A DNA stretch of 64,000 bases from an uncultured Comamonas sp. (GTDB taxonomy: Bacteria; Pseudomonadota; Gammaproteobacteria; Burkholderiales; Burkholderiaceae_C): positions 1 through 64,000 of the forward strand of contig CABIIJ010000068.1 of the NCBI GenBank assembly GCA_902175065.1. Direction: 5' to 3'. Position numbers and translations under genes: made by a program. Below the pieces are notes generated by a model, which searched no databases, was not told the origin of the DNA, and saw only the letters and a program-made list of their open reading frames with translations. The stretch's first letter is position 1. Each line of letters opens with the position of its first letter. Shown one piece after another: positions 1 through 64,000 of the stretch.

Positions 1-59
1 CCCCACCCCTGAACAACCGCTGCCCGGCCCTGCCCGGCAGCCTTTGCGGAGACACCCCG

Positions 60-896
60 ATGGCCCACGCCAGCTTCCCCGTCAGCTTCGAGTTCTTCCC
101 CACCAAAACCGCCGAAGGCGCGGCCAAGCACGTCCAGGTGCGCCAGGCGCTGTACCAGCGCCGCCCGGAGTTCTGTTCCGTCACCTACGGCGCGGGCGGC
201 TCCACCCAGGCAGGCACCTTTGCCCTGGTGCAGGCCATCCAGCAGGAAGGCGTGGCCGCCGCCTCGCACTTCTCCTGCATCGGCGCCACGCGCGAATCCG
301 TGCGCAGCCAGTTGCAACAGCTCAAGGACCTGGGCGTGCGCCGCATCGTCGCCCTGCGCGGCGACCTGCCCAGCGGCTACGGCCTGGGCGGGGAATTTCA
401 ATACGCCAGCGACCTGGTGGCCTTCATCCGCGCCGAATTTGGCGACTGCTTCCACATCGAAGTGGCCGCCTACCCCGAGGTGCATCCCCAGGCCCGCAGC
501 CCCGAGGCCGACCTGCGTGCCTTCGCCGCCAAGGCCCAGGCCGGGGCCGATTCGGCCATCACCCAATACTTTTTCAACGCCGACGCCTACGCCCGGTTTG
601 TGGACGATGCGCAACGCCTGGGGGTGGGTATACCCGTGGTACCGGGTATCATGCCGATCCTCAACGCTTCCCAGCTCATGCGCTTTTCCGATGCGACCGG
701 CGCAGAAATCCCCCGCTGGATCCGCCTGCGGCTGCAAGCCTTCGGCGACGACACGGCCTCGATCCGCGCCTTCGGCCTGGATGTGGTCGCCCGGTTGTGC
801 GAACAACTGCGCTCCCTGGGGGCGCCCGGTTTGCACTTCTATACGATGAACCAAAGTGCCGCCACCCTGGCGCTGTGCGACCGCCTCGGCCTGTAA
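60..896 (+). CDS. metF: methylenetetrahydrofolate reductase [NAD(P)H]
   Basis: ORF 278 aa; SFEFFPTKT N-terminus, YGAGGST, ALRGDLP motifs typical of MetF. Confidence 0.95.
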   Translation: MAHASFPVSFEFFPTKTAEGAAKHVQVRQALYQRRPEFCSVTYGAGGSTQAGTFALVQAIQQEGVAAASHFSCIGATRESVRSQLQQLKDLGVRRIVALRGDLPSGYGLGGEFQYASDLVAFIRAEFGDCFHIEVAAYPEVHPQARSPEADLRAFAAKAQAGADSAITQYFFNADAYARFVDDAQRLGVGIPVVPGIMPILNASQLMRFSDATGAEIPRWIRLRLQAFGDDTASIRAFGLDVVARLCEQLRSLGAPGLHFYTMNQSAATLALCDRLGL

Positions 897-960
897 ACGC
901 AGGCCATCCCCATGCGGTCCCGGCAGTCCTGGCAGCGCTGCCACTGCAAGGACAATCGCA

Positions 961-1577
961 TGGATGGACACCAATCCACCCGCCCCGGCCCGGCACTGCC
1001 CGGCCAGCCAGCCCGGCGGGCACCGCACCGGCCCCGCCTGACCCTGGCCTCCCTGATCGCTGCGGCGCTGGTCACCGGCTGCGCCCCGACGTCCGTGACC
1101 CCGGTGGACACCGGGGCGCATCTGCAAGCGCCCAGCAACCTCACCCTCGTACAGCAACTGCAACGCATGGCCCCGGAGCCGGGCCTGCAGCTGCCCGACC
1201 CCTTGCGGGCGGCACGGCAGGCGATGCAGGATGAAATGGTCGACGAGCAAGGCATCGCCTCCTGGTACGGCCCCGGCTTTCACGGGCGGCGCACCGCCAG
1301 CGGCGAGCGCTTCAACACCCACGACTTCACCGCCGCCCATCCCCGCTACGCTTTCGGCACACGGCTGTGCGTCCTCAGCCGCGATGGCAAGGCCGTGGAA
1401 GTGCGCGTCAACGACCGGGGGCCTTATGCCAAAAACCGCATCATCGACCTGAGCCGCGCCGCTGCCGAAGCGCTGGGCATGACGGACAGCGGCATCCGCC
1501 GCGTCCAGTTGTGGAAGCTGGACGCCGAAGAAACCTGCGCCGACCGCGTGGACGTGCTGGCCACTGCGGCAGAGTAA
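961..1577 (+). CDS. rlpA: septal ring lytic transglycosylase RlpA family lipoprotein
   Basis: ORF with lipobox-like LVTGC and RlpA core ASWYGPGFHGRRTASGERFN...VRVNDRGPY; start at 961 chosen over 912. Confidence 0.9.
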
Positions 1578-1581
1578 CTAC

Positions 1582-1676
1582 AATAAAAAGAGCTGCTACC
1601 GCTAGTATTCATTGGATTTCAGATAAATTATTACCTGAAACCCTTGAAATACCAGCGGTAGCAGCTCTTTTTTTCA
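1582..1676. repeat. double-hairpin palindromic repeat, copy 1 (putative bidirectional terminator)
   Basis: Perfect 19-bp arms AAAAAGAGCTGCTACCGCT (1585-1603) / AGCGGTAGCAGCTCTTTTT (1654-1672), inner TTTCAG..CTGAAA hairpin; between convergent genes. Confidence 0.9.
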
Positions 1677-1692
1677 GAATACGAATGCAGTT

Positions 1693-2583
1693 TCAGCGCC
1701 CTGTGCTCTCCAGGGTAAAGCCCGCATTCTTGTCCTGGCCCAGCAACTGCACCATTTGCGGCAGCGCCTCCTCCAGCGCCGCGTGCAGGGTGAACGGCGG
1801 ATTGATGACGCACATGCCGCTGGCGGGCAGGCCGGGGCGCTTGACCTGCCCGTCGGCCAGCGTCTGCACCTTGCCGGATTTCACCGTCAGCGTGGCGTGC
1901 AGCCAGTTCTTGCCGGCCTTGGCAGCCAGGGCTTTCAGGCGCTTGGGCAGGTCGTGCGCCTCCTGGCGGCCGATGAGGGGATACCAGATCGCGTAGCAGC
2001 CGGTGGCAAAGCGGCGCAGGCTGTCTTCCACCAGAGTGACAACCTTGCCGTAATCGGTCTTGATCTCGTAGCTGGGGTCGCACAGCAGCAGGCCCCGGCG
2101 GTCGGACGGGGGCAGGAATTTCCTGGCCCCGGCAAAGCCGTCCTCGGTCAGCACCTGCACCTGCTTGTTCTCCTGCAATTGCAGCATGTTGCCGGTGAGC
2201 GAGCGGGCGTCCTGCGGCAGCAGCTCGAACAGGCGCAGCCGGTCTTGCGGGCGCAGCAATTGCACCAGCAGCGCCGGCGAGCCGGGGTAGGTGCGCAGCC
2301 GCGATCCGGGGTTGAAGCGCAGCACCATCTCCACATACTCGCGCAGCGCCGGGGCCAGCGTGGCCGGGTCGGCCGCCAGAATGCGGGCAATGCCCTCCAG
2401 CGCCTCGCCGCTGGTGCTGGCGAAGTCGCCGTCCAGCCGGTACAGCCCGGCACCGGCGTGGGTGTCGATCACGCCCAGGGGCGTATCCTTTTGCGCCAGG
2501 TACTGGGCAATGGCAATCAAGGTGGTGTGCTTGAGCACATCGGCATGGTTGCCGGCATGGAAGGCGTGGCGGTAGCTGAACAT
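1693..2583 (-). CDS. rlmJ: 23S rRNA (adenine(2030)-N(6))-methyltransferase
   Basis: MFSYRHAFHAGNHADVLKHT N-terminus, DPSYE motif; start set at MFSYRH rather than the 511-aa ORF start that runs antisense over rplM. Confidence 0.93.
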   Translation of the reverse strand: MFSYRHAFHAGNHADVLKHTTLIAIAQYLAQKDTPLGVIDTHAGAGLYRLDGDFASTSGEALEGIARILAADPATLAPALREYVEMVLRFNPGSRLRTYPGSPALLVQLLRPQDRLRLFELLPQDARSLTGNMLQLQENKQVQVLTEDGFAGARKFLPPSDRRGLLLCDPSYEIKTDYGKVVTLVEDSLRRFATGCYAIWYPLIGRQEAHDLPKRLKALAAKAGKNWLHATLTVKSGKVQTLADGQVKRPGLPASGMCVINPPFTLHAALEEALPQMVQLLGQDKNAGFTLESTGR

Positions 2584-2632
2584 AGGGGCTGCGGTGGGGA
2601 AAGCGGTGGAAAAGTCTGGCGAAATACGGTGC

Positions 2633-2662
2633 TTGGCACGCGCCAGGGTGTTTTTGTATAAT
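2633..2662 (+). promoter_or_regulatory. sigma70-like promoter of rplM-rpsI
   Basis: TTGGCA (2633-2638), 18-bp spacer, TATAAT (2657-2662). Confidence 0.6.
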
Positions 2663-2823
2663 GGCGGGCTTCGTAGCGATTTTATGGACCCCGCGACGAA
2701 GGCCAAACCCCGGGGCAGCAATGCCCCTGGTTTCTTGGTGTTCTGCCTAAGAGGCTTCCTGCACAAGAAGAAGCACCGACCGCAGAAAAGGGTTCGCAAC
2801 CTTTGTTTTAAAGAGAAAACCTC

Positions 2824-3252
2824 ATGTCTACATTCAGCGCAAAACCCGCTGAGGTGCAACACGAGTGGTTTGTGATCGACGCCACCGACAAGGTGCTCGG
2901 CCGGGTCGCCAGCGAAGTGGCCCTGCGTCTGCGCGGCAAGCACAAAGCCATTTACACGCCTCACGTCGATACCGGTGACTACATTGTTGTGATCAACGCT
3001 GCCAAGCTCAAAGTGACCGGCACCAAGAACACCGACAAGATCTACTACCGCCACTCGGGCTTCCCCGGCGGCATCACGGCCACCAACTTCCGTGACCTGC
3101 AAGCCAAGTTCCCCGGCCGCGCCCTGGAAAAAGCCGTCAAGGGCATGTTGCCCAAAGGCCCCCTGGGTTACGCCATGATCAAAAAACTCAAGGTCTACGG
3201 CGGTGCTGAGCATCCCCATAGCGCCCAACAGCCCAAAGTGCTGGATATCTAA
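2824..3252 (+). CDS. rplM: 50S ribosomal protein L13
   Basis: 142 aa, [38 protein letters not shown]. Confidence 0.98.
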
Positions 3253-3263
3253 GGAGTCTTGAG

Positions 3264-3656
3264 ATGATTGGTGAATGGAACAACGGCACAGGCCGTCGCA
3301 AGTCCAGCGTCGCTCGCGTCTTCCTGAAAAAAGGCAGCGGCAAAATTACCGTGAACGGCAAGGACATCCAGGAATACTTCGGTCGTGAAACTTCCATCAT
3401 GATTGCCAAGCAGCCCCTGGTGCTGACGGACAACGTGGAAGTTTTCGACATCCAGATCAACGTGCGCGGCGGCGGCGAATCCGGCCAGGCCGGTGCAGCC
3501 CGCCACGGCATCACCCGCGCCCTGATCGACTACGACGCAGGCCTGAAGCCGGTACTGAGCCAGGCTGGCTTCGTCACCCGCGACGCCCGCGAAGTGGAAC
3601 GTAAAAAGGTCGGTCTGCGTTCCGCACGCCGCGCCAAGCAGTTCTCCAAGCGTTAA
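3264..3656 (+). CDS. rpsI: 30S ribosomal protein S9
   Basis: 130 aa, [27 protein letters not shown]-terminal [11 protein letters not shown]. Confidence 0.98.
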
Positions 3657-3679
3657 TCGCGCGACGCAGTTCCTGCTTC

Positions 3680-3712
3680 AAAAAACCGCCTCCCTGCGAG
3701 GCGGTTTTTTTC
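3680..3712 (+). terminator. Rho-independent terminator downstream of rpsI
   Basis: AAAAAACCGCCTCCCTGCGAGGCGGTTTTTTT: GC stem followed by T-run. Confidence 0.85.
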
Positions 3713-3785
3713 TGCCCGGCCCTTGCGCGGCGGCGCTGCGCTACCATCTGGCCCCTTTGCATTCTTTCTTTTGGGAGCATCCCGT

Positions 3786-4136
3786 ATGAGCACCGAGGCC
3801 GACCTGCCCGAGCCGATTATTTTTACCGAGAGCGCCGCTGCCAAGGTGGCCGACCTGATTGCGGAAGAAGGCAACCCCGAACTGAAGCTGCGCGTGTTCG
3901 TGCAAGGCGGCGGCTGCTCGGGCTTCCAGTACGGCTTCACCTTCGAGGAAGAAACCAACGAGGACGATACCGTGATGACGAAGAACGGCGTCTCCCTGCT
4001 CATCGATGCCATGAGCTACCAGTACCTGGTGGGCGCCGAGATCGACTACAAGGAAGACCTGCAGGGGGCACAGTTCGTCATCCGCAACCCGAATGCCGAA
4101 ACCACCTGCGGCTGCGGCTCCAGCTTCTCGGCCTGA
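3786..4136 (+). CDS. erpA: iron-sulfur cluster insertion protein ErpA
   Basis: 116 aa A-type carrier; [17 protein letters not shown] and C-terminal TTCGCGSSF. Confidence 0.93.
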
Positions 4137-4156
4137 ATCCCTGGTGGTTCCACAAC

Positions 4157-4248
4157 AATAAAAAGAGCTGCTTGCGCTTGATAGCATTGAATTTCAGGGT
4201 GATTAATCCCTGAAATCATTGCAATATCAGCGCAAGCAGCTCTTTTTT
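4157..4248. repeat. double-hairpin palindromic repeat, copy 2
   Basis: Perfect 19-bp arms AAAAAGAGCTGCTTGCGCT (4160-4178) / AGCGCAAGCAGCTCTTTTT (4229-4247); inner TTTCAGGG/CCCTGAAA. Confidence 0.9.
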
Positions 4249-5398
4249 ATGCAGCGTAAATCGCCCCCAGCACCCGTGGCCCGGCCGCGCCGGTCACGGC
4301 GGGCAGGTTCCCCGCCCGCCCCAGCAGGCACTGGCGGGCCAGCCAGGCAAAGGCCGCCGCCTCCACCTGCAACGGGGGCAGGCCCCGGCTGCCGGTAGCA
4401 ACCACTTCCAGTTGCGGCAGGCGCTGCTGCAACTGGGCCATCAAGGCCGCATTCAGCGCCCCGCCGCCGCACACCAGCAGGGTGCAGGCCTGCTGGGCAA
4501 AAGGCCGCAGGCTGTCCGCACACGCCTGGGCGGTAAAGGCGGTCAGCGTGGCCTGCACGTCCACAGGCGCGGCGGCAGAAAAGCCGTCCAACTGCTGCAC
4601 CAGCCAGGCCCAGTGAAACAGATCCCGCCCGGTGCTTTTCGGCGGCGGCTGCTGCAGGAAAGGCTCGCGCAGCAATTGCGCCAGCAGCGGCGCCAGCACC
4701 TGGCCGGTGGCCGCCCAGGCGCCATCGGCATCGTAGGGCTGGCCGGTGTGGCGCTGGCACCAGGCATCCAGCAGGGCATTGCCCGGCCCGCAATCCCAAC
4801 CCGTCACCGGCGCAGCGCTGCCCGGGGGCGGCAGTACGCTGACGTTGGCAATGCCGCCGATGTTCAGCACCAGCCCCACGTCCTGCCCCTGCGGCGCAAA
4901 CACCTGCTGGTGAAACGCAGGCACCAGGGGGGCGCCCTGCCCGCCTGCTGCCACGTCCCGGCTGCGCAGGTCGGCCACGACGGTGATGCCGGTGCGCTCG
5001 GCCAGCAGCGCGGGGTTGAGCAACTGCACGGTGTAGCCGACGCCATCGTGCAGCCCCGGCTGGTGGCGCACCGTCTGGCCATGGGCGCCGATGGCCGCAA
5101 TCGCCCGGGCCGCCATGCCGCTGTCGGCCAGCAGTTGCTGCACCACCTGGGCGTACTCCTGGCTCAAGGCATTGCCGGCCAGTGCGGCGCGGTGCAGTTC
5201 ATCGTCGCCACGGCGGCTGTTGAGCGCCAGCAGTTCGGAGCGCAACGCCGGGGGCATGGGGCGGCTGGCATGGGCCAGCACCTGCAAGGCAGCCGCATCC
5301 GGCGCCGCCGGGAATCGGGCCAGGACGCCATCCACGCCGTCCAGCGAGGTGCCGGACATCAGGCCGATGAAGCAAGGGGAAAGAGACTCGGTAGACAT
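4247..5398 (-). CDS. anmK: anhydro-N-acetylmuramic acid kinase
   Basis: FIGLMSGTSLDGVDGVLA, NIGGIANVS, GWDCGPGNALLDAW motifs. Confidence 0.95.
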   Translation of the reverse strand: MSTESLSPCFIGLMSGTSLDGVDGVLARFPAAPDAAALQVLAHASRPMPPALRSELLALNSRRGDDELHRAALAGNALSQEYAQVVQQLLADSGMAARAIAAIGAHGQTVRHQPGLHDGVGYTVQLLNPALLAERTGITVVADLRSRDVAAGGQGAPLVPAFHQQVFAPQGQDVGLVLNIGGIANVSVLPPPGSAAPVTGWDCGPGNALLDAWCQRHTGQPYDADGAWAATGQVLAPLLAQLLREPFLQQPPPKSTGRDLFHWAWLVQQLDGFSAAAPVDVQATLTAFTAQACADSLRPFAQQACTLLVCGGGALNAALMAQLQQRLPQLEVVATGSRGLPPLQVEAAAFAWLARQCLLGRAGNLPAVTGAAGPRVLGAIYAA

Positions 5399-5466
5399 AG
5401 AGGCAGCAGATACGACAAGAGCCTCGGACGAGGCTCTTGCAGGAGGGAAAAAAGCGCTGTTGCCGT

Positions 5467-6924
5467 TTACTGTACTGTAGTGTTGTAGACCAGTGCGGCA
5501 GAGGCCAGCAGGTCGCGCATCTGGCCGGCCTGGACGCGGAAGGCCTGCTTGACCTTTTCCGAAATCGGGTTGGCAGCGCTGCCCGCGACGATGGTCTGCG
5601 GGTCCTGGTGCTGGCCATTGACGCGGAATTCGAAGTGCAGGTGAGGGCCGGTAGACCAGCCGGTGGAACCGACGGCGCCGATGCCGTCGCCTTGCTCCAG
5701 GCGCTGGCCTTTCTGCACGTCGATGCGGCTCAGGTGGCCGTAGACGGTGACGTGGCTGGCATTGGAGTGCTTGACGTAGACCACGTTGCCGAAGCCGTTC
5801 TGCCAGCCGGCAAATTCCACCACGCCATCGCCCACGGTACGCACCTTGGTGCCGGTGGGGGCGGCGTAGTCGGTGCCCAGGTGCTTGCGCCAGGTCTTCA
5901 GGATCGGGTGGAAGCGGTTGCTGAAATTGCTGCTGATGCGGGTGAACTCCAGCGGCGCCTGCAGGTAGGCGCGGCGCAGGCTGGAGCCGTCCATGGCGTA
6001 GTAGGAGCCGCGCTGGCCGGGTTCCTTGAACCACATCGCCTCGTAGGTCTTGCCCCGGTTGATGAACTGGGCCGACAGGATGCGGTTGGAGCGCAGCAGC
6101 TCGCCATCGGCTTCCAGGGTTTCGTAGACGAAGGTGAAACGGTCGCCCTTGAACAGGCGGTGGAAATTGATGTCCGGGAAGATGTCGGCGATCTGCGTGG
6201 CCACATGGTCGGGAATGCCGGCCGCATCGGTCGCCGCAAACAAGGTGCTGCGGATGACGCCGCCCGCCATGCGCGTGCGCACTTCCAGCGGGGCGCTGTC
6301 GATGACCACGTCGAAGGAACCTTCGGCGTTGCGCTGCAGCGTCAGGCGCTGGAAGTCGGTATTGTTGCCCTCCACCACCCAGCGCACGATGAGCTTTTCC
6401 AGCTGGTGGTCATTGCCGGCCTGCGCCGTGACCAGGCGGCCCGTGCGCCCCAGGACGTTTTCGCTGGCCAGGGTGTTGCTGCGCAGGAAGCTGACGGCTT
6501 GCGGATCGGCAATGCCCAGGCGCTGCAGCAGCGACTCGGCGGTGTCGGTATTGCGCGTGTATTCGCTGCGGTAGAGGGAAAAACGGGTCTCGTCCGTCAG
6601 CTCGGCCAACGTGCTGCCATGCACCAGCGATTCCACCGGGGTGATGACGGTGTGGATGGGCAGGCTATCGGCATCCGGGCCGAGCGAGGCCACGGCAAAG
6701 GCCCCGCCGCCGGCGGTCAGCAGAAGACCGGCGATGGCGGCCGTGATGCGTTTGGGGTGGCGTTGGAGAGACTGAGCCAGTCGTGCGAGCAAAGCGTTGC
6801 CGGCAGAAAAAAAGCGGGTAGTCAAAACGGGCTTCCAGTCAGGGAAAAAGCGGGAGAGGGAAACGCGAAGGTGTGCCAGGGCATTGTGCAAACGGGTAAA
6901 ACCCAAGGCTTTGCACTGGATCAA
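5467..6924 (-). CDS. M23 family metallopeptidase (LytM domain)
   Basis: HLGTDYAAPTGTKV...VTVYGHLSRI...GSTGWSTGPHLHFEFRVNG; N-terminal TM. Confidence 0.92.
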   Translation of the reverse strand: MIQCKALGFTRLHNALAHLRVSLSRFFPDWKPVLTTRFFSAGNALLARLAQSLQRHPKRITAAIAGLLLTAGGGAFAVASLGPDADSLPIHTVITPVESLVHGSTLAELTDETRFSLYRSEYTRNTDTAESLLQRLGIADPQAVSFLRSNTLASENVLGRTGRLVTAQAGNDHQLEKLIVRWVVEGNNTDFQRLTLQRNAEGSFDVVIDSAPLEVRTRMAGGVIRSTLFAATDAAGIPDHVATQIADIFPDINFHRLFKGDRFTFVYETLEADGELLRSNRILSAQFINRGKTYEAMWFKEPGQRGSYYAMDGSSLRRAYLQAPLEFTRISSNFSNRFHPILKTWRKHLGTDYAAPTGTKVRTVGDGVVEFAGWQNGFGNVVYVKHSNASHVTVYGHLSRIDVQKGQRLEQGDGIGAVGSTGWSTGPHLHFEFRVNGQHQDPQTIVAGSAANPISEKVKQAFRVQAGQMRDLLASAALVYNTTVQ

Positions 6925-7017
6925 AAAATAGGCTGACTAAAATCAGCCCTCGACGCCCTTGGCAAAAACCGGGCAATTATACCCAGCTCATTCCCTCTTG
7001 CGCTAGAAAAAACCCTT

Positions 7018-8256
7018 ATGAATCAAGCCGCTGTTACGAATTCTGACCATCTTGTGACCGATGCCGTGCGGCAGGCTTTGGCCGTGACCCTGCGCGGGGT
7101 CGATGAACTGCTGCCCCAGGACGAATGGGTGAAGAAACTGGCCCGCGCCGAAGCCACGGGCACGCCCCTGCGCATCAAGCTGGGGCTGGATCCCACCGCG
7201 CCGGACATCCACCTGGGCCACACCGTGGTGCTGAACAAGATGCGCCAGTTGCAGGACCTGGGGCACACGGTGATTTTTTTGATCGGCGACTTCACCACGC
7301 TGATCGGCGACCCCTCCGGGCGCAACAGCACCCGCCCGCCGCTGACGGCCGAGCAGATCAAGGCCAACGCCGAGACGTACTACACCCAGGCGGCCAAGGT
7401 GCTCGACCCTGCCCGGACCGAGGTGCGCTACAACAGCGAGTGGAGCGACGCCCTGGGCGCACGCGGCATGATCGAGCTGGCGGCCAAATACACCGTGGCC
7501 CGCATGATGGAACGCAACGACTTCCACCAGCGCTTTACCGAGGGCAATTCGATCAGCCTGCACGAATTTCTGTACCCGCTGCTGCAAGGCAATGACTCGG
7601 TGGCGCTCAAGGCCGACCTGGAGCTGGGCGGCACCGATCAGAAGTTCAACCTGATGATGGGCCGCCACTTGCAGCAGGAATACGGGCAGGAGCCGCAGTG
7701 CGTGCTCACCATGCCGCTGCTGGTGGGGCTGGACGGCGTGCACAAGATGTCCAAGTCCAAGAACAACTACGTGGGCATTACGGACGATGCGAACACCATG
7801 TTCGCCAAGATCCTGTCGATTTCCGACGACCTGATGTGGGACTGGTACACCCTGCTGTCGTTCAGGAGCCTGGACGACATCGCCGCACTGAAGGCGGAGA
7901 TCGCCGCCGGGCGCAACCCCAAGGATGCCAAGGTGCTGCTGGCCAAGGAAATCACCACGCGCTTTCACAATGCTGCTGCAGCCGATGCGGCCGAACAGGA
8001 CTTCATCAACCGCAGCAAGGGCGGCATTCCCGAGGACATCCCGGAGATCGCCATCGGCGGCGCACCGCTGGGCATCGGCGCCTTGCTCAAGCAGGCGAAT
8101 CTGGCCCCCTCCACCAGCGAGGCCAACCGCCTGATCGACGGCGGCGGCGTGCGCATCGACGGCAGCGTGGTCAGCGACAAGGGCCTGAAGCTGGACGCGG
8201 GCAGCTTCGTGCTGCAAGTGGGCAAGCGCAAGTTTGCGCGGGTGACGCTGGGCTAA
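7018..8256 (+). CDS. tyrS: tyrosine--tRNA ligase
   Basis: 412 aa; HLGH and KMSKSK signatures, C-terminal S4-like domain. Confidence 0.96.
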
Positions 8257-8418
8257 GAACCTGTTTACGATCTCCGCGCGGGTGTGCAGTCGCGGCCTCG
8301 GGCGCTCTGCGGCGTTACAAATCCTCGCCATAGCACCGCTATGGCTGCGGTTTGCGCCTTGCAGCCCATCCCGATCCGCATCCCGCCCCCCCTCGCGCCG
8401 AGATCGTAAACAGGTTCT
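8256..8418. repeat. 163-bp element with 19-bp perfect terminal inverted repeats
   Basis: AGAACCTGTTTACGATCTC (8256-8274) / GAGATCGTAAACAGGTTCT (8400-8418), inner CCATAGCACCGCTATGG palindrome. Confidence 0.85.
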
Positions 8419-8434
8419 GAGAACCTGCATCTTC

Positions 8435-8528
8435 AAAAACAAGAGCTGTCTCCGCTTCTTATTACTGGATTTCAAGGTGTTTCCAATCTGAAATCCTTGT
8501 TTAACCAGCGGTAGAAGCTACTTTTTAT
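8435..8528. repeat. double-hairpin palindromic repeat, copy 3 (degenerate)
   Basis: AAGAGCTGTCTCCGCTT...GGATTTCA...TGAAATCC...CCAGCGGTAGAAGCTACTTTTT. Confidence 0.75.
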
Positions 8529-8549
8529 ATATTCTTGGTGGAGTCTGGT

Positions 8550-9989
8550 ATGTCTGCAAACGCATGGCCTCTCGATATCGTCATCATGGCCGCCGGCAAG
8601 GGCACGCGCATGAAAAGCCGCACGCCCAAGGTGCTGCAAAAGCTCGCTGGCCGCCCATTGCTGGGCCATGTGCTGGCCACCGCCGGGCAGTTGCAGGCGC
8701 GTTCGGCAGTGGTGATTACCGGGCACGGCGCTGCTGAAGTGGAAGCTGCCACTGCCGGTTCAGCCAGCGTTTCGGGCCGGTTCGACTTGAAATTCGTGCG
8801 CCAGGAGCCGCAACTGGGCACCGGCCATGCCGTGCAGCAGGCGCTGCCGGTGCTGGCCGACGATGGCGTGGTGGTGGTGCTCTCCGGCGACGTGCCGCTG
8901 ACCCAGGCCGCCACCTTGCAGGCGCTGGTCGCTGCGGCGGGGGGCGACCGGCTGGCGCTGCTGACCGTGCGCCTGCCCGACCCCACGGGCTATGGCCGCA
9001 TCGTGCGGGATACAACTGGTGGCGTGCAGCGCATCGTCGAGCACAAGGACGCCAGCGCCGCCGAGCGGGCCATCGACGAGGTCTACAGCGGCATCATGGC
9101 CGTGCCCGCCCGCCTGCTGCGCCCCTGGCTGGAGGGGCTGACCTGCGACAACGCCCAGGGCGAGTATTACCTGACCGACGTGGTCGGCATGGCCGTGGCC
9201 CAGGGCGTACCCGTGGCCGCGCACTGCATTGCCGATGCCGTGCAGGTGGCCGGGGTAAACAGCCCGCAGCAACTGGCCGAGCTGGAACGCGCCCACCAGT
9301 TGCGCCAAGCGCAAGCGCTGATGGAGCAGGGCGTGCGCCTGGCCGACCCGGCCCGCTTCGACCTGCGTGACCACGCCAGCGGCACGCCCGCGCAACTGCG
9401 CTGCGGGCAGGACGTGGAGATTGACCTGGGCTGCATCTTCACCGGGCAGGTGGAGATTGGCGCCGGCGCCCGCATCGGCGCCTACTGCCACATCAGCAAT
9501 GCCATGATTGCCGCCGATGCCGTTATCCACCCCTTTACCCATATCGATGGCGAGGCTGCCGGTGCCAGCGTGGGCACTGGCGCATTGATTGGCCCGTTCG
9601 CCCGCCTGCGCCCGGGGGCGCAACTGGGGGCCGAGGTGCACATCGGCAACTTCGTCGAAGTGAAAAATTCCACCCTGGCCGCCGGGGCCAAGGCCAACCA
9701 TCTGGCCTACCTGGGCGATGCCACGGTGGGCGAGCGCGTCAATTACGGCGCAGGCAGCATCACCGCCAACTACGACGGCGCGAACAAGCACCGCACGGTG
9801 ATCGAGGCCGATGTCCACATCGGCAGCAACTGCGTGCTGGTGGCCCCGGTGACGATCGGCGCGGGCGGCACGGTCGGCGGCGGCTCGACCATCACCAAGA
9901 GCACGCCCGCACAGTCCCTGGCCGTGGCGCGGGGCAAGCAGGTCGTGAAAGAAAACTGGCACCGCCCGGCCAAGCTGCCCAAGGCATAA
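8550..9989 (+). CDS. glmU: bifunctional UDP-N-acetylglucosamine diphosphorylase/glucosamine-1-phosphate N-acetyltransferase
   Basis: IVIMAAGKGTRMKSRTPKVLQKLAGRPLLGHVL; C-terminal left-handed beta-helix hexapeptides. Confidence 0.96.
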   Translation: MSANAWPLDIVIMAAGKGTRMKSRTPKVLQKLAGRPLLGHVLATAGQLQARSAVVITGHGAAEVEAATAGSASVSGRFDLKFVRQEPQLGTGHAVQQALPVLADDGVVVVLSGDVPLTQAATLQALVAAAGGDRLALLTVRLPDPTGYGRIVRDTTGGVQRIVEHKDASAAERAIDEVYSGIMAVPARLLRPWLEGLTCDNAQGEYYLTDVVGMAVAQGVPVAAHCIADAVQVAGVNSPQQLAELERAHQLRQAQALMEQGVRLADPARFDLRDHASGTPAQLRCGQDVEIDLGCIFTGQVEIGAGARIGAYCHISNAMIAADAVIHPFTHIDGEAAGASVGTGALIGPFARLRPGAQLGAEVHIGNFVEVKNSTLAAGAKANHLAYLGDATVGERVNYGAGSITANYDGANKHRTVIEADVHIGSNCVLVAPVTIGAGGTVGGGSTITKSTPAQSLAVARGKQVVKENWHRPAKLPKA

Positions 9990-9994
9990 CCGCC

Positions 9995-10732
9995 ATGACC
10001 ACACTCCCCGCAGCGCAGGAACTGGCCCTGCTGCGCCAACAGCACGAGGCCCTGCTGCGGGCCATCGCCCATGACCTGCCGGCGCCGCTGCGCCATATCC
10101 AGTCGTTTGCGCCCTTGCTGGTGGAATCGGTGCAGACGCTGGCAGCAGCCGCGCCCCACGCGCAGGAAGCGGCCGCCGATGCGCTGGAATTTGCCCACTA
10201 CATGCAGCAAGGCGCCCAGCGCATGGGGCAGATGGTGCAGGCCCTGGCCGAGCTGTCCCGTGCGGCCCGTACCAACCTGGCCCCGCAGGCGGTGGACGTG
10301 GTGGCCTTGTGCCAGCAGTTGCTGCCGCCGCTGCGCCAGGACTACCCCCAGGTGCAGTGGCAACTGCCGCCCGCCCCGGTCTGGCTGCACGCCGATAGCC
10401 GGGCGCTGACCCAGGTGCTGCAGCAATTGCTGGGCAATGCCTGCAAATTCTCCGCCCCCGCGCCGCTGCTGCATGTGCAGGCCGAGCCGTTGCCGGATGG
10501 CCGCTGGCGCCTGAGCGTGCAGGACAACGGCGTCGGCTTCGACCCGGCGCAGGCCGGGCAACTGTTCCAGCCCTTTGCCCGGCTGCACCGCGAAAGCCAG
10601 TTCCCCGGCCTGGGCTGCGGGCTGGCCCTGGTGCAGGTGCTGGCCATGCGCCACGGTGCCCAGGCGGGCATCACCGCCCAGCCGGGGGCCGGCTGCCGGG
10701 TACACCTGGACTGGCCGGGCGCAACCGCATAG
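9995..10732 (+). CDS. soluble minimal sensor histidine kinase
   Basis: H-box AIAHDLPAPLRHI, N-box LLGNACKFS, G-boxes DNGVGFDP and GLGCGLALV; no obvious TM segment. Confidence 0.8.
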   Translation: MTTLPAAQELALLRQQHEALLRAIAHDLPAPLRHIQSFAPLLVESVQTLAAAAPHAQEAAADALEFAHYMQQGAQRMGQMVQALAELSRAARTNLAPQAVDVVALCQQLLPPLRQDYPQVQWQLPPAPVWLHADSRALTQVLQQLLGNACKFSAPAPLLHVQAEPLPDGRWRLSVQDNGVGFDPAQAGQLFQPFARLHRESQFPGLGCGLALVQVLAMRHGAQAGITAQPGAGCRVHLDWPGATA

Positions 10733-10814
10733 CAGACTGCCCGACTCTGGCTTATCGGAACAGTCTTACGCACGCGCTACAGTGCGGGTTGTTCTTGCTG
10801 AATAAGGCAGTTTT

Positions 10815-13499
10815 ATGGACAAGCATTACCTCACCCCCCTGTTTGCCCCGCAATCCATCATCGTCCTGGCCGGGGATACCGACGCCCCCGAAACCCTCAC
10901 GCCTTACGGCCAGGCGCTGCACCAGATGCTTCGCGCCCAGCGCTTTACCGGGACGCTGACGTTCATCAACACCAAGGTCACCGGCACCCTGGAGGACCTG
11001 GCCCAGGCCAAGGCCGACCTGGTCGTGATCGCCCTGCCGCAGGAGGAGCAACTGGCCGCCCTGGAGCTGGTCGGACGCATCCGCTGCACCGCCGCACTGA
11101 TCCTGTCCAGCGGGGTTGATGCCCACCATGCCAACGCCTTGCGCCAGGCCGCCGAGCAGGCCGGGGTGCATCTGCTCGGCCCCAACTCCCTGGGCCTGCA
11201 ACGCCCCAGCCTGCACTTGAATGCCGGGGTGATGGGGCCGCTGGCCCAAGAGGGCTCGCTGGCGCTGGTGAGCCAGTCCGGCGCCCTGACCGCCTCCATC
11301 CTCGATTGGGCAGCGGGCAACGGCGTGGGGTTCTCGTCGGTCATTTCCCTGGGGCCGCATACCAGCCTGGAGCTGCCCGAGGCGCTGGACTTCCTGGCCA
11401 ACGATGGGCGCACGCAAAGCATCGTCATCTACATGGAGGGCATCCAGGATGCCCGCAAATTCATGAGCGCCCTGCGCTCGGCGGCCATTGCCAAGCCCGT
11501 GGTCGTGCTCAAGGCCGGGCGCAAGCCTGCCGGCACGGCCGCAGCGCTGACGCACAGCGCCGCCATCGTCGGCAGCGACGATGTATTCGATGCCGTGCTG
11601 CGCCGCGCCGGTGCGGTGCGGGTGGATTCGTTCGTGGAGCTGTTCTCGGCGGCCAAGTGCCTGGCCTCGCGCTACCGCCCGGTCAACAAGCGGCTGGCCA
11701 TCGTCGCCAACGGCGGCGGCCCCGGCGTGCTGGCGGCCGACTGGGTCAATGAACTCCATCTGGAGCTGGGCCGCCTGAACCCGGAAGCCGCCGCGCAACT
11801 GGCCCAGAAGCTGCCGCCCCTGGCCGCCTTGAGCGACTTGATCGACGTGTCCGAATCCGCCCAGCCGGAGCATTTCCAGCAGGCCATCGAGGCCGCATTG
11901 AACGATCCGCAGATCGGCGGGGTGCTGGTGATCTTCTCCCCCCGCATCGGCGTGGACGGCACGGCGGTGGCCCAGGCCGTGGTCGAAGCCAAGCGCCGCG
12001 CAGGCAAACCGCTGCTGACCTGCTGGATGGGCGATGCCTCGGTAGGCGCTGCCCGGGAAGTGCTGCGCAAGGCCCTCATCCCCACCTTCCGCACGCCGGA
12101 AGCGGCGGTGGGCGCCTTTGGCAACATCGCCAACTTCACGCAAAACCAGCAACTGCTGCAGCAGACCCCGCCACCGCTGACCGCCCTGGCCAAGCCCGAC
12201 ATCGCCGGTGCCCGGCTGGTCATCGAAAGCGTGCTGGCCGAGCGCCGCCAGGTGCTCACCGAGATGGAATCCAAGACGCTGCTGGCCGCCTTCCACATCC
12301 CGGTCACGCGCACCCTGCTGGCCCGCAACGGCCACGAGGCCATGATGATCGCCACCCAGCAAGGCTTTCCGGTGGCGCTCAAGATCGATTCGCCGGACAT
12401 CGCACACAAGTCCGACGTGGGCGGCGTGGCGCTGAACCTGCACAACGGCGAGGCCGTGCGCAACGCCTTCAACGACATGATGCAGCGCGTCAAGCGCATC
12501 AAGCCGGACGCCCGCATCAACGGCATCACCGTCCAGAACATGGCGCGTTCGCGCCGGGGGCGGGAGATCTACATCGGCCTGGTCAGCGACGACCCGTTCG
12601 GCCCCGTCATCACCTTTGGCGCGGGCGGCACCATGATCGAGCTGATCGACGACCGGGCCATGGAGCTGCCGCCGCTCAACCAGTTCCTCGCCCGCCGCCT
12701 GATGGAGCGCTCGCGCGTCTTCGAAACCCTGGGCGAATGGCGCGGCGCCACCCCGGTGAAGATGGAAGCGCTGGAGCACGTGCTACTGCGTGTCTCGGAA
12801 ATGGTCTGCGCCCTGCCCCAGTTGCGCGAGATGGACATCAACCCCCTGATCGTCGATGAATCCGGCGCCATCGCCGTCGATGCCCGCATGGTCGTGACCG
12901 AACAGGGGCCATCGCGCAGCCCGGGCAAGTATGGGCATTTGTCCATCCTGCCCTACCCGGCACGCTACGAGCAGATCTGGCCCCTGCGCGACGGCGGCGA
13001 ATACCTGGTGCGCCCGATCCGGCCCGACGACGCGCACATGCTGCAGCACATGGTGAAGAACCTGTCGCAGCAAAGCCGCTACTTCCGCTTCGTCTCGCAA
13101 CTGGCCGAGCTGCCCCCGGCCATGCTGGCCCGCTTCACCCTGATCGACTACGACCGGGAAATGGCCCTGGTCGCCGTCAAGCAGGAACGCATCATCGATG
13201 AGGAAGGGGAAGTCCAGGTCAATGAACGCCTGCTGGGCGTCTCGCGCTACGTCACCAACCCCGACCGCAGCACCTGCGAATTCGCCCTGGTGGTGGCCGA
13301 CGACATGGCCGGTCAGGGGCTGGGCGCCCGCCTGATGCTCAGCATCATGGAAGTGGCGCGGGACAAGGGGCTGGAGCAGATCGAGGGGCTGGTGCTGACC
13401 AACAACCCCAACATGCTCAAGCTCATGCGCCGCCTGGGGTTTGAAATCCGCAGCTTCCCGGAAGACCCGGAATTCCGGCTGGTGGTACACCGCCTGTAA
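10815..13499 (+). CDS. bifunctional acetate--CoA ligase (ADP-forming)-like / GNAT N-acetyltransferase (Pat/YfiQ-type)
   Basis: 894 aa: CoA-binding and succinyl-CoA ligase-like domains, ATP-grasp region, C-terminal GNAT (VADDMAGQGLGARLM). Confidence 0.9.
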   Translation: MDKHYLTPLFAPQSIIVLAGDTDAPETLTPYGQALHQMLRAQRFTGTLTFINTKVTGTLEDLAQAKADLVVIALPQEEQLAALELVGRIRCTAALILSSGVDAHHANALRQAAEQAGVHLLGPNSLGLQRPSLHLNAGVMGPLAQEGSLALVSQSGALTASILDWAAGNGVGFSSVISLGPHTSLELPEALDFLANDGRTQSIVIYMEGIQDARKFMSALRSAAIAKPVVVLKAGRKPAGTAAALTHSAAIVGSDDVFDAVLRRAGAVRVDSFVELFSAAKCLASRYRPVNKRLAIVANGGGPGVLAADWVNELHLELGRLNPEAAAQLAQKLPPLAALSDLIDVSESAQPEHFQQAIEAALNDPQIGGVLVIFSPRIGVDGTAVAQAVVEAKRRAGKPLLTCWMGDASVGAAREVLRKALIPTFRTPEAAVGAFGNIANFTQNQQLLQQTPPPLTALAKPDIAGARLVIESVLAERRQVLTEMESKTLLAAFHIPVTRTLLARNGHEAMMIATQQGFPVALKIDSPDIAHKSDVGGVALNLHNGEAVRNAFNDMMQRVKRIKPDARINGITVQNMARSRRGREIYIGLVSDDPFGPVITFGAGGTMIELIDDRAMELPPLNQFLARRLMERSRVFETLGEWRGATPVKMEALEHVLLRVSEMVCALPQLREMDINPLIVDESGAIAVDARMVVTEQGPSRSPGKYGHLSILPYPARYEQIWPLRDGGEYLVRPIRPDDAHMLQHMVKNLSQQSRYFRFVSQLAELPPAMLARFTLIDYDREMALVAVKQERIIDEEGEVQVNERLLGVSRYVTNPDRSTCEFALVVADDMAGQGLGARLMLSIMEVARDKGLEQIEGLVLTNNPNMLKLMRRLGFEIRSFPEDPEFRLVVHRL

Positions 13500-13565
13500 T
13501 TTCTGTCGTGCAGAGGGAGGCAAAGAAAAAGGCCGGACGCTGACAAAAGCTTCCGACCTTGAATG

Positions 13566-13640
13566 TGGTCCCTTCGGCAGGAATCGAACCTGCATCTGAC
13601 CCTTAGGAGGGGCCCGTTCTATCCATTGAACTACAAAGGG
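13566..13640 (-). tRNA. tRNA-Arg (anticodon CCT)
   Basis: Reverse complement CCCTTTGTAGTTCAATGGATAGAACGGGCCCCTCCTAAGGGTCAGATGCAGGTTCGATTCCTGCCGAAGGGACCA; 7-bp acceptor stem with one G-U, T-arm TTCGATT, encoded CCA. Confidence 0.95.
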
Positions 13641-13691
13641 CAAGGGCTGCGATTGTAAGCGGCCCTTGCCCTTGGTTTCTTTGTCTCCGGG

Positions 13692-16600
13692 TCAATCCTT
13701 GCGCCGGGTGTAGATCAGGTCCATGGCGGTCTGCTCGCCGGTCTGGCCGCGCAGGGTCAGGCGCTTGGTCAGGTCGTAGAAGATGAACAGCGTGCCCATG
13801 GCGCCGTTCAGGCTTTGCTCGTAGGACAGGTACAGGTCCTGCGAGATGCGTTTGCCCAGCGTGAGTGCTGCGCCTTCGGCACCGTTGCCCGGGCCTTTGA
13901 AGCCCAGCTCGTCCAGGCCGATGTTGCCCGCCAGGTCGCCGCCGCTGCCGCCGCCGCTCAGGAGCGCCAGCGCCGCTTGCTGCAACAGGGCGGTTTCGGC
14001 ACCGCCGCTGGCCGGGTCGCGGCCCATGGCGACCCAGGAGAGTTTTTCCGCATCGGGCATCACCGGGTCGGAATAGAGCTGCACGCGCGGGGCGTTGGCG
14101 CTGCCTGCGACCTTGACCCCGGCCCGCACGGCAATGTTCGGCCGCAGGGCGATGATGTCCAGGCTGGGGTTGTCGTAGGGGCCGTTGAAGCGGATGGTGC
14201 CCTGCTCGATGTCCAGCGCCTGGCCCCAGGCGCGGTAACGGCCCCGATCGGTGTGGATTTCCCCGGTGACGCGCGGGCCGCCGCGCACGGTGAGCTGCCC
14301 GTTCAGGCGCGTGGTCAGGCCGTAGCCTTGCAGGGCGAAATCGGGGCCGAGGTCCAGGGTCAGGTGGATGTCCGGCTTGAGCGCAGCGCGGACCGAGCCT
14401 TCCGGCGCGGGCTGGCGGGCGGCCTCCCGCGCTTCCCTGGCCTGGCGTTCGGCGTCCTGCCGGCGCTGGGCGGCCGAGGTGACGTGAACGTCGTCATCCA
14501 GGCCGGGGGCGGATTCATCGGCCAGCAGCAAGGCGGCGCGATTGACGGTGAGCGCCCCGCGCAGGCGCAGTTGCGCATCCTGCATCTGCGCCCGCAGGGT
14601 GCCGCTCAGGCCCATTTGCCGGTCGGCCCGGCTCAAGACCTGCAGGTCGTCGAGCTGGGCCTGGATGTCCATGTGCAGGCCGGTCGCATTCGCGCCATCG
14701 CCTGCCGGGGGGTCGTAGACGATGAAGCCGCTGCCGCGCAGGTGGCCACCCGCCTGCGGCGGCGGCAGGCGGTTGCCGCTTTGCCCCAGGATGCGGGCCT
14801 GGCCATGGCCGCCGCCCTCCAGGTAGAGCCGTTCGATATCGACCCGGTTGCCGGCAAAGCGGGCCTGCAATTGGCCGTTTTTCAGATCGACCCCGTCGAG
14901 CAGGGAGGCGATGCTCAGTTCCTCGGCCTGCAGCGTGCCCTTCCAGGTCGGATCGCTGCGCGTGCCGCCCAGGATGACGTCGCCGCCAAAACTGCCGGCC
15001 ACGCGCCACCCCGGGGGGGCGAAGGAGGCCCAGACGCCGATGTTGGGCAGCAGCAACTGCACCGAGCCGGACAGCGGCGCATCCTCCGCCCAGCGCCAGC
15101 CCTGGGCGTTGCGCCGCAGCGGGCTGCGCACGTCGGCATGGATGGTGCCGGCGCGTTCCGAAGCCCACAGCACCTGGGCACGCAGCTGGTTGCCCTCCTC
15201 CAGCCCCAGTTGCGCCTGGAAGTGTTGCAGGCGCACGCGCTGCCCCCGGTTGGGCTGGCGCCGGGTTTCGCGGGTATCGGCGGTGCCGCTGCTGCGCACG
15301 ACGGTGACGGGGGCGGCATCCTCGTCGGCAGCGGCAATGCGGATGTCGCCGCTCTCGCGCTCCAGCATGACGTGCAATTGCGGCTTGCGGGCGTCGGTGT
15401 CGATGTTCCACTGCCCTTGCAGCACCAGATCGCCGCTGACACCGGCACGGGCCAGCACCGGATCCTGGGGCGTGAACAGGTCGGCCCAGGCCAGGGGGAT
15501 GCCGCTGAACCGGCCCTGGCTGCGCAGCCCGAGGGTGGCGGCGCCCAGCGTCAGCGGCTCCCACTGGATGTCGGCGCTGGCGGAGCTGGCCGCCGGTGCG
15601 GCAGCATTTGCAGGTGCGGCGGGCGGGGTCAGGCGCAGTTGCCCGGCGCTGGCCTGGATGCGTTCGCCCTGCTGCTGGACGGTCACGGGCTGGGCCAGGG
15701 CCAGCAGCCAGTCGCCGCTGTCGGCCATGGGACGGGCACGCAGGGTGAAGGCTTCCAGGCGGGCGTGCCAGGACTGTGGGGATTGGGGCGCCCAGCCTGC
15801 TTGCAGGCGGGTGTCGATCTGCGCCTGTTGCTCGCCCTGGCGGGCCTGGGCCGTCAGGCTCGCCTGGAGCTTGTCCAGCGGGCCGTCCAGTTGCAGCGTC
15901 AGATTCTTGATTTCAGTAGCTGCTTGCGCTGATGGAGCATGAATTATCTGGGGTATTGTTGCTGAAAGCTTTATTTTCAAAGCGGTGGCAGCTACGGATT
16001 TTTCTTCTTCCTGCCCTGTGGCGGGCGCAGGCGGCAGCAGACTGCCCCAGCCGCCCTGCCAAGCGAGTTGCGCCTGGGCCTGGCCTTGCAGGGGCAAGGC
16101 GGCATCGGCCAGCCCGGGCAGGCGGCCCAGCCAGGCCATCAGGCTGGCGGCATCGGCCAGGGTGGCGTGCAACTGTCCCTGGCCGTCGTGCTGGCCCAGG
16201 GTGCCGGTCAGTTCCGCACTGGCCCCTGGCAGAGTCAGGCGCGTGGTTTTGGCGCTGGTGAGTTGCCGGGCCGCGTTGTCCCAGGCCAGGGCGGGGCTGT
16301 GCAGTTGGGCGCCCCAGGCCTGGATGGCGACATCACGCACGTCCAGTTGCGGCGCCTGCCAGCGGCCCTGGGCCTGGGCGCGTTCCAGGCCCGCTGCGGA
16401 GGATGGGGCCTTGCCTTTGGCTGCGGTATCGGCAATGTCCAGAGTGAAGTCGATGGCCTGATCGGCCATGGCCTGGGCGGTGAACGTGCCGCCCAGCGCC
16501 TGCCGGGGCAGGCTGGACAGCGCCCGGGCGGGGTCGAGGGCGTCCAGCTGCACCTGGGCATCGAGCGCCTGCGTCTGCGTGTCGAAGCGGCCCTGGGCCT

Positions 16601-17780
16601 GCAGTTGTCCGCCGCTGTGCTTGCCGTTCTCGCCGGGCAGGTGCCATTGGAGCTGGCCCAGCGTCCAGATCGTGCCGTCCAGGCTGGCCTGGGCGGTGAG
16701 CCGTTGCAACGGCAGGGCGGCCTTGTCCCAGGCGCCGGCCAGGGGGTTGCTGAAATCGGCCTGCACGTTCCATACGCCCTGGGCGCTGGTGTCGATGCGC
16801 AACTGCCCGTTCAGGTCGGTGGGCGGCAAATCGGGGGCAAACAGGGCCAGATTGAAGTGCTGCACATCCACCCCGGCCTGGGGCAGCGGCTGCGGCTGCC
16901 AGGGGGCCAAAGTAGCTTCAATGTGGGCCGCCAGCGGGTTGGCCAGGGGTGCGGTGGCCGTGGTGCTGTCCGTGCGGGCGTCCGCCGTCAATTGCAGCCG
17001 GGCCGTGGGGCCGGACAGGGTGCCGGTGAGCCGGGCCGTAGCCTGCACGGGCAGGGGGTGGGCCAGCTCCAGCGCCGGGGCCAGGGTGGCCTGCACGCTG
17101 GCCTGCAACTGCATGGGGGCGGCGCCCTGCAATTGGGCCTGGGCTTGCAATTGCGCCTGCTGCGGGCCGTAATTCAGGCCCAGCAGTTGCAACTGGTGCT
17201 GCTGGCCAGCGTAGGCATAGGTGGCATTCAGGTCGCGCAGTTCGGCCTCGGGGGTGTCGCCCCAGGTGAGCAGGTCAATGCTCAGGGGCAGTTCGATGCG
17301 CAGCGGCAGCGTCAGGCTGTGCAGCGGTTCGGCAGGGCTGTCGTCCGGGGGCGCATCGGGGTTGGCGCGGTAGTGGACGGCGGCCAGGTGCAGTTTTTCG
17401 ACCTGCAACTGGCGGTGCAGTAGCCGGTTCAGGTTCCAGGCAAGGTTCAGCTCTTGAATCTGTAGCTGGAAGCGCTCACTGGACAAGCGTAAATGGCCGA
17501 TTTCACCACCGAAACGCAGGCTGCCCCTGGCCTCCTGCACCTCCAGCGCATAGCCCGGGGGCAGCCAGCGCTGGGCCAGCGCCAGGGTCTGCGGCAGGGA
17601 CTGGTCACGCCCGCTCCACCACCACAGACCGGTCAGCCCGGTGGCAAGCAGCACCGCCAGCACGATGCAGACGGCCAGCAGGCGGCGCAGCCAGCGGCGG
17701 CGCGGCCGGGGCTGCGCGGCGGGTTGGTCCGAGGGAAGGGCGGTGGAGGTATCCAGCCCAGGTTCTTGGCGCTCGTGCAT
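13692..17780 (-). CDS. tamB: translocation/assembly module protein TamB
   Basis: Very large protein with N-terminal TM, beta-rich repeats and C-terminal DUF490 (GKRISQDLYLSYEQSL...LTLRGQTG). Confidence 0.92.
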   Translation of the reverse strand: MHERQEPGLDTSTALPSDQPAAQPRPRRRWLRRLLAVCIVLAVLLATGLTGLWWWSGRDQSLPQTLALAQRWLPPGYALEVQEARGSLRFGGEIGHLRLSSERFQLQIQELNLAWNLNRLLHRQLQVEKLHLAAVHYRANPDAPPDDSPAEPLHSLTLPLRIELPLSIDLLTWGDTPEAELRDLNATYAYAGQQHQLQLLGLNYGPQQAQLQAQAQLQGAAPMQLQASVQATLAPALELAHPLPVQATARLTGTLSGPTARLQLTADARTDSTTATAPLANPLAAHIEATLAPWQPQPLPQAGVDVQHFNLALFAPDLPPTDLNGQLRIDTSAQGVWNVQADFSNPLAGAWDKAALPLQRLTAQASLDGTIWTLGQLQWHLPGENGKHSGGQLQAQGRFDTQTQALDAQVQLDALDPARALSSLPRQALGGTFTAQAMADQAIDFTLDIADTAAKGKAPSSAAGLERAQAQGRWQAPQLDVRDVAIQAWGAQLHSPALAWDNAARQLTSAKTTRLTLPGASAELTGTLGQHDGQGQLHATLADAASLMAWLGRLPGLADAALPLQGQAQAQLAWQGGWGSLLPPAPATGQEEEKSVAATALKIKLSATIPQIIHAPSAQAATEIKNLTLQLDGPLDKLQASLTAQARQGEQQAQIDTRLQAGWAPQSPQSWHARLEAFTLRARPMADSGDWLLALAQPVTVQQQGERIQASAGQLRLTPPAAPANAAAPAASSASADIQWEPLTLGAATLGLRSQGRFSGIPLAWADLFTPQDPVLARAGVSGDLVLQGQWNIDTDARKPQLHVMLERESGDIRIAAADEDAAPVTVVRSSGTADTRETRRQPNRGQRVRLQHFQAQLGLEEGNQLRAQVLWASERAGTIHADVRSPLRRNAQGWRWAEDAPLSGSVQLLLPNIGVWASFAPPGWRVAGSFGGDVILGGTRSDPTWKGTLQAEELSIASLLDGVDLKNGQLQARFAGNRVDIERLYLEGGGHGQARILGQSGNRLPPPQAGGHLRGSGFIVYDPPAGDGANATGLHMDIQAQLDDLQVLSRADRQMGLSGTLRAQMQDAQLRLRGALTVNRAALLLADESAPGLDDDVHVTSAAQRRQDAERQAREAREAARQPAPEGSVRAALKPDIHLTLDLGPDFALQGYGLTTRLNGQLTVRGGPRVTGEIHTDRGRYRAWGQALDIEQGTIRFNGPYDNPSLDIIALRPNIAVRAGVKVAGSANAPRVQLYSDPVMPDAEKLSWVAMGRDPASGGAETALLQQAALALLSGGGSGGDLAGNIGLDELGFKGPGNGAEGAALTLGKRISQDLYLSYEQSLNGAMGTLFIFYDLTKRLTLRGQTGEQTAMDLIYTRRKD
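15911..15998. repeat. double-hairpin repeat-like segment inside tamB coding sequence
   Basis: GTAGCTGCTTGCGCT (15916-15930) / AGCGGTGGCAGCTAC (15981-15995); inner CTGAAA/TTTCA. Confidence 0.65.
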
Positions 17781-17785
17781 GACCA

Positions 17786-19621
17786 TCAGAAAGTAAAGCC
17801 CAGCCGCAGGTGCAGGCGGATTTTTTGGGTTTTGAAACCATAGGCCAGATCGGCCTGCAGAGGCCCGACGGGGCTGTTCCAGCGGATGCCGGAACCGGCA
17901 CCGACGAAGACCTGCGTCCCCTGCGTCCAGTCGTCGGAGACGCTGCCTGCGTCGATGAACACGGTGTGCTCCCAATCCTTGCGGTTGCCCGCCAGAACGA
18001 TGGGGCGCTGCCATTCCGCGCTGCCCGCCAGCATGTAGCGCCCACCGATGCGCTGCGCGTTGTCGGTGCGGGCGCCGATGCTTTGGTAGCTGTAGCCGCG
18101 CACGGTGGTATCACCGCCCGAGAGAAAGAGCAGGGTCAGCGGAATATCCGCGCCCTTGCGGGCCGTCACGGCCCCGGCCTGCGCCCGCAGTGCCAGACGG
18201 GCGCGGCGGCGGGTCACCGCCTCGCGCTCCCCCATGGGCTGGAAGTATTGCCAGCGCCCCAGCGCCCGGGTGAAGGGCGTGCGCTGCGGCGTCAGGGTGG
18301 TGCCGATGCCCAGCTCAAAAGCCAGGCCGTAGCCGCGTGTGGGATTGGTGGGGTTGTTGAAGTAGCGCCCCGTCCAGCTGTAGTTGGCAGAGAGGGCCGA
18401 GCTTTTCGGCGGGGCGTCATCGCCCTGCGGATTGGCCAGGTCGTAGCGCAGGAAATACTGGCGGTCGATCTTGTCCTCGTTCTTGCCGCGCCCGGCGCTC
18501 AGGGCAATGCTGTTGGCCTGGTAGTCGGCCAGCTCGGCGCGTTCCAGTTCGGCGCTGGTAAACCAGTTCCAGCCGCTGTCGTCGGGCAGGGAATACAGGC
18601 GGGTGGAGAGCAGCGGGTTCTTGCGGTTGAGCTGCAGCTTGCTTTGCGCCTGCCAGCCCAGGCCGGGAACGCGGTTGTGCGTGTGGTCGATCGACAGGCG
18701 CGGCCCGGTATCGGTGCTCAGGCCCACGCCGTAGACCCATTTCTGCAAGGGCGCCTCGCGCACCTGGGCCAGCACGGGCACCTGCGCCTCGGGCTGGCCT
18801 GCGGGAATCTGTTCGGTCTGCAGTGTCAGGAAGACCGAGTCGTACAGCCCCGTGGCGGCCATGCGCTGCTGCACGTCCAGCAGCGTCGACTGGCGGTATT
18901 CCTGGCCCACCGGCAGGCGGGCGGCGCGGGTGACGCCGGCCGCGTCGTAGCGCTGCCCCCCTTCGATCTCCAGGGGGCCAAAGCGCACCAGCGGGCCGGT
19001 GGCATAGTGGGCCTGCAGTTCGGCCTGCTGGGTATCGGCATCGATGTCGGCGCGGCTGCTCACCAGTTGCGCCGTGGGGTAGCGCTGCGCCTGCAGGCTG
19101 CGCAGGCCCTCGGCCTTGGCGCTGGCCCAGGCATCCTGGCTGAAGGGCTGGCCCACCTCCAGCGGCCAGTTGCGCTGCACCGCCTGGCGCTGCCAGCTGC
19201 CGGACTTTTCGCCGTCCTGCGGGCTGGTGACTTGCACGTCCACGGCGGTGACGGTGGCCGGCTCGCCCGCATCGACCTCGATGCGCACCACGGGCAGGTC
19301 CGAGGAATCCCTGGGCGGGTTGTGCAGCTCCAGCTCCACCGTGGGGGCAAAGTAGCCCAGGGTGGCCAGCAGCTTGCGGATGTCGGTATCGGCCACGCTG
19401 ATCAGGCGCGTCAGCTCCTGGCGGCGCAGCCCTTCCAGTTCACGGTAGCGGTTCAGTTCCAGGTGCGCTTCGAGCAGGTCCTGCGCCTCCTTGGGCCGGG
19501 CATGAATCTGCAGCTCGAAATTGGGTTTGCCGGCTGTCGCTGCGCCCGGCTTGGTCAGCAGGCCGCAACCCGCCAGCAACACCGTTGCCAGCAGCACGCC
19601 CAGGTGGAAGGAAAAACGCAT
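17786..19621 (-). CDS. tamA: autotransporter assembly complex protein TamA (BamA/Omp85 family)
   Basis: Lipobox-like VLLAGCGLL, POTRA region, Omp85 barrel with FLSGGDTTVRGYSYQSIG and terminal FTF; directly upstream of tamB. Confidence 0.92.
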   Translation of the reverse strand: MRFSFHLGVLLATVLLAGCGLLTKPGAATAGKPNFELQIHARPKEAQDLLEAHLELNRYRELEGLRRQELTRLISVADTDIRKLLATLGYFAPTVELELHNPPRDSSDLPVVRIEVDAGEPATVTAVDVQVTSPQDGEKSGSWQRQAVQRNWPLEVGQPFSQDAWASAKAEGLRSLQAQRYPTAQLVSSRADIDADTQQAELQAHYATGPLVRFGPLEIEGGQRYDAAGVTRAARLPVGQEYRQSTLLDVQQRMAATGLYDSVFLTLQTEQIPAGQPEAQVPVLAQVREAPLQKWVYGVGLSTDTGPRLSIDHTHNRVPGLGWQAQSKLQLNRKNPLLSTRLYSLPDDSGWNWFTSAELERAELADYQANSIALSAGRGKNEDKIDRQYFLRYDLANPQGDDAPPKSSALSANYSWTGRYFNNPTNPTRGYGLAFELGIGTTLTPQRTPFTRALGRWQYFQPMGEREAVTRRRARLALRAQAGAVTARKGADIPLTLLFLSGGDTTVRGYSYQSIGARTDNAQRIGGRYMLAGSAEWQRPIVLAGNRKDWEHTVFIDAGSVSDDWTQGTQVFVGAGSGIRWNSPVGPLQADLAYGFKTQKIRLHLRLGFTF

Positions 19622-19641
19622 AAGAAACACGTTCCAAGCCC

Positions 19642-20838
19642 TCACTTCGAGAGCTGGCGCATGCACGCCTCCAGCCCCTGCACCGTCAGCGGATACATCC
19701 GGCCCCCCATGAGCTGGTGGACGATGTCGATGCTCTGGCGGTACTGCCACACGCCCTGCGGTTCGGGGTTGATCCAGGCGTGCTGGGCAAAGGCTTCGGT
19801 CAGGCGCTGCAGCCACAGGGCGCCGGGTTCCTCGTTCATGTATTCCACGCTGCCGCCCGGTTGCAGGATTTCGTAGGGGCTCATGGTGGCATCGCCGACG
19901 AAGATCAGCTTGTAGTCCTGGTTGTACTTGCGGATGATGTCCCAGGTGTCGAACTTCTCGGCAAAGCGGCGATGGTTGTTCTTCCAGACGAAGTCGTACA
20001 CGCAGTTGTGGAAGTAATAGAACTCCAGGTGCTTGAACTCGGCCTTGGCGGCAGAGAACAGCTCCTCGACGCGCTGGATGTGGTCGTCCATGGTGCCGCC
20101 CACGTCCATCAGCAGCAGCACTTTGACGTTGTTGTGCCGCTCGGGAACCATCTGGATGTCCAGCCAGCCCGCATTGGCCGCCGTGCTGCGGATGGTGCCG
20201 GGCAAGTCCAGTTCCAGCTCGCCGCCCTGGCGGGCGAATTTGCGCAGGCGGCGCAGCGCCACCTTGATGTTGCGCGTGCCCAGCTCCTGCGTGTCGTCGT
20301 AGTCGCGGTAGGCCCGCTGCTCCCACACCTTCACCGCGCTGCGGTTCTTGCCCGCCCCGCCGATGCGGATGCCCGCCGGGTTGTAGCCGCCGTGGCCAAA
20401 GGGGCTGGTGCCGCCGGTGCCGATCCATTTGTTGCCGCCCTGGTGGCGCTCTTTTTGCTCTTCCAGGCGCTTTTTCAGCGTGTCCATCAGCTCGTCCCAG
20501 CCCATGGCCTCGATGGCGGCTTTTTCTTCCGGGGAGAGTTCACGCTCCAGCAGCTTGCGCAGCCAGTCCTGGGGGATTTCCTGCGTCAGGTCGGTGAGCA
20601 TCTCCACCCCTTTGAAGTACGCCGCAAAGGCGCGGTCGAACTTGTCGAAATGCTTTTCGTCCTTCACCAGGATGGTGCGGGCCAGGTAGTAGAAATCGTC
20701 CAGGCTCCAGCCATCCCCGCCCAACCCGGATTTGGGGCCGACCACGCCCACCTGCAGGGCTTCGAGCAGGGCCAGGAACTCCTTGACCGAAACCGGGAGC
20801 TTGGCAGCACGCAGGGTGTAGAAAAAATCAATCAGCAT
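19642..20838 (-). CDS. VWA domain-containing protein, CoxE-like
   Basis: 398 aa; VLLLMDVGGTMDDHIQRVEELFSAAK (degenerate MIDAS-like motif); near a MoxR ATPase. Confidence 0.88.
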   Translation of the reverse strand: MLIDFFYTLRAAKLPVSVKEFLALLEALQVGVVGPKSGLGGDGWSLDDFYYLARTILVKDEKHFDKFDRAFAAYFKGVEMLTDLTQEIPQDWLRKLLERELSPEEKAAIEAMGWDELMDTLKKRLEEQKERHQGGNKWIGTGGTSPFGHGGYNPAGIRIGGAGKNRSAVKVWEQRAYRDYDDTQELGTRNIKVALRRLRKFARQGGELELDLPGTIRSTAANAGWLDIQMVPERHNNVKVLLLMDVGGTMDDHIQRVEELFSAAKAEFKHLEFYYFHNCVYDFVWKNNHRRFAEKFDTWDIIRKYNQDYKLIFVGDATMSPYEILQPGGSVEYMNEEPGALWLQRLTEAFAQHAWINPEPQGVWQYRQSIDIVHQLMGGRMYPLTVQGLEACMRQLSK

Positions 20839-20856
20839 GAAATGGGCCTCGAAGGC

Positions 20857-21459
20857 TTACTGAGCAAGCGTATGCAGCTCCAGAAGATGAAGCAGATGGG
20901 CACGGACATCCGGCCACTCGCCCTGGCGCAGGCTGTACATCACGGTATCGCGGATGGTGCCGTCACGGCGCAGCGCGTTGCCACGGATGACACCGTCTTT
21001 TTTCGCCCCCAGGCGCTCGATGGCCCGCTGGCTGGCAAAGTTGTAGCTGTCGGTGCGCCAGCCCACGACGTTGCAACCCAGCGCATCGAAAGCATGGCCG
21101 AGCAAAAGCAGCTTGCAGGTGGTATTGACGTGGCTGCGCTGCACGCTGCGGGCGTACCAGGTGTAGCCGATTTCCACGCGGCGCACGGGTGCCAGGATGT
21201 CGTGGTAGCTGGTGGTGCCCAGCACGCGGCCTGTCGCCTCGTCGATGACGGCAAAGGCAAAGCGACTGCCCTCCTGGCGCATTTGCAGCGCGGTTTCGAT
21301 GTAGGCGCGGGTGTTGTCCGGCTCGGGCACGCTGGTCACGCGCAGCTTCCACAGTTGCCCGTCGGCGGCGGCGGCACGCAGGCCCGCCTCGTGCTCCAGC
21401 CCCAAAGGCTCCAGGCGCACGCCGTTGCGGGTCAGGACGACGGGCTGGACAAAAGCCAT
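20857..21459 (-). CDS. GNAT family N-acetyltransferase (RimJ/RimL-like)
   Basis: EIGYTWYARSVQRSHVNTTCKLLLLGHAFDALGCNVVGWRTDSYNFASQRAIERLGA. Confidence 0.9.
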   Translation of the reverse strand: MAFVQPVVLTRNGVRLEPLGLEHEAGLRAAAADGQLWKLRVTSVPEPDNTRAYIETALQMRQEGSRFAFAVIDEATGRVLGTTSYHDILAPVRRVEIGYTWYARSVQRSHVNTTCKLLLLGHAFDALGCNVVGWRTDSYNFASQRAIERLGAKKDGVIRGNALRRDGTIRDTVMYSLRQGEWPDVRAHLLHLLELHTLAQ

Positions 21460-21471
21460 GGCGGTTTTCCT

Positions 21472-22314
21472 TTAGCGGTTGCGCTGGTTCATGAACACCA
21501 GCTTTTCAAACAGGGAAATGTCCTGCTCGTTCTTCAAAAGCGCCCCGACCAGCGGCGGCACGCTGATCTTGTTGTTGCCGCTGTGCAGCGCCTCGGCCGG
21601 GATTTCTTCGGCCAGTAGGAGCTTGAGCCAGTCGATCAGTTCACTCGTCGAAGGCTTTTTCTTCAGCCCCGGCAGCTTGCGGATTTCATAGAACACCTGC
21701 ATGGCGGCACTGAGCAGCTCGCCCTTGAGGCCGGGAAAGTGCACGTCCACGATCTGGCGCATGGTGTCCGCCTCGGGGAACTTGATGTAGTGGAAAAAGC
21801 AGCGGCGCAGAAACGCATCCGGCAGCTCTTTCTCGTTGTTCGAGGTGATGAACACCAGGGGCCGGTGCTTGGCGCGGATGAGCTGGCGCGTCTCGTAGCA
21901 ATAGAACTCCATGCGATCGAGTTCGCGCAGCAGGTCGTTGGGAAACTCGATGTCCGCCTTGTCGATCTCGTCGATCAGCAGCGCCACCGGCTGGTCGGCG
22001 GTAAACGCCTGCCACAGCACGCCCTGCACGATGTAGTTCTCGATCTCCTGGGCGCGGGCATCGCCCAGCTGGCTGTCGCGCAGGCGGTTCACCGCGTCGT
22101 ATTCGTACAGCCCCTGCTGGGCCTTGGTGGTGGATTTGATGTGCCACTGCAGCAGCGGCAGCCCCAGCGCCTGGGCCGCTTCCTCGGCCAGCATGGTCTT
22201 GCCGGTGCCGGGTTCGCCCTTGACCAGCAAGGGGCGTTGCAACTGGATGGCGGCATTGACGGCCAGCATCAGATCGGGGGTGGCGACGTAATTCTCGGAA
22301 CCTTGGAATTTCAT
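21472..22314 (-). CDS. MoxR family AAA ATPase
   Basis: GEPGTGKTMLAEEAAQALG Walker A, LLIDEIDKAD Walker B, ITSNNEKELPDAFLRRC. Confidence 0.93.
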   Translation of the reverse strand: MKFQGSENYVATPDLMLAVNAAIQLQRPLLVKGEPGTGKTMLAEEAAQALGLPLLQWHIKSTTKAQQGLYEYDAVNRLRDSQLGDARAQEIENYIVQGVLWQAFTADQPVALLIDEIDKADIEFPNDLLRELDRMEFYCYETRQLIRAKHRPLVFITSNNEKELPDAFLRRCFFHYIKFPEADTMRQIVDVHFPGLKGELLSAAMQVFYEIRKLPGLKKKPSTSELIDWLKLLLAEEIPAEALHSGNNKISVPPLVGALLKNEQDISLFEKLVFMNQRNR

Positions 22315-22343
22315 AGGATAAAAAGTCAAGAAAAGTGAAAACT

Positions 22344-22781
22344 TCAATCGCGCGTGGCGCGGCGTTGCACGGCAGCGACGTAGGCCGCGCCATCGGGCGG
22401 CAGGCCGCTGCGCTGGCTGTCGGCCAGCATCTGGCCCAGGCACTCCATCACCGCATGGTGGGCGTCGTGCAGGCCGCCATCGAGCCGCTTGGAAAGCAGC
22501 TCCACCGCCTGGCGAATACCGCGCGGCTGGTCGATGCTGCACTGCTCGCTGATCGACAGGTGCATGGACAGGTGCAAAAAAGGATTGGTGCGTTCAGGCG
22601 TCAGATCGTAGTTACGGGCAACGGCGGCATCCACGTCGGCCAGATCGGCAAAGTATTCGGGATGCTCCTCGATCCACAGGCTGGCCAGCGTCTCGATGGC
22701 TTCCATCGGTGCCTGGGCGAGCATTTTGGAGCGCACGCCGCAGAAGAAGCGGCGCACATCGGCTTGGGAAGGTTGAAACAT
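22344..22781 (-). CDS. DUF1841 family protein
   Basis: MFQPSQADVRRFFCGVRSKM...NPFLHLSMHLSISEQ. Confidence 0.85.
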   Translation of the reverse strand: MFQPSQADVRRFFCGVRSKMLAQAPMEAIETLASLWIEEHPEYFADLADVDAAVARNYDLTPERTNPFLHLSMHLSISEQCSIDQPRGIRQAVELLSKRLDGGLHDAHHAVMECLGQMLADSQRSGLPPDGAAYVAAVQRRATRD

Positions 22782-22832
22782 AGCCTGCCAGCGTAGCATG
22801 CAAAGCATCCTGACCGGGCCAAGGAGCTTCTT

Positions 22833-24074
22833 CTACGTGCCCCACAAACTCGACAATGGCGCTGCCCAGATTCCGTCCCCCAGGGGCATCGTCTCGGTGC
22901 CGTCATACAGCAGCACGCCCATTTTGAATTGGCTCCCGGCAAGGCTGGCCAGCTTCTTCAGTCCGCGAAGATCGCCCTCCCTGACGGAGGCGGCCGCTTT
23001 CACCTCCACACCGACCAGTTGCCCGGCTGCATTCTCGAGCACGACATCGACCTCGAACTTGTCCGCGTCCCGGTAGTACATCAGGCGGTAGTCGCCATCC
23101 GCTGTGGTCGTGTGCTTGAGCAGCTCACCAAAGACAAACGTCTCCAGCACGTTGCCAAACCGCGTGCGGTCTTGCTGCACTTCCTCCAGGTTCACATCCA
23201 GCAACGCCACCAACAGGCCGGAGTCGATGAACTGCAATTTGGAGGTCTTCACCACGCGGTTCAGGCGGTTGCGTGCCCAGACATCGATCCGCTTGAGCAG
23301 GTACATCTGCTCGAATACGCCAACGTAGCGTGCAGCGGTCTTGCCATCCAGGCCGACCTGACCGCCAAGCTGGGTGTAATTGCACATCTGGCCTGCTGTC
23401 TGCGCCAAGGCACGCAGAAATCGCGGTAACTGATCGAGCTTCTCGATGCCCGCCACCTCCCGCACATCTCGTTGAATGATTGCGTCGATGTACTGCCGCG
23501 CCCACGCGATACGCCGCCTGGCCGAGGGGCGTGCAATGGCTTCGGGGTAGCCGCCCCGCAGCACACGTTCGACCAGATCATTGCCCAGTGCGGGCTGATC
23601 CACCTTCAGTATTCGACCTGCGAAGGCGCTATCGATCCAGTTCGCCGCATGCGTTTCGATTTCGCTCTGCGCCAGAGGCAGCAACGACAGCGTTTCCATC
23701 CGCCCCGCCAGTGAGTCGGCCACCGTGGGCAGCGCCATCAAATTGGCGGAACCGGTCAGCAGAAAGCGGCCAGGGCGGCGGTCTTCGTCCACACTCTTTT
23801 TAATGGCCAGCAGCAGCTCAGGCGCACGTTGGATTTCATCCAGCACGGCGCGATCTAGGCTGCGCACCATCCCGACCGGGTCCTCCCGTGCTGACAGCAA
23901 TGTCAGCCCATCGTCCATGGTCAGGTAGCGCAATCCTTGTTGCTCTGCAATTTGCCGCACCAGCGTTGTCTTGCCCGCCTGACGCGGGCCTGCCAGCAAC
24001 ACCACGGGCGTGTCCAGCATCGCTTCAGCAATGCGCGGTTCGATCCGGCGTGGGAAAAGGGATGCCATGTTCAT
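22833..24074 (-). CDS. AAA_14/DUF4143 ATP-binding protein with PD-(D/E)XK-like C-terminus
   Basis: LLAGPRQAGKTTLVRQIAEQ Walker A; AVLDEIQRAPELL Walker B; C-terminal FEVDVVLENAAGQLVGVEVKAA. Confidence 0.9.
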   Translation of the reverse strand: MNMASLFPRRIEPRIAEAMLDTPVVLLAGPRQAGKTTLVRQIAEQQGLRYLTMDDGLTLLSAREDPVGMVRSLDRAVLDEIQRAPELLLAIKKSVDEDRRPGRFLLTGSANLMALPTVADSLAGRMETLSLLPLAQSEIETHAANWIDSAFAGRILKVDQPALGNDLVERVLRGGYPEAIARPSARRRIAWARQYIDAIIQRDVREVAGIEKLDQLPRFLRALAQTAGQMCNYTQLGGQVGLDGKTAARYVGVFEQMYLLKRIDVWARNRLNRVVKTSKLQFIDSGLLVALLDVNLEEVQQDRTRFGNVLETFVFGELLKHTTTADGDYRLMYYRDADKFEVDVVLENAAGQLVGVEVKAAASVREGDLRGLKKLASLAGSQFKMGVLLYDGTETMPLGDGIWAAPLSSLWGT

Positions 24075-24088
24075 GCAGAAATGGTATC

Positions 24089-24172
24089 GTAAATCTCGGA
24101 ATTTAGCGCCGTAAATCTCGGAATGTAGTTCCGTAAATCTCGGAATTGATCAACGTAAATTCCGCAGAATTT
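24089..24172. repeat. 22-bp direct repeats (3 units + degenerate 4th) upstream of the DUF4143 ATPase
   Basis: GTAAATCTCGGAAT cores at 24089, 24111, 24133; degenerate GTAAATTCCG at 24155; exact 22-bp period. Confidence 0.92.
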
Positions 24173-24245
24173 AGGCCTGCTTTCTGCCCGCCTTCCCCTT
24201 GGCCTTCTCTTTGCCTTTGCCCTTCGCGGCAGGCAGCAAGCCAGC

Positions 24246-25604
24246 TCAGTCGGTGCCCGCAAACACCAGCATGGCCTGCAGCCCGCTGCTGCGCCCTGGC
24301 ACCGGGCTGGTCAGGCTGAAGCTGGCCCCATGTTGGCGGGCAATGCTGCCGACGATGGACAGGCCCAGCCCGTAGCCCAGGCGCGAAGCGTCGGCCCGCA
24401 CGTGGCGCTGCTGCACGGTGGATAAATCGTGGGCGGCAATGCCCGGGCCGCTGTCGCGCACGATGATGGCCGGGGGCTGGGCCTGTACGGCCAGCTCGAC
24501 CGGGCCGCTGCTGTAGGTCAGGGCGTTGTCGATCAGGTTGCGCAGGGCGATGGCCAGGGTGTCGATGTCGCCTTGCACGGGGAGGGTGATGGTTGGCGCA
24601 TCCCAATCGAGGCGCTTTTGGGCCTGGGGCTGTTGCCAGAATTCTTGCGCCAAGGTGGTACACAGTTGGACTAAATCGACGGTGCTGCGCGGTTGGCTGG
24701 CCGCTTCGGCGCGGGACAGTTGCAGCAGCCGTTCGGTGCGGTGGCTCAAGGTGTGCAGGGCGTGCAGGATGGGCTGGATTTGCGCCAGGGCAATTTGCCC
24801 GCTGCCATCGGCCTGGGCCTGCTCGATGGCGGTGTGCAGGCGCAGCCGTACCGAGGCCAGGGGCGTGCGCAGTTCGTGCGCGGCGTTGGCCGCCAGGGCG
24901 CGTTCCACGTCCAGGGCCAGGTGCAGGCGGTGCAGCAGCTGGTTCACATCCTGCCCGACCTGGTGCAGCTCACGCGGCAGGTCGGTCAGGGCCAGCGGCT
25001 GCAAATGGTCGCCGCTGCGCTGCTGAATTTGCGCTTGCAGCCAGCGCAGGGAGTGCAGCTCGCGCCGGGCGATCCAGTGAATCAGCCACAGCAGCACCGG
25101 CAGCATGAGCAGCAGCACGGCAATCAGGCCGCTGGCGGTGCGCCACCGCGCCTGGGTGCGCTCGTCCAGCGGGTCGGCCAGCTGCAGCCACAGGCCGCTG
25201 CCCGGCTCGTTCAGGGTGTAAATGCGGTGGCGTTGCGTGTCGTAAAACCCCTCCTGCAGGGGCGCGGCAAAGGCCTCCTCGGGCGCGGCGTGCGAGCGCA
25301 GCAGCAAGCCGCCCTGGGCATCGCGCAGTTGCAGCGATAGCGGTTCGGTGTAGTCCGAGCCGGGCACCTCGCCCAGGATGCGCACGCCCGCCACCGCGTC
25401 TGGGGAGAAGGCATCGAGCAGCGCGGGATAGAGCTGCCGGTGGGCGCTTTCGACCAGTTCGGTATCGAAGTTGTGCTGAATTTGCGTGTCCACATACCAG
25501 GCCACCAGGGCCGTGCTGATGCTCCAGACCAGTGCCACCGCAGCCACCAGGGGGCGGGCTAGGCGCGAGGCCAGCGAAGCCTGGCTGCGGGTGGGGCCGC
25601 TCAT
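24246..25604 (-). CDS. two-component sensor histidine kinase (TctE/QseC/PmrB-like)
   Basis: Two TMs, H-box NAAHELRTPLASVRLRL, N-box LRNLIDNALTYS, G-box DSGPGI; start overlaps upstream RR stop by 4 bp. Confidence 0.92.
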   Translation of the reverse strand: MSGPTRSQASLASRLARPLVAAVALVWSISTALVAWYVDTQIQHNFDTELVESAHRQLYPALLDAFSPDAVAGVRILGEVPGSDYTEPLSLQLRDAQGGLLLRSHAAPEEAFAAPLQEGFYDTQRHRIYTLNEPGSGLWLQLADPLDERTQARWRTASGLIAVLLLMLPVLLWLIHWIARRELHSLRWLQAQIQQRSGDHLQPLALTDLPRELHQVGQDVNQLLHRLHLALDVERALAANAAHELRTPLASVRLRLHTAIEQAQADGSGQIALAQIQPILHALHTLSHRTERLLQLSRAEAASQPRSTVDLVQLCTTLAQEFWQQPQAQKRLDWDAPTITLPVQGDIDTLAIALRNLIDNALTYSSGPVELAVQAQPPAIIVRDSGPGIAAHDLSTVQQRHVRADASRLGYGLGLSIVGSIARQHGASFSLTSPVPGRSSGLQAMLVFAGTD

Positions 25605-26260
25605 GCCCCCTCCAGCCGGTAGCCGGTGCCGCGCACGGTCTGGATGAGATGGCTGCCCAGCTTGCGGCGCAGGCGGCTGATGAATACTTCCAGCGTGTTG
25701 CTGTCGCTGCTGGCATCCCATTGGTAAAGGGCATCCTGCAGGCGCTCGCGGGTAAAAATTTGCGCTGGGCGGCTGGCCAGCACGCGCAGCAAGGCCCATT
25801 CCTTGGGCGTCAGCACCACGGGCAGGCCGTCCACCTGCACCACCTCCCGCGCCAGGTCGATGTGGACGCTGCCGCGCACCACCTGGGCAGCGGCCTGCTG
25901 GTTGCGCCGCCGCTCGATGGCCCGCAGCCGGGCCAGCAGCTCTTCGGGGTCATAGGGCTTGACCAGGTAATCATCGGCCCCCGCGTCCAGCCCGCGAATG
26001 CGGTCGCTGACCTGGTCGCGGGCCGTCACGGCAATCACCGTCGGGCTGTCGGGTGCCTTACGCAGCTGCGGCAGCAGCGTGAGGCCGTCGCCATCGGGCA
26101 GGTTCAAATCCAGCAGCACGGCCCAGTAGTGGTTCGCCCCGATCAGGGGCCGGGCCTGGGCCAGGCTGTCGGCCCAGTCCACCTGGTAGTGCTTGGTGTG
26201 CAGATACGCCAGCACGGCAGCAGCCAGGGCGCGGTCGTCTTCTAGAAGCAGGATGTGCAT
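25601..26260 (-). CDS. OmpR-family response regulator
   Basis: MHILLLEDDRALAAAV, LLDLNLPDGDGL, winged helix C-terminus VFISRLRRKLGSHLIQTVRGTGYRL. Confidence 0.94.
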   Translation of the reverse strand: MHILLLEDDRALAAAVLAYLHTKHYQVDWADSLAQARPLIGANHYWAVLLDLNLPDGDGLTLLPQLRKAPDSPTVIAVTARDQVSDRIRGLDAGADDYLVKPYDPEELLARLRAIERRRNQQAAAQVVRGSVHIDLAREVVQVDGLPVVLTPKEWALLRVLASRPAQIFTRERLQDALYQWDASSDSNTLEVFISRLRRKLGSHLIQTVRGTGYRLEGA

Positions 26261-26300
26261 GGTGGGTGCAGTGTAGGGGGCGGCCATGCTGCACGCCCAG

Positions 26301-26341
26301 GCTGAACGCTGTCTGAACACCGGGTTCAGGGAGCGTTCAGC
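26301..26341. promoter_or_regulatory. 41-bp nested palindrome operator between divergent RR-HK and eptA-like genes
   Basis: GCTGAACGCTGTCTGAACACCGGGTTCAGGGAGCGTTCAGC; CTGAAC at 26302 and 26313, GTTCAG at 26324 and 26335, all 11 bp apart. Confidence 0.8.
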
Positions 26342-26364
26342 GCAGCCACGCACAGTCGCGCCCC

Positions 26365-28083
26365 ATGATTGCCGTTGCTGCTGCCCCATTCCCCCTGCTG
26401 ACGCGCCGACTGCTGCGCCGTCCGGCCCCGTTGTCCCTGCCCCCGCGTGCCGTGGCCCTGTTGCTGGCGCTGTGGTGCGCCGGGCCACTGAACCTGGCGC
26501 TGTGGCAGAAGCTGTCTGCGCTGGAGGATTTTGCCGACCCCTGGGCGCTCAAGCGCCTGGCCCTGGGCGGCCTGATCGCCGGGGCCACCTTCGTGTGGCT
26601 GATGCTCTGGTCGTGGCCCGGGCTGCGCCGCCCGGCGTGGAGTCTGCACCTGCTGCTGGCCGCCAGCGTGCAGCACTTCATGCGCAGCTACGGGGTGGTG
26701 ATGGACAGCTCCATGCTGGCCAACAGCCTGCACACCAACTGGACGGAAGCCTGGGCGCTGGTCACCCCCGCGCTGCTGGCGCAGGTGCTGTTGTGGGCCG
26801 GGCTGCCCATCGTCTGGCTGTACCGGGGGGTGCAGATGCCGCCCCGGCGCCGGGGCTGGCTGCGCTCGGCCCTGTGGCTGCTGGCCGCGCTGACCGTGCT
26901 GGTCGGCGGCAGCCTGCGCCTGTACCGCGATCTGGCCCCGCTGCTGCGCAACCACACGGAAATCCGGTTCATGGTCAATCCCCTGGCGACCGTGGTGTCG
27001 TGGGCCAATGTCACGCTCAAGCCCGTTTTCAAGCCGAAAAAACCTTTTCAGCCCGTGACGGCCGGTGCCGCCCCGGGGGCCAGCTATGCCGCCCAGGCAG
27101 CCGGCCAGTTCAAGCCGCCGCTCCTGGTGCTGGTGGTGGGCGAGACGGCACGCGGCGACCACTTCGGCCTGAACGGCTACGACCGCGCCACCACGCCCCA
27201 ATTGGCGCAACGCAACGTCCTGAGCTGGCAGCAGGTGCAGTCGTGCGGCACCAACACCATCGCCTCGGTGCCGTGCATGTTCTCGCCGCTGGGCAAGGCC
27301 GGTTACGAAGGGCGCAAGGCCGAATACGGCAACCTGCTGGACATCGTGCAGGCCGCCGGCTTGGGCGTGCGCTGGCTGGACAACCAATCCGGCTGCAAGG
27401 GCGTCTGCGCCCGCATCCCCCATGCCGATGCCCAGGCCATTGCCACGCCTGCGCAGCGCCAGCAGTGGTGCCGCGATGGCGAATGCCTCGACCGCCTGAT
27501 GGTGCAAGAGCTGGACGGCCAGCTGGACGCCATCCCTGCCGCCCAGCGCCAGCAGGGCGTGGTGCTGGTGCTGCACCCCATGGGCAGCCACGGCCCGGCG
27601 TACTACCGCCGCTCGGCCCCGGACAGCAAGCATTTCGGGCCGGAATGCGCCACCCACGTCACCTCCGATTGCGAGCAACAGGACCTGGTGAACGTGTACG
27701 ACAACAGCATCGTCGAGACGGATGCCTTTCTGGCCCAGACCATCGCCTGGCTGCGCACCCAGGAACGGGATTTCGCCCCGGCCATGCTGTATGTGGGTGA
27801 CCACGGTGAATCTTTAGGGGAAAACGGCCTGTACCTGCACGGCTTGCCCTACCGCATTGCCCCGCAGGCGCAAAAGCACGTGCCCTGGGTGCTGTGGCCC
27901 GGCCAGCTGCAACGGCGCACCGGCTGGCGCGAAGAATGCAGCCGCGCCCAGCTCGCCCGGCCGCTGACGCACGATGCCTACTTTCACACGGTATTGGGGA
28001 TGCTGGACATCGCCACGCCCTACTACCAGCGCCCGCTGGATGCCCTGGCCGCCTGCCGCCCCGGCGCAGCGCTGCGCCTATGA
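26365..28083 (+). CDS. phosphoethanolamine transferase (EptA-like)
   Basis: 572 aa; N-terminal TMs, VVGETARGDHFGLNGYDRATTPQL, YVGDHGESLGENGLYLHG. Confidence 0.93.
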   Translation: MIAVAAAPFPLLTRRLLRRPAPLSLPPRAVALLLALWCAGPLNLALWQKLSALEDFADPWALKRLALGGLIAGATFVWLMLWSWPGLRRPAWSLHLLLAASVQHFMRSYGVVMDSSMLANSLHTNWTEAWALVTPALLAQVLLWAGLPIVWLYRGVQMPPRRRGWLRSALWLLAALTVLVGGSLRLYRDLAPLLRNHTEIRFMVNPLATVVSWANVTLKPVFKPKKPFQPVTAGAAPGASYAAQAAGQFKPPLLVLVVGETARGDHFGLNGYDRATTPQLAQRNVLSWQQVQSCGTNTIASVPCMFSPLGKAGYEGRKAEYGNLLDIVQAAGLGVRWLDNQSGCKGVCARIPHADAQAIATPAQRQQWCRDGECLDRLMVQELDGQLDAIPAAQRQQGVVLVLHPMGSHGPAYYRRSAPDSKHFGPECATHVTSDCEQQDLVNVYDNSIVETDAFLAQTIAWLRTQERDFAPAMLYVGDHGESLGENGLYLHGLPYRIAPQAQKHVPWVLWPGQLQRRTGWREECSRAQLARPLTHDAYFHTVLGMLDIATPYYQRPLDALAACRPGAALRL

Positions 28084-28428
28084 AAACCGCAGCAGCCCGG
28101 CCAGCCAGCCATTGGCCAGCACGACGCATACCCCGGTGCCCGCAAACAGGCTGAGAAACAGGTTGCCCCGCCACAGATGCACCGCCACCGTGGCGGCCAC
28201 CCCGGCCAGCCTGGCCGTGGCCAGGGAGGTGTCGTGCAGGTCGATCATGCGCAGGCAATAGACCACCAGAATCACCGTCACGCCCAGCGGCATCCAGGCA
28301 TTCAGGTGGGCCAGCAGGGGGGAGTCCTTGAGCGTTTCCCGGATGGCAAAGGGCAGCGCCCGCAGGGCAAACGTGATCGCGGCGGCGCAGCCAATCGCCA
28401 GCGCCACATAACGCCAGTCAAGCACCAT
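28078..28428 (-). CDS. AzlD family branched-chain amino acid transporter subunit
   Basis: ~116 aa membrane protein next to AzlC: RALPFAIRE...AWMPLGVTVILVVYCL. Confidence 0.88.
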   Translation of the reverse strand: MVLDWRYVALAIGCAAAITFALRALPFAIRETLKDSPLLAHLNAWMPLGVTVILVVYCLRMIDLHDTSLATARLAGVAATVAVHLWRGNLFLSLFAGTGVCVVLANGWLAGLLRFS

Positions 28429-29155
28429 GGCGCCCCCCTTGCGCTGCGGCAGCCCGCTGCACGACGGCGTGCCGCCCCAGGCAGAAGACGACAAAGGCCG
28501 CCAGGGCCACCAGCAGCATCGCATCGCCTGCCAGCACGGCGGCTGCGCCACCGGCGCCGAGGGCGGCCAGGGCGATGGTCTTGTCGGGCCGGGTGCGGTA
28601 GGCGTCGATGGCCAGCACGATGAACAAGGCGGTCAGGACAAAATCCAGGCCCGCCACGTCACGCAGCCACGCCGCCCCGGCCAGGGCGCCCAGCACCGAG
28701 CCGCTCATCCAGGACAGGTGCAGCCCCGCCTGTATCCACAGCATCTGGCGGCTGGTCTGCGCCTGCGCCGGCAGGTTGGCGATGAGCACGTAGGCCTCGT
28801 CCGTCAGGGCATACATGCTGTAGAACTTGCGCCAGCGCCCGCGCACCTGCTGCAGCGGAAAGGACAGCCCGTAGAACACATGCCGGGCGTTCACCAGCAG
28901 CGTGGTCAGCGCAATGGCCGACAGCGGGGCCGAGGCCACCATCATGCCGACCAGCAAGAACTCCACCGACCCGGCATACACCCCGCCCGAGAGGATGGGG
29001 GCCAGCCACCACGGCAGGCCGTTGCTGGTGACCAGCACCCCCAGGCCCAGGCCGAGCGCGAACATGCCCAGCCAGACGGCCCCCGTGCGGTGGGCGGCCA
29101 GCCGCAGGCCGCGCTGGGCAGATTGGACGGCAGGGGAAGTGAAAAAGGAAAGCAT
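28418..29155 (-). CDS. AzlC family ABC transporter permease-like protein
   Basis: GVYAGSVEFLLVGMM, LLVNARHVFYGLSF AzlC motifs. Confidence 0.92.
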   Translation of the reverse strand: MLSFFTSPAVQSAQRGLRLAAHRTGAVWLGMFALGLGLGVLVTSNGLPWWLAPILSGGVYAGSVEFLLVGMMVASAPLSAIALTTLLVNARHVFYGLSFPLQQVRGRWRKFYSMYALTDEAYVLIANLPAQAQTSRQMLWIQAGLHLSWMSGSVLGALAGAAWLRDVAGLDFVLTALFIVLAIDAYRTRPDKTIALAALGAGGAAAVLAGDAMLLVALAAFVVFCLGRHAVVQRAAAAQGGRHGA

Positions 29156-29341
29156 GGCGCGATCGTAGCCGGGCGGCAATATGTTTTTATGGTGGCGATC
29201 CAATTCCCAAACAAGGCCGGTCGCCAACACGCAGGGGGCATTCCACATAACGATGCAGCGCCCATCGCCAACGGCATAAGATGCCCGCTTTTTTGCGTCG
29301 GCCCGCAGCCAACACCGCTGCCACGGCGCCAGGGGAGCAGT

Positions 29342-29977
29342 ATGGAATTTCACACATGGGTCGCCTTCCTGATGGCCAGCATATTTATCGCCATCTCCCC
29401 CGGCTCGGGGGCGGTGCTGTCCATGAGCCACGGCCTGGCCTACGGCGTGCGCCAGGCCTCGACGACGATCTGGGGACTGCAAGCGGGCCTGGTGCTCATT
29501 CTTTTAATAGCTGGCGGCGGTGTGGGGGCGGTGCTTCTGGCGTCAGAGGTTGCCTTTACCACGGTCAAGGTACTCGGCGCCTGCTATCTGATTTACCTGG
29601 GCTGGTGCCAATGGCGCAGCGCGGGCAACGCGCTGGATGTGGCCCACCTGCAGGATACCGGCCACCTGCCGTGGCGCAAGCGGCTGCTGATTGGCTTTCT
29701 GACCAACACCACCAACCCCAAGGGCATCATCTTCATGGTGGCGGTGCTGCCGCAGTTCCTCAGCGCCAGCCAGCCGCTGTGGCTGCAATTGCTCATCATG
29801 TCGGCCACCATCGTCAGCGTGGATGTGGTGGTGATGCACAGCTACGCCTTCGGGGCCAGCGCCCTGCGCCGCTGGATGCGCAGCGCCAGCGCCCAGCGCG
29901 GACAGAACCGGGTGTTTGGCGGCTTGCTGATGCTGATCGGTGCCGGGCTGTTCTTTGTGCGCCGCCAGCCGAATTGA
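29342..29977 (+). CDS. LysE family translocator (RhtB-like)
   Basis: FIAISPGSGAVLSMSHGLAYGVRQ, NTTNPKGIIFMVAVLPQF. Confidence 0.92.
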   Translation: MEFHTWVAFLMASIFIAISPGSGAVLSMSHGLAYGVRQASTTIWGLQAGLVLILLIAGGGVGAVLLASEVAFTTVKVLGACYLIYLGWCQWRSAGNALDVAHLQDTGHLPWRKRLLIGFLTNTTNPKGIIFMVAVLPQFLSASQPLWLQLLIMSATIVSVDVVVMHSYAFGASALRRWMRSASAQRGQNRVFGGLLMLIGAGLFFVRRQPN

Positions 29978-29981
29978 TCAA

Positions 29982-30072
29982 ACTCAATAGCTGTTTCCGC
30001 CCTATATCAATGGATTTCAGATAGAAAACTATCTGAAATCCAATCAATACCAGCGGAACACACTCTCTTTTT
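29982..30072. repeat. double-hairpin palindromic repeat, copy 4
   Basis: Perfect 13-bp inner stem GGATTTCAGATAG (30012-30024) / CTATCTGAAATCC (30029-30041); outer TTCCGC/GCGGAA; fills the LysE/trmL convergent gap. Confidence 0.88.
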
Positions 30073-30550
30073 AAGACCCCACTGCGCCGCCGAAGCCGTT
30101 CTGCCGCCAGGCCTCGAACACCGTGACGGCCACGGCGTTGGACAGGTTCAGGCTGCGCTGGTCGGGGCGCATGGGCAGGCGCAGGCGCTGCCCGGCGGGG
30201 AAGAAACCTTCGCGGATGGCTGCGGGCAGGCCCCTGGTTTCGCAGCCAAAGACAAAGTAATCGCCCGGCTGGAACTGCAAGCCGAAGGCGTTGCCGCTGC
30301 CGTGCGTGGTCAGGGCAAACATGCGCTGAAGATCGGGCTGCTGCATCTCCAGAAATGCCTGCCAATCGGCATGGCGGCGCACGCTGGCGTACTCGTGGTA
30401 GTCCAGCCCGGCGCGGCGCATGTGGCGGTCTTCCATGGAAAAGCCCAGCGGCTCGATCAAATGCAGGCTGCAGCCGGTGTTGGCGGCCAGGCGGATGACA
30501 TTGCCCGTGTTGGGCGGAATCTCGGGGTGGACAAGCACGATATGAAACAT
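30071..30550 (-). CDS. trmL: tRNA (cytidine(34)-2'-O)-methyltransferase
   Basis: VLVHPEIPPNTGNVIRLAANTG, FGCETRGLP, LPMRPDQRSLNLSNAVAVTVFEA. Confidence 0.95.
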   Translation of the reverse strand: MFHIVLVHPEIPPNTGNVIRLAANTGCSLHLIEPLGFSMEDRHMRRAGLDYHEYASVRRHADWQAFLEMQQPDLQRMFALTTHGSGNAFGLQFQPGDYFVFGCETRGLPAAIREGFFPAGQRLRLPMRPDQRSLNLSNAVAVTVFEAWRQNGFGGAVGS

Positions 30551-30579
30551 GGGGCGCGATTGTGCGCTTGTTCGCGCGG

Positions 30580-31287
30580 TCATTGCTGCGGCGTGCGGGC
30601 CACGGCCAGCACGCTGACGGCAGCGGCCCCGGCATCGAGCAGCGCCCGGCTGGCACCGCGCAAGGTGGCCCCGGTGGTCAGCACGTCATCGACCAGCAGA
30701 ACGTGCAACCCCTGCACCAGGGCAGGCACCGGCACGGTGAAGGCGCGGCGCAGGTTGCGCAGCCGCGCGGCCCGCGTCAGACCGCGCTGGCTGGCCGTTT
30801 CCCGGGGCCGCTGCAAGGCCGTGGCCTGGCATTTCTGCGGCGCCAGCAGGCGGGCCAGTTGTGCCGCCTGGTTGAAGCCCCGCTCCCGCAACCGCGGGGC
30901 CGACAGCGGGATGGGCACCAGCACATCGGCCTGCGCCACCGCCCGGGCCAGCGCCGGGCTGGCCCGCAGCCACCGGGCAATGGGCCGCGCCAGGGCGGGC
31001 TGCGGGTGCAGCTTCCAGCGCGTCAGGATGTCTGCCCACGGGTAGCCGTAGTCCACCCACACATGGCAAGCCTGCCAGGGCGGCGGCTGGCGCAGGCACT
31101 GGCCGCAGTGCGGCCCTGCGTACCCGTCCGGCAAAGGCAGGCCGCAGCCGGTGCAGCGGCGCTGCGCAGTCGGCGCAAAGCAGGCCAGGCACGCCGCGCA
31201 CAACGGCCCGCCCCGCACCCAGGCATGGCACGCCAGGCATTGCTGGGGCAGGCGGGAAGATAGCCACAGGGCCGCGTTTGAAAGCAT
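30580..31287 (-). CDS. ComF family / double zinc ribbon phosphoribosyltransferase-like protein
   Basis: CxxC zinc ribbon motifs, VLLVDDVLTTGATL PRTase motif. Confidence 0.92.
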   Translation of the reverse strand: MLSNAALWLSSRLPQQCLACHAWVRGGPLCAACLACFAPTAQRRCTGCGLPLPDGYAGPHCGQCLRQPPPWQACHVWVDYGYPWADILTRWKLHPQPALARPIARWLRASPALARAVAQADVLVPIPLSAPRLRERGFNQAAQLARLLAPQKCQATALQRPRETASQRGLTRAARLRNLRRAFTVPVPALVQGLHVLLVDDVLTTGATLRGASRALLDAGAAAVSVLAVARTPQQ

Positions 31288-31323
31288 CGGGCCAATATAC
31301 TGCGCGGCGCTTTGTGTGAACCC

Positions 31324-32178
31324 ATGTCCGATTTTCTCCCCCCCACCATCGACCCCGTTGCCGCCCGGCGCTGGCAGCGGAGCGCCCCGGCGCTCTCCCC
31401 CTGGCTGCACGAAGAAGTCGGGCGGCGGATGCAGGAGCGCCTGGACTGGATCGCCCAGCCCCCCGCCGTCTGGTGCCACTGGCACGCCCTGCGCGGCGGC
31501 GTGGCCACGCACGACCTGATCGCCCGGCGCTACCCGCAGGCGCAGTGCTACGTGGTGGAAAGCCAGCCCGCCGCCCGGCAGGCCGCCCGCCAGCGCTGGG
31601 CCGCCCCCTGGTGGCAGCCCTGGCGCCAGGCCAAGGTGCAGGTTGCCACCCCGCCCGAACTGGGCGCCCACATGCTCTGGGCCAACATGCTGCTGCACGA
31701 ACAGGCCGACCCGCTGGCCCTGCTGCGCCAGTGGCATGGCTGTGTTGCCGTCGATGGCTTCGTCATGTTCTCCTGCCTGGGGCCGGACACGGTGCAGACG
31801 CTGCGCGGCCTGTACGCCGCGCTGGGCTGGCCCCCCGCCGGGCACAGCTTCACCGACATGCACGACTGGGGCGACATGCTGATCCAGACCGGCTTTGCCG
31901 AACCGGTGATGGACATGGAAACCATCACCCTGAGTTTTGCCACCCCCGAGCGCCTGTTGCAGGAACTGCGCGAGCTGGGGCGCAACCTGCACCCCCAGCG
32001 CTTTGCCGCCCTGCGCGGCCCGGGCTGGCGCCAGCGATTGCTGCAGGCCATCGAGCAGCACCTGCGCCTGCCTGATGGACAATGGGGCCTGCGCTTTGAA
32101 ATCGTCTACGGTCACGCCTTCAAGGCCGCACCGCGCAGCGCCCGCCAATGGAAAAAAAGCCGCGCTGACCTACGTTGA
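31324..32178 (+). CDS. BioC-like class I SAM-dependent methyltransferase
   Basis: 285 aa; FLPPTIDPVAARRWQ, LHDWGDMLIQTGFAEPVMDMETITL typical of BioC-type proteins. Confidence 0.75.
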   Translation: MSDFLPPTIDPVAARRWQRSAPALSPWLHEEVGRRMQERLDWIAQPPAVWCHWHALRGGVATHDLIARRYPQAQCYVVESQPAARQAARQRWAAPWWQPWRQAKVQVATPPELGAHMLWANMLLHEQADPLALLRQWHGCVAVDGFVMFSCLGPDTVQTLRGLYAALGWPPAGHSFTDMHDWGDMLIQTGFAEPVMDMETITLSFATPERLLQELRELGRNLHPQRFAALRGPGWRQRLLQAIEQHLRLPDGQWGLRFEIVYGHAFKAAPRSARQWKKSRADLR

Positions 32179-32224
32179 ACCGCCCCGTCCTCCTCCCCGG
32201 AGGCACCGGGCCAGGGAGAGAATC

Positions 32225-32839
32225 ATGAACCGCCACCCCAACCGCCGCCAATGGACGCTGGCTGCCACCGCCGCCTTGGCCACCATTCCCCTTTTCGGCT
32301 GCCAGTCCCAGAGCGATCTGCCCCTGGAGGGCATGGATCTGACCGGCGCCGAACACGGCAAGGACTTCCCGCTGTTCGACCCCGAAGGCCGCCAGCGCTC
32401 GATCCAGGACTTCGCCGGCAAGGTCGTCGTCGTGTTTTTCGGCTACGTGCAGTGCCCCGACGTCTGCCCCACCACGCTGCAGGAGCTGACCGAGGCCAAA
32501 GCCCTGCTGGGGCCGCTGGGCGAACGCCTGCACGGCGTTTTCATCACCGTCGATCCCGAGCGGGACACGCCGGAAATATTGAAAAGCTACACCCACAACT
32601 TCTCGCCCGACTTCGTCGGCCTGACCGGCACGCCCGAGCAGGTGGCGCAGGTGGCCCGCAGCTTCAAGGTGTTCTACAAGAAAGTCCCGGGCAGCACGCC
32701 CGGCACCTACACCATGGACCACTCCGCCGGGCTGTACATGTACGACCCCCAGGGCAAGCTGCGCGTCTACCACCGCTACGGCCAGGGCGCCGCCGCGCTG
32801 GCGCACGACGCCAAGCTGCTGCTGGAAGCCGTGCCATAA
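32225..32839 (+). CDS. SCO family copper chaperone / thioredoxin-like lipoprotein
   Basis: VVFFGYVQCPDVCPTTL (CxxxC), lipobox-like PLFGC, TMDHSAGLYMYD. Confidence 0.93.
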   Translation: MNRHPNRRQWTLAATAALATIPLFGCQSQSDLPLEGMDLTGAEHGKDFPLFDPEGRQRSIQDFAGKVVVVFFGYVQCPDVCPTTLQELTEAKALLGPLGERLHGVFITVDPERDTPEILKSYTHNFSPDFVGLTGTPEQVAQVARSFKVFYKKVPGSTPGTYTMDHSAGLYMYDPQGKLRVYHRYGQGAAALAHDAKLLLEAVP

Positions 32840-32864
32840 GAAGAGCTACGCACGGCTGGGAAAA

Positions 32865-32965
32865 TCTCCTGAAAGAATAGCTTTTACCGCTTTTATTTAT
32901 TGGGTTTCAGATGGTTATTAATCTGAAACTCTTTATTTTCCAGCGGTAAAAGCTATCTTTATTGA
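32865..32965. repeat. double-hairpin palindromic repeat, copy 5
   Basis: Perfect 15-bp arms ATAGCTTTTACCGCT (32877-32891) / AGCGGTAAAAGCTAT (32942-32956); inner GTTTCAGAT/ATCTGAAAC. Confidence 0.9.
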
Positions 32966-32987
32966 TAAAAACCGTCTGAAAGTCGAT

Positions 32988-34538
32988 TCACACCAGCACC
33001 TGCCGGCGCGTGCGGCCCTGCGGGGCAGCGGTGCCGATGGGCTGGCCCGAGGCGGGTACCGCCCGCTCGCGCCCCCAGGCGCGGATGTCCTCGATCTGTT
33101 CGGGGGCGGTTTTCGAGAGCGGCACCACGTTGTTGAAGCTGCGCCGAAACAGCTCGGGCGTGACGGCGGTATCGCCGTTCAGGTAGGCCTCTTTCACCAC
33201 TTCGCGCACCGCCGATTCGAGGTCGGAGCCGGCAAAGCCGTCGGACAGTTCCACCAGCTCCTGCAGCAGGGCTTCCGGCACCTCCTGCTTGAGGCCGCGG
33301 TGGGCATAGATGCCGATGATTTCGCGCCGCTCCGGCGCGGTGGGCAGATCGACGAAAAACAGCTCGTCGAACCGCCCCCGGCGCAACAGCTCCGGCGGCA
33401 GGCGCGACACGTCATTGGCCGTGGCCACGACGAAGACGCGCGAACGCGCCTCCTGCAGCCAGTAGAGGAACTGCCCGACCAGCCGCGTCGCCGTACCACC
33501 ATCGCTGCTGCTGCCGGCGCCGGCCAGCCCTTTTTCTATTTCGTCGATCCACAGCACGCAGGGCGCGACGTGGTCGGCGGTGGACAGGGCGTCCTTCAGC
33601 CGCGTCTCGCTCTGGCCCAGGTACTGGCCGTGGATGGTGGACAAATCCAGCCGGTACAGCGGCAGCCCCCAGTTGGCGGCAATCGCCTTGGCCGAAAGCG
33701 ATTTGCCACAGCCCGGCACACCCACCAGCAAAACGCCACGCGGCGGGCGGATGCCGCGCTCGCGCAGGTCGGCGGTCAGCAGAGGCTGCTCCTTGTCCAG
33801 CCAGGCTTTCAGCCCGCCCAGGCCGCCCACGTTCAGCTCCGTGCCGCGCACGTTCACCCGCTCGATGCCGGAGATGTCGGCAAAGATGCGGTCCTTGGCG
33901 TGCATGACCTCGACCATGTCGGCCTTGGTGATGCGGCCATTGGCCAGCAGCGTGGCGATGATGTTTTCCGCCTCGATGCGCGAGACACCCGCCAGGGCAG
34001 CGGCGGCGCGGCGTTCGTCGGCGGCGTCCCACTCGATGGGGATGTGGCCCCGGTAAGCGGCCAGGTTCTCCTGAACGATGGCCAGCATCTCGTCCTCGGT
34101 CGGGGCCGACAGCACCAGCGACATCCCGGCCCGCTGCAACTGGCCGAACACCGGTTTGGTGGTGATGACGACGACGCAGCCGCTGTTCTCCGCTGCCAGC
34201 ATCACCACGTCCAGCAAGTGCCGGGCGGCGGGGGTGTCGTCCTCGATGTCGGAGACTTCGGTCAGCACCACGCTCAAGTTCTGCCGCTGGGGAAACTGTT
34301 GGCTGGCAAAGTCCACCGCGCCGGTAACGGAGCGGTCGTCATTCACGGTGCGGTTGGTGCCTAGCTCGCGCGTGCCCTGGGACAGCGTGTGGACGTAGAT
34401 CGGCGCTTGCAGCTCCGCGCCGACTTCGCGCAGCAGCTCCAGCACCCGGCTGCGTTCCGCGCTGCGGATGGAGATGAAAGGAATGCGGGCCTTCAGGTAA
34501 CGGCTGAGGGTGGCCTTGAATTCAACGGTGTCGCTCAT
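32988..34538 (-). CDS. AAA family ATPase, Ycf46-like
   Basis: [28 protein letters not shown] Walker [14 protein letters not shown] Walker [17 protein letters not shown]. Confidence 0.88.
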
Positions 34539-34546
34539 GGGCGGTG

Positions 34547-35134
34547 TCAGAGAAGGATGTTGCGTTTACGGGAGGACGGCACTGGCGTGCAAGCCGGGGC
34601 CGACGGTGCGGGGGCCTGCGGTTGCGCCTGCTGCACCAGTGCGTCATAGCGAGTCAACGGGTTGTTGCGCAGCAGGGTGGCCAGTTGCCCGCTGCGGTCG
34701 GTGCGGGCGCTGGCTTCCAAAGATTGTTGCGAGCGTTCGGCAAACTTGCGCACTTCGCCGGCCAGCTGGCTGCGGGTGTCCGGCGGCAGCGCCGGCAACA
34801 GGCACAGGCGATGGACGAAGTAAAGCTGCACTCGGGCCTGGACGATGGCCCGCACCACCAGCGATTCGTGCCCGCTGCCGTGCAGGTCGCGCTGCAAGCG
34901 ATCGGCGCAGACGTTCAGCCGCCGCTGCACCTCGTCGGACAGGCGCTGGACGAACAGCGGCGCTACCCCAGCCGACCAGTGCAGCGAACCGGCGTACAGG
35001 GTTTGCAGGCAGTTTTCGTCATCGTCGCCACGGGCCAGCGCATCCAGGCACTGGCTCCACTGCGCGTAGCTGGCCGGGGCAGCCTGGTGGTCAGCGGCAG
35101 CGGTGTTGCCGCCGCGTCCAAACCACTTCCACAT
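34547..35134 (-). CDS. hypothetical protein in Ycf46-like ATPase operon
   Basis: 195-aa ORF; start overlaps stop of upstream ORF; consistent operon spacing. Confidence 0.75.
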   Translation of the reverse strand: MWKWFGRGGNTAAADHQAAPASYAQWSQCLDALARGDDDENCLQTLYAGSLHWSAGVAPLFVQRLSDEVQRRLNVCADRLQRDLHGSGHESLVVRAIVQARVQLYFVHRLCLLPALPPDTRSQLAGEVRKFAERSQQSLEASARTDRSGQLATLLRNNPLTRYDALVQQAQPQAPAPSAPACTPVPSSRKRNILL

Positions 35135-35364
35135 CAGCGGCGGCGCACAAAAGGCGCGGCGGGCAGCAAGTCCCAGGCGGGCAAGGCACCGGCCAGCACG
35201 TCCCGGCTGGCGGGCTGTTCGGGCAGGTTCTGCGCTGGGGTCTGCGATGTGTTGTGCGAGGCCGACGGCTGCGGCGCTGGCGGAATGTTGGGCGAGGCGG
35301 TTTCTGGGGCGGCGGAAAGGATTTCTCTGGGCATGGGGGAAAACTCCTGGCGGGATGAGGCCAT
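35134..35364 (-). CDS. small Pro/Ala-rich hypothetical protein
   Basis: 76 aa; TGATG overlap with upstream 576-aa gene and 1-nt overlap with downstream gene. Confidence 0.6.
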   Translation of the reverse strand: MASSRQEFSPMPREILSAAPETASPNIPPAPQPSASHNTSQTPAQNLPEQPASRDVLAGALPAWDLLPAAPFVRRR

Positions 35365-37094
35365 CAGGCCACTTGCGCGGCAGCGGCGGGCATGACGCGG
35401 CGGGTGGTGTTGTGTCCGGCCAGCAGGTGCTGTTCGGGGCTGATGCTTTCGAGCAGGCTGGTCACCTCGGCGGCCACGGCATCGCGCATGGCCCAATCGC
35501 GCCGCCATTCCACGGTTTCAGCCAGGCAGGCCCGCAGCGCCTGGGCCGATTGCTCTTGCAGCACGGCAAAATCGCGTTCGATTTGCTTGCGCCGCTGCTG
35601 CACCTGCCGGTAGCCGAGAAACGCCCAGCCCAGTGCCGCCAATCCCATGACGAAGACGATCATGCCGTTGCCAAAGCTCATCAGCAGCAGCACCACGCCC
35701 AGGGCGATCAGCCCCCAGTCCTTCAGCCCCAGCTTGGCCTGTTCCAGCGCCTGCTGCTTGCGCCGTTCGATGTGCTGGCGCAGGCTGTCTTGCAGTTCGG
35801 CTTCGTTGTCGCCTTGCGCCGTCTGGCCTTGCCAGTCTTCGATGGACAGATGAATGGTTTGCGGCACCTGCTGGCGGATTTGCGCCGTCACGTCGCTGTG
35901 CGCATCCACGATCCAGTCGCGGGAATGGGCCACCGCCAGCCGCTGGGTGGCGCGAGTGACGTGCGACAGCTCCGGGTGCATGGCGGCGTTGGTCAGCAGT
36001 TGCGTGAAGTCCACACGCTCTTCCTGGGCCTTGGATTGCAGGTCGAAGCGCTGCTGGGCGGCGCGTTTGTCGCCGGCTTCCTCGATGATGAGCTGGTTGA
36101 GCTGTTCGGTGCGACGCAGCGGCAGCTCCTCATCGTCGAAGTGGGATACAAGGCTGGTCAGCAGGTTGTCCACGGCGACAAGCACGCTGCTGGCCACCTT
36201 GATTTCGCCCTGGAAAATGTCTTGGAAGTGCTCCAGGACGATGGACTGCATGCTGGCCGCGTTCAGCGCCCCATTCAAATCGTTCCACATTGGGCTGAAC
36301 CGGCTCAGGTGCGTATAGCGCTGCGCATGGTTGAAATGCGGCGTTTTGGAGCGCAGCGCATCGCCCCATTGCCCGCGCTGGGTCTGGGCAAAACCGGCCT
36401 GTTGCGACAGTTCCTCAATCCAGCCACTGATGCGCTTGGTGCACAGCAGCGCCGTGTCCGTGTTGAAAACGCCGTTGGCCAGGGCATCGACCATCACCAC
36501 CGTCTGCCGATCCAGGCTGTATGGATTCTGCAAACCGAAATAGCGGTCGAGCCAGATGCGGCTGACCTCAGCCCGCCCGGCGCGACGGCCAATCAGGGAG
36601 AAGAACAGCGAGGTTTTCTCGTCGTCACGGCGTGTGGCCTCGGCCAGGGCACGTTCGGCCAATTGGCGTTTGTCCGTGAGCCAAGCAGCCAATGCCACCA
36701 GCGCCGGGGCCAGCCAGTAGCGCGGCGTGGAGAGCATCAGTTCCTCGGTCGCGTTGCGGATGGTTTCCTGACGCACCAGTTGAATGTCGGCGGCCTGCAG
36801 GATGCCCGTGGCCTGGCGGCGCACGATGGCATATTGGCCGAATTTGTTCTCGATTTCCTGGCGGATTTTGACTTGGCGCGTTTCGGCAAACCCCAGCTCC
36901 TTGGCCTTGAGATCCGCCTGCACGAAGTCGTTGAAGGCCTGCTCCAGCCGCGACAGCTCGGCCCGCGTCTGCGCCAGATTGCTGCCGACCACGTCCACCT
37001 GCCCGGAGACGGTGCCAATATCGCTTTGCAGGCTGCGCAACGAACCCAGAATCAAACTGAGGTCGGCCACTTGAATGATGCGTTCTGTGCTCAT
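35364..37094 (-). CDS. membrane-anchored coiled-coil hypothetical protein
   Basis: 576 aa; N-terminal heptad-like coil, central WLAPALVALAAWL, C-terminal hydrophobic pair WGLIALGVVLLLMSFGNGMIVFVMGLAALGWAFL. Confidence 0.85.
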   Translation of the reverse strand: MSTERIIQVADLSLILGSLRSLQSDIGTVSGQVDVVGSNLAQTRAELSRLEQAFNDFVQADLKAKELGFAETRQVKIRQEIENKFGQYAIVRRQATGILQAADIQLVRQETIRNATEELMLSTPRYWLAPALVALAAWLTDKRQLAERALAEATRRDDEKTSLFFSLIGRRAGRAEVSRIWLDRYFGLQNPYSLDRQTVVMVDALANGVFNTDTALLCTKRISGWIEELSQQAGFAQTQRGQWGDALRSKTPHFNHAQRYTHLSRFSPMWNDLNGALNAASMQSIVLEHFQDIFQGEIKVASSVLVAVDNLLTSLVSHFDDEELPLRRTEQLNQLIIEEAGDKRAAQQRFDLQSKAQEERVDFTQLLTNAAMHPELSHVTRATQRLAVAHSRDWIVDAHSDVTAQIRQQVPQTIHLSIEDWQGQTAQGDNEAELQDSLRQHIERRKQQALEQAKLGLKDWGLIALGVVLLLMSFGNGMIVFVMGLAALGWAFLGYRQVQQRRKQIERDFAVLQEQSAQALRACLAETVEWRRDWAMRDAVAAEVTSLLESISPEQHLLAGHNTTRRVMPAAAAQVA

Positions 37095-37114
37095 GCTTCC
37101 TCACAAGGAATTTT

Positions 37115-37585
37115 TTAAAGATCGATAAAGGCGGTCTGCCCGGACTCGCTGACGGCGATCAGGCGGTTGGAATACACCTCGATGAAGGCATACCCCGGAT
37201 GCAGGGCCACGCTGCGGGCACGCTCCAGCAGGCTGGGCAGGGATTCAAAGGTTTTGTAGTGCTGGATGATGCTGCCCGTGCAATCGAGCGTATGCACCTG
37301 GTAGGGCGCCCCCAGGTAGCAACGCGAGACGATGCCCAGCGGCAAGGCGTCGATCTGCACGTCCGGCAGCTCCTGGCGGATGGCTTCGATCAGCGCCTGC
37401 ACGCTGGCCGAGGAATGCACATGCCCGCCCGCATCCAGCTGGGTCACGGCCTGGATGTACGCCGCAGAACGTTTTTTGCGCAGCCGGGCTTCCAATGGCG
37501 CCCCTGCCAGTTGACGGGCGGGGGCGGTCTGCGTCCGGGTAGGCAAGGCGGAGGCGGGTTGGATACCAAGTAAAGAGCGGGCCAT
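37115..37585 (-). CDS. hypothetical protein, first gene of Ycf46-like ATPase operon
   Basis: 156-aa ORF, 20 bp upstream of the 576-aa gene, same strand. Confidence 0.8.
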   Translation of the reverse strand: MARSLLGIQPASALPTRTQTAPARQLAGAPLEARLRKKRSAAYIQAVTQLDAGGHVHSSASVQALIEAIRQELPDVQIDALPLGIVSRCYLGAPYQVHTLDCTGSIIQHYKTFESLPSLLERARSVALHPGYAFIEVYSNRLIAVSESGQTAFIDL

Positions 37586-37699
37586 GGTTGAATGCTTGGA
37601 CGTCGTGACGGGAAGTTTTCAGCCGCCCATCATAACGACAAGCCAGGGCGCCAAGGCCCTGCGCCGCGCCTGTCCGGCCCGCTGTTCATGGCGCGTCTG

Positions 37700-37798
37700 A
37701 ATAATAAAAAATAGCTACTACCACTTATCAATAATGGATTTCATATCAAAAACACTCTGAAACTTAATAATAAAAAGCGCTAATAGCTATTATTTATT
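37700..37798. repeat. double-hairpin palindromic repeat, copy 6 (AT-rich, degenerate)
   Basis: AATAATAAAAAATAGCTACTACC...GGATTTCATATC...CTGAAAC...GCTAATAGCTATTATTTATT. Confidence 0.75.
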
Positions 37799-38843
37799 CA
37801 TCGCTTTGCACTGCCAGATGTTTGTCCATCCACGCCAGCAAGTCCTGCCACATGGCGGCGATCTCCGTGCGCACCGGCATCCGCAGGGCGTGGTGCAATT
37901 CGATCGTGACCACGGGCACACCCTGTTGCAGGCCGCCGTAGTTGCCCAATGAGCCGGGGAAGACGCCCAACTGGTCGAGGTGCAGGCCGCCCAGCTTCTG
38001 CGGCGGCGTCTGCGGCCCGTCGAAGTCCAGCACCCCGTACGGCGCGTGGATGCTGACGACCAGGTCCGGGGCGAACTCCGCCATCTGCGCGTGCAGGAAC
38101 TGCGATTCCGGCTCGGACAGGGGCGCCGGGCCGGGCCAGCGGCGCGGGTCGCGGCGGGTGCGTTTTTCCCAGTAGGCCGCCGCTTCGCGCTCCCAGTCCG
38201 GGGTGGGGAAGTTGCGGTTCAAGTCCACCCCGGCGGCATTGGTGCGCGTGGCCGGGCGGGCCAGCAGGCCATCCGGGTTCAGGACGGGGATGAAGCGCCA
38301 GTGCACGGGCCTGCCGGCCTGCTGCGCCAGCGCCACCCAGTGCAAGGTCAGGGCGGCAGCCGTCAGCTCGTCGCCATGAATGGCCCCGACCACCAGCACC
38401 CGCTGGGCGGCGCTGGCCGCCTCTGCCGGGGCCACATCGCGCCAGGCAATGGGCGCACCGCGCACCGACAGGGCGCCGCTGGGCGCCAGCCGGGCCGCTT
38501 CGCACAGGTTGCGCGGCAATGCGGGCCAGCGCTCCAGCCAGGGGGCGCAGACGGTGGCCGGCACTGCCGCATCGGCGGGCGCCGCAATCACCGGATGGGG
38601 CCGGGCCATCGGCAGCTCCGCAGGGGGCGGCGCTTGCGGCGCGGGCACCGGCTTCGGCCCCCGCTCCACCCGCAAGTGGTGCAGGGGGACGGCCGTGCCG
38701 GGCGGGCTGCCCCGCAGCAAGGCCACGCCGCCGGCGGTCAGTCCCAGCCAGACGGCCAGGGCCAGCGCCATGGCGATGCGGGAGGTGGGCGGCGGGGTAT
38801 CTTCAATCGTTTCAATCGGCACGGCGGGAATCGGTAGGCTCAT
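37794..38843 (-). CDS. M14 family zinc carboxypeptidase / murein peptide amidase A-like
   Basis: VVGAIHGDELTAAAL, NPDGLLARPATRTNAAGVDLNRNFP, VSIHAPYGVLDFDGP; start MSLPIPAV selected. Confidence 0.85.
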   Translation of the reverse strand: MSLPIPAVPIETIEDTPPPTSRIAMALALAVWLGLTAGGVALLRGSPPGTAVPLHHLRVERGPKPVPAPQAPPPAELPMARPHPVIAAPADAAVPATVCAPWLERWPALPRNLCEAARLAPSGALSVRGAPIAWRDVAPAEAASAAQRVLVVGAIHGDELTAAALTLHWVALAQQAGRPVHWRFIPVLNPDGLLARPATRTNAAGVDLNRNFPTPDWEREAAAYWEKRTRRDPRRWPGPAPLSEPESQFLHAQMAEFAPDLVVSIHAPYGVLDFDGPQTPPQKLGGLHLDQLGVFPGSLGNYGGLQQGVPVVTIELHHALRMPVRTEIAAMWQDLLAWMDKHLAVQSDE

Positions 38844-39807
38844 CGTGATGGGGGGAAAGGGGCTGCGGCCCATGGTCATGGTCATGGTCATGGTCATGGT
38901 CATGGTCATGGTCATGGTCATGGTCATGGTCATGCTGAGCATGGGGCGCGTGGACGCCATGCGCATGGGATTCGTGGGCCAGGTCATGGGCCAGGCTGCT
39001 GACCACCGTCACCAGCCCGATGCCCAGTGCCAGCCACAGCACCTGGGCCAGGGTTTGCCGGGCGCTCAGGTGCTTTTGCAGTTGCGGGATCAGGTCGGAC
39101 AAGGCCACGTAAATGAAGCTGCTGCACGCCACCGTGAGGAAGAACGGCAGCCAGTCGTGCAACTGCCCGACCAGGAAATACCCCGCCAGTCCCCCCAGGG
39201 CGGTGATCGACCCGGCCAGCGAGACCTTGAGCATGGCAACACGGCGGTGGCTGCCCCGGCTCATCACCACCAGGTCGCCCATGTGGTGCGGCACCTCGTG
39301 CGCCAGCACGGAGACGGCGGCAATCAGCCCCAGGCGCAAATCGGCCAGGAAGGCCGAAGCAATCAACACCCCGTCGCCAAAGCAATGCACGCTGTCGCCC
39401 GTCAGCAGCGACCAGCCCGAGCCGGTATGCGCATGGCCATGCGCGTGGTCGTGGTCATGCGCATGGTGGGCGTGGTGCAGGTTCTGCACCTGGGGAGCGT
39501 GGCTGTGCTCGTGCCCGTGGTGCCACAGCTCGGCCTTGGTCAGCAGGAAGAAAAACACGATGCCGATCAGCAAGGTGGTGAAGAGTGACTGCGCATCGGC
39601 CCCGCTTTCAAAGGCCTCGGGCAGCAGGTGCATGAAGGCCGTGGCCAGCAAGGCCCCGGCGGCCAGACTGAGCAGCCCCTGCTGCGCCCGGCCCGCGCTG
39701 GCGCGGCCAAAGCCGACGTGCAGCAGCGCATTGGCCACCCAGACGCTGCCGATACCGGCGGCCAGGGTGGCCAGGATGATTGCTATCAATACCATGATCA
39801 GATTCAC
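38812..39807 (-). CDS. ZIP family metal transporter with His-rich loop and (HD)n C-terminal tail
   Basis: HLLPEAFESG, DSVHCFGDGVLIASAF, AHEVPHHMGD; start GTG 39807 or ATG 39795. Confidence 0.92.
   Translation of the reverse strand: MNLIMVLIAIILATLAAGIGSVWVANALLHVGFGRASAGRAQQGLLSLAAGALLATAFMHLLPEAFESGADAQSLFTTLLIGIVFFFLLTKAELWHHGHEHSHAPQVQNLHHAHHAHDHDHAHGHAHTGSGWSLLTGDSVHCFGDGVLIASAFLADLRLGLIAAVSVLAHEVPHHMGDLVVMSRGSHRRVAMLKVSLAGSITALGGLAGYFLVGQLHDWLPFFLTVACSSFIYVALSDLIPQLQKHLSARQTLAQVLWLALGIGLVTVVSSLAHDLAHESHAHGVHAPHAQHDHDHDHDHDHDHDHDHDHDHGPQPLSPHHDEPTDSRRAD
38871..38934. repeat. hexanucleotide tandem repeat (CATGGT)10 + CATG
   Basis: 64-nt uninterrupted tract; minus strand reads (CAT GAC)n = (His-Asp)n. 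Confidence 0.97.
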
Positions 39808-39876
39808 TTATATTCAGATTATTCAACGGCGGCATGTGCCGCATTCGCCGCACATCTCTCCAGCCTACACAAGCTG

Positions 39877-40716
39877 TCAAGCCCCCTGCCGTGCATATTT
39901 CCGCCATTTTCGCCCGGCCAGCACGCACCAGCAGGCGGCGATAAACGGAAAAGTCAGCACCGGCCACTGCGCCCAGTGCATGGCATGGGTCAAGGCCATC
40001 GCCAGCAGCGCCCCGCACAGCGCCGCCCCCCAGCCCAAAGGGGCCAGCGCGATGGCCGCCAGCGCCGGGTTGTAGCCCTGCAAGCCGTGCAGGGCCTGCA
40101 CCCAGGCGCTGCCCTGCAGACTCCACGCCACCAGCAGGCCCAGGCCAGAACCGAGCAAGGCGCTCACCGCCGCCCGGCGGCTGGCCAGGAGCAGCCCCAG
40201 CGCAAAAATCCCGCCGGTCACACTCCCCCCGGCAAACATCACCTGCCCCAGCCCTTGCAGCCAGCCGTCCCACCAGACCGACCCCGGCACAACGGCCACG
40301 GGCGCCAGCGGCGCTGGCGGCACCAGCCACAGGGCACCCCACGTCCACAGCACGAAAGGAAAGGTATAGGCCGGCATGCCCCAGCGCTGCATGGCCCGCA
40401 TCTGCACCGTGGCCAGCGCCCCGGCGGCCAGCCCCATGCTCCAGGCCAGCCCGGTATCGCCGCCGTAAAACACCCAGGCGGCCAGCGCCACCAGGGCGGC
40501 GTTGAAGCCGTACAGCCCCTGGTCGATCTCGGCCTGCGGAAAACGCAAGGCCTGCGCCAGCACCGTGCCCCCGGCAGCGCCCAGCACGGCCGCCAGCGCC
40601 AGGGGCCAGGCGGCCACGGCCAGCCCGAGCAAAAACAACAGCCCGGCTCCGGCATGGGGCTGGAGCATGATCTGCCCCACCCCGCGCAAGCTGGCTGGCA
40701 CGGCGCCACTCAGCAT
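39877..40716 (-). CDS. urea transporter
   Basis: FNAALVALAAWVF, GGSVTGGIFALGLLLASRRAAVSALLGS, GYNPALAAIAL motifs of UT family. Confidence 0.88.
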   Translation of the reverse strand: MLSGAVPASLRGVGQIMLQPHAGAGLLFLLGLAVAAWPLALAAVLGAAGGTVLAQALRFPQAEIDQGLYGFNAALVALAAWVFYGGDTGLAWSMGLAAGALATVQMRAMQRWGMPAYTFPFVLWTWGALWLVPPAPLAPVAVVPGSVWWDGWLQGLGQVMFAGGSVTGGIFALGLLLASRRAAVSALLGSGLGLLVAWSLQGSAWVQALHGLQGYNPALAAIALAPLGWGAALCGALLAMALTHAMHWAQWPVLTFPFIAACWCVLAGRKWRKYARQGA

Positions 40717-40769
40717 TTATGCCGCTGCCCTCCCGCGCCACCCGGCCCGGTGCCCTGCCTGCCGCAGCA

Positions 40770-43580
40770 TCAGTGCGCCTGTTCCCAGTTCGCGCCCACG
40801 CCCACTTCGGCCAGCAGGGGCACTTTCAATGCGGCCACCCCGGCCATCAGGACAGGCACCTCCTGGCGCAGCCAGTCGGCCTTGTCGGCGGGCAGCTCGA
40901 ACACCAGTTCGTCGTGCACCTGCATGATGAGCAGCACGTCCGGCTGGGCGGCGTCCAGCCTGTCCTGCACGGCGACCATGGCCTTCTTGATCAAGTCCGC
41001 CGCCGTGCCCTGCATGGGGGCGTTGATGGCGGCGCGTTCCGCCGCTTTCTTGCGCGGGCCGCTGCCGCCGTTGATGTCCGGCAGGACCAGGCGTCGGCCA
41101 AACACGGTTTCCACATAGCCCTGGGCGTGAGCCAGGGCCACGGTGTCGTCCATGTAGCGCTTCACACCGGGGTAACGCTGAAAGTAGCGGTCGATGTAGG
41201 CGGCGGCGGCGCTGTTGTCTATCCCCAGGTTTTTCGCCAGCCCGTAGCTGCTCATGCCGTAGATCAGGCCGAAGTTGATGACCTTGGCAAAGCGCCGCTG
41301 CTCGCTGCTGACCTGGTCGAGGGCCACGCCGAACACTTCGGCAGCGGTGGCGCGGTGCACGTCCAGGCCGTCGTGAAAGGCCCGCAGCAGGGCCTCGTCG
41401 CCGCTCAGGTGGGCCATGATGCGCAGCTCGATCTGGCTGTAGTCGGCGCTGGCGATCACCCGGCCCGGCGGGGCGATGAAGGCCTGGCGGATGCGCCGCC
41501 CCTCCGGCGTGCGCACGGGGATGTTTTGCAGATTCGGTTCGTTGCTGGACAGCCGCCCCGTCACCGCCACCGCCTGCGCGTAGTGGGTGTGCACGCGCCC
41601 GGTGCGCGGCAGGGTCATGTGGGCCAGTTTGTCGGTATAGGTGTTTTTCAGCTTGGAGAGGCTGCGGTGCTCCAGGAGCTTGGCGGGCAGGGGGTAGTCC
41701 TGGGCCAGCTTTTCCAGCACTTCCTCATCGGTGCTGCGGGCGCCGGAGGGGGTTTTCTTCACCACCGGCAGGCCCAGCTTGTCGAAGAAGATCTCGCCCA
41801 GCTGCTTGGGGCTGGCCAGATTGAACGGCTGCCCGGCCAGCTCATACGCCGTCTGTTCCAGCGCGACGATGCGCGTGCCCAGGTCGTTGCTCTGGCGGGC
41901 CAGTTCCTGCGCGTCGATGGCCACGCCGTTGCGCTCCATGCGCCACAGGCCCTGGCTGGTCTGCATCTCCAGTTCGTAGATGTGCAGCAGCCCCGGCTGC
42001 GCCTGGATTTGCGGCCACAGCACGCGGTGCACGTCCAGGGTCTGGTCGGCATCCTCGCAGGCGTAGGCGCAGGCCTTGTCCAGCGGCACCTGGGCAAAGG
42101 GAATCTGGTTCTTGCCCTTGCCGCACAGGTCTTCGTAGCTCAGGCCCGTGCGGTTGGTGTGGCGCAGGGCCAGGCTTTCCAGGCTGTGCGGGCGGTGCAC
42201 TTCCAGCACGTAGCTTTGCAGCATGGTGTCGTGCCGGTAGCCGCGCACGGTGATGCCCTGGTTGGCCAGCACGTGCTGGTCGTACTTGATGTGCTGGCCC
42301 AGCTTGGGCTTGCCGGCGTCCTCCAGCCAGGGTTTGAGTTGGGCCAGCACGTCGGCCAGCGGCAGTTGCTCCACGGCCTCGATGCCTTCGTGGCCCAGCG
42401 GGATGTAGGCCGCTTCGCCCGGCTGCACACTCAGCGAGATGCCGATCAGTTGCGCCTGCAAGGCGTTGAGGCTGTCGGTTTCGGTATCGATGGCCGTGAG
42501 TTCTGCAGCATCGATCTTCGCCAGCCATTCGTCCAGTTGCGCCTGGGTCTGGATGCAGTGGTAGGCCACCTCGCGCTGCTGGGCAGCAACGGCCACTTCG
42601 GTGCTGGCGGCATCGTCGCTGTCAAAACTGTCGAACAGATCGCCGCTGGCCTGCGTCTGGGCAGCGGTTGCTTCTTTTTCAGGAGCTGCCAGCGCTCTCG
42701 CCAAGCCTTTGAAGCCATATTTATCGTAGAAATGGCGCAGATTCTGCGCATCCAGCTCCTGTTTTTGCAGACCGGCCAAATCCGGCAGGCCCGGCGCATG
42801 GGCGGCCAGATCGCAGTCGGCCTTCATCGTGACCAGCTGGCGGCTCAGGGCCAGCTGGCCGTTGGCAATGGCTTCGCGCAGGTTGTTCCCCGCCACGCCC
42901 TTGATGCTGTCGGCCTGGGCGATCAGGCCGTCCAGGCTGCCGAACTCCTGCAGCCACTTCACCGCCGTTTTCGGGCCGACCTTGGTGACGCCGGGCACGT
43001 TGTCCACCGCATCGCCCACCAGCGCCTGGTAATCGGCCATCAGGCGCGGCGGCACGCCGAACTCCTGTTCCACCCCGGCCACGTCGCGGCGCTTGCCGCT
43101 CATGGTGTCGATGATGGTGATGTGCTCATTGACCAGTTGGCTCAAATCCTTGTCCCCGCTGGAGACGATCACCTGCACCCCTTGCCCCGCCGCCACGTGG
43201 GCCAGGGTGGCAATCACGTCGTCGGCCTCGACACCGGGCACGCACAGCACTTTCCAGCCCAGCAGCCGCACCACTTCGTGAATGGGGTCGATCTGGCTGC
43301 GCAGGTCGTCCGGCATGGGCGAGCGGTTGGCCTTGTATGCGGGATACCAGTCATCGCGGAAGGTGGGGCCGCTGGCATCGAACACGCAGACGGCGTAGGC
43401 GGCCCGGGCCGTTTCCGGCTCCTTGGTCAGCGCCTGCAACATATTCACCATGCCGCGAATGGCCCCCGTGGCCGGGCTGCCGGGGTCGCCCGGCACGGCC
43501 CGCAGATCGGGCAGGGCATGGTAGGCACGGTACAGGTAGCTGGAGCCATCGACCAGCAGCAAAATGGGGGAATTCGTCAT
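40770..43580 (-). CDS. polA: DNA polymerase I
   Basis: 5'-3' exo, 3'-5' exo and polymerase domains (SADYSQIELRIMAHLSGD, INFGLIYGMSSYGLA, LIMQVHDELVFE). Confidence 0.97.
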   Translation of the reverse strand: MTNSPILLLVDGSSYLYRAYHALPDLRAVPGDPGSPATGAIRGMVNMLQALTKEPETARAAYAVCVFDASGPTFRDDWYPAYKANRSPMPDDLRSQIDPIHEVVRLLGWKVLCVPGVEADDVIATLAHVAAGQGVQVIVSSGDKDLSQLVNEHITIIDTMSGKRRDVAGVEQEFGVPPRLMADYQALVGDAVDNVPGVTKVGPKTAVKWLQEFGSLDGLIAQADSIKGVAGNNLREAIANGQLALSRQLVTMKADCDLAAHAPGLPDLAGLQKQELDAQNLRHFYDKYGFKGLARALAAPEKEATAAQTQASGDLFDSFDSDDAASTEVAVAAQQREVAYHCIQTQAQLDEWLAKIDAAELTAIDTETDSLNALQAQLIGISLSVQPGEAAYIPLGHEGIEAVEQLPLADVLAQLKPWLEDAGKPKLGQHIKYDQHVLANQGITVRGYRHDTMLQSYVLEVHRPHSLESLALRHTNRTGLSYEDLCGKGKNQIPFAQVPLDKACAYACEDADQTLDVHRVLWPQIQAQPGLLHIYELEMQTSQGLWRMERNGVAIDAQELARQSNDLGTRIVALEQTAYELAGQPFNLASPKQLGEIFFDKLGLPVVKKTPSGARSTDEEVLEKLAQDYPLPAKLLEHRSLSKLKNTYTDKLAHMTLPRTGRVHTHYAQAVAVTGRLSSNEPNLQNIPVRTPEGRRIRQAFIAPPGRVIASADYSQIELRIMAHLSGDEALLRAFHDGLDVHRATAAEVFGVALDQVSSEQRRFAKVINFGLIYGMSSYGLAKNLGIDNSAAAAYIDRYFQRYPGVKRYMDDTVALAHAQGYVETVFGRRLVLPDINGGSGPRKKAAERAAINAPMQGTAADLIKKAMVAVQDRLDAAQPDVLLIMQVHDELVFELPADKADWLRQEVPVLMAGVAALKVPLLAEVGVGANWEQAH

Positions 43581-43641
43581 AGCCCGCGATTGTGCCCGCG
43601 CTGCAGCACCCCGGCGCTGGCGGGGCATCTACAATGGCGTG

Positions 43642-43977
43642 ATGCGTGCCGCCACTTCCCTCCCCATTCTCGTTGCCGGACTGCTGGTCAGCAGCCTGGC
43701 TTGCGCCCAAGCTCCCGCCACAGACCCGGACAGCCCTGCGGCAACCGGTGCCGCGCCGGCCAACGATCGCCACAACCAGCGCATCGAACGCATCCGCCAT
43801 GAAGACAAAGGCAGCCAGATCGACGAGCTGCGTGTCGGCGGCGAAACCAAAACCATCACCGTGCAGCCCAAGACCGGCAAGCTGCCGGCCTACGAGGTGG
43901 CCCCGGCCAAGCCGGGCAAGGACCCGGCCCAGGACGGCACCAATGGCCGCCGCACCTGGAAAGCCCTCCAGTTCTAA
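43642..43977 (+). CDS. DUF2782 domain-containing protein
   Basis: Signal peptide, RIERIRHEDKGSQIDELRVGGETKTITVQPK. Confidence 0.8.
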   Translation: MRAATSLPILVAGLLVSSLACAQAPATDPDSPAATGAAPANDRHNQRIERIRHEDKGSQIDELRVGGETKTITVQPKTGKLPAYEVAPAKPGKDPAQDGTNGRRTWKALQF

Positions 43978-44071
43978 GCCTGCCGCCGACACCCCCTGCG
44001 CCCCGCCGCCCCCCCGGGTTTGCACGCGGGGCTTTTCCTATCAACGCCGAGATCCCCTGCGCCTATCGACC

Positions 44072-45028
44072 ATGGCCGTTTTTACCCAAGTTAGCGAAGA
44101 CGACGCACGCACCCTGCTCCGGTCCCTGGACCTGGGCCAGCTCACCGCCCTGCGCGGCATCCAGGGCGGCATTGAAAACACCAACTACTTTCTGGATACC
44201 ACCCAGGGCCACTGGGTGCTGACCCTGTTCGAGCGCCTGACCGCCGGGCAACTGCCGTTCTACCTGGAGCTGATGCGCCATCTGGCCCGCAAAGGCATCC
44301 CCGTGCCCGACCCGCAGGCCGACCGCACGACGGGCGCCATCCTGCACACCGTCTGCGGCAAACCTGCCGCCGTGGTGCAAAAGCTGCGCGGCACCAGCCA
44401 GTTGCAGCCCACGCCCCGGCACTGCGCCGCCGTCGGAAGCATGTTGGCGCAGATGCACCTGGCCGGGCGCGACTTCGCGCTGCACCAGCCCAATCTGCGC
44501 GGCCTGCCCTGGTGGAATGCGACCGTGCCCACGGTACTGCCCTTCATCCCGGCGGAAACGGCGCAACTGCTGCAAGCGGAACTGGCATACCAGAACGAAA
44601 TCGCCGCCAGCGCTGCCTATGCCGCCCTGCCGCGCGGCCCCATCCACGCAGACCTGTTCCGCGACAACGTGATGTTCGAGGGCGAGGCGCTGACCGGCTT
44701 TTTCGACTTCTACTTCGCCGGGGTCGATACGTGGCTGTTCGACCTTGCGGTCTGTTTGAACGACTGGGCTATCGAGCACGGCACCGGCGCCCACACCCCC
44801 GCCCTGGCCGCTGCGATGCTGGACGCCTACCAGAGCGTGCGCCCCCTCGAAGCCGCCGAACGCGCACTGCTGCCCGCACTGCTGCGGGCCGGGGCCTTGC
44901 GCTTCTGGGTCTCGCGCCTGTGGGACTTCTATCTGCCGCGCGAGGCGTCCCTGCTCACCCCCCACGACCCACGCCACTTTGAACAGGTGCTGCGCCAGCG
45001 CATGGCACAGCCCTTCCGCCTGGAGTAA
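44072..45028 (+). CDS. thrB: homoserine kinase
   Basis: MAVFTQVSEDDA..GIQGGIENTNYFL..PIHADLFRDNVMFEG..DLAVCLNDW (APH-fold ThrB of beta-proteobacteria). Confidence 0.94.
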   Translation: MAVFTQVSEDDARTLLRSLDLGQLTALRGIQGGIENTNYFLDTTQGHWVLTLFERLTAGQLPFYLELMRHLARKGIPVPDPQADRTTGAILHTVCGKPAAVVQKLRGTSQLQPTPRHCAAVGSMLAQMHLAGRDFALHQPNLRGLPWWNATVPTVLPFIPAETAQLLQAELAYQNEIAASAAYAALPRGPIHADLFRDNVMFEGEALTGFFDFYFAGVDTWLFDLAVCLNDWAIEHGTGAHTPALAAAMLDAYQSVRPLEAAERALLPALLRAGALRFWVSRLWDFYLPREASLLTPHDPRHFEQVLRQRMAQPFRLE

Positions 45029-45037
45029 AAGCGCCGC

Positions 45038-45838
45038 ATGAAGCTGCAACTCGTCAAACCGCGCACCGGCCTGGAATGGGTCAAGCTGGGAGTGCGGATT
45101 TTCTGGCGCCAGCCCATCGCGCTGGCCGCCTTGTTCTTCCTGTGCATGGCCGGAATGTCGCTGGTCAGCATGATCCCCATGGTCGGCACCATGCTGGCCC
45201 TGGCGCTGCTGCCGACCACCTCCCTGGTCATGATGGTGGGCGCTGCCGAAGCCTGGAGCAACCGCACCCCGACCCCGGCCCTCATCTGGCGCATTCTGCG
45301 CGGTGGCCGCGAACGCCTGCACGCCCTGGCGGTACTGGGCATCTGCTACGCCCTGGGATTCGGGCTGCTGATGTTCCTGTCCAGCCTGGTCGATGGCGGC
45401 GGCTTCGCCCGGGTGTACCTGGGACTGGCGCCGCTGTCCCCGGAATTGGCCCAGGACGCCAGTTTCCAGGCCGCCATGTGGACGGCCACCTTGCTCTACC
45501 TGCCCTTGTCCTTCCTTTTCTGGCACGCGCCCGCATTGGTGCATTGGCATGGCACCCCGGCATTCAAGGCCATGTTTTTCAGCATCGTGGCCTGCAGCCG
45601 CAATATCGGCGCATTTTTCATGTACGGCCTGGGCTGGATGGTCATGTTCCTGGTCGTCGGTGCCGCACTGGCGCTGACCACCGGGCTGCTTTCCCTGGTC
45701 GTCGGACACATCGCCATGGCGCTGATGGTGGCTGCGGCCATGGCCCTGGCGGCCATGCTGTTCACCTCGACGGTCTTTACATTTCGTGACTGTTTTGCAG
45801 CGCCCGAAGCCCCCCTGGACGAACAGAAACCCGGATAG
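45038..45838 (+). CDS. BPSS1780 family membrane protein
   Basis: Multi-TM; MKLQLVKPRTGLEWVKLGVRIFWRQP. Confidence 0.8.
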   Translation: MKLQLVKPRTGLEWVKLGVRIFWRQPIALAALFFLCMAGMSLVSMIPMVGTMLALALLPTTSLVMMVGAAEAWSNRTPTPALIWRILRGGRERLHALAVLGICYALGFGLLMFLSSLVDGGGFARVYLGLAPLSPELAQDASFQAAMWTATLLYLPLSFLFWHAPALVHWHGTPAFKAMFFSIVACSRNIGAFFMYGLGWMVMFLVVGAALALTTGLLSLVVGHIAMALMVAAAMALAAMLFTSTVFTFRDCFAAPEAPLDEQKPG

Positions 45839-45953
45839 TCGGGGATAGTCGGATAAGCCACAAGCAACCCTTGCAAGGGGCTGGACAAACGCTATGCTAC
45901 GGCGATGATAGTTTTCCCGTCTGCTCGCCAACGGGCTGATTGCCTTCACCACA

Positions 45954-47678
45954 ATGACAACGACCGCCCCTAGCACCCCTCCCCTGGCCGGTTTGGCCCG
46001 GGCCTTGATTGCCGCCGGCAAACTCTCGGCCTCCGCCGGCGAGGAGCTCTCCCGCAAAGCCCTGTCCACCAACACCAACTTCGTTGCCCAGCTGGTAGGC
46101 TCCGGCGGGTTGTCTGCTTACGACCTAGCGCACCATATTTCCGGTATTTTCGGCATTCCCCTGGTCGATATCCACGCACTGGATATCGACCGTATTCCGA
46201 AAGACCTGCTGGATAACAAACTCTGTTCCAGCTACAAGGTGCTACCGCTGGCCAAACGCGGCAATCGCCTGGTGGTGGCAACGGCCGACCCCACCAATAA
46301 AGAAGCCGCAGAGAAAATAAAATTCACCTCCCAACTCGGGGTGGACTGGCTCATTGCCGAATACGACAAATTGCTGCCCCTGGTGGACAAACTCACCAAA
46401 AGCACCAAGGAATCCCTGGATTCATTCACCAGCGCTGCGGATTTCGACCTGGACGACATCAAGGACGTCGATGATTCCAGCAGCAAGAGCGATTCCGAAG
46501 CCTCCGACGTCGAGGATGCCCCGGTCGTCAAGTTCCTGCACAAGATGCTGATCGACGCCTTCAACATGCGGGCTTCCGACTTGCACTTCGAACCTTACGA
46601 ACACAATTACCGCGTCCGCTTTCGGGTCGACGGCGAACTGCGCGAAATTGCCGCCCCCCCGATCGCCATCAAGGACAAGCTCGCCTCGCGCATCAAGGTG
46701 ATATCCCGGCTGGATATTTCCGAAAAACGTGTCCCCCAGGACGGACGCATGAAATTGAAAATCGGCCCGGAACGGGTGATTGATTTTCGTGTTTCCACCC
46801 TGCCCACCCTGTTCGGCGAGAAAATCGTCATCCGTATCCTGGATCCGAGCAGCGCCAAAATGGGGATTGATGCCCTGGGCTATGAGCCGGAAGAAAAAGA
46901 ACGCCTGCTCAAGGCAATTCACCGCCCCTACGGCATGATTCTGGTCACCGGCCCGACAGGCTCGGGGAAAACCGTTTCCCTATACAGCTGCCTGAACCTG
47001 TTGAACCAACCCGGCGTGAATATCTCCACGGCCGAAGACCCTTCGGAAATCAACATGCCCGGGGTCAATCAGGTGAACGTGAATGAGAAAGCCGGGCTGA
47101 CCTTTGCCGCCGCCCTCAAGTCCTTTCTGCGCCAGGACCCGGACGTGATCATGGTCGGGGAAATCCGGGATCTGGAAACCGCCGATATTGCCATCAAGGC
47201 CGCGCAGACCGGGCACCTGGTGCTTTCCACCCTGCACACCAACGACGCTCCCACCACTTTGACGCGAATGCGCAATATGGGCATTGCCCCCTTCAATATT
47301 GCCTCCAGCGTCATTTTGATTACCGCCCAGCGCCTGGGACGCAGGCTGTGCCCGAAATGCAAGGAACCTGCCGACATTCCGCATGAGGCGCTGCTGGAGG
47401 CGGGCTTTCAGGAAAAGGACCTGGACGGAAGCTGGACCCCCTACAAGCCGGTCGGCTGCGCCGACTGCAACAACGGCTACAAGGGCCGCGTCGGTATTTA
47501 CCAGGTCATGCCGATTGGGGAAGACATGCAGGAAATCATCCTCAAGGACGGCACGGCCCTGGATATTGCCAATCAGGCTCGCAAAGAAGGGGTCAAATCC
47601 TTGCGCGAAGCCGGTTTGCACAAAGTAAAGCAGGGTGTCACCTCTCTCGAAGAGGTGCTGGCCGTCACCAACCTGTAA
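45954..47678 (+). CDS. pilB: type IV-A pilus assembly ATPase PilB
   Basis: GPTGSGKTVSLYSCL, AEDPSEI, CPKCK zinc motif, followed by pilC and pilD. Confidence 0.96.
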   Translation: MTTTAPSTPPLAGLARALIAAGKLSASAGEELSRKALSTNTNFVAQLVGSGGLSAYDLAHHISGIFGIPLVDIHALDIDRIPKDLLDNKLCSSYKVLPLAKRGNRLVVATADPTNKEAAEKIKFTSQLGVDWLIAEYDKLLPLVDKLTKSTKESLDSFTSAADFDLDDIKDVDDSSSKSDSEASDVEDAPVVKFLHKMLIDAFNMRASDLHFEPYEHNYRVRFRVDGELREIAAPPIAIKDKLASRIKVISRLDISEKRVPQDGRMKLKIGPERVIDFRVSTLPTLFGEKIVIRILDPSSAKMGIDALGYEPEEKERLLKAIHRPYGMILVTGPTGSGKTVSLYSCLNLLNQPGVNISTAEDPSEINMPGVNQVNVNEKAGLTFAAALKSFLRQDPDVIMVGEIRDLETADIAIKAAQTGHLVLSTLHTNDAPTTLTRMRNMGIAPFNIASSVILITAQRLGRRLCPKCKEPADIPHEALLEAGFQEKDLDGSWTPYKPVGCADCNNGYKGRVGIYQVMPIGEDMQEIILKDGTALDIANQARKEGVKSLREAGLHKVKQGVTSLEEVLAVTNL

Positions 47679-47705
47679 ACACCGAACCACCACCGAGGGG
47701 AATTT

Positions 47706-48923
47706 ATGGCAACCGCCACAAAAAACAATAAGGAATTCGTCTACGAATGGGTTGGCAAGGATCGGCTGGGCCGGGTTGTTCAGGGAGAAGTGCGGGCTAT
47801 CGGCGAGGCCACCGCGCAAAATGCATTGCGCCGCCAAGGCATCCTGATTACCAAAATCAAGAAGCGCCGCATGAGCGCAGGCAAGAAGATAAAACCCAAG
47901 GATATTGCGCTGTTCACCCGCCAGATGGCCACCATGATGAAGGCTGGCGTTCCCCTGCTCCAGTCGTTCGACATCGTTGGCCGTGGCAACCCCAATCCCA
48001 GCGTGACCAAGTTGCTCAACGAAATCCGCCAGGATGTGGAAACCGGCACGTCGCTGAATACGGCATTCCGGCGCCACCCCATGTATTTCAACGATTTGTA
48101 TTGCAACCTGGTCGAGGCAGGCGAATCGGCGGGTATTCTTGAATCCTTGCTGGATCGCCTGGCCACTTACATGGAAAAAACCGAAGCGATCAAGGGCAAG
48201 ATCAAATCGGCGCTGATGTACCCGACTTCGGTCATGATCGTGGCATTCATCGTCGTGACCCTGATCATGCTTTTCGTGATTCCGGCATTCAAAGAGGTTT
48301 TCAGTTCGTTTGGTGCCGATCTGCCCGCCCCGACCATGATCGTCATTGGCATGAGCGAGTTTTTCGTGGCTTATTGGTGGTTGATTTTCGGCATTCTGGG
48401 CGGCGGCCTTTACTTCTTCCTGCAAGCCTGGAAACGCAGCCCCAAGGTTCAAAGCTTCATGGACCGCGCCTTGCTCAAGGCCCCGGTCTTTGGCGCATTG
48501 ATCGACAAATCCTGCGTCGCCCGCTGGACACGCACCCTCTCGACCATGTTCGCCGCCGGCGTGCCGCTGGTCGAGGCCCTGGATTCGGTCGGCGGGGCCT
48601 CGGGCAACATCCTGTACAAAGAAGCGACCGACAAGATCCAGACCGCCGTCTCCACCGGCACCAGCCTGGCCGTGGCCATGACCGACGCCAACGTCTTCCC
48701 CAGCATGGTGTTGCAGATGTGCGCCATCGGCGAGGAATCCGGTGCGATCGACCACATGCTCAGCAAGGCAGCGGATTTCTACGAGGCCGAAGTCGATGAA
48801 ATGGTGGCTGGCCTGTCCAGCCTGATGGAGCCGATCATCATCGTCTTCCTGGGAACGCTGATTGGCGGCATCGTGGTCTCCATGTACCTGCCCATTTTCA
48901 AACTCGGTCAGGTGGTGGGCTGA
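47706..48923 (+). CDS. pilC: type IV pilus inner membrane protein PilC (type II secretion system F family)
   Basis: FTRQMATMMKAGVPLLQSFDIV, two T2SSF domains. Confidence 0.96.
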   Translation: MATATKNNKEFVYEWVGKDRLGRVVQGEVRAIGEATAQNALRRQGILITKIKKRRMSAGKKIKPKDIALFTRQMATMMKAGVPLLQSFDIVGRGNPNPSVTKLLNEIRQDVETGTSLNTAFRRHPMYFNDLYCNLVEAGESAGILESLLDRLATYMEKTEAIKGKIKSALMYPTSVMIVAFIVVTLIMLFVIPAFKEVFSSFGADLPAPTMIVIGMSEFFVAYWWLIFGILGGGLYFFLQAWKRSPKVQSFMDRALLKAPVFGALIDKSCVARWTRTLSTMFAAGVPLVEALDSVGGASGNILYKEATDKIQTAVSTGTSLAVAMTDANVFPSMVLQMCAIGEESGAIDHMLSKAADFYEAEVDEMVAGLSSLMEPIIIVFLGTLIGGIVVSMYLPIFKLGQVVG

Positions 48924-49804
48924 TGGAATTTTTTGCTTCGCTGGGCACCGGCGCCGTGGTGCTGGCCGGTATTCTGGGCTTATTGGTCGGCAGCTTCCTC
49001 AACGTGGTCATCCACCGCCTGCCCAGGATCATGGAGGCGCAATGGGATGCAGAATGCGCCGAACATATGGCGGCACAGGCAGGGCAGGAGGACTTTGTCC
49101 CGCCCGCACCAGCGCTGACCCTCTCCCGCCCGCGCTCGCGCTGCCCGCAATGCGGGCACGGCATCCGCTGGTTCGAAAACATTCCGGTGTTCAGTTGGCT
49201 GGCGTTGCGCGGGCGTTGCAGCCAGTGCCGGCACGGTATCGGCGTGCGCTATCCGCTGGTGGAGGTGGCCACCGCGCTGCTGTTTGCCTGGAACATTGCC
49301 CATTGGGGGCCGACGCCTGCGGCCCTGGCCTGGTGCGGTTTCAGCGCCGTCTTGCTCGTCCTGGCCCTGATCGACTGGGATACCACCTTGCTGCCCGACA
49401 GCCTGACCCTGCCGCTGCTGTGGGCCGGGCTGCTGGCTGCTGCCGTGGGCTGGACGGCGATTCCCCTGGTGGATGCCGTCTGGGGCGCCGCCGCCGGCTA
49501 TCTGGTGCTGTGGAGCATTTACTGGGTGTTCAAGCTCGCCACCGGCAAGGAGGGCATGGGCTATGGCGACTTCAAGCTGCTGGCGGCTTTGGGCGCCTGG
49601 TTCGGCTGGCAGGCGCTGGTACCGATCTTGCTGGCTTCGTCGGTGATCGGGGCGGTGGTGGGCATCGCCCTGAAGCTGCATAGCCGCCTGCGTCCTGGCG
49701 GCTATATCCCCTTCGGCCCTTTCCTGGCCGGGGCCGGTTTTGCCGCCCTGTTCTTCGGGGCGCAGGCCATGCTGCAGAATTTCCTGGCCTTGCTGGGACT
49801 GTGA
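48923..49804 (+). CDS. pilD: prepilin peptidase / N-methyltransferase
   Basis: GSFLNVVIHRLPRI, two CxxC pairs, GYGDFKLLAALGAWFGW catalytic motif. Confidence 0.96.
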   Translation: MEFFASLGTGAVVLAGILGLLVGSFLNVVIHRLPRIMEAQWDAECAEHMAAQAGQEDFVPPAPALTLSRPRSRCPQCGHGIRWFENIPVFSWLALRGRCSQCRHGIGVRYPLVEVATALLFAWNIAHWGPTPAALAWCGFSAVLLVLALIDWDTTLLPDSLTLPLLWAGLLAAAVGWTAIPLVDAVWGAAAGYLVLWSIYWVFKLATGKEGMGYGDFKLLAALGAWFGWQALVPILLASSVIGAVVGIALKLHSRLRPGGYIPFGPFLAGAGFAALFFGAQAMLQNFLALLGL

Positions 49805-50412
49805 TGACAAAAATTTTCAAACTCGGCCTGACCGGCGGCATCGGCAGCGGCAAAAGCACGGTGGCCCGGATATTGGCCGAGCTGGGGGCCGCAGTGCTCG
49901 ATGCCGATGCGGTTTCCCGCAGCGTGACGGCCCCGGGCGGCGCCGCCATTCCGGCGATTGCGCAGGCCTTTGGCCCGCAGATGATCGCCCCCGATGGCAG
50001 CATGGACCGCGCCGCCATGCGGGCGCTGGTGTTTGCCCGGCCGCACGAACGCCAGCGCCTGGAGGCCATCGTCCATCCCCTGGTGCAGCAGGCCATGGCA
50101 ACCCAACTGGCGCAGGCCCAGGCGCAAGGGGCCAAGGTGGCCGTGCTGGACATTCCCCTGCTGGTCGAATCGCCCTACTGGCGCGATCAGGTGGATGCCG
50201 TTCTGGTGGTCGATTGCAGCGAGGCCACCCAGATCGCCCGGGTGATGGAGCGCAGCCAACTGAGCGAAACCGCCGTGCGCAGCATCATCGCCAGCCAGGC
50301 CAGCCGGGAGGAGCGCCGTGCGGCCGCCGACTGGATCATCGGCAACGATGGAATCACTTTGGAGCAATTGCGGGCACAGGTGCTATCAATTTCACAAAAG
50401 TTGCCGTTATGA
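49804..50412 (+). CDS. coaE: dephospho-CoA kinase
   Basis: LGLTGGIGSGKSTVARILAELG, LDADAVSRSVTAPG. Confidence 0.96.
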   Translation: MTKIFKLGLTGGIGSGKSTVARILAELGAAVLDADAVSRSVTAPGGAAIPAIAQAFGPQMIAPDGSMDRAAMRALVFARPHERQRLEAIVHPLVQQAMATQLAQAQAQGAKVAVLDIPLLVESPYWRDQVDAVLVVDCSEATQIARVMERSQLSETAVRSIIASQASREERRAAADWIIGNDGITLEQLRAQVLSISQKLPL

Positions 50413-50473
50413 TTAGCGCTCTTGCCGGTAAAAACCGGCCGGTGCCTGTTCCCACTCCCGGAAAACTACCCGC

Positions 50474-51238
50474 GTGATTCTGTACGAATACCCCTTCAAC
50501 GAGCGTGTGCGCACCTACCTGCGCCTGGAGCAACTGTTTCGCCGCTTGCTGGAGCTGATGACGCGCGAGGCGGCCATCGACCACCACTTCGCGCTGGTGA
50601 CGATGTTCGAGATTCTGGAAGTCGCCTCCCGCGCCGACCTGAAATCGGACGTGATGCGCGACCTGGAACGGCAGAAAAACCTGCTCGACGGCTTGCGTGA
50701 CAACCCCGACATCGCCCAGGACATGCTGGAGAAGATCATCGGCCAGCTCAACCAGCGCTATGCCAGTTTGCACGCCCAGTCGGGCAAAACCGGGCAGATC
50801 CTGCTGGAAAGCGAGTTGCTCAACGCCCTGCGCAGCCGCCTGGAAATTCCCGGGGGCACCAATGGCTTTGACCTGCCAGCCTATTTCCACTGGCAGCACC
50901 AGCCCACCGAACAGCGCCAGGAAGACTTGCGCCGCTGGGGCCAGTGCCTCAAGCCCCTGGCCGATGCCGTCTTCCTGCTGCTGGGGCTGCTGCGCGATAC
51001 CGGAACGCCGCAAAAGGTGGCCGCCACCCAGGGGCACTTCCAGCAGGCCCTGCCTTCTGCCAAGGCCTACCAATTGCTGCGCCTGCGCATCGACCCGGCC
51101 CTGCATCTGGTGCCGGAGATCAGCGGCAACCGCCTGATCGTCTCGGTACGGCTACAGCACGCCGAATTGCAGGGCAACCACTACAGCCTGGTGCCCAGCA
51201 CCGACAACGCCCACTTCGAGCTGACGCTGTGCGCCTGA
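50474..51238 (+). CDS. zapD: cell division protein ZapD
   Basis: [19 protein letters not shown]; pilD-coaE-zapD-yacG synteny. Confidence 0.96.
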
Positions 51239-51257
51239 CCCCGCACGGCGCCCCCTG

Positions 51258-51461
51258 ATGACCATGCCTGCCGAAACCGCCCCCACCGTTGCCTGCCCGA
51301 CCTGCGGCGGCCCTTCCCGCTTTGCGCCCGACAACCGCTGGCGGCCTTTCTGCAGCGAACGCTGCAAGCGCATCGACCTGGGCGCCTGGGCTGCCGAGGA
51401 ATTCCGCGTTGCCAGCCAGGAACCCGAGGCGGATGGCGCCCCTGATGCTCAGGGCGCTTGA
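51258..51461 (+). CDS. yacG: DNA gyrase inhibitor YacG
   Basis: CPTCGG...[21 protein letters not shown]. Confidence 0.94.
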
Positions 51462-51570
51462 CGCTTGCGCCTGGACTCTGGATTTTCTGAAGCTGCGCAG
51501 CAAGCGAAGAAGTCCTCAAAGCAATAGCGCATCCGTCAAGGCGCAACCGCCTTCAACGTAGCGAGCGCCT

Positions 51571-51726
51571 CCCGTCTGACTCACCGCAGTTGTCCGAGCG
51601 CAGCGCCGCAAAGCGGCGCGTAGCGAGTTCTGCGGTGCCAGAGCTGCGCCAGCACGCTTTCTTTGCGTCCTTTCTTGCGCGTGCAAGAAAGGATGTCGCC
51701 CGCCGGGGCGAGTCCCGGCCAGCAGC
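51571..51726. repeat. ~155-bp multi-hairpin repeat, copy A
   Basis: CCCGTCTGACTCACCGCAG...CTTTCTTTGCGTCCTTTCTTGCGCGTGCAAGAAAGGATGTCGCCCGCCGGGGCGAGTCCCGGCCAGCAG; strong identity to copy B. Confidence 0.9.
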
Positions 51727-51728
51727 TT

Positions 51729-51830
51729 TAAAAATCATAAAAGTGAGCTTCTACCGCAGTTATTCAAACGATTTCAAGATAAAAACACCTTGAATTCCAA
51801 TAAACACCAGCGAAAAACGCTCCTTTTTCA
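51729..51830. repeat. double-hairpin palindromic repeat, copy 7 (degenerate)
   Basis: GTGAGCTTCTACCGCAG..AACGATTTCAAGAT..CCTTGAATTCC..CCAGCGAAAAACGCTCCTTTTT. Confidence 0.72.
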
Positions 51831-51831
51831 A

Positions 51832-54306
51832 TCACCCCCGAGGCTGAAAACGCCGCAACCGCAACGCATTGGTGACGACGAACACGCTGGACAGCGCCAT
51901 CGCCCCCGCCGCAAACATGGGCGAGAGCAGCGTGCCATTGACCGGGTAGAGCACCCCGGCGGCCAGCGGAATCAGCGCCACGTTGTAGGCAAAGGCCCAG
52001 AACAGGTTTTGCGCGATGTTGGCCATGGTGGCCTTGGACAAGGCAATCGCCCTGGGCACGCCGCCCAGGTCGCCGGACATGAGGACAACATCGGCGGCTT
52101 CCACCGCAATATCGGTGCCGGTGCCAATGGCGATGCCCACATCGGCCTGGGCCAGCGCCGGGGCATCGTTGATGCCGTCGCCGACAAACACCAGCGTGCC
52201 GTGGCTTTTTTGCAGGCGCTGCACGGCTTCGACCTTACCGCCGGGCAGCACCTCGGCCACCACTTCGTCAATGCCCAACTGGCGGGCGATGGCGTGGGCA
52301 GTATGGCGGTTGTCGCCGGTAATCATGGCCACCTTCAGCCCCAGCTGGTGCAGCGCGGCAATGGCTGCCGGGGTGCCGGGCTTGATCGGGTCGGCCACGG
52401 CCAGCATGGCGGCCAGCTGGCCGTCGATGGCGGCGTAGAGCGGGGTTTTGCCTTCCTGGCCCAGCTGCTCGGCGGCCGCGGCAAAAGGGGCCACGTCCAG
52501 CCCGAGCTGGCGCATGAAGCGGTCGGCGCCGATCTCGATGCGCTGGCCGCCGTTGTGCCCCTCCACCTGGGCGCGTACGCCCATGCCGGTGAGGTTCTCG
52601 AACCGGGCCACCGTGGGCAGCGCCAGCCCTTCGCCCTCGGCGGCCTGGACGATGGCGCGGGCGATGGGATGTTCGGACTGCGCCTCGACCGCGGCGATGG
52701 TGGCCAGCACCGGGGCGCGGTCGAAACCGGGGGCCAGGGCCAGATCGGTCAGCACGGGCCGCCCCAGGGTCAGGGTGCCGGTTTTATCGACGGCGACGAC
52801 GCGGGTGGCTTTGAGTTGCTGCAGCGCCTCGCCCTTGCGCAACAGCACGCCCAGTTGCGCGGCGCGGCCCGTGCCGACCATGATGGAGGTCGGCGTGGCC
52901 AGCCCCATGGCGCAGGGGCAGGCGATGATGAGCACGGCCACGGCATTCACCACGGCGAAGTTGAGCGCGGGCTGCGGCCCCCACAGCCACCAGACCAAGA
53001 AGGTGAGCAGGGCCGCCGCCATCACCGCCGGGACGAACCACATCGTCACCTTGTCGACCAGCGCCTGGATGGGCAGCTTGGCGCCCTGCGCCTGCTCGAC
53101 CATGCGGATGATCTGCGCCAGCAGCGTGTCGCCGCCGACCTTGGTAGCCTCGAAGACCAGGGCGCCGTTCTGGTTCACCGTGCCGCCGACCAACTCGGCC
53201 CCGGCGCGTTTGGCGACGGGGATGGGTTCGCCGCTGATCATGGATTCATCGACGAAGCTCTCGCCCTCCAGCACCACGCCGTCGACGGGGATGCGTTCGC
53301 CGGGGCGCACCTGCACGCGGTCGCCGGCCATGACCTGCACGATGTCCACCTCTTGCCATGCGCCAGCGCCACGCTGCACGCGGGCGGTCTTGGCCTGCAA
53401 CTGCACCAGGCGGCGGATGGCTTCGGAGGTCTGGCCCTTGGCCCGCGCTTCCAGAAAGCGGCCCAGCAAAATCAATGCCACGATGACCGCCGCCGCCTCG
53501 AAGTAGACATGCACCGTGCCCGCAGGCAGCAGGCCGGGGGCGAAGGTGGCGACGACCGAATAGGCAAACGCCGCCGCCGTGCCCAGCGCCACCAGGGAAT
53601 TCATGTCCGGCGCACCGCGCAGCAGGGCAGGCACGCCCAGGGCGTAGAACTGCCGCCCCGGCCCCAGCAGCACCGCACTGGTCAAGGCACATTGCAGCAG
53701 CCAGCTATTGCGCATTCCGATGGTGGCGTCGATCCACAGGTGCAGCGGCGGGAAAACATGCCCGCCCATTTCTAGAATAAAGACAGGCAAGGCCAGCACC
53801 AGGGCCCACCCCAGGCTGCGTTGCAAGCGCTGGCGCTCGGCGGCCTGGCGCTGCGCCTGGGCATCGTGGGCCTGGGCGCTGGTGTCTTGCACGACAGGGG
53901 CCGCTTCGTAACCGGCCTTGTGTACGGCAGCAATCAGCGCTTGCACCGGCGTGCCCGCCAACAGCTGGATGCGGGCGCGTTCAGTGGCCAGGTTCACCGC
54001 CACGTCCTGCACACCGGGCACGCGGCGCAAAGTGCGCTCGACCCGGCCTACGCACGAGGCGCAGGTCATGCCCTGCACTTGCAGCTCGATGCTGGCCTGC
54101 GGCACGGCGTAGCCGGATTTTTCGATGGTGGCGATGGCGGCGGCCACGTCGGGCGCACCGTCAAAGCGCAGGGTGGCGCTTTCGGTGGCCAGATTGACCT
54201 GGACGCTGGCCACGCCGGGCAGTTTTTTCAGCGCCCGCTCGACCCGGCCCACGCACGAGGCGCAGGTCATGCCCTGCACCGGCAGGGTAACGGCAGGGGT
54301 ATTCAT
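51832..54306 (-). CDS. copA: copper-translocating P-type ATPase with two HMA domains
   Basis: Two [16 protein letters not shown] motifs, [27 protein letters not shown]; start at MNTPAVTL (54306) favoured by RBS and promoter position over 54327. Confidence 0.95.
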
Positions 54307-54333
54307 GGCAGTGTTTCCTTCAGTCATCCGGCA

Positions 54334-54364
54334 ACTGTAAGGCTTGCCATGATGGCAAAGTCAA
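54334..54364 (-). promoter_or_regulatory. MerR/CueR-type promoter of copA
   Basis: Minus strand TTGACT - TTGCCATCATGGCAAGCCT (19 bp) - TACAGT; dyad TTGCCAT-C-ATGGCAA in the spacer. Confidence 0.75.
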
Positions 54365-54379
54365 ACGGTATGGGGCAGA

Positions 54380-54814
54380 TCAGCCAGGCTGGAGCTGCAC
54401 CGGCTGGCCCTGGCGGTTGAAGGGCAGGTAGGCATTGACCATGCCGCCGCGAATCGATTCGACCATGCGGTGCAGTTGCGCATCGACCTGGGCATCGCTG
54501 GGTTCTTCATTGAGCATCCCACCCAGGGCGGCGACGAACACCAGCGTCCAGGGCTGGGGCAGGGGCGCCTCCAGGGTTTGCGATTCGGCCAGCAGCTCGG
54601 CAAAGGAGGCGATTTCCTGCGGTTTCTTGTCCACGCAGAGCAGCGGCTCCAGCGTGCCGCCCTGGGCCTGGGCGAATTGCGCCTGCTGGCGCGTGCTGGG
54701 CTGGTCGGGCAGGCCCGCGCCGGCAAAGACCAGCAGCAGGCGCTGCGGCTCGGGCTGGGCGCGGGCGATGCGCAGCAGGTCGTCGAAGTGTTCGATGGTG
54801 GCGGTGGTGTTCAT
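54380..54814 (-). CDS. conserved hypothetical protein
   Basis: 144 aa, MNTTATIEHFDDLLRIARAQPEPQRLLLVFAGAGLPD; no domain recognised from sequence. Confidence 0.75.
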   Translation of the reverse strand: MNTTATIEHFDDLLRIARAQPEPQRLLLVFAGAGLPDQPSTRQQAQFAQAQGGTLEPLLCVDKKPQEIASFAELLAESQTLEAPLPQPWTLVFVAALGGMLNEEPSDAQVDAQLHRMVESIRGGMVNAYLPFNRQGQPVQLQPG

Positions 54815-54837
54815 GGCAGTCAGGTTTTGTGCGCGGT

Positions 54838-55533
54838 TTACACGGCGGGGATCTGGCCGTCGTGCTCCACATAGGGCGGATAGGGGGGACAAGGCGGGCA
54901 CGGCATGGTACCGCTGTGCTCGGCCTGGGAGGCGGCGATGAAGCCGCCGCTGGCCACGTCGAAGACGTAGACCTGCCCCTCCTCGATCACGTAGTGCCAG
55001 CCGTGCAAGGTGAGCTGGCCCTGCTGCACGCGCTGGCGCACCATGGGGTAGTCGAGCAGGCGTTCCAGCTGCAGGACGACGGCCCGCTGCTCGGTGCGGC
55101 GCAGCACGTCGGGGCAGGGCTGCATGGGCAGGACGGCCTGGCGGCCCAGGTCGAGCCAGCGGCGCAGGTTGACGGCTTCGTCCGAAACGCCGTGGTACAG
55201 CGCCTGGACGGCGCCGCAGTGGCTGTGCCCGCAGACGACGATGCGCTGCACGTTCAGCGTGAGGGTGGCGTACTCGATGGCCGCCGTGGTGCCGTGGTGG
55301 CCGTGCGAGCCGTCGTAGGGCGGCACGAAAGCGCCGACGTTGCGCACCAGGAACAGCTCCCCCGGCCCCGCCCCCGTGAGCAAATAGGGCAGCAGGCGCG
55401 AATCGGAGCAGCCGATGAACAGCGTCGTCGGGTGCTGCCCCTGATCCACCAGCGCCTGGAACTGCGCCCGGTACTGGGGAAAGGCATTGTGGTGAAAGTG
55501 CTGGAGGCGCTCCAGCAGCTCGTCATCGGGCAT
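54838..55533 (-). CDS. beta-class carbonic anhydrase
   Basis: FIGCSDSRLLPYL, RNVGAFVPP, VVCGHSHCGAVQAL. Confidence 0.95.
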   Translation of the reverse strand: MPDDELLERLQHFHHNAFPQYRAQFQALVDQGQHPTTLFIGCSDSRLLPYLLTGAGPGELFLVRNVGAFVPPYDGSHGHHGTTAAIEYATLTLNVQRIVVCGHSHCGAVQALYHGVSDEAVNLRRWLDLGRQAVLPMQPCPDVLRRTEQRAVVLQLERLLDYPMVRQRVQQGQLTLHGWHYVIEEGQVYVFDVASGGFIAASQAEHSGTMPCPPCPPYPPYVEHDGQIPAV

Positions 55534-55555
55534 AGGGCTTGTACGCCGGTGCTTA

Positions 55556-56335
55556 TTACTGCACCAGCGGGGTGCTGGCGGCGTCCAGGTCGATGCCGAC
55601 CACCTCGGCCTCGCCCGCCAGCAGTTGCAGGTACTGGCGCAGGGCGTTCAGCCAGGTCTGGTGGCGCAGTTGCTGGGCCACGGCCTGGTGGACTTGCTCG
55701 AAGGGTTTGGCTTCGGGCTTCTGCCGGGCGCAGACCTGCACCACATGCAAGCCGAAACGACTGTGCACCAGGCGGGCCAGCACGCCGATTTCCTGGCCCT
55801 CGAACACGTCGCGGGCAAATTCCGGGGCGCAGTCCTCGCGGGTCAGCCAGCCCAGGTCGCCGCCTTCGGCGCCGCTGGGGCAGTTGGACCATTTCCTGGC
55901 CGCCTCGGCAAAGGCCGGGCCGCCTTCGTCGGCGCAGCGCAGCTCCAGCAACTGGGCCTCGGCCCGTTGGCGCAGCAGGGTGACGTTCACCCCCGGCGTG
56001 ACGGCAAACAGGATGTGGCGCAGGTGCGCCCGCTCGCCCCGCGCCCCGATGGTCGGGTGGGCCGCGTGGTAGCGGCGGCAGGCATCTTCCGAAGGCTCGG
56101 GCACGCTCAAAGCCTGCTCCAGCAGCTGCTCGATGGCCGCGGTGGCCGCCGCGCTGGTGGCCCCGTCCTGGGGCAGCGGGTCGTCTTGCGCCAGCAAGCC
56201 TTGCTGCTGGGCCTGCTGGCGCAGCAACTCGGTGCAGGCGCGTTGGCGCAGCAGTTCCGGGGGCAGTTGTTCGCCCGGGGCGTGGAGGGCAATACCGTTG
56301 ATGTGGGCAATCTCAGCCGTGGCAGTCATGAGCAT
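55556..56335 (-). CDS. peptidylprolyl isomerase (parvulin, NifM-like)
   Basis: LRHILFAVTPGVN...FAEAARKWSNCPSGAEGGDLGWLTRED...VHSRFGLHVVQV. Confidence 0.92.
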   Translation of the reverse strand: MLMTATAEIAHINGIALHAPGEQLPPELLRQRACTELLRQQAQQQGLLAQDDPLPQDGATSAAATAAIEQLLEQALSVPEPSEDACRRYHAAHPTIGARGERAHLRHILFAVTPGVNVTLLRQRAEAQLLELRCADEGGPAFAEAARKWSNCPSGAEGGDLGWLTREDCAPEFARDVFEGQEIGVLARLVHSRFGLHVVQVCARQKPEAKPFEQVHQAVAQQLRHQTWLNALRQYLQLLAGEAEVVGIDLDAASTPLVQ

Positions 56336-56392
56336 TTCCTTTTCCTTGAACGTTTCCGTCAGGGCGCAGCCGTTTTGTCATTACAGCCGTTT

Positions 56393-56543
56393 CCCGTCTG
56401 ACTCACCGTGGCTGTTTGAGCGTAGCGCCCGCAGGGCGCGAAGCGAGTTCCACGGTGCCAGGCTGCGCAGCACGCTTTCTTTGCGTCCTTTCTTGCGCGG
56501 GCAAGAAAGGATGTCGCCTGCCGGGGCGAGACCCGGCCAGCAG
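56393..56543. repeat. ~155-bp multi-hairpin repeat, copy B
   Basis: CCCGTCTGACTCACCGTGG...CACGCTTTCTTTGCGTCCTTTCTTGCGCGGGCAAGAAAGGATGTCGCCTGCCGGGGCGAGACCCGGCCAGCAG. Confidence 0.9.
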
Positions 56544-56546
56544 AAT

Positions 56547-56648
56547 CAAAAACAAAACAATAGCTTCTACCGCTCATACCTAAACGATTTCATATGGCTT
56601 TGTATTTGAAATTGTTTATTTACAAGTGGAAGAAGCTATATTTTTAAA
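56547..56648. repeat. double-hairpin palindromic repeat, copy 8
   Basis: AATAGCTTCTACCGCT...ATTTCATA..TTTGAAAT...AAGTGGAAGAAGCTATATTTTTAA. Confidence 0.78.
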
Positions 56649-57378
56649 ACCCCCGTCGTGCCCCAGGCTGGTTGTGGCCTGCCGGCAGGTTCAAGCGCCG
56701 GGCGCGTACCAGCTGGTAGGGACGCACGACGTAGGCCAGGGTGCCAAAGCCGCTCCACACATGCACCAGGCGGGTGAAGGGGAAGATCAGGAAGATCGTC
56801 ATGCCCAGCGCCATGTGCAGCTTGAACACCCAGCTCACCCCGGCCAGCAGCCCCACGGCATTGCTCTGGAAGGTGACGATGGACTGCGCCCAGCCGGCCA
56901 GTTGCATCATGACCGAGCCGTCCAGGTGCTGGCCCGACAGCGGAATCGTCGCCAGCCCCAGCGCCAGTTGCACCCACAGCAGCCACAGCAGCAGGATGTC
57001 GCTGGTCTTGCTGGTGGCGCGGATGCGCACATCGGTCAGGCGCCGGTGCAGCAGCAGGCTGACGCCGACGAAGGCCATCAGCCCGGCGATGCCGCCGCTG
57101 ACCATGGCCATGAGCTGCTTGTTGCCCGCGCTGATGAAGGCTTCGTACATGAAGTGCGGGGTGAGCATCCCCACGCTGTGGCCGAAGAACAGGAACAGCA
57201 CGCCGATGTGGAACAGGTTGCTGCCCCAGCGCAGGCTGCCCCGGCGCAGGAGCTGCGAGGAGTCGCTTTTCCACGTGTACTGGTCGCGGTCGAAGCGAAT
57301 CCAGCTACCGATGAAGAACACGGCCAGACAGATGTAGGGGTACAGGCCGAACAAAAAGTTATCAAGCCAGGCGGTCAT
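56644..57378 (-). CDS. narI: respiratory nitrate reductase subunit gamma
   Basis: Cytochrome b-type membrane protein; follows narJ with 4-bp overlap. Confidence 0.95.
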   Translation of the reverse strand: MTAWLDNFLFGLYPYICLAVFFIGSWIRFDRDQYTWKSDSSQLLRRGSLRWGSNLFHIGVLFLFFGHSVGMLTPHFMYEAFISAGNKQLMAMVSGGIAGLMAFVGVSLLLHRRLTDVRIRATSKTSDILLLWLLWVQLALGLATIPLSGQHLDGSVMMQLAGWAQSIVTFQSNAVGLLAGVSWVFKLHMALGMTIFLIFPFTRLVHVWSGFGTLAYVVRPYQLVRARRLNLPAGHNQPGARRGF

Positions 57379-58067
57379 GGCGCAACTCCTTGGGAAGATT
57401 GGGAACGTGTTTTACGCACCGATTGCGGGATGGGGCGGTTTTGCCCCAGGTTGGTGCAGCCGTCGAAGGCTTCGGGTTCGGCCCAGGCCTCGTCCATGTC
57501 CGGCTCGGGGGCCAGGGGCACGGCCTGGGCTTTTTCGCCGGCGGCTTCCAGGATGGCGGCGATGACGCTGGCATACGGGCTTTGGCGTTGCAGCAAGGCG
57601 GTGAACAGGGCGTTCAGGATGTGCGTCATCTCGCCCAGGAACTCCCGCGCCAGCGCGGCCGGCTGGGTGGAGGCGAACTCCAGCACCACGCCCAGGTGGT
57701 CGGGCAGCTCGGGGGCGTTGAACACCAGCCCCGCTTTTTCGTAGGTTTGCGCCAGGTCCAGCAGCGCCGGGCCGCGTTCGCGCGAGTCGCCGTGGATGTG
57801 CTCGAACAGGTGCAGCGAGGTGTGCCGCCCCCGGTCGAAGGTTTCCACGTAGCGTTCCTGCAGGGCATAGATGTCCTGCTGCGCCAGTTGGCGGCCCAGG
57901 GCGTTCAGCTCGGCCTGGCGCTCCCGGGTCAGGACTTTTTCTTCCGCCAGGGCTTGCAGCAGCTCGCCGATCTGGGGGCGCAACTGCGCATCCGGGTAGT
58001 CCAGCAGCCGGGCCAGCACGCGCAGGGTGACGCGCAGGCTGGCCGGGGTAGAGGTGGTTTTCAACAT
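57375..58067 (-). CDS. narJ: nitrate reductase molybdenum cofactor assembly chaperone
   Basis: RLLDYPDAQLRPQIGELLQAL, FEHIHGDSRERGPALLDLAQTY. Confidence 0.95.
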   Translation of the reverse strand: MLKTTSTPASLRVTLRVLARLLDYPDAQLRPQIGELLQALAEEKVLTRERQAELNALGRQLAQQDIYALQERYVETFDRGRHTSLHLFEHIHGDSRERGPALLDLAQTYEKAGLVFNAPELPDHLGVVLEFASTQPAALAREFLGEMTHILNALFTALLQRQSPYASVIAAILEAAGEKAQAVPLAPEPDMDEAWAEPEAFDGCTNLGQNRPIPQSVRKTRSQSSQGVAP

Positions 58068-58082
58068 GGTGCTGCTCCTTTC

Positions 58083-59606
58083 CTACACCGTCGCCTTGAT
58101 GGGGATGGTGCGTTTTTTCTTGCTGCCGAAGATGCTCACCGGGCTGGAGCCGTCCGAGCAGCCGTTACCGAACGAGAAGCCGCAGCCGCCGCGCACGTCG
58201 AAGGCGTTTTCGGCGTACTCGCGGTGCGTGCTGGGGATGACGAAGCGGTCTTCGTAGTTGGCGATCGCCATCACCTGGTACATGTCCTGCACGTCGTGCG
58301 CCGTCAGGCCGACCTGTTTGAGCACGGACAGGTTCTGCACCTTGTCCACGTGCACGCCGCGCTGGTAGGCCCGCATGGCCAGCATCCGCTCCAGCGCCCG
58401 GATGACCGGGGCGGTGTCGCCCGCCGTGAGCAGGTTGGCCAGGTACTGCACGGGGATGCGCAACTGGCCCACGTCGGGAATCTCGCCATTCACGCCCAGG
58501 TGGCCGGCGTTGGCCGCCGAGGTGATGGGCGACAGCGGCGGCACGTACCACACCATGGGCAGGGTGCGGTACTCGGGGTGCAGCGGCAGGGCGATCTTCC
58601 AATCCACGGCCATCTTGTAGACCGGGCTTTTCTGCGCCGCTTCGATCCAGTTGTCGGCAATGCCGTCGGCACGGGCCTGGGCAATGACGGCCGGGTCGTT
58701 GGGGTCGAGGAAGATGTCCAGCTGCGCCTGGTACAGGTCGCGGTCACGCTCCACGCTGGCCGCTTCCTGGATGCGGTCGGCGTCGTACAGCAGCACGCCC
58801 AGGTAGCGGATGCGGCCCACGCACGTTTCCGAGCACACGGTGGGCTGGCCGGCCTCGATGCGCGGGTAGCAAAAGATGCACTTCTCGGCCTTGCCGGTCT
58901 GCCAGTTGTAATAAATCTTCTTGTACGGGCAACCGCTCACGCACATGCGCCAACCCCGGCATTTGTCCTGGTCGATCAGCACGATGCCGTCTTCCTCGCG
59001 CTTGTAGATCGAGCCGCTGGGGCAAGAAGCCACGCACGCCGGGTTCAGGCAATGCTCGCACAGGCGCGGCAGGTACATCATGAAGGTGTTCTCGAACTGG
59101 CCGTACATCTCCTTCTGCACCTGCTCGAAGTTCACGTCGATGCTGCGCTTGCTGAATTCGCCACCCAGGATTTCCTCCCAGTTCGGCCCCCACTCGATCT
59201 TCTCCATGCGCTGGCCGGTGATCAGGCTGCGCGGGCGGGCGGTGGGTGCAGCCTTCATCTCCGGGGCCGATTGCAGGTGGTCGTAGTCGAAGGTGAACGG
59301 CTCGTAGTAGTCGTCGATCTGCGGCAGGTTGGGGTTGGCGAAGATCTTCATCAGCATCTTCCACTTGCCGCCCTGGCGCGGGGTGATGGAACCGTTGGCG
59401 TGGCGCGTCCAGCCGCCGTTCCACTTGTCCTGGTTCTCCCATTCCTTGGGGTAGCCGATGCCGGGTTTGCTCTCCACGTTGTTGAACCAGGCGTATTCCA
59501 CGCCGGGGCGGCTCGTCCAGACGTTCTTGCAGGTGACCGAGCAGGTGTGGCAGCCGATGCACTTGTCCAGGTTCAGCACCATGCCGATTTGGGCACGAAT
59601 TTTCAT
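58083..59606 (-). CDS. narH: nitrate reductase subunit beta
   Basis: Four Cys clusters, MVLNLDKCIGCHTCSVTCKNVWTSRPGVEYAWFNNVE. Confidence 0.97.
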   Translation of the reverse strand: MKIRAQIGMVLNLDKCIGCHTCSVTCKNVWTSRPGVEYAWFNNVESKPGIGYPKEWENQDKWNGGWTRHANGSITPRQGGKWKMLMKIFANPNLPQIDDYYEPFTFDYDHLQSAPEMKAAPTARPRSLITGQRMEKIEWGPNWEEILGGEFSKRSIDVNFEQVQKEMYGQFENTFMMYLPRLCEHCLNPACVASCPSGSIYKREEDGIVLIDQDKCRGWRMCVSGCPYKKIYYNWQTGKAEKCIFCYPRIEAGQPTVCSETCVGRIRYLGVLLYDADRIQEAASVERDRDLYQAQLDIFLDPNDPAVIAQARADGIADNWIEAAQKSPVYKMAVDWKIALPLHPEYRTLPMVWYVPPLSPITSAANAGHLGVNGEIPDVGQLRIPVQYLANLLTAGDTAPVIRALERMLAMRAYQRGVHVDKVQNLSVLKQVGLTAHDVQDMYQVMAIANYEDRFVIPSTHREYAENAFDVRGGCGFSFGNGCSDGSSPVSIFGSKKKRTIPIKATV

Positions 59607-59632
59607 TGTGTTCTCCTTCTTTCTCAGGCGCT

Positions 59633-62600
59633 TCAGGCGTGTTGGGCCGCCGCTTCGGTTTCCGCGTCCATCCAGTCGACGCGGCGCATCTTGCGCACCA
59701 GCACGAACTCGTCGCGGTTGGTGCCGATGGTTCCGTAGTAGTTGAAGCCGTAGCTGTACTGCGCGTAGCCGCCGATCATGTGCGTGGGCTTCAAGACCAC
59801 CCGGGTGACCGAGTTGTGGATGCCGCCGCGCGTGCCGGTGATTTCCGAGCCGGGGGTGTTCACGATCTTTTCCTGCGCGTGGTACATCAGCACCATGCCG
59901 TTGTTCACGCGCTGGCTGACCACCGCACGGGCGGCAATCGCGCCGTTGGCGTTGAACAGCTCGACCCAGTCGTTGTCCACGATGCCACCGCGTTTGGCGT
60001 CGTCTTCACTGAGCCAGATCACCGGGCCGCCCCGGTTCAGGGTCAGCATGTGCAGGTTGTCGCTGTACGTGCTGTGAATGCCCCATTTCTGGTGCGGGGT
60101 GATGAAGTTCAGCGCGATCTCGGGGTTGCCGTTGGGCATCTTGCCCTCGACCTCGTGCAGCGCCTTCAGATGCACCGGCGGACGGTAGGAGGTGAAGCCC
60201 TCGCCGAAGTCGCGCATCCAGGGGTGATCCTGGTAGAACTGCTGGCGGCCCGTCAGGGTACGCCATGGAATCAGCTCATGCACGTTGGTGTAGCCGGCGT
60301 TGTAGCTGACCTTCTCGCTCTCCAGCCCGCTCCAGGTGGGCGAGCTGATGATCTTGCGCGGCTGCGCCTGGATGTCGCGGAAGCGGATCTTTTCATCCTC
60401 ACGGTGCAGGGCCAGATGCACGTGGTCGCGCCCGGTCTGCTTGCCCAGCGCTTCCCAGGCCTTGCAGGCGACGTGGCCGTTGGTCTCGGGGGCCAGCATC
60501 ATCACGACCTCGGTCGCGTCGATGTCGGTGACGATCTTCGGGCGCCCTTGCGTCACGCCTTCTTCGCGCACGCGGCCATTCAGGTCGCCGAGCTGTTCCA
60601 CCTCGGTCTGCGTGTTCCAGCCGATGCCCTTGCCGCCGTTGCCCACCTTGTCCAGCAATGGCCCCAGGGCGGTGAAGCGCTTGAAGGTGTTGGGGTAGTC
60701 GCGCTCGACCACGGTGATCTGCGGGGCGGTGACGCCGGGGATCAGGTCGATCTCGCCCTTCTTCCAGTCTTTCACGTCAAAGGGCTGGGCCAGCTCGCCC
60801 GCCGTGTCGTGCATGATGGGGGTCATCACCACTTCTTTTTCCACGCCCAGGTGGCCGACGCACACTTCGCTGAACGCCTTGGCAAAACCCTTGTAGATCT
60901 CCCAATCGCTGCGGGCCTGCCAGGCCGGATCGACGGCGGCGGACAGCGGGTGGATGAAGGGGTGCATGTCGCTGGTGTTGAGGTCGTTCTTCTCGTACCA
61001 GGTGGCCGTGGGCAGCACGATGTCGGAATACAGGCAGGTGGTGCTCATGCGGAAGTCCAGCGTGACCAGCAGGTCGAGCTTGCCCTCGGGCGCCTGGTCG
61101 TGCCACTTCACTTCCATGGGCTTGGCCTCGTCCTTGCCCAGATCCTTGCCCTGCACGCCGTGGGTCGTGCCCAGCAGGTGCTTGAGGAAGTACTCATGGC
61201 CCTTGCCCGAGCTGCCCAGGATGTTGGAACGCCACACGAACATGTTGCGTGGCCAGTTCAGCGGGTTGTCCGGGTCTTCACAGCTCAGGGCGATGCTGCC
61301 GTCCTTGAGCGACTGCACCAGATACTCCTTGGCGTCCTGGCCTTTGGCCGCAGCGTCCTTGACCACCTGGAGCGGGTTGACCTCCAGCTGCGGGGCGCTG
61401 GGCAGCCAGCCCATGCGCTCGGAGCGCACGTTGAAGTCGATCATGCTGCCCTGGTAGGCGGCCTTGTCGGCCAGGGGCGAGAGCACTTCTTCGACGCCCA
61501 GCTTTTCGTAGCGCCACTGGTCGGTGTGCGCGTAGAAGAAGCTGGTGGAGTTCTGCTGGCGCGGCGGGCGGATCCAGTCCAGCGCAAAGGCCAGCGCCGT
61601 CCAGCCCGTTTGCGGGCGCAGCTTTTCCTGGCCCACGTAGTGCGACCAGCCGCCGCCCGACTGGCCGATGCAGCCGCACATCATCAGCATGTTGATGATG
61701 CCCCGGTAGTTCATGTCGCAGTGGTACCAGTGGTTCATGGCCGCGCCGATGATGACCATGGACTTGCCGTGCGTCTTGTCGGCGTTGTCGGCGAACTGGC
61801 GGGCAATGGCGATGATCTGCTCGCGCGGCACGCCGGTGATCGGCTCCTGCCAGGCCGGGGTGTAGGGGGCGTTGGCATCGTAGCCGCCGTCGGCACCCTC
61901 GCCTTCCAGGCCGCGATGCACGCCGTAGTTGGCCACTTGCAGGTCGAAAACCGTCGCTACTGCCACACGGCCGGCCACGCCTTCGCCGTTCAAATCCAGG
62001 TAAGTGACGGGCACGCGGCGCACCATCACGTCGTCGCCCTGGTCGTTGGCATTGAAGTTGGGGGTGTCGATACCGCCGAAGTAGGGGAAGGCCACATCGG
62101 CGATCTCGTGCGCCTGGGCACCGTCCTCCAGCACCGAGAGCTTGAGTTTGACGGTGTTGCCGTCGCGGGCGTCCTTGTTCTCCAGGTTCCACAGCCCCTG
62201 GTCGGGGCCGCCTTCCGGCCCCCAGCGGAAGCCGATGGAGCCGTTGGGCAGCGCCACCTGGCCCGCCGCGTCGTAGGCCACGGTTTTCCAGTCCGGGTGG
62301 TTGGTCTGGCCCAGCTGGCCCTCGAAATCGCTGGCCCGCACGTAGCGGCCCGGCACCTTGACCACGCGGCCATCGGGCAGGGTTTTGTCTTCCAGCACGA
62401 CCAGCAGCGGCAGGTCGGTCAGGCGACGGGCGTAGTCGTCAAAATAGGCCGAGCGCTTGTCGAAGTAAAACTCTTTCAGGATGACGTGGCCCATGGCCAT
62501 GGCCACCGCCGCATCCGTGCCCTGCTTGGGGTGCAGCCACAGGTCGGCCAGCTTGGCGACTTCCGAATAATCGGGCGTCACCGCCACCACCTTGGCCCCC

Positions 62601-63421
62601 TTATAGCGCACCTCGGTGAAGAAGTGGGCATCCGGCGTGCGCGTCTGCGGCACGTTGGAACCCCAGGCGATGATGAAGTTGGAGTTGTACCAGTCGGCGC
62701 TTTCCGGCACATCGGTCTGCTCGCCCCACACCTGCGGGCTGGACGGCGGCAGGTCGCAGTACCAGTCGTAGAAGCTCATCGGCACGCCGCCGATCAGGTT
62801 CAGGTAGCGGCTGCCGGCGGCGTAGGAGATCATCGACATCGCCGGGATGGGCGAGAAGCCGATGATGCGGTCCGGCCCGTACTGCTTGATGGTGTAGACG
62901 TTGGCCGCCGCGATCATCTGGTTCACTTCGTCCCACGTGGAACGCACGAAGCCGCCCAGGCCGCGCTGCTTTTGCCATTCCTCGCGGGCTTCCTGGTTCT
63001 GCACGATGGCGGCCCAGGCATCGACCGGGCTTTTCGCCACCGCCAGCGCCGCCCGCCAGTGCTTGAGCAGGCGCCCGCGCACCATGGGGTATTTCACGCG
63101 GTTGGCCGAATACAGGTACCAGGAGTAGGACGCGCCCCGGGCGCAGCCGCGCGGCTCGTGGTTGGGCAGGTCGGGGCGGGTGCGGGGGTAGTCGGTCTGC
63201 TGGGTTTCCCAGGTAACGATGCCGCCCTTGACGTAGATCTTCCACGAGCAGGAACCCGTGCAGTTCACCCCGTGGGTGGAGCGCACGATCTTGTCGTGCG
63301 CCCAGCGGTCGCGGTAGGCGTTTTCCCAAGTGCGGTCTTCGCCATTGGTCTGGCCGTGGCCATCGGCAAAGCTTTCCCGTGGCTGAGAGAAATAGGTCAG
63401 GCGATCAAGCAAATGACTCAT
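59633..63421 (-). CDS. narG: nitrate reductase subunit alpha
   Basis: 1262 aa; THGVNCTGSCSWKIYVKGGIVTWETQQTDYP and molybdopterin oxidoreductase domains. Confidence 0.97.
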   Translation of the reverse strand: MSHLLDRLTYFSQPRESFADGHGQTNGEDRTWENAYRDRWAHDKIVRSTHGVNCTGSCSWKIYVKGGIVTWETQQTDYPRTRPDLPNHEPRGCARGASYSWYLYSANRVKYPMVRGRLLKHWRAALAVAKSPVDAWAAIVQNQEAREEWQKQRGLGGFVRSTWDEVNQMIAAANVYTIKQYGPDRIIGFSPIPAMSMISYAAGSRYLNLIGGVPMSFYDWYCDLPPSSPQVWGEQTDVPESADWYNSNFIIAWGSNVPQTRTPDAHFFTEVRYKGAKVVAVTPDYSEVAKLADLWLHPKQGTDAAVAMAMGHVILKEFYFDKRSAYFDDYARRLTDLPLLVVLEDKTLPDGRVVKVPGRYVRASDFEGQLGQTNHPDWKTVAYDAAGQVALPNGSIGFRWGPEGGPDQGLWNLENKDARDGNTVKLKLSVLEDGAQAHEIADVAFPYFGGIDTPNFNANDQGDDVMVRRVPVTYLDLNGEGVAGRVAVATVFDLQVANYGVHRGLEGEGADGGYDANAPYTPAWQEPITGVPREQIIAIARQFADNADKTHGKSMVIIGAAMNHWYHCDMNYRGIINMLMMCGCIGQSGGGWSHYVGQEKLRPQTGWTALAFALDWIRPPRQQNSTSFFYAHTDQWRYEKLGVEEVLSPLADKAAYQGSMIDFNVRSERMGWLPSAPQLEVNPLQVVKDAAAKGQDAKEYLVQSLKDGSIALSCEDPDNPLNWPRNMFVWRSNILGSSGKGHEYFLKHLLGTTHGVQGKDLGKDEAKPMEVKWHDQAPEGKLDLLVTLDFRMSTTCLYSDIVLPTATWYEKNDLNTSDMHPFIHPLSAAVDPAWQARSDWEIYKGFAKAFSEVCVGHLGVEKEVVMTPIMHDTAGELAQPFDVKDWKKGEIDLIPGVTAPQITVVERDYPNTFKRFTALGPLLDKVGNGGKGIGWNTQTEVEQLGDLNGRVREEGVTQGRPKIVTDIDATEVVMMLAPETNGHVACKAWEALGKQTGRDHVHLALHREDEKIRFRDIQAQPRKIISSPTWSGLESEKVSYNAGYTNVHELIPWRTLTGRQQFYQDHPWMRDFGEGFTSYRPPVHLKALHEVEGKMPNGNPEIALNFITPHQKWGIHSTYSDNLHMLTLNRGGPVIWLSEDDAKRGGIVDNDWVELFNANGAIAARAVVSQRVNNGMVLMYHAQEKIVNTPGSEITGTRGGIHNSVTRVVLKPTHMIGGYAQYSYGFNYYGTIGTNRDEFVLVRKMRRVDWMDAETEAAAQHA

Positions 63422-63460
63422 GGAGTGCTCCTTGAAAATCTAGAAATTGAGTGAGAGGCA

Positions 63461-64000
63461 TCAGCAGGGCATCTCGGCGTTCTTGCGGGTGTAGTACCAC
63501 CAGGTCACGGCCACGCACAGCAGGTAAAAGGCGACGAACATCCACAGCGCAAACTCCGGCCCGCCGGTCGCCTCGATCGAGCTGCCGTAGCTCTTGGGGA
63601 TGAAAAAGCCCCCGTAGGCACCCAGCGCCCCGGCAAAGCCGACGGCGGCAGCGCCTTCGGTATTGCCTTCCTTGATGGCCTGGGCCTTGGCGGCGTCATC
63701 CCTGCCGGCCACGGCCCGCAGTTTCTGGGTGAGGAAGATCACGGGGATCATGCGGAAGGTGGAGCCATTGCCCACCCCGGTGGTGCAGAACAGCACCAGG
63801 AACATGAGGAAGAAGCCCATGAAGCTGCCCTCCTGCGGGCCGAACGGCAGGGCGTAGCCGGTGGCCCCCTTGGGCAGGAAATACAGCACGCCCAGCACGG
63901 CCAGGGCCATGACGGCGAAGTTCCAGAAAGTCACCACGCCGCCGCCGATCTTGTCGGCCAGCCAGCCGCCAAAAGGCCGCGACAACGCACCGACCAGCGG
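63461..64000 (-). CDS. narK: nitrate/nitrite MFS transporter, 5' part beyond window
   Basis: RPFGGWLADKIGGGVVTFWNF...GNGSTFRMIPVIF; ORF stays open to the window edge. Confidence 0.92.
   Translation of the reverse strand, partial: PLVGALSRPFGGWLADKIGGGVVTFWNFAVMALAVLGVLYFLPKGATGYALPFGPQEGSFMGFFLMFLVLFCTTGVGNGSTFRMIPVIFLTQKLRAVAGRDDAAKAQAIKEGNTEGAAAVGFAGALGAYGGFFIPKSYGSSIEATGGPEFALWMFVAFYLLCVAVTWWYYTRKNAEMPC

Follow-up and report, generated by a model that had tools for sequence, protein, structure and literature searches.

We found that five genes (g1 to g5) on the minus strand of a Comamonas contig, analysed here over a 64-kb window (the whole stretch of 64,000 nucleotides), are inherited and transferred as one block around an intact AAA+ ATPase, and that the proteins they encode carry a common short motif at one of their ends. 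Because the block has spread between distant bacteria and nearly all of its proteins have the tag, it appears to be a new conflict system of bacteria, probably anti-phage. ORF calling on the contig recovered all five genes at the coordinates of the initial annotation, running from 37585 to 32988, and the gaps and overlaps that it listed (20, −1, −1 and 8 bp) were right for the gene starts as annotated. The genes, with the main elements of g2 and g5, are as follows.

37118–37585, minus strand (37585–37115 with stop codon): g1, 156 aa, 14 orthologues
35367–37094, minus strand (37094–35364 with stop codon): g2, 576 aa, modelled as coiled coil, TPR-like solenoid and C-terminal membrane hairpin (pLDDT 76.3)
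36795–37058, minus strand: N-terminal long helix of g2, predicted coiled coil, residues 13–100, from the model at moderate confidence
35595–35726, minus strand: hydrophobic hairpin of g2, residues ~457–500, within a long helix pair, from hydropathy and the model
35137–35334, minus strand (ORF ends at 35134): g3, 66-aa Pro/Ala-rich peptide, start corrected
34550–35134, minus strand (35134–34547 with stop codon): g4, 195 aa, whose Pro/Ala-rich C-terminal linker ends in RNILL
32991–34538, minus strand (34538–32988 with stop codon): g5, 516-aa Ycf46-like single-ring AAA+ ATPase, Pfam AAA 3.2e-30
33699–33722, minus strand: Walker A of g5, GVPGCGKS, invariant across orthologues
33540–33554, minus strand: Walker B of g5, LWIDE, invariant across orthologues

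One gene start had to be moved. The length of 76 aa first given for g3 was an over-call: its orthologues begin with MxRxIL, which corresponds to an internal ATG at 35334, and a Shine–Dalgarno sequence is present there (AGGAG at 35348–35344, with the ATG 9 nt downstream), so the conserved start lies 10 codons later and the gap between g2 and g3 becomes ~29 bp. The five genes were found together in 14 sequenced loci, the window and 13 further ones, spanning Betaproteobacteria, Alphaproteobacteria, Fusobacteriota and Bacillota, and since they recur jointly in those 13 the operon is not a product of chance. Their order is g1-g2-g3-g4-g5 in Proteobacteria and in locus L023, and g2-g3-g4-g5-g1 in Streptococcus, Fusobacterium and locus L020; in most loci the genes overlap or lie up to ~50 bp apart, and this compact, conserved arrangement marks a translationally coupled operon. 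For g1, g2, g4 and g5, the matrices of pairwise identity show correlations of 0.83–0.96, and when phage and plasmid loci fetched for their ATPase were searched for g1, g2 and g4, these three matched only in loci with the whole system. The modularity of the five-gene system is well supported, as is the original proposal of an uncharacterised, self-contained and co-conserved set of genes that centres on a Ycf46-like AAA+ ATPase and includes a membrane-anchored coiled-coil protein. We looked for the two outcomes against which that proposal had been set, a lack of co-conservation and the assignment of all five proteins to a characterised system, and found neither.

Only the ATPase belonged to a recognisable family, as had been judged by eye: across Pfam, NCBIfam, PADLOC and PHROG, g5 gave matches and g1–g4 gave none, and no nuclease, protease, NADase or known toxin domain was recognised in the five proteins. 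Four of the five proteins lie outside every curated family searched, and two are without a solved fold relative. We found no account of the five-gene module in the literature searched, in which subscription journals were mostly outside coverage. The homology of g5 to Ycf46-like ATPases is full length, including the N-terminal region, and its AAA+ core is intact; phrog_8638 matches it nearly end to end (residues 7–514, E=1.1e-102), and VCP-like and p97 ATPases are its best PDB matches. Beside the two Walker motifs, the sensor-1 Asn and the arginines of RRGRFDE are invariant in orthologues, which bears out the claim of intact Walker and sensor regions.

The other proteins were examined one by one. 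The disordered N-terminus of g1, with MARSLL, is followed by a predicted β-β-β-α-β-β-β domain at residues 84–155 (model pLDDT 70.7), and C89, H98 and H109, which may have a catalytic or metal-binding role, are invariant in its orthologues. In the g2 model, helices span residues 457–476 and 478–550; the C-terminal hydrophobic hairpin was also present in orthologues, with two clear peaks in some but not every one. Foldseek at E≤0.001 returned no PDB fold match for the g1 model and no fold match for the g2 model, and a likeness of g2 to alpha-pore-forming toxins and TPR proteins (E 0.15–1.6) was too weak and was rejected as evidence. Searches of g1, g2 and g4 against PDB sequence profiles gave nothing significant, and the best match, of annexin to g4 (E=0.0055), was rejected because it covers 44 residues only. 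Both ends of g3 are conserved, MPREIL at the N-terminus and LPAWDLLPAAPFVRRR at the C-terminus, and the L023 copy bears an extra zinc ribbon.

We then compared the module with known systems. Ycf46-like AAA+ modules, in which the ATPase occurs with DUF2997 and sometimes DUF1257 in cyanobacteria, plasmids and phages, have the ATPase family and architecture of g5; their plasmid and phage members align to it at ~30–35%, and several also have a terminal tail common to the ATPase and a neighbour. They are, however, without g1, g2 and g4, the three searched for, and g1–g4 have no Pfam DUF1257 or DUF2997 match at E≤1. Although g5 matches the AAA region of models for IetA, of the IetAS anti-phage system (2.5e-24), its NCBIfam IetA score is 73.3 bits against a family cut-off of 510, and the subtilisin-like serine protease partner is absent among the five genes (Pfam). 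A paper on SGI1 mentions an AAA+ antitoxin (SpoVK/Ycf46/Vps4 superfamily) whose partner is a subtilisin-like toxin; this was set aside as a different system. CDC48/p97 and Vps4-type remodellers have the AAA+ core in common with g5, but g5 has one full AAA+ domain and another N-terminal region, and belongs to a bacterial mobile module. Against the known anti-phage systems of PADLOC v2, g5 gave only generic AAA matches and g1–g4 gave none.

The motif R-x-[IVLM]-[LMFI] stands at one exposed end of all five proteins in most orthologous systems, at the N-terminus in g1 and g3 and at the C-terminus in g2, g4 and g5. Its copies in the window are listed below.

37568–37579, minus strand: RSLL of g1, N-terminal in 13 of 14 orthologues and internal in 0
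35391–35402, minus strand: RRVM of g2, C-terminal, in 11 of 14 orthologues by the strict pattern
35317–35328, minus strand: REIL of g3, N-terminal, in 10 of 14 orthologues
34550–34564, minus strand: RNILL of g4, C-terminal, in 11 of 14 orthologues, absent in Streptococcus, Fusobacterium and L020
32991–33005, minus strand: RQVLV of g5, C-terminal, in 14 of 14 orthologues

The motif is nearly complete in proteobacterial loci and weaker in the Bacillota/Fusobacteriota branch, where g3 and g4 are without a tail and the g2 tail takes a weaker form. This sharing is new, indirect evidence at the sequence level that all five proteins are physically linked; we consider it probable that they form one complex, and the tails may well act as its docking code. 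The short tags offer an immediate experimental handle on assembly and function.

Looser matching tails were also found to connect other phage and plasmid Ycf46-like ATPases with their neighbours. The pattern was first spotted by inspection and then tested on related loci. Matching between ATPases and neighbours exceeded that of shuffled pairings, none of 20,000 permutations being as good, and reached 4.5% for neighbours compared to 1.0% for ORFs in these loci that lie far away or on the opposite strand (p=0.003; p=0.0003 by rank test). R-x-φ-x-φ tails ended 9.5% of ATPase neighbours and 3.5% of control ORFs (p=0.004), and the matched tails varied from module to module. Perhaps a module-specific terminal code (R-x-φ-x-φ or similar), carried by ATPase and operon partners alike, is the general means by which Ycf46-like AAA+ ATPases recognise those partners, a generalisation that we hold tentatively; the five-gene system, in which every protein is tagged, would be its fullest example. 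Such tail logic recurs in a number of other Ycf46-like ATPase loci without an assigned mechanism, and the code, if true, would mean that a large set of uncharacterised AAA+ modules, from phages, plasmids and bacteria, assembles by a new principle. The alternative that fares best is that the motif is a set of degradation tags for host ClpXP, by which a potentially harmful system would be kept low until infection disturbs proteolysis. Among the ClpX signal classes that have been reported are RRKKAI at the C-terminus and Met-basic-φ-φ-φ at the N-terminus (PMC7857536), and RRQVLV, RRNILL and MxRxLL resemble them. We nevertheless regard it as unlikely: the basic residue of g1 and g3 is at position 3, not 2, and the tails of ATPases and neighbours differ between modules, which fits cognate recognition better than a single host protease.

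The five-gene system is almost certainly a mobile module. It is rare, occurring in one of 399 genomes of a phylum-wide sample and 7 of 37 Comamonas genomes; E. coli genomes gave no near match, and viral-contig scans with the window g2, its alignment A1 and the L020 g2 found one relative in all. Its carriers include Komagataeibacter plasmids, a C. antarctica megaplasmid, the Streptococcus satellite phage Javan368, whose final gene is g1, and two IMG/VR contigs, one with recombinases and the other beside an E2/E1-JAB conjugation cassette; the L023 operon adjoins Prok-E2 and ThiF/JAB genes. Hotspots of antiviral systems are known in satellite phages (PMC9122126), and the Javan368 copy resembles such cargo, for example that of P4-like hotspots, in being a gene block at the satellite end away from the integrase, but the five proteins here have no PADLOC family match beyond the generic AAA domain. 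Among Comamonas genomes, five unrelated sites have in common only the 4.6-kb block, from start codon to stop codon. At one of these sites the flanking genes are adjacent in four relatives that lack the operon, and the gap between them was 4.8 and 5.6 kb where the site is occupied compared to 0.06–0.95 kb where it is empty. Neighbours at the Comamonas sites read look housekeeping-like, judged from ORF sequences, and not like a defence island. Recent transfer between Comamonas species was rejected as a reading of sequence identity, since polA is about equally similar (polA 93% and operon 91% in one relative, 90% and 93% in another); the argument for mobility within the genus comes from the different sites and the patchiness.

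Carriage on mobile elements and patchy distribution are properties of anti-phage systems, and the module has both. That the whole set has crossed between phyla and reached a satellite phage suggests a selectable benefit. The initial annotation held that stress, envelope and defence roles could not be told apart. This is now narrowed: scattered occurrence across phyla, on plasmids and a satellite phage, and cassette-like presence and absence between housekeeping genes speak more for a mobile conflict system than for housekeeping envelope stress, while defence itself is still what we infer. We give about even weight to the reading that the five proteins make up a mobile conflict system, directed most likely against phages or mobile elements, and defence could well be its role. 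It is rather improbable that the genes form an envelope or stress-maintenance module, in which the ATPase extracts or remodels membrane complexes via g2 and mobility reflects niche adaptation only. By analogy its logic might resemble PspA/Vps4-type membrane repair or cyanobacterial Ycf46 operons, and it is consistent with the membrane hairpin and predicted coiled coil of g2, with the chaperone-like AAA+ proteins that are the best-known relatives of g5, and with a related Ycf46-like ATPase that adjoins Hsp70/GrpE on a Pseudanabaena plasmid; the rarity of the system, its carriage on plasmids and at a satellite-phage end, and the four genus members in which the operon is missing between adjacent flanking genes argue against it. 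Less probable still is service to mobile elements (plasmid or satellite maintenance, helper-phage manipulation) instead of to the cell, which would fit the occurrence on plasmids and a satellite but not the location of most copies, which lie on chromosomes among housekeeping genes with no recombinases or replication genes close by. Machinery for assembling or disassembling a large shell or filament, with the motif as cargo or subunit peptide, would explain why otherwise unrelated proteins carry common short terminal peptides, but is very unlikely, no shell- or filament-like gene having been recognised in the module and no fold match obtained.

For a conflict system, we propose that g1–g4 would assemble with the AAA+ ring at the inner membrane through the common terminal tag, forming a single complex whose state would change upon infection or when a foreign element enters. 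The ATPase would then pull on or rearrange g2, whose membrane hairpin would carry out or trigger a protective response, with g1, g3 and g4 as putative sensor or adaptor subunits. Action of the ATPase on g2 is a possibility that we rate at somewhat less than even, and the trigger and the effector act are the least certain steps. A defence system of this kind would be a new type, in which an AAA+ motor works on a membrane coiled-coil protein.

Repeats had also been described on both sides of the block, and long imperfect inverted repeats were confirmed there.

32877–32956, no strand assigned: downstream flanking inverted repeat with 36-nt arms, also overlapping a terminator-like hairpin
37703–37798, no strand assigned: upstream flanking inverted repeat with 41-nt arms, of the same dispersed family as the downstream repeat

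Counted within the window and the fetched loci, the family is dispersed (5 core matches compared to 0.09 expected) and absent from five other occupied loci; the idea that the flanking hairpins are operon-specific mobile ends was not supported. In C. denitrificans (L062), at a different site, similar repeat elements also flank the operon.

Reading of the ORFs in the window, which comes from a 3.2 Mb genome of the genus Comamonas, confirmed five minus-strand genes at the positions given in the initial annotation, with the start of the third gene as the sole error. They encode g1 (156 aa), g2 (a 576 aa coiled-coil protein with a hydrophobic hairpin), g3 (a small Pro/Ala-rich peptide), g4 (195 aa) and g5 (a 516 aa AAA+ ATPase). 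Orthologues of g3 from Comamonas to Komagataeibacter start with MxRxIL or a close variant, and because this conserved start fits an internal ATG behind an AGGAG, g3 was shortened from 76 aa to 66 aa, which replaces its reported overlap with g2 by a gap of about 29 bp. The features are listed below.

32988–37585, minus strand: five-gene operon
35334, minus strand: internal ATG, corrected start of g3, based on orthologue N-termini and AGGAG at 35348–35344
32877–32956 and 37703–37798: intergenic hairpins flanking the operon
8507 and 56560: further hairpins of the same family
C. denitrificans locus, 8409–8489 and 13237–13315: hairpins of this family on both flanks of the operon, at a different site
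About 38860–38960: short tandem repeat that reads as (MT)n close to the start of a peptidase-like ORF and as (HD)n close to the end of the transporter-like ORF upstream

Database searches identified g5 as a Ycf46-like AAA+ ATPase (Pfam AAA 3e-30; phrog_8638 full length, 1e-102), and by its motifs the enzyme is intact, as first described. No curated-family match was obtained for g1–g4 in four libraries, and g1, g2 and g4 had no credible sequence relative in the PDB. The models of g1 and g2 were each built on an alignment of just seven sequences and are therefore approximate. That of g2 (pLDDT 76) predicts a long N-terminal helix (13–100), a helical solenoid (109–410), a beta hairpin and a long helix pair holding the hydrophobic hairpin; its weak fold matches were mostly TPR proteins, none of them significant. 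For g1 (pLDDT 71), a disordered N-terminus is predicted to precede a beta-beta-beta-alpha-beta-beta-beta domain, for which the fold search returned no match. Invariant C89, H98 and H109 are located in this domain (gene at 37118–37585) and could have a catalytic or metal-binding role.

We found g1–g5 together in 14 loci, in agreement with the earlier proposal of an uncharacterised system: seven genomes from the Comamonas sample (the window's own and C. antarctica among them), C. composti, a Paenalcaligenes MAG, a Komagataeibacter plasmid (two strains), the Streptococcus satellite phage Javan368, Fusobacterium vincentii and two IMG/VR contigs. Proteobacteria and one IMG/VR contig share the order g1-g2-g3-g4-g5; the remaining three loci (Streptococcus, Fusobacterium and the IMG/VR contig L020) have g1 last, as g2-g3-g4-g5-g1. 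The identity matrices of g1, g2, g4 and g5 intercorrelate (0.83–0.96), and g1, g2 and g4 were absent from all other phage and plasmid loci with Ycf46-like ATPases examined.

The system is sparsely distributed, with g2 in 1 of 399 phylum-wide genomes, the window's own, and in 7 of 37 Comamonas genomes. The C. antarctica copy is carried by a megaplasmid; the F. vincentii replicon is probably a chromosome, since its PLSDB record is 2.1 Mb. Blast of the flanks revealed five unrelated Comamonas sites, with alignment confined to the operon. One site, between patatin-like and phosphoenolpyruvate-carboxylase-like genes, holds the operon in two genomes (G004 and G009, gaps of 4.8 and 5.6 kb) and lacks it in four (G032, G006, G022 and G036, genes 0.06–0.95 kb apart), the distances being computed from listed gene coordinates. 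The differences in site mean that the operon has either moved or been gained and lost repeatedly. Identity by itself is no demonstration of recent transfer, as operon divergence inside the genus is about that of polA. The flanking repeats noted initially proved to be inverted repeats of one dispersed family (core AGCGGTAAAAGCTAT), and their presence on either side at two distinct sites hints at repeat-mediated movement, which is unproven because the family is missing at five other operon-occupied loci. In Javan368, an integrase-like fragment (8953–9297, minus strand) immediately precedes the five genes, as though the block had been brought in along with another integrative element.

The evidence fits best with a mobile conflict system that is centred on an AAA+ ring and includes a membrane-anchored partner. 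Antiviral systems are a known cargo of satellite phages (PMC9122126), and a defence role may be proposed from the distribution of the system rather than from an assay. The engine, g5, belongs to a known ATPase family; g1–g4 and the terminal motif of all the proteins are new to the resources searched. The family libraries, structure libraries and open-access literature searched contain no description of the set, whose function is putative.

This motif, R-x-[IVLM]-[LMFI], occurs within 9 residues of the N-terminus in 13/14 g1 and 10/14 g3 orthologues, and in the last 12 residues of g2 (11/14), g4 (11/14) and g5 (14/14), where 0–6% per terminus is expected from the interiors of the same proteins; some of the counts stem from shared descent and are thus not independent events. 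Variable linkers precede it in g4 and g5, and it is absent from g3 and g4 of Streptococcus, Fusobacterium and L020. Elsewhere, some Ycf46-like ATPases and one or two of their neighbours bear similar, module-specific tails of 5–6 residues (IMG/VR and plasmid loci L033, L034, L036, L040, L025 and L056), for example:

L033, L036 and L040: ATPase RSINLN; two neighbours RAILLD or RAVLLD
L034: ATPase RAINLN; neighbours RAVVLD and RAVVLN
L025: ATPase RTLDF; neighbours RNIDI and RNIDL
Rhodococcus plasmid: RTFEF with RRLEF

In 55 loci made non-redundant at 60% identity, tail matching exceeded that of mismatched pairings, with 0 of 20,000 permutations as high. In a within-locus control, run in case similar base composition had inflated this result, a score of 16 was reached by 4.5% of near same-strand neighbours versus 1.0% of ORFs that were far away or on the opposite strand (p=0.003; rank test p=0.0003), an approximate effect size given simple ORF calls and possibly spurious opposite-strand controls. 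Both sets contain the two IMG/VR copies of the five-gene system (L022/L023 in the permutation test and L134/L135, the same contigs, in the control) so neither is fully independent of it. Nor is the pattern universal: an R-x-phi-x-phi tail (phi, hydrophobic residue) is present on only about a third of the ATPases.

The shared tail could be a docking tag. It could also be a ClpX-type degradation signal, the reported classes of which include C-terminal RRKKAI and N-terminal Met-basic-phi-phi-phi (PMC7857536); because tails vary from module to module, docking seems the more probable of the two.

The divergent copy on IMG/VR contig L023 (3300043178) has further features. Its g3, in the frame after g2 (about 7042–7415), is fused to a C-terminal zinc ribbon (CQNCGASLEEGSTFCTGCG) that comes after the conserved g3 motif WDLLP...VRRR. 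Downstream of the system are zinc-ribbon proteins, a DnaJ/beta-helix protein and then, a few genes away, Prok-E2 and JAB-ThiF (E1-like) genes (12752–14845).
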